Positions 1-7,495 of a DNA stretch of 7,495 nucleotides are shown piece by piece. The position numbers and the translations under genes are program-made. The notes beneath the pieces are model-generated. The model made no database searches. It saw nothing but the letters and a program-made list of their open reading frames with translations, and was not told the origin of the DNA. Position 1 is the first letter of the stretch. Each line of letters begins with the position of its first letter. Location: NCBI GenBank assembly GCA_007133845.1, contig SLLY01000001.1:1-7495 (forward strand). Reading direction: 5' to 3'. The stretch comes from Candidatus Woesearchaeota archaeon. Its GTDB lineage: Archaea > Nanobdellota > Nanobdellia > CSSed11-243R1.

Positions 1-503
1 ATGCAATCGCTGCATCAGAGAAACTTTTTTCAAAATACAAAACACCCAAACAAATATCTGAAGCTCCTTTGAAAGAATTAAAAGTTTTAATTAAAAGAGG
101 TGTTTTTTTTAATGTCAAATCAAGAAACATAAAAAAACTTTCAAAAATACTTTTAAAAAAATATAATGGAAAAGTTCCAAATAGTATGAAAGAATTAATT
201 GAACTACCAGGGGTTGGAAGAAAAACTGCTAATATAGTATTGTCTTATGGTTTTAAAAAAACAGAAGGAATAGCAGTTGACACCCACGTTTTTAGAACAG
301 TTAATAGAATTGGATTAGTTAATGAAAAAACCAGAGATAAAACTGAAAAATCATTATTAGAAAAAATTCCAAAAAAACACTGGCTCGAATTTAACAGACT
401 TTTTGTTATGCACGGTAGAGAGATATGTAAAGCTAGAAAACCCAAATGTAAAATTTGTCCAATAAAAATAAACTGCAAATATTTTAAAACTATTTTTTCT
501 TAA
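1..503 (+). CDS. nth: Endonuclease III (DNA glycosylase/AP lyase), 5' end cut by window
   Basis: Base-excision repair enzyme that removes oxidised pyrimidines and nicks the abasic site. The frame (codons from base 3) is open to the left edge, so about 166 C-terminal residues of a protein usually around 210 long are visible; the TTG at 69 is an internal Leu, not a start. The helix-hairpin-helix LPGVGRKTAN lies at 204-233 with the catalytic Lys at 222-224. The catalytic Asp of VDTH is at 279-281. The [4Fe-4S] motif C-x6-C-x2-C-x5-C has its Cys codons at 426, 447, 456 and 474. All hallmark residues are present, so the visible part looks functional. Its 3' end overlaps the convergent small gene at 490-633 by 14 nt. 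Family assignment is secure; substrate preference is inferred from the family. Confidence 0.95.
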   Translation, partial: AIAASEKLFSKYKTPKQISEAPLKELKVLIKRGVFFNVKSRNIKKLSKILLKKYNGKVPNSMKELIELPGVGRKTANIVLSYGFKKTEGIAVDTHVFRTVNRIGLVNEKTRDKTEKSLLEKIPKKHWLEFNRLFVMHGREICKARKPKCKICPIKINCKYFKTIFS

Positions 504-633
504 TTTCTTTTTTAAGTTCTCTAACTTCCTGTCTCAGTATGTTAACTTCCGCGGTTAAATCATCAATACTTCTATTCATTGCATCGACAACTTTTTCCAA
601 CATTTCTATTTTATCTTTCTGTTTACCAAACAT
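490..633 (-). CDS. 47-residue perfect heptad coiled-coil protein ending the pilin cluster
   Basis: The ATG at 633-631 opens 47 codons ending in TAG (492-490). The protein has hydrophobic residues at 9, 12, 16, 19, 23, 26, 30, 33, 37, 40 and 44, an unbroken 3-4 spacing over five heptads (I9, L12, V16, M19, I23, L26, V30, L33, V37, L40, I44). The a positions are all Ile/Val and d positions are almost all Leu, a pattern associated with parallel dimers. The rest is charged, with a Lys-rich tail and no signal or membrane segment, so it should be cytosolic. Its ATG follows the stop of the preceding pilin gene by 1 nt (TAAAATG), with an AGTGAT ribosome site 4 nt upstream, so it is translationally coupled to that gene. 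It overlaps nth tail-to-tail by 14 nt. I do not recognise a family; the link to the pilus is inferred from position. Confidence 0.8.
   Translation of the reverse strand: MFGKQKDKIEMLEKVVDAMNRSIDDLTAEVNILRQEVRELKKEIKKK
493..513 (+). terminator. T-rich terminator of nth
   Basis: Two T tracts flank the nth stop codon on the + strand, separated by CTTAATTTC. Archaeal RNA polymerase commonly terminates at such T runs without a hairpin. The element lies inside the 3' end of the convergent small gene, so the two transcripts probably overlap. This rests on composition only. Confidence 0.35.
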
Positions 634-634
634 T

Positions 635-1024
635 TTAATCACTTGAAAAATTACCTTGTATTTTAATACTATCTGATGTCATGTTTATATTTGTTGCGTT
701 GATAGGTTTGGAATTAAATTGAAAAGAATTTTCATCAATTTTTACATTCCAATCCCAGTCACCTAATGCATCATTCAATTTATCATCAACACAATTTTCA
801 ATATTTTCTTCAAAACATGCTCTTATTGCAAGCCTTACAAAAGTTTCTTGACGAATTAATTCTTTTTCTATTTCATATATACCCATTTGAACAGAAGAGC
901 TAGTTCTTATGCCTTTAGCTATTTCTCTATCAATACTTGAAACATAAAGTGAAAAAGTTATAGCTATCATTAACATAACAATGAATACTATCGGTGCAAT
1001 AACAAACCCCTTTTTATTCAACAC
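635..1024 (-). CDS. Pilin-like protein F, class III signal peptide
   Basis: This 129-residue protein begins with a short basic leader ending KKG (residues 4-6), followed by a hydrophobic helix at about 8-29. That is the layout cleaved by archaeal prepilin peptidase before the helix packs into a type IV-like filament. The remaining ~100 residues should face outward; they include Cys70 and Cys78 (possible disulfide), an acidic middle and N-x-S/T sites near the end. The start is GTG at 1024 (TTG at 1021 also possible). GAGGGTGG sits about 4 nt upstream, inside the end of the preceding gene, which it overlaps by 7 nt. It is followed 1 nt later by the coiled-coil gene. A minor pilin is the best reading; the exact role is unknown. 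Confidence 0.8.
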   Translation of the reverse strand: MLNKKGFVIAPIVFIVMLMIAITFSLYVSSIDREIAKGIRTSSSVQMGIYEIEKELIRQETFVRLAIRACFEENIENCVDDKLNDALGDWDWNVKIDENSFQFNSKPINATNINMTSDSIKIQGNFSSD

Positions 1025-1527
1025 TTTTCCACCCTCATATTATTAGGCCATACGCCCAAATAAATTTCAACAAAATCATTATCATATGAATCAGGTAAGC
1101 TCATATTAAAAAACGCAAGAGTTATTTTTTCAGTTCTTATGCAACATTCTCCATATTTTTCATATATTTCATCACTACATAAATTTTTACAGTAATTTTC
1201 AGGACATATTGAAAATATATAATAATATTTTGTTTTGTTTAGTGTCGTTGTTATTGTTTCTTCTATAAAATTGTTAATATATTCTGTAGATTTACTTTCA
1301 TTTCCATAGGATATACCAATTAATTCTGATATTTTACCTCTATCATCCGAATAATCTAACGTTGTTATCAAAAGCCTTTGAACATATGCACTCTGTGCTC
1401 TACTTCTTCCTGCTTCTATTGCTCTACCTGTTGTTTGATTTCCCAAAAAGACAACCATTAATGATACAATTATTATTAAAATTAATAAATCTACAATCGC
1501 GCCCTGTCCTTTTTTATTTACCAACAC
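1018..1527 (-). CDS. Pilin-like protein E, class III signal peptide, cysteine-rich
   Basis: This 169-residue protein has leader MLVNKKG cleaved before QGAIVD, the closest match in the cluster to the classical archaeal KKG/Q signal, then a hydrophobic helix at about 11-28. An amphipathic stretch follows (about 35-60, with QSAYVQRLL). The outer domain holds six cysteines at 108, 113, 117, 128, 129 and 169, including a vicinal Cys-Cys pair, which suggests disulfide stabilisation outside the cell. The start is GTG at 1527 (in-frame TTG at 1524 as alternative), with GGTGGT a few nt upstream. It overlaps the preceding gene by 14 nt and the next by 7 nt, so these genes are co-translated. Its precise role in the filament is not known. 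Confidence 0.82.
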   Translation of the reverse strand: MLVNKKGQGAIVDLLILIIIVSLMVVFLGNQTTGRAIEAGRSRAQSAYVQRLLITTLDYSDDRGKISELIGISYGNESKSTEYINNFIEETITTTLNKTKYYYIFSICPENYCKNLCSDEIYEKYGECCIRTEKITLAFFNMSLPDSYDNDFVEIYLGVWPNNMRVEKC

Positions 1528-1843
1528 TTACCACCACATTGCTTAATTTTCCATTTATTAAAAAAGGCATAGAATTAATTACAACCACATTAGAATTATT
1601 AATATCTCCCCACACGTCATTTCCAACTTTAATATGTATCTTGTAATTAGATGATATCTGTAAGTCTTCTAGACATCCTTCGTTTTTTATAACATATTCA
1701 GCAACGTTCAAAGATTTTTGAGACATTTCTACGATTTCTGTTTGATTTGAAAAATTGATATATAAAGTAAATAATGCTAAAATAAATACAACTAATACTA
1801 TAGAAACTGGAATAAGTATTGGAACTTCTTCTCCTACTGGCAT
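1514..1843 (-). CDS. Pilin-like protein D with atypical short leader
   Basis: This 109-residue protein, the smallest pilin-like one here, starts MPVGEEVPIL and continues into a hydrophobic helix at about 9-28. It lacks the KKG leader of its five neighbours: there is no positive charge before the helix, and the only plausible cleavage is after Gly4, before Glu-Glu. It may be processed in a relaxed way or stay as an uncleaved anchor. The C-terminal part is beta-rich (SNVVVINSMPFLINGK), as in small archaeal pilins, with a single Cys57. ATG at 1843 is preceded by GGTGAT about 7 nt upstream, a good match to the archaeal anti-Shine-Dalgarno. It overlaps the genes on both sides (10 and 14 nt). Confidence 0.75.
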   Translation of the reverse strand: MPVGEEVPILIPVSIVLVVFILALFTLYINFSNQTEIVEMSQKSLNVAEYVIKNEGCLEDLQISSNYKIHIKVGNDVWGDINNSNVVVINSMPFLINGKLSNVVVSVGK

Positions 1844-2265
1844 TTTCTTATCACCGTATTCTCTGAGTTTATGTTAGTTATATTTAAACACGAAATAGAA
1901 ATATTACTTTCAGAGCTTATGTCATTTATCGGAAATAATGTGCCTCTTTTTAATTTATTTCCATTAAAGAGTATAAAACTTTGATTGTCTTCAAAACTTA
2001 TATTTAAATCCATTTTTCCTTCATAAATAACAGAAACATTATATTTAGATGCAGAAACCATTTCAATAACATTTGAAATACTTTCAGAAGTTTTTGCCAC
2101 CCTATTTAAATTTTGAATTTCATGTTGTGTTGAAACAACATAAAAAAATGTTGTCGCAATTATAACTGCAAAAATAATAAAAGCAAACTTTGAAAATATG
2201 AAAGTTATAGCTCCCTTTTTAGATGAAATATATTTGGTATGGTTCTGGTGAGTTTCCATTATCAT
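1834..2265 (-). CDS. Pilin-like protein C, class III signal peptide
   Basis: The KKG motif precedes AITFIF and a strong hydrophobic helix, then a beta-rich outer domain with several N-x-S/T sequons and two Cys near the C-terminus (possible disulfide). I chose ATG at 2265 (143 aa) because GGTG lies 6 nt upstream; ATG at 2259 and GTG at 2274 are in frame. Any of these leaves a basic leader of about 15-20 residues before KKG, longer than in the neighbours. The 47-nt overlap with the preceding gene is the longest in the cluster, with the KKG codons spanning that gene's stop. A structural minor pilin is likely; there is no specific evidence beyond signal, helix and context. Confidence 0.78.
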   Translation of the reverse strand: MIMETHQNHTKYISSKKGAITFIFSKFAFIIFAVIIATTFFYVVSTQHEIQNLNRVAKTSESISNVIEMVSASKYNVSVIYEGKMDLNISFEDNQSFILFNGNKLKRGTLFPINDISSESNISISCLNITNINSENTVIRKCQ

Positions 2266-2677
2266 TATGTACACCGTAATGAAGGATTAAATCATAATTT
2301 CCTTCCTCTAATGTTAATGTTGTCACTTCACTTTTATATCTATCTGTGATATTTAATATATCAAATTCTATGGAATTATTGAGATTGAATTTTGAACCAG
2401 ACACCGCTATTGTGTTATTTTCACTGGAAAATGTTACATTGTGTCCTTGGGGCACTTTAAAATTTACTCTTGAAAAAGAACCATAATCCGTTGTCGTTCT
2501 TAAATTTTTCATTGTACTCTCCATTTCTTTATAGCTGTTTACAAATTCATTGTGATTTGAGAATTCTGAAAAATTTCTAATTTGATAAAATCCAATTGTA
2601 ATTACAAATGCTGCAATAAAAATTGTCAAAAATAAAAGAAATGGAAAGGATTCGACTCCTTTCTTCGATTTTATCAT
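2219..2677 (-). CDS. Pilin-like protein B, class III signal peptide
   Basis: This 152-residue protein starts MIKSKKG, then VESFPF and a hydrophobic helix at about 11-31. The KKGVE..PF signal is shared with pilin A just upstream, suggesting common recognition by the same peptidase or an ancestral duplication. The outer part has no cysteine and is predicted beta-rich: a segment SRVNFKVPQG at 69-78 is followed by VTF and a later NYDLILHYG, an arrangement often seen in archaeal pilin-like proteins. ATG at 2677 lies 9 nt after the pilin A stop and has no clear Shine-Dalgarno, so it may depend on translation of pilin A. The gene overlaps pilin C at its 3' end. Confidence 0.8.
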   Translation of the reverse strand: MIKSKKGVESFPFLLFLTIFIAAFVITIGFYQIRNFSEFSNHNEFVNSYKEMESTMKNLRTTTDYGSFSRVNFKVPQGHNVTFSSENNTIAVSGSKFNLNNSIEFDILNITDRYKSEVTTLTLEEGNYDLILHYGVHNDNGNSPEPYQIYFI

Positions 2678-2686
2678 TTTCTAAAA

Positions 2687-3226
2687 TCATTCTGCTCCAT
2701 TATCATTATTGTCGTCGCCGTTTTCTTCAACACAGTTTAATATTTTTTCTATGGAATCTCTATTTTCAGCGAGAGATTCATCCACCACATTAATCCAAAT
2801 TTTTAATTCATCTATGTTTGGTGTTACATCTTCTATGGTTTTATTTAAAAACCAAACTCCATCTAATTTATTACCATCTCTTAATTTAAAATCTTCATAT
2901 ACAGTATTCTCTGTATCATTATAGTATCCAAGATATACTCTTGCTACACCACATTCATCAGTTACGCCAACATCTATTGTAAGTAAATTTGAAGTAATAT
3001 TACAATACACATTGTTTACTGTTATATCTGGTGCCTCTTTATCTAATTGGCATATCATTTCTTGTGAGAGTGAATCGTCAATTCTTTCTGCCTGACTTAT
3101 TATACTATCTCCAAGTATTCCTGTAAATTGTAATGCTATTCCAATTACCAAAGCTGCAACTAATGCAATTATTATATATTTAAATGGTAGTCCTTCTACC
3201 CCTTTTTTATTTTTGAGCAACCCCAT
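2687..3226 (-). CDS. Pilin-like protein A with Ig-like outer domain
   Basis: This 179-residue protein has leader MGLLKNKKG (1-9), then VEGLPF and a very hydrophobic helix at about 17-37. After a polar linker, residues 64-150 show alternating beta strands with a VTDECGVARVYLGYYN core and a later DGVW turn, resembling bacterial/archaeal Ig-like domains. Cys59, 75, 92 and 165 could form two disulfides. The last 12 residues are almost all acidic or Asn. ATG at 3226 is placed by a perfect AAGGAGGT 6 nt upstream, the strongest ribosome site in the window, and a separate TATA box lies in the 48-nt gap after tadC. This suggests higher expression than the genes behind it, so it may be the main subunit of the set. 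The Ig fold is inferred from the pattern only. Confidence 0.82.
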   Translation of the reverse strand: MGLLKNKKGVEGLPFKYIIIALVAALVIGIALQFTGILGDSIISQAERIDDSLSQEMICQLDKEAPDITVNNVYCNITSNLLTIDVGVTDECGVARVYLGYYNDTENTVYEDFKLRDGNKLDGVWFLNKTIEDVTPNIDELKIWINVVDESLAENRDSIEKILNCVEENGDDNNDNGAE

Positions 3227-3232
3227 ATCAAT

Positions 3233-3240
3233 ACCTCCTT
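3233..3240 (-). promoter_or_regulatory. Strong Shine-Dalgarno of pilin A
   Basis: AAGGAGGT ends 6 nt before the ATG at 3226 and is fully complementary to the 3' end of archaeal 16S rRNA. It is much stronger than the sites before the overlapping downstream genes and fixes the pilin A start. Confidence 0.85.
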
Positions 3241-3260
3241 ACATTTCTTAGAAATCTTGA

Positions 3261-3273
3261 ATAATTTATAAAC
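3261..3273 (-). promoter_or_regulatory. TATA box before pilin A
   Basis: GTTTATAAATTAT lies between the tadC stop and pilin A. Transcription starting about 25 nt downstream (near 3243) would give a short leader that just contains the Shine-Dalgarno. It would let the pilin genes be expressed independently of tadC. No clear BRE can be called. Confidence 0.5.
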
Positions 3274-3274
3274 T

Positions 3275-5236
3275 TTAGCCTAAAAGCAATCTACTTATAA
3301 TTAATGTAAATGTAAATATGAAAAGCGCTATTGGAATATTTTTATAAATCTCCTGTTTGAATATTACCTCATCTTTTCCATGTTGTAAAAGTGAAACATA
3401 TCGTATTAAGAGATATGCTAATAAAATCATGTATACTCCTGCAACTAATTGAAGCATTTCAACACTTATTCCAGGGTCTTGAAGCATAGGTAAAGTCATA
3501 TATTCAAAACCTAATCCCGCCATACTATGCTGTGTTTCAGCAAGTCCATCTTGTATAATTTGTTGTAAAGTTATTATTAGTCCAGTTATCATAGGTGCAA
3601 AAATACATGCAGTGGTTTTCATCATAGAAAGTGCATTCTTTAAAGTTGTTTTTAATTTTTTTTCAGTTTTATCTAACATATCATAATGATTAGAAATTGT
3701 AAAAAGAGTTTGCGCGGAATTTTTTATACCTCTTTTCAATGAATTTAAGAAAATATCCATAATTAATTTAAATTGAGTTGAGTAAACTTCTATTAATGAA
3801 CCATATTCTTTATTAAAAAAAGCATTTTCTAAAGTGGTATGCCTACTTCTTAATGTTCTATATGTTTTTTTCATAATTTTACCAAATATGGTATTGTCTA
3901 TTGTTTTTCCAATATGCTTTATTGTTTCTTCGGGGGAACGTCCTTCATCAATTCTGCTTGCAAGTTGGTAAGTTCCATCAATTGTTTCTTCTTCGAGCTT
4001 TTTTATTTTATCACGTATTTCTTTTTTATACCAAGAAGTGCCATAAGAATACAATACTATTGCAGCTCCAAAACCCCATATTATTGTCAGTGTATTGAAT
4101 CCTTGCAATATATCTGAGAATACAGAAGGGATGAATGCAACACCAGGTATTTCACTTATTAAATAGAGTATGCCTGGGAAACTTATTATTAAAAATACAA
4201 GAGTGCAGTAAATTATTGCGTTTGCTTCAAATATTTTTTCTCCGAATTTTAATTTTAAATTTCCTTGTTTAGGATATATATCCAGTTTTTTTGGCAATTT
4301 AATACTAGAAAATGTAGGAGGTCTTTTTACAAGTATACTATTTGAATAAAAATAAATCGCTATAAGTGAGATGATTAAAAGAAAGAACATTTGCAAGGGT
4401 GAAGAAAATTCTTTCCCTATAAAGGAGAATATAGGAAGTAGAGAAATTATAACTAATGGAAGAATGGTTCCAAAACTGAAAAGAAAAAGAGTTGGAAGGT
4501 GTAATTGATTTGTGTATTCTTTTGTTTTATTAACTATTCCTTCTAATGAGATATTTATAGCTTTGTCAAGTGTTTGATTTCTTTTAATCTCATTTTTTTC
4601 AGAAATAGATGAAATCATAAGATATATACTTCTTTTTAATTCCGAAGAGTATTCTTCCCATTTTTCACCTAATTTTCTCATCTCTCTTTTTATATTTGTT
4701 TTTTTTCCAATTAAACAACCCCATAATATTTTTTTTATATCTCTTGAAATTCTTCCTTTAGAATGTTTTGAAACAAATTCAAGTGCTCTTTCTAAATTAG
4801 GATTTTGCTTTAGATATATAATAAGATGCGTAAGAATTGTTGGTGCTTCTCCTAATGCATCGACTTTTTCAAGATTTGCTTCTGTTTTTGGAAAATCTGT
4901 TATCATATGTGCAATTAAAAATGGTAAAATAGAACTTACTATTATTATGAGAAAAGATTGTTGTACAAAAAAGAAAAATAGAATATTAAATATTGTAATG
5001 AATAATAATCCCGAAACTATTGCAAATCTACTAAATATGATTACATCACGAGGTGTTATTTCCCACTTTAAAAATTTAAGAGATTTAACGAATTCTTTAG
5101 AGACGTTTATATTGCCTTGTGCTAAAAAAGAAAATTTTGTAGAACACCATTTAGACATTTTTACATAATAATCTGTAAAATTTTTTGATTCTTTAGGTTC
5201 TCTATGTTCTACACCTTCTAAAAGTTTAGTTTTCAT
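3275..5236 (-). CDS. TadC/FlaJ-like pilus assembly platform, type II secretion F-domain protein
   Basis: This integral membrane platform recruits the assembly ATPase and drives pilin polymerisation in type IV pilus-like systems. It is about 653 residues from ATG at 5236 (a GTG at 5242 would add two). Hydrophobic segments lie near 66-92, 95-112, 249-275, 283-303, 340-363, 384-402, 541-561, 595-617 and 636-654. Two cytoplasmic helical regions, about 130-245 and 410-535, match the duplicated GspF/TadC layout: LGEAPTILTHLIIYL begins the first and IDGTYQLASRIDEGRS the second. The segment HLPTLFLFSFGTILPLVII is characteristic of archaeal TadC/FlaJ proteins. Six pilin-like genes follow on the same strand. 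No ATPase gene adjoins it; a tRNA lies just upstream, so the motor must be encoded elsewhere. Family assignment is firm; whether it builds an adhesion pilus, secretion or uptake machine is unknown. Confidence 0.9.
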   Translation of the reverse strand: MKTKLLEGVEHREPKESKNFTDYYVKMSKWCSTKFSFLAQGNINVSKEFVKSLKFLKWEITPRDVIIFSRFAIVSGLLFITIFNILFFFFVQQSFLIIIVSSILPFLIAHMITDFPKTEANLEKVDALGEAPTILTHLIIYLKQNPNLERALEFVSKHSKGRISRDIKKILWGCLIGKKTNIKREMRKLGEKWEEYSSELKRSIYLMISSISEKNEIKRNQTLDKAINISLEGIVNKTKEYTNQLHLPTLFLFSFGTILPLVIISLLPIFSFIGKEFSSPLQMFFLLIISLIAIYFYSNSILVKRPPTFSSIKLPKKLDIYPKQGNLKLKFGEKIFEANAIIYCTLVFLIISFPGILYLISEIPGVAFIPSVFSDILQGFNTLTIIWGFGAAIVLYSYGTSWYKKEIRDKIKKLEEETIDGTYQLASRIDEGRSPEETIKHIGKTIDNTIFGKIMKKTYRTLRSRHTTLENAFFNKEYGSLIEVYSTQFKLIMDIFLNSLKRGIKNSAQTLFTISNHYDMLDKTEKKLKTTLKNALSMMKTTACIFAPMITGLIITLQQIIQDGLAETQHSMAGLGFEYMTLPMLQDPGISVEMLQLVAGVYMILLAYLLIRYVSLLQHGKDEVIFKQEIYKNIPIALFIFTFTLIISRLLLG

Positions 5237-5262
5237 TTGCACCCATTTTAAAAAATGTTTAT

Positions 5263-5275
5263 CACTTTATAAAGA
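5263..5275 (-). promoter_or_regulatory. TATA box of the tadC-pilin cluster
   Basis: TTCTTTATAAAGT is centred about 33 nt before the ATG at 5236. Initiation about 25 nt downstream would fall near 5245, giving a leaderless or almost leaderless mRNA. This agrees with the lack of a well-spaced Shine-Dalgarno and marks the likely start of the operon, just after tRNA-Val. Confidence 0.6.
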
Positions 5276-5284
5276 ATACTGAAA

Positions 5285-5388
5285 TGGGCCTGCCCAGATT
5301 TTCTCATCAAAAATAAAAATTTTTGATAACTCGAACTGGGGATCTTCTGCGTGTAAGGCAGACGTCATAACCACTAGACCACAGGCCC
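5285..5388 (-). tRNA. tRNA-Val (UAC) with a T-loop intron
   Basis: The acceptor stem pairs GGGCCTG (5388-5382) with CAGGCCC (5292-5286), with discriminator A at 5285 and no encoded CCA. The anticodon stem is TCTGC/GCAGA around loop CTTACAC, giving anticodon TAC at 5355-5353. The T-stem is CCCAG (5340-5336) with CTGGG (5297-5293), but 38 nt separate the two strands instead of 7. Removing 5299-5329 restores loop TTCGAGT and a 73-nt tRNA. The D-arm GTCT-loop-TGAC is normal, with a tolerated T-T mismatch. Identity and structure are directly readable. It has its own TATA-like element and lies between the tadC promoter and the small zinc-protein operon. Confidence 0.95.
5299..5329 (-). other. 31-nt intron in the T-loop of tRNA-Val (site 59/60)
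   Basis: The fold is a relaxed bulge-helix-bulge. The T-stem CCCAG/CTGGG is the outer helix. T54-T55-C56 pairs with intron GAA (5303-5301), with a G-A mismatch as the fourth pair. Bulges AGT (5331-5329) and AAT (5300-5298) follow. The intron's own hairpin of 10 bp starts TATC and ends GATG, with an AT-only centre. Cutting each bulge after its second base yields the 7-nt T-loop TTCGAGT. The exact cut could differ by one base. Confidence 0.85.
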
Positions 5389-5408
5389 ATAAAAAAATAA
5401 ATATAATT

Positions 5409-5419
5409 TATTTTAAAAG
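5409..5419 (-). promoter_or_regulatory. TATA-like element of tRNA-Val
   Basis: CTTTTAAAATA is centred about 26 nt before the tRNA 5' end, the usual archaeal distance. A second AT-rich element (TTATATTTA) lies nearer. A run of seven T on the - strand at 5397-5391 might also terminate the upstream operon. Confidence 0.45.
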
Positions 5420-5421
5420 AC

Positions 5422-5706
5422 TTACGATATTTGACATTTATTATCTATGCAGACACATTCTACTTCCTCTTCTATTTCTTCAAAGCAAAATTGAGTAGGT
5501 TTTATAGAATAACAACTACCACAATAAAAAAAACATTCATGATCTTCAAAACAATTTTTTAATGAAGCTTCTGTTGTATCGCTATAAATCAAACCAAATC
5601 TTTTTGCATTTAAATATATAAGAACGAATAAAACAAAACCTAATATAATTATTAAAATCTTTCCATGTTTAAGAACCGTGTAGTACACGAAATCAGATAT
5701 TGACAT
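5422..5706 (-). CDS. Small membrane-anchored protein with eight-cysteine outer domain
   Basis: This 94-residue protein has one hydrophobic segment at about 17-32 after HGK, followed by NAKR and a cysteine-rich tail. The eight cysteines are at 52, 58, 62, 65, 74, 84, 86 and 91, ending VECVCIDNKC. The even number and varied spacing look more like disulfides in an extracytoplasmic domain than a zinc site, though topology is not settled: basic residues lie on both sides of the helix. The acidic run EEIEEE sits at 76-81. The ATG is 1 nt after the stop of the CxxC protein (TAAAATG), with no clear Shine-Dalgarno, so the two genes form an operon. I do not recognise a named family. Confidence 0.75.
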   Translation of the reverse strand: MSISDFVYYTVLKHGKILIIILGFVLFVLIYLNAKRFGLIYSDTTEASLKNCFEDHECFFYCGSCYSIKPTQFCFEEIEEEVECVCIDNKCQIS

Positions 5707-5707
5707 T

Positions 5708-5989
5708 TTATTTGTTTGCTTGTACTCTTAAAAGCTCTTTTATTCTTGGCCTAACGTCTCTACTTACTTGTTCTATTATCTCTTTAGATTTACCTTCCAA
5801 TCCTTTAGAACAGTTTTTACATATTTTTTCTCTAAAAACTTCCATAGTAGGTCCTTTCCATTTCATGCCAAGTTCTAAACTAAATGTTTGTGTACATGGA
5901 TTGCAAACATCTTTTTCACAAATAGGACATTTACCTGTAGATATCCTGTCTCCACAAACGTCACAAACTCTAACTGTTACTTCTACCAT
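5708..5989 (-). CDS. Small protein with four CxxC pairs (treble-clef or cross-brace zinc fold)
   Basis: This 93-residue soluble protein has CxxC pairs at 9/12, 21/24, 29/32 and 57/60, enough for two zinc ions in an interleaved RING/FYVE/B-box-like fold. The segment CPICEKDVCNPC at 21-32 is the core. The C-terminal 30 residues are a charged helix (GKSKEIIEQVSRDVRPRIKELL). ATG at 5989 is supported by AGAGGTG 5 nt upstream. It is the first gene of a two-gene unit with the membrane protein after it, which hints that the pair acts together at the membrane. The function is unknown; nucleic-acid or protein binding are both possible, and no catalytic residues are evident. Confidence 0.8.
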   Translation of the reverse strand: MVEVTVRVCDVCGDRISTGKCPICEKDVCNPCTQTFSLELGMKWKGPTMEVFREKICKNCSKGLEGKSKEIIEQVSRDVRPRIKELLRVQANK

Positions 5990-5994
5990 TTAAA

Positions 5995-6001
5995 CACCTC
6001 T
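5995..6001 (-). promoter_or_regulatory. Shine-Dalgarno of the CxxC protein
   Basis: AGAGGTG lies 5 nt before the ATG at 5989, a good match to the archaeal anti-Shine-Dalgarno, and supports this start. Confidence 0.7.
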
Positions 6002-6020
6002 ATTTATTTTAAATCTGATT

Positions 6021-6036
6021 TAATATAAATATTTAT
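6021..6036 (-). promoter_or_regulatory. TATA-like region of the CxxC/membrane protein operon
   Basis: An AT-only stretch (AATATTTATATTA) lies 32-47 nt before the ATG at 5989, directly after the tRNA-Gly 3' end. Either of two overlapping TATA-like words could serve. The short gap means the operon may also be read through from the tRNA. Confidence 0.4.
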
Positions 6037-6055
6037 GTAAATGCGGCGACCGGGA

Positions 6056-6137
6056 CTTTCTAAACTTTTAGGTTAAACTTTACGCTTAATTTGTCAGTTC
6101 AAAACTAAACTCATTTTGCGTGTTCCCCAAAAATTCA
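6056..6137 (-). other. 82-nt intron in the T-loop of tRNA-Gly (site 59/60)
   Basis: The T-stem CCGGG/CCCGG is the outer helix. T54-T55-C56 (6143-6141) pairs with intron GAA (6060-6058), with an A-A mismatch as fourth pair. Bulges AAT (6139-6137) and AGT (6057-6055) carry the cuts. The inner helix GAATTTTTGGG pairs with CCTAAAAGTTT, including wobbles. The result is the common T-loop TTCAAAT. This is the longest intron in the window and has no ORF. Confidence 0.85.
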
Positions 6138-6158
6138 TTTGAACCCGGGTCACAAGCT

Positions 6159-6181
6159 ATTTGCTGCTTTTTTTAAAACAG
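6159..6181 (-). other. 23-nt canonical anticodon-loop intron of tRNA-Gly (37/38)
   Basis: This is a textbook BHB. The outer helix is the anticodon stem, the central 4-bp helix pairs TTGC (32-35) with GCAA in the intron, and the 3-nt bulges are CAC and ATA. The inner hairpin is TGTTTT/AAAGCA with an A4 loop. Cutting after the second base of each bulge gives anticodon loop TTGCCAA. Confidence 0.93.
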
Positions 6182-6203
6182 TGGCAAGCTCGCATCCTAA
6201 CCA

Positions 6204-6252
6204 TTGTCCGATTTTCTTTCGATAAAATTTCTTCTTTCAAAAGAAAATGTCT
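6204..6252 (-). other. 49-nt intron in the D-loop of tRNA-Gly
   Basis: GTCT (6258-6255, the D-stem 5' strand) pairs with intron GGAC (6209-6206) as central helix. Bulges AGA (6254-6252) and AAT (6205-6203) place the cuts. The inner hairpin ATTTTCTTTT/GAAAGAAAAT is 10 bp with one wobble. No outer helix is visible, so this is a relaxed (one-sided) motif. Splicing restores GTCTAGTGGTTAGG, with the cut after G15. Confidence 0.85.
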
Positions 6253-6292
6253 CTAGACTATCGCCGCATTAAAACTAAAAATACTTTTACAT

Positions 6293-6303
6293 AAATATAA
6301 AGT
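6293..6303 (-). promoter_or_regulatory. TATA box of tRNA-Gly
   Basis: CTTTATATTTA is centred about 30 nt upstream of the tRNA 5' end, as expected for an archaeal tRNA promoter. It is back to back with the promoter of the + strand Taw1 gene. Confidence 0.6.
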
Positions 6304-6319
6304 TTGCGTAATAGAATTA

Positions 6320-6329
6320 TTTTTAAATA
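6320..6329 (+). promoter_or_regulatory. TATA box of taw1
   Basis: TTTTTAAATA is centred about 28 nt before the ATG at 6353. Initiation about 25 nt downstream would give a leaderless mRNA, consistent with the absence of a Shine-Dalgarno in the AT-only sequence before the start. Confidence 0.55.
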
Positions 6330-6352
6330 CACAATTTAATTTTTATATTGTT

Positions 6353-7300
6353 ATGGCTTCATCTATGCTAAATGAAAAACAAAAAAAAATTTTCATTAGA
6401 CAACATTACGGACTAGCAGGAAAACATTCTGCTGTAAAAGTTTGTGGTTGGACTAGAAAATCGCTCCACGATAAAGGGGTATGTTACAAGCAAAAATTTT
6501 ATGGAATTCCTTGTCATAGATGTCTTCAGTTTACTCCAACAGTTAATTCATGTACTCAAAATTGTAAATTTTGTTGGAGGCTTGGTTCATACAATTATGA
6601 TGATAATTTAAATGATTGGGACAAACCAAAAGAAATAGTCGATAAAAGTATTGAAGCACAGAGAAGACTACTTTCTGGTTTTCCAGGTTCTACTTGCAAC
6701 ATTGAAAAATGGAAAGAAGCACAAAAACCTAAACAAGTAGCTATCTCTCTTGCAGGAGAACCTACAATTTATCCTAAACTTGGAAAACTTATCGAAGAAT
6801 TTCATAAATTAAGTATGAGTACTTTTTTGGTTACAAATGGAACATTACCAAAAAGTTTGAAAAATTTAAAAACACTTCCAACACAAATGTATGTCACTTT
6901 AGCATCGCCAGATTCTAAAACATTTGAAAAACTTTGTCAACCCAATATACCTAATGCTTGGGAAAATCTGAAAAAAACATTAAGTATTTTTCAAAATCTA
7001 AATACTAGAAAAGTAATAAGATTAACTTTAGTAAAAGGACATAATATGCATTCTATAGAAAACTATGCAAAATTAATTAAAAAAGCAAACCCTGATTTTG
7101 TAGAAGTAAAAGCTTTTATGAGTGTAGGTGGAGCTAGAAAACGTTTAGAATATGAAGCAATGCCTTTTCATGAAGAGATAGTTGATTTCGCTAAAGAATT
7201 AGGTGATAATTTAAAAATTAAATTTGCAGAAGAACAAAAAGAAAGTAGAGTAGCACTTCTCACAAATAAAAATAAGAAAGAGTGGAATATACACTCTTAA
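6353..7300 (+). CDS. taw1: tRNA 4-demethylwyosine synthase (TYW1/Taw1), radical SAM
   Basis: Taw1 condenses pyruvate carbons onto N1-methylguanosine-37 of tRNA-Phe to form 4-demethylwyosine, the tricyclic core of wyosine bases. At 315 residues it has the usual archaeal length without the flavodoxin domain of eukaryotic TYW1. The radical SAM motif CTQNCKFCW gives Cys67, 71 and 74. The second [4Fe-4S] set is Cys31, 44 and 57; the 13-residue spacings and the 10-residue step to Cys67 equal those I recall for the Methanocaldococcus enzyme (26, 39, 52, 62). Lys46, two residues after Cys44, corresponds to the pyruvate Schiff-base lysine. GEPTIYP (135-141) and VTNGT (160-164) are SAM-binding segments. 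The gene stands alone on the + strand, divergent from tRNA-Gly, and ends 6 nt from a convergent gene. Identification is very firm. Confidence 0.97.
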   Translation: MASSMLNEKQKKIFIRQHYGLAGKHSAVKVCGWTRKSLHDKGVCYKQKFYGIPCHRCLQFTPTVNSCTQNCKFCWRLGSYNYDDNLNDWDKPKEIVDKSIEAQRRLLSGFPGSTCNIEKWKEAQKPKQVAISLAGEPTIYPKLGKLIEEFHKLSMSTFLVTNGTLPKSLKNLKTLPTQMYVTLASPDSKTFEKLCQPNIPNAWENLKKTLSIFQNLNTRKVIRLTLVKGHNMHSIENYAKLIKKANPDFVEVKAFMSVGGARKRLEYEAMPFHEEIVDFAKELGDNLKIKFAEEQKESRVALLTNKNKKEWNIHS

Positions 7301-7319
7301 TTTTTATCACTTTTTTTCT
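7301..7319 (+). terminator. T-rich terminator of taw1
   Basis: Right after the stop codon the + strand reads T5-ATCAC-T7-CT, a typical archaeal poly-T termination region. It overlaps the last codons of the convergent gene. Confidence 0.45.
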
Positions 7320-7495
7320 TCAACATTTATTTGCTCTTCTTTTTTCTTATCTATTTTAATTTTTCTTACTATATCTTTTTTTTCTTTTAAAAGTCTAATT
7401 TTAACAATATCCAAAAATCTTAAAGGATATACTTTACTTACTCTATTTTTAATTTCTCTCTGCATTTTATTTGTTGATAATGCAATTATCAATGA
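7307..7495 (-). CDS. C-terminal part of an unrecognised basic protein
   Basis: The frame is open through the right edge, so the start is outside the window; the TTG at 7492 is probably an internal Leu. About 62 residues are visible: a short hydrophobic stretch (IIALST), an amphipathic basic segment (NRVSKVYPLRFLDIV) and a highly charged Lys/Glu tail ending VEEKK. I cannot assign a family. The low-complexity tail resembles the disordered end of a nucleic-acid-binding or membrane-peripheral protein, but that is a guess. It converges on taw1 with a 6-nt gap. The open frame, sensible composition and dense packing favour a real gene. Confidence 0.5.
   Translation of the reverse strand, partial: SLIIALSTNKMQREIKNRVSKVYPLRFLDIVKIRLLKEKKDIVRKIKIDKKKEEQINVEEKK

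Follow-up and report, generated by a model that had tools for sequence, protein, structure and literature searches.

A tRNA-Gly(GCC) gene with predicted introns in three loops, and a recurrent intron core in its archaeal family

The tRNA-Gly(GCC) gene and its junctions

The window, by which we mean the whole 7,495-nt stretch analyzed here, carries a tRNA-Gly(GCC) gene on the minus strand at positions 6042–6267, with predicted introns of 49, 23 and 82 nt at tRNA positions 15/16, 37/38 and 59/60. Read from 6267 to 6042, exon 1 (6253–6267) extends from the 5' strand of the acceptor to position 15 and has the same bases in G001, a genome of the same genus. The D-loop intron (6204–6252), its border placed to within a few nt, is followed by exon 2 (6182–6203), which holds the rest of the D-loop and continues to position 37 with the anticodon GCC, and then by the anticodon-loop intron (6159–6181). 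Exon 3 (6138–6158) runs from position 38 to T-loop position 59; the T-loop intron (6056–6137) and exon 4 (6042–6055, positions 60 to 73) complete the gene. The four exons, of 15, 22, 21 and 14 nt, are collinear within 226 nt, ruling out a split or permuted tRNA. Spliced together they form a 72-mer that ARAGORN calls as tRNA-Gly(gcc) and RNAfold folds into a cloverleaf. Coordinates, intron lengths and mature length are as given in a preliminary description of this DNA.

In its unspliced form the gene is missed by ARAGORN, with the intron option on or off, and by Rfam at E ≤ 1, and the 226-nt strand is strongly structured (z = −6.15). Rfam gives no group I intron match; at E ≤ 1 it matches just one place in the window, in a second interrupted gene, tRNA-Val(TAC) (5285–5388, minus strand), which contains a 31-nt intron at 59/60 (5299–5329). 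That match is sub-threshold and covers 5331–5388, and ARAGORN calls the gene only once the intron is removed. Across the family, many interrupted tRNA genes were missed or mis-scored by the two programs. A TATA-like box, TTTATATTTA, lies 25–34 nt upstream of tRNA-Gly(GCC) (6292–6301, minus strand), and the same 10 bases occur 5' of the G001 orthologue. The divergent neighbour (6353–7300, plus strand; PF08608 and PF04055) encodes a TYW1-like radical SAM protein and serves as a synteny anchor. Elsewhere in the window (638–5242, minus strand), a series of short ORFs whose products have hydrophobic N-terminal ends adjoins a T2SSF-type platform protein (PF00482), an arrangement resembling a pilus- or archaellum-like assembly locus.

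In a bulge-helix-bulge motif, cleavage falls between the second and third bases of the bulge. We scored the junctions by enumerating this geometry, taking two 3-nt bulges and 4 bp as the strict form; the cut geometry agrees with a description of the ARMAN-2 enzyme and its RNA (PMC12397907). The preliminary description placed all six cut sites in 3-nt bulges, which holds strictly at 37/38 only. There, 4/4 central, 4/4 outer and 5/5 inner pairs are present with G-U counted. At 59/60 the T stem is the outer helix, and the central helix, UUCA (54–57) with AGAA, has three of four pairs and one A·A mismatch. The 15/16 junction is relaxed: GUCU (10–13) and GGAC supply a central helix, the inner helix is broken, and there is no exon-side helix. 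The exon sequence flanking this intron is the same in G001 and in the paralogous tRNA-Gly(TCC). Central-helix probabilities predicted by folding are low (0.02–0.33), the strict 37/38 junction included.

The 3' end of each intron would pair with exon bases of its own arm, namely GUCU 10–13, UUGC 32–35 and, with one mismatch, UUCA 54–57. The preliminary description proposed that splicing may be ordered relative to end processing. Folding does not support ordered splicing: the pairing around each junction is the same with or without the other introns, and a forced splicing order is rejected. Because the junctions use local pairing only, the three introns should be removable in any order. A three-intron tRNA for which removal order was measured is tRNA-Ile(UAU) of the red alga Cyanidioschyzon merolae, with introns at 12/13, 37/38 and 53/54, where the D and T introns leave before the anticodon intron (PMC9602550). 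Unlike the organism studied here, this alga is a eukaryote with an expected three-subunit enzyme (PMC6379350), and its D and T positions differ.

Orthologues and intron load in the family

The family comprises six genomes, G000 to G005, of which G000 is the window's. In G001 (PWUQ01000056.1, Candidatus Parvarchaeota archaeon isolate CSSed11_243R1), a tRNA-Gly(GCC) orthologue lies in the same synteny, beside a protein 81% identical to the TYW1-like neighbour. All 72 exon bases are identical. Its introns, of 58, 19 and 52 nt, are at the same borders and have diverged in sequence, the 52-nt T intron at 59/60 sharing the exon border of the window's 82-nt intron. The window's genome is metagenome-assembled, in 76 contigs and 78% complete, so we considered whether the three inserts are an assembly chimera; given a separate genome of the same genus with the same three borders and different intron sequences, the chance of this is practically negligible.

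We also considered whether the locus is a decayed, unspliced tRNA pseudogene with inserted sequence, as the failure of ARAGORN and Rfam to detect it might suggest. The exons are identical to those of G001 though the introns differ, and the TATA-like box is common to both loci. An intact second GCC gene, which the preliminary description named as part of the evidence that would count against its own reading, was looked for and not found in the 76 contigs of the 78%-complete assembly. Finally, 21 of 24 tRNA genes sampled in this genome are likewise interrupted, in a sample biased both ways, as Rfam favours intron-poor genes and the intron model intron-rich ones. On these grounds a pseudogene is very improbable. 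The 24 sampled genes hold 33 introns (7 D, 14 anticodon and 12 T); ten have two or more introns and two have three.

Intron counts come from a parser that inspects the D-loop site, 37/38 and 59/60 only. It finds 13 three-intron genes, one of them doubtful, across G000, G001, G003, G004 and G005; among 18 genes of G002 it finds no three-intron gene and no 59/60 intron. Two of its readings are in doubt, L016, read as Tyr here and as Gln by another parser, and a 115-nt T intron in L190. Besides tRNA-Gly(GCC), a tRNA-Ser(GCT) of the window's genome (L182 526–767, G000:C53) has three introns.

Orthologues of tRNA-Gly(GCC) in the rest of the family differ in intron content. By eye, the G003 gene has D and anticodon introns, the G005 gene a D intron, and the G004 gene D, anticodon and 53/54 T-arm introns; the G002 gene, found by Rfam, is intronless. 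A D-loop-to-anticodon pattern matched in 19 of 57 genomes, the window's own included, with at least one of the 26 matches (L035) not a tRNA. Outside the family, the gene is intronless in 10 of the 11 genomes where the pattern found it, and the eleventh, G030, has one anticodon intron. Since the orthologue is intronless in G002 and in those ten genomes, the introns look to have been gained inside the family.

Alternatively, the introns could be old and have been lost in relatives rather than gained by spread. The same sites are occupied in two genera of the family, and of 33 sites compared between G000 and G001 only 2 differ. Against this stand the intronless orthologues in G002 and outside the family, the near-identical cores at different sites of different tRNAs described below, and the parser-based differences among G003, G004 and G005, whose pairs differ at 7, 7 and 10 of 33 sites. 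We consider ancient introns quite unlikely and favour gain within the family, in line with the intron spread that the preliminary description proposed for this lineage, with one to three introns in the Gly(GCC) genes of G000, G001 and G003–G005.

Three-intron archaeal tRNAs are already known; tRNA-Pro(UGG) of Pyrobaculum islandicum, for example, has introns at 25/26, 37/38 and 56/57 (PMC4090602). As in the Thermoproteales, a tRNA here can contain up to three introns, and 59/60 and 53/54 are among the positions known there (PMC4090602). By tRNAscan-SE 2.0, the average for all archaea is 0.21 introns per tRNA gene and that for Thermoproteales 0.84; Pyrobaculum calidifontis has 71 introns in 46 genes (PMC8450103). 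Similar introns also occur in different Thermoproteales tRNAs, which has been taken as large-scale intron transposition (Fujishima 2010, as related in citing papers); in the present case this likeness, similar introns across tRNAs and sites, is found in the family and not among the window's three introns. The family here differs in belonging to another archaeal lineage, in its hairpin-plus-purine-tail core and in an alpha4-like endonuclease lacking the crenarchaeal loop. The preliminary description names Thermoproteales and a few DPANN lineages as the groups in which multi-intron tRNAs are concentrated, and this list is incomplete. Of the tRNA genes in three complete Asgard genomes, from Atabeyarchaeia and Freyarchaeia, 92–95% have introns and over half have several, often at non-canonical positions (PMC11291895). 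Most tRNA genes are interrupted there, as are most of those sampled in the window's genome; the lineage is another one, and the portion of that report consulted describes no common intron core (PMC11291895).

A recurrent intron core

Many introns of the family open with a common core. Its 5' arm consists of 3–5 variable bases, then C, then a stretch of pyrimidines; after a loop, the 3' arm has the purines that match this stretch, another C and the complement of the opening bases. A hairpin descriptor of this layout fits 45 of 104 family introns, whereas 200 sets of dinucleotide shuffles averaged 0.94 fits and never exceeded 4 of 104. From 42 cores we built a model, R1, using the 17 of equal length; 25 rows were dropped, and the MAFFT alignment of all 42 was out of register. 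Covariation among the 17 cores is partly built in, because they were chosen by a complementarity descriptor, and two of five measures are not clearly above shuffles (both-side changes, 96/500; further pair types, 427/500); the shuffle test of the 104 introns is the fairer control.

With at most 117 candidates scored per genome under strict filters, R1 matches at E ≤ 0.01 occur in 24 of 57 genomes, leaving 33 without. G000 to G005 have 12, 13, 34, 83, 84 and 58 matches, and any other genome has at most 21. The core thus extends beyond the family and is densest within it. In the window's genome there are 20 matches at E ≤ 0.5, none of them on the window's contig, its three Gly(GCC) introns included; the case for spread in the family therefore rests on other genes. 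One is the tRNA-Ser(GCT) gene of L182, in which R1 matches the D and T introns and, more weakly, the anticodon intron. In G001 the sister gene has a D intron that matches the core and a T intron similar by eye. The anticodon intron of a G003 tRNA-Asn and the T intron of a G004 tRNA-Met have cores identical over 39 nt. Among intron pairs from different sites and different isoacceptors, 962 of 7552 outscore the top pair obtained from 20 mononucleotide-shuffled sets. The top-ranked titles of an open-licence literature search include none on tRNA introns of this lineage or on such a core.

Where the copies lie bears on how they might have moved. Within the family, inspection by eye of 20 chosen stretches places 33 of 37 high-scoring copies inside tRNA genes. 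Two copies lie within 23S rRNA as apparent rRNA introns (L186, G003:C22:18100–18900; RF02540, 580.7 bits), and another lies about 125 nt upstream of 16S rRNA (L184). A further copy (L193, G004:C10, 129076–129114, minus strand) has CTTCAATGGCA on either side and lies close to the beginning of a protein-coding frame; it is possibly an mRNA intron. At 13 loci outside the family, also inspected by eye, four copies are inside tRNA genes (L160, L164, L165, L167), five are beside them (L157, L159, L163, L166, L168) and four are elsewhere (L155, L161, L162, L180), one of these at the end of a TnpB-like frame.

The imperfect hairpin and dispersed copies, together with this mixed placement outside the family, could mean that the core reached tRNA introns as mobile DNA, either a REP- or IS200/IS605-like element that depends on a Y1 transposase or some other element with tRNA genes as its integration target. 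A precedent has been proposed for Caldiarchaeum, with tRNA intron gain attributed to the integration of a mobile element at a tRNA gene (PMC3293823). However, we found no Y1_Tnp match in the six family genomes, which are incomplete and were searched for the Y1 type, and the family copies are concentrated within tRNA genes. We regard a mobile-element origin as rather unlikely, and copying of introns as such between RNA genes as the better account.

Several smaller observations concern the surroundings of the core. By eye, a second short hairpin unit sits in the loop of another intron (L027, L198) and recurs 5' of a tRNA (L190). The D introns of two different G004 tRNAs (L028, L139) share one longer insert, likewise by eye. 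At two loci of G029 (L039, L048), each tRNA-Gly is preceded by a fragment resembling a tRNA 5' end and then by an intron core; over the first 12 bases the fragment agrees with the following tRNA at 12/12 in L048 and 10/12 in L039. Directly downstream of tRNA genes in G036 (L168) and G000 (L003/L211 and L206), the core or its stem is repeated in tandem, and in L168 every repeat unit includes the tRNA 3' end as well.

Splicing enzymes and a possible mechanism

In the window's genome, RtcB is encoded at G000:C9:1713–3020 (E 3.4e-176). A search with PF01974 and PF02778 found no splicing endonuclease in this 78%-complete assembly, nor was one found in G005. G002, G003 and G004 have one endonuclease ORF each, of 177–188 aa; of the two alpha-like ORFs in G001, one lies on a 3.2-kb contig and may be a contaminant. 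A beta-subunit model matches only these same ORFs in the family, and a separate ORF in G011 and G040, all below the cut-off. The G003 protein scores above the TIGR00324 endA cut-off and aligns to Methanocaldococcus jannaschii 1A79 with no gap or insertion at the loop position. It lacks the ten-residue insertion of Aeropyrum pernix 3P1Z that starts K44-P45-R46 (roles of these residues are discussed in PMC12397907). From the number and size of the ORFs, the endonuclease of G002–G004 looks to be of the alpha4 type; it lacks the crenarchaeal loop.

Such an enzyme would not be expected to handle relaxed junctions. The M. jannaschii alpha4 enzyme is reported to be narrow in specificity, efficient removal of relaxed introns being confined to (alpha-beta)2 and epsilon2 enzymes (PMC6379350). 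Specific loops are described as essential for removal of relaxed motifs, with the alpha2 enzyme of Korarchaeum, which has the same loop, as the one further case (PMC4033280). Nanoarchaeum equitans and ARMAN resemble the family here in being archaea with diverse introns, and they have broad-specificity enzymes (PMC6379350, PMC12397907); those enzymes are (alpha-beta)2 and epsilon2, whereas G002–G004 have one alpha-type ORF each. If a loop-less alpha4 enzyme does splice D introns that have no exon-side helix, the published rule would have to be revised, unless there is a hidden partner.

Taken as a set, D introns in the family show this relaxed pattern. At the D site, 30 of 45 introns have 4/4 central pairs, compared with 20% of identically treated shuffles, and the exon-side helix is at the shuffled level (1.64 versus 1.65 of 4 pairs). 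The mean number of central pairs, out of 4, is 3.76 for 42 T-site introns (1.67 shuffled) and 3.57 for 68 anticodon-site introns (1.75 shuffled), an excess that is partly built in, as the parser demanded some central pairing at both sites.

Our preferred reading, which we hold to be highly probable, is that the only Gly(GCC) gene found in the window's genome contains three introns that would be spliced at bulge-helix-bulge-type junctions, and that the core of the family has spread between tRNAs and into 23S rRNA. The archaeal splicing endonuclease would cut the three introns, and RtcB likely joins the four exons. Insertion sites would be loops in which the host strand can supply the exon half of the junction. 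Core introns, with their predicted 5' hairpin and purine-rich tail, were likely copied between tRNAs and into 23S rRNA, and at each new site the intron 3' end would have been adapted to pair with the host arm, as the D-site combinations GGAC/GUCU, GAGC/GCUC and GAAC/GUUU suggest. The window's own introns may have lost their match to the core, or may never have had one. The near-identical cores offer fresh material on how archaeal tRNA introns move.

Folding calculations on 46 core introns, 45 from the family and one from G025, add a possible route by which junctions could form. The 5' hairpin is favoured (mean pair probability > 0.5) in 36 introns folded as the nascent part and in 6 folded whole, and in the whole-intron fold the same 5' bases pair with the 3' part of the intron in 31 of 46, all counts being without a shuffled control. 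The nascent hairpin may thus hand its 5' strand over to the intron 3' end, building the splice junction. Going further, we put forward as a tentative model, and a doubtful one in its entirety, that this is a spreading tRNA and rRNA intron family with a folding programme of its own, in which the nascent hand-over and the re-matching of 3' ends (GGAC/GUCU, GAGC/GCUC, GAAC/GUUU and UGAA/UUCA) might let a loop-less alpha4 endonuclease process relaxed D, anticodon and T junctions.

A separate regularity was seen in the same 46 introns. When the purine tail is compared with the pyrimidine arm as a parallel (mirror) complement, there are 369 matches, versus 304 ± 6 when tails are redealt among the introns. 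The ordinary complement gives 334 versus 299 ± 6, a weaker signal than the mirror complement.
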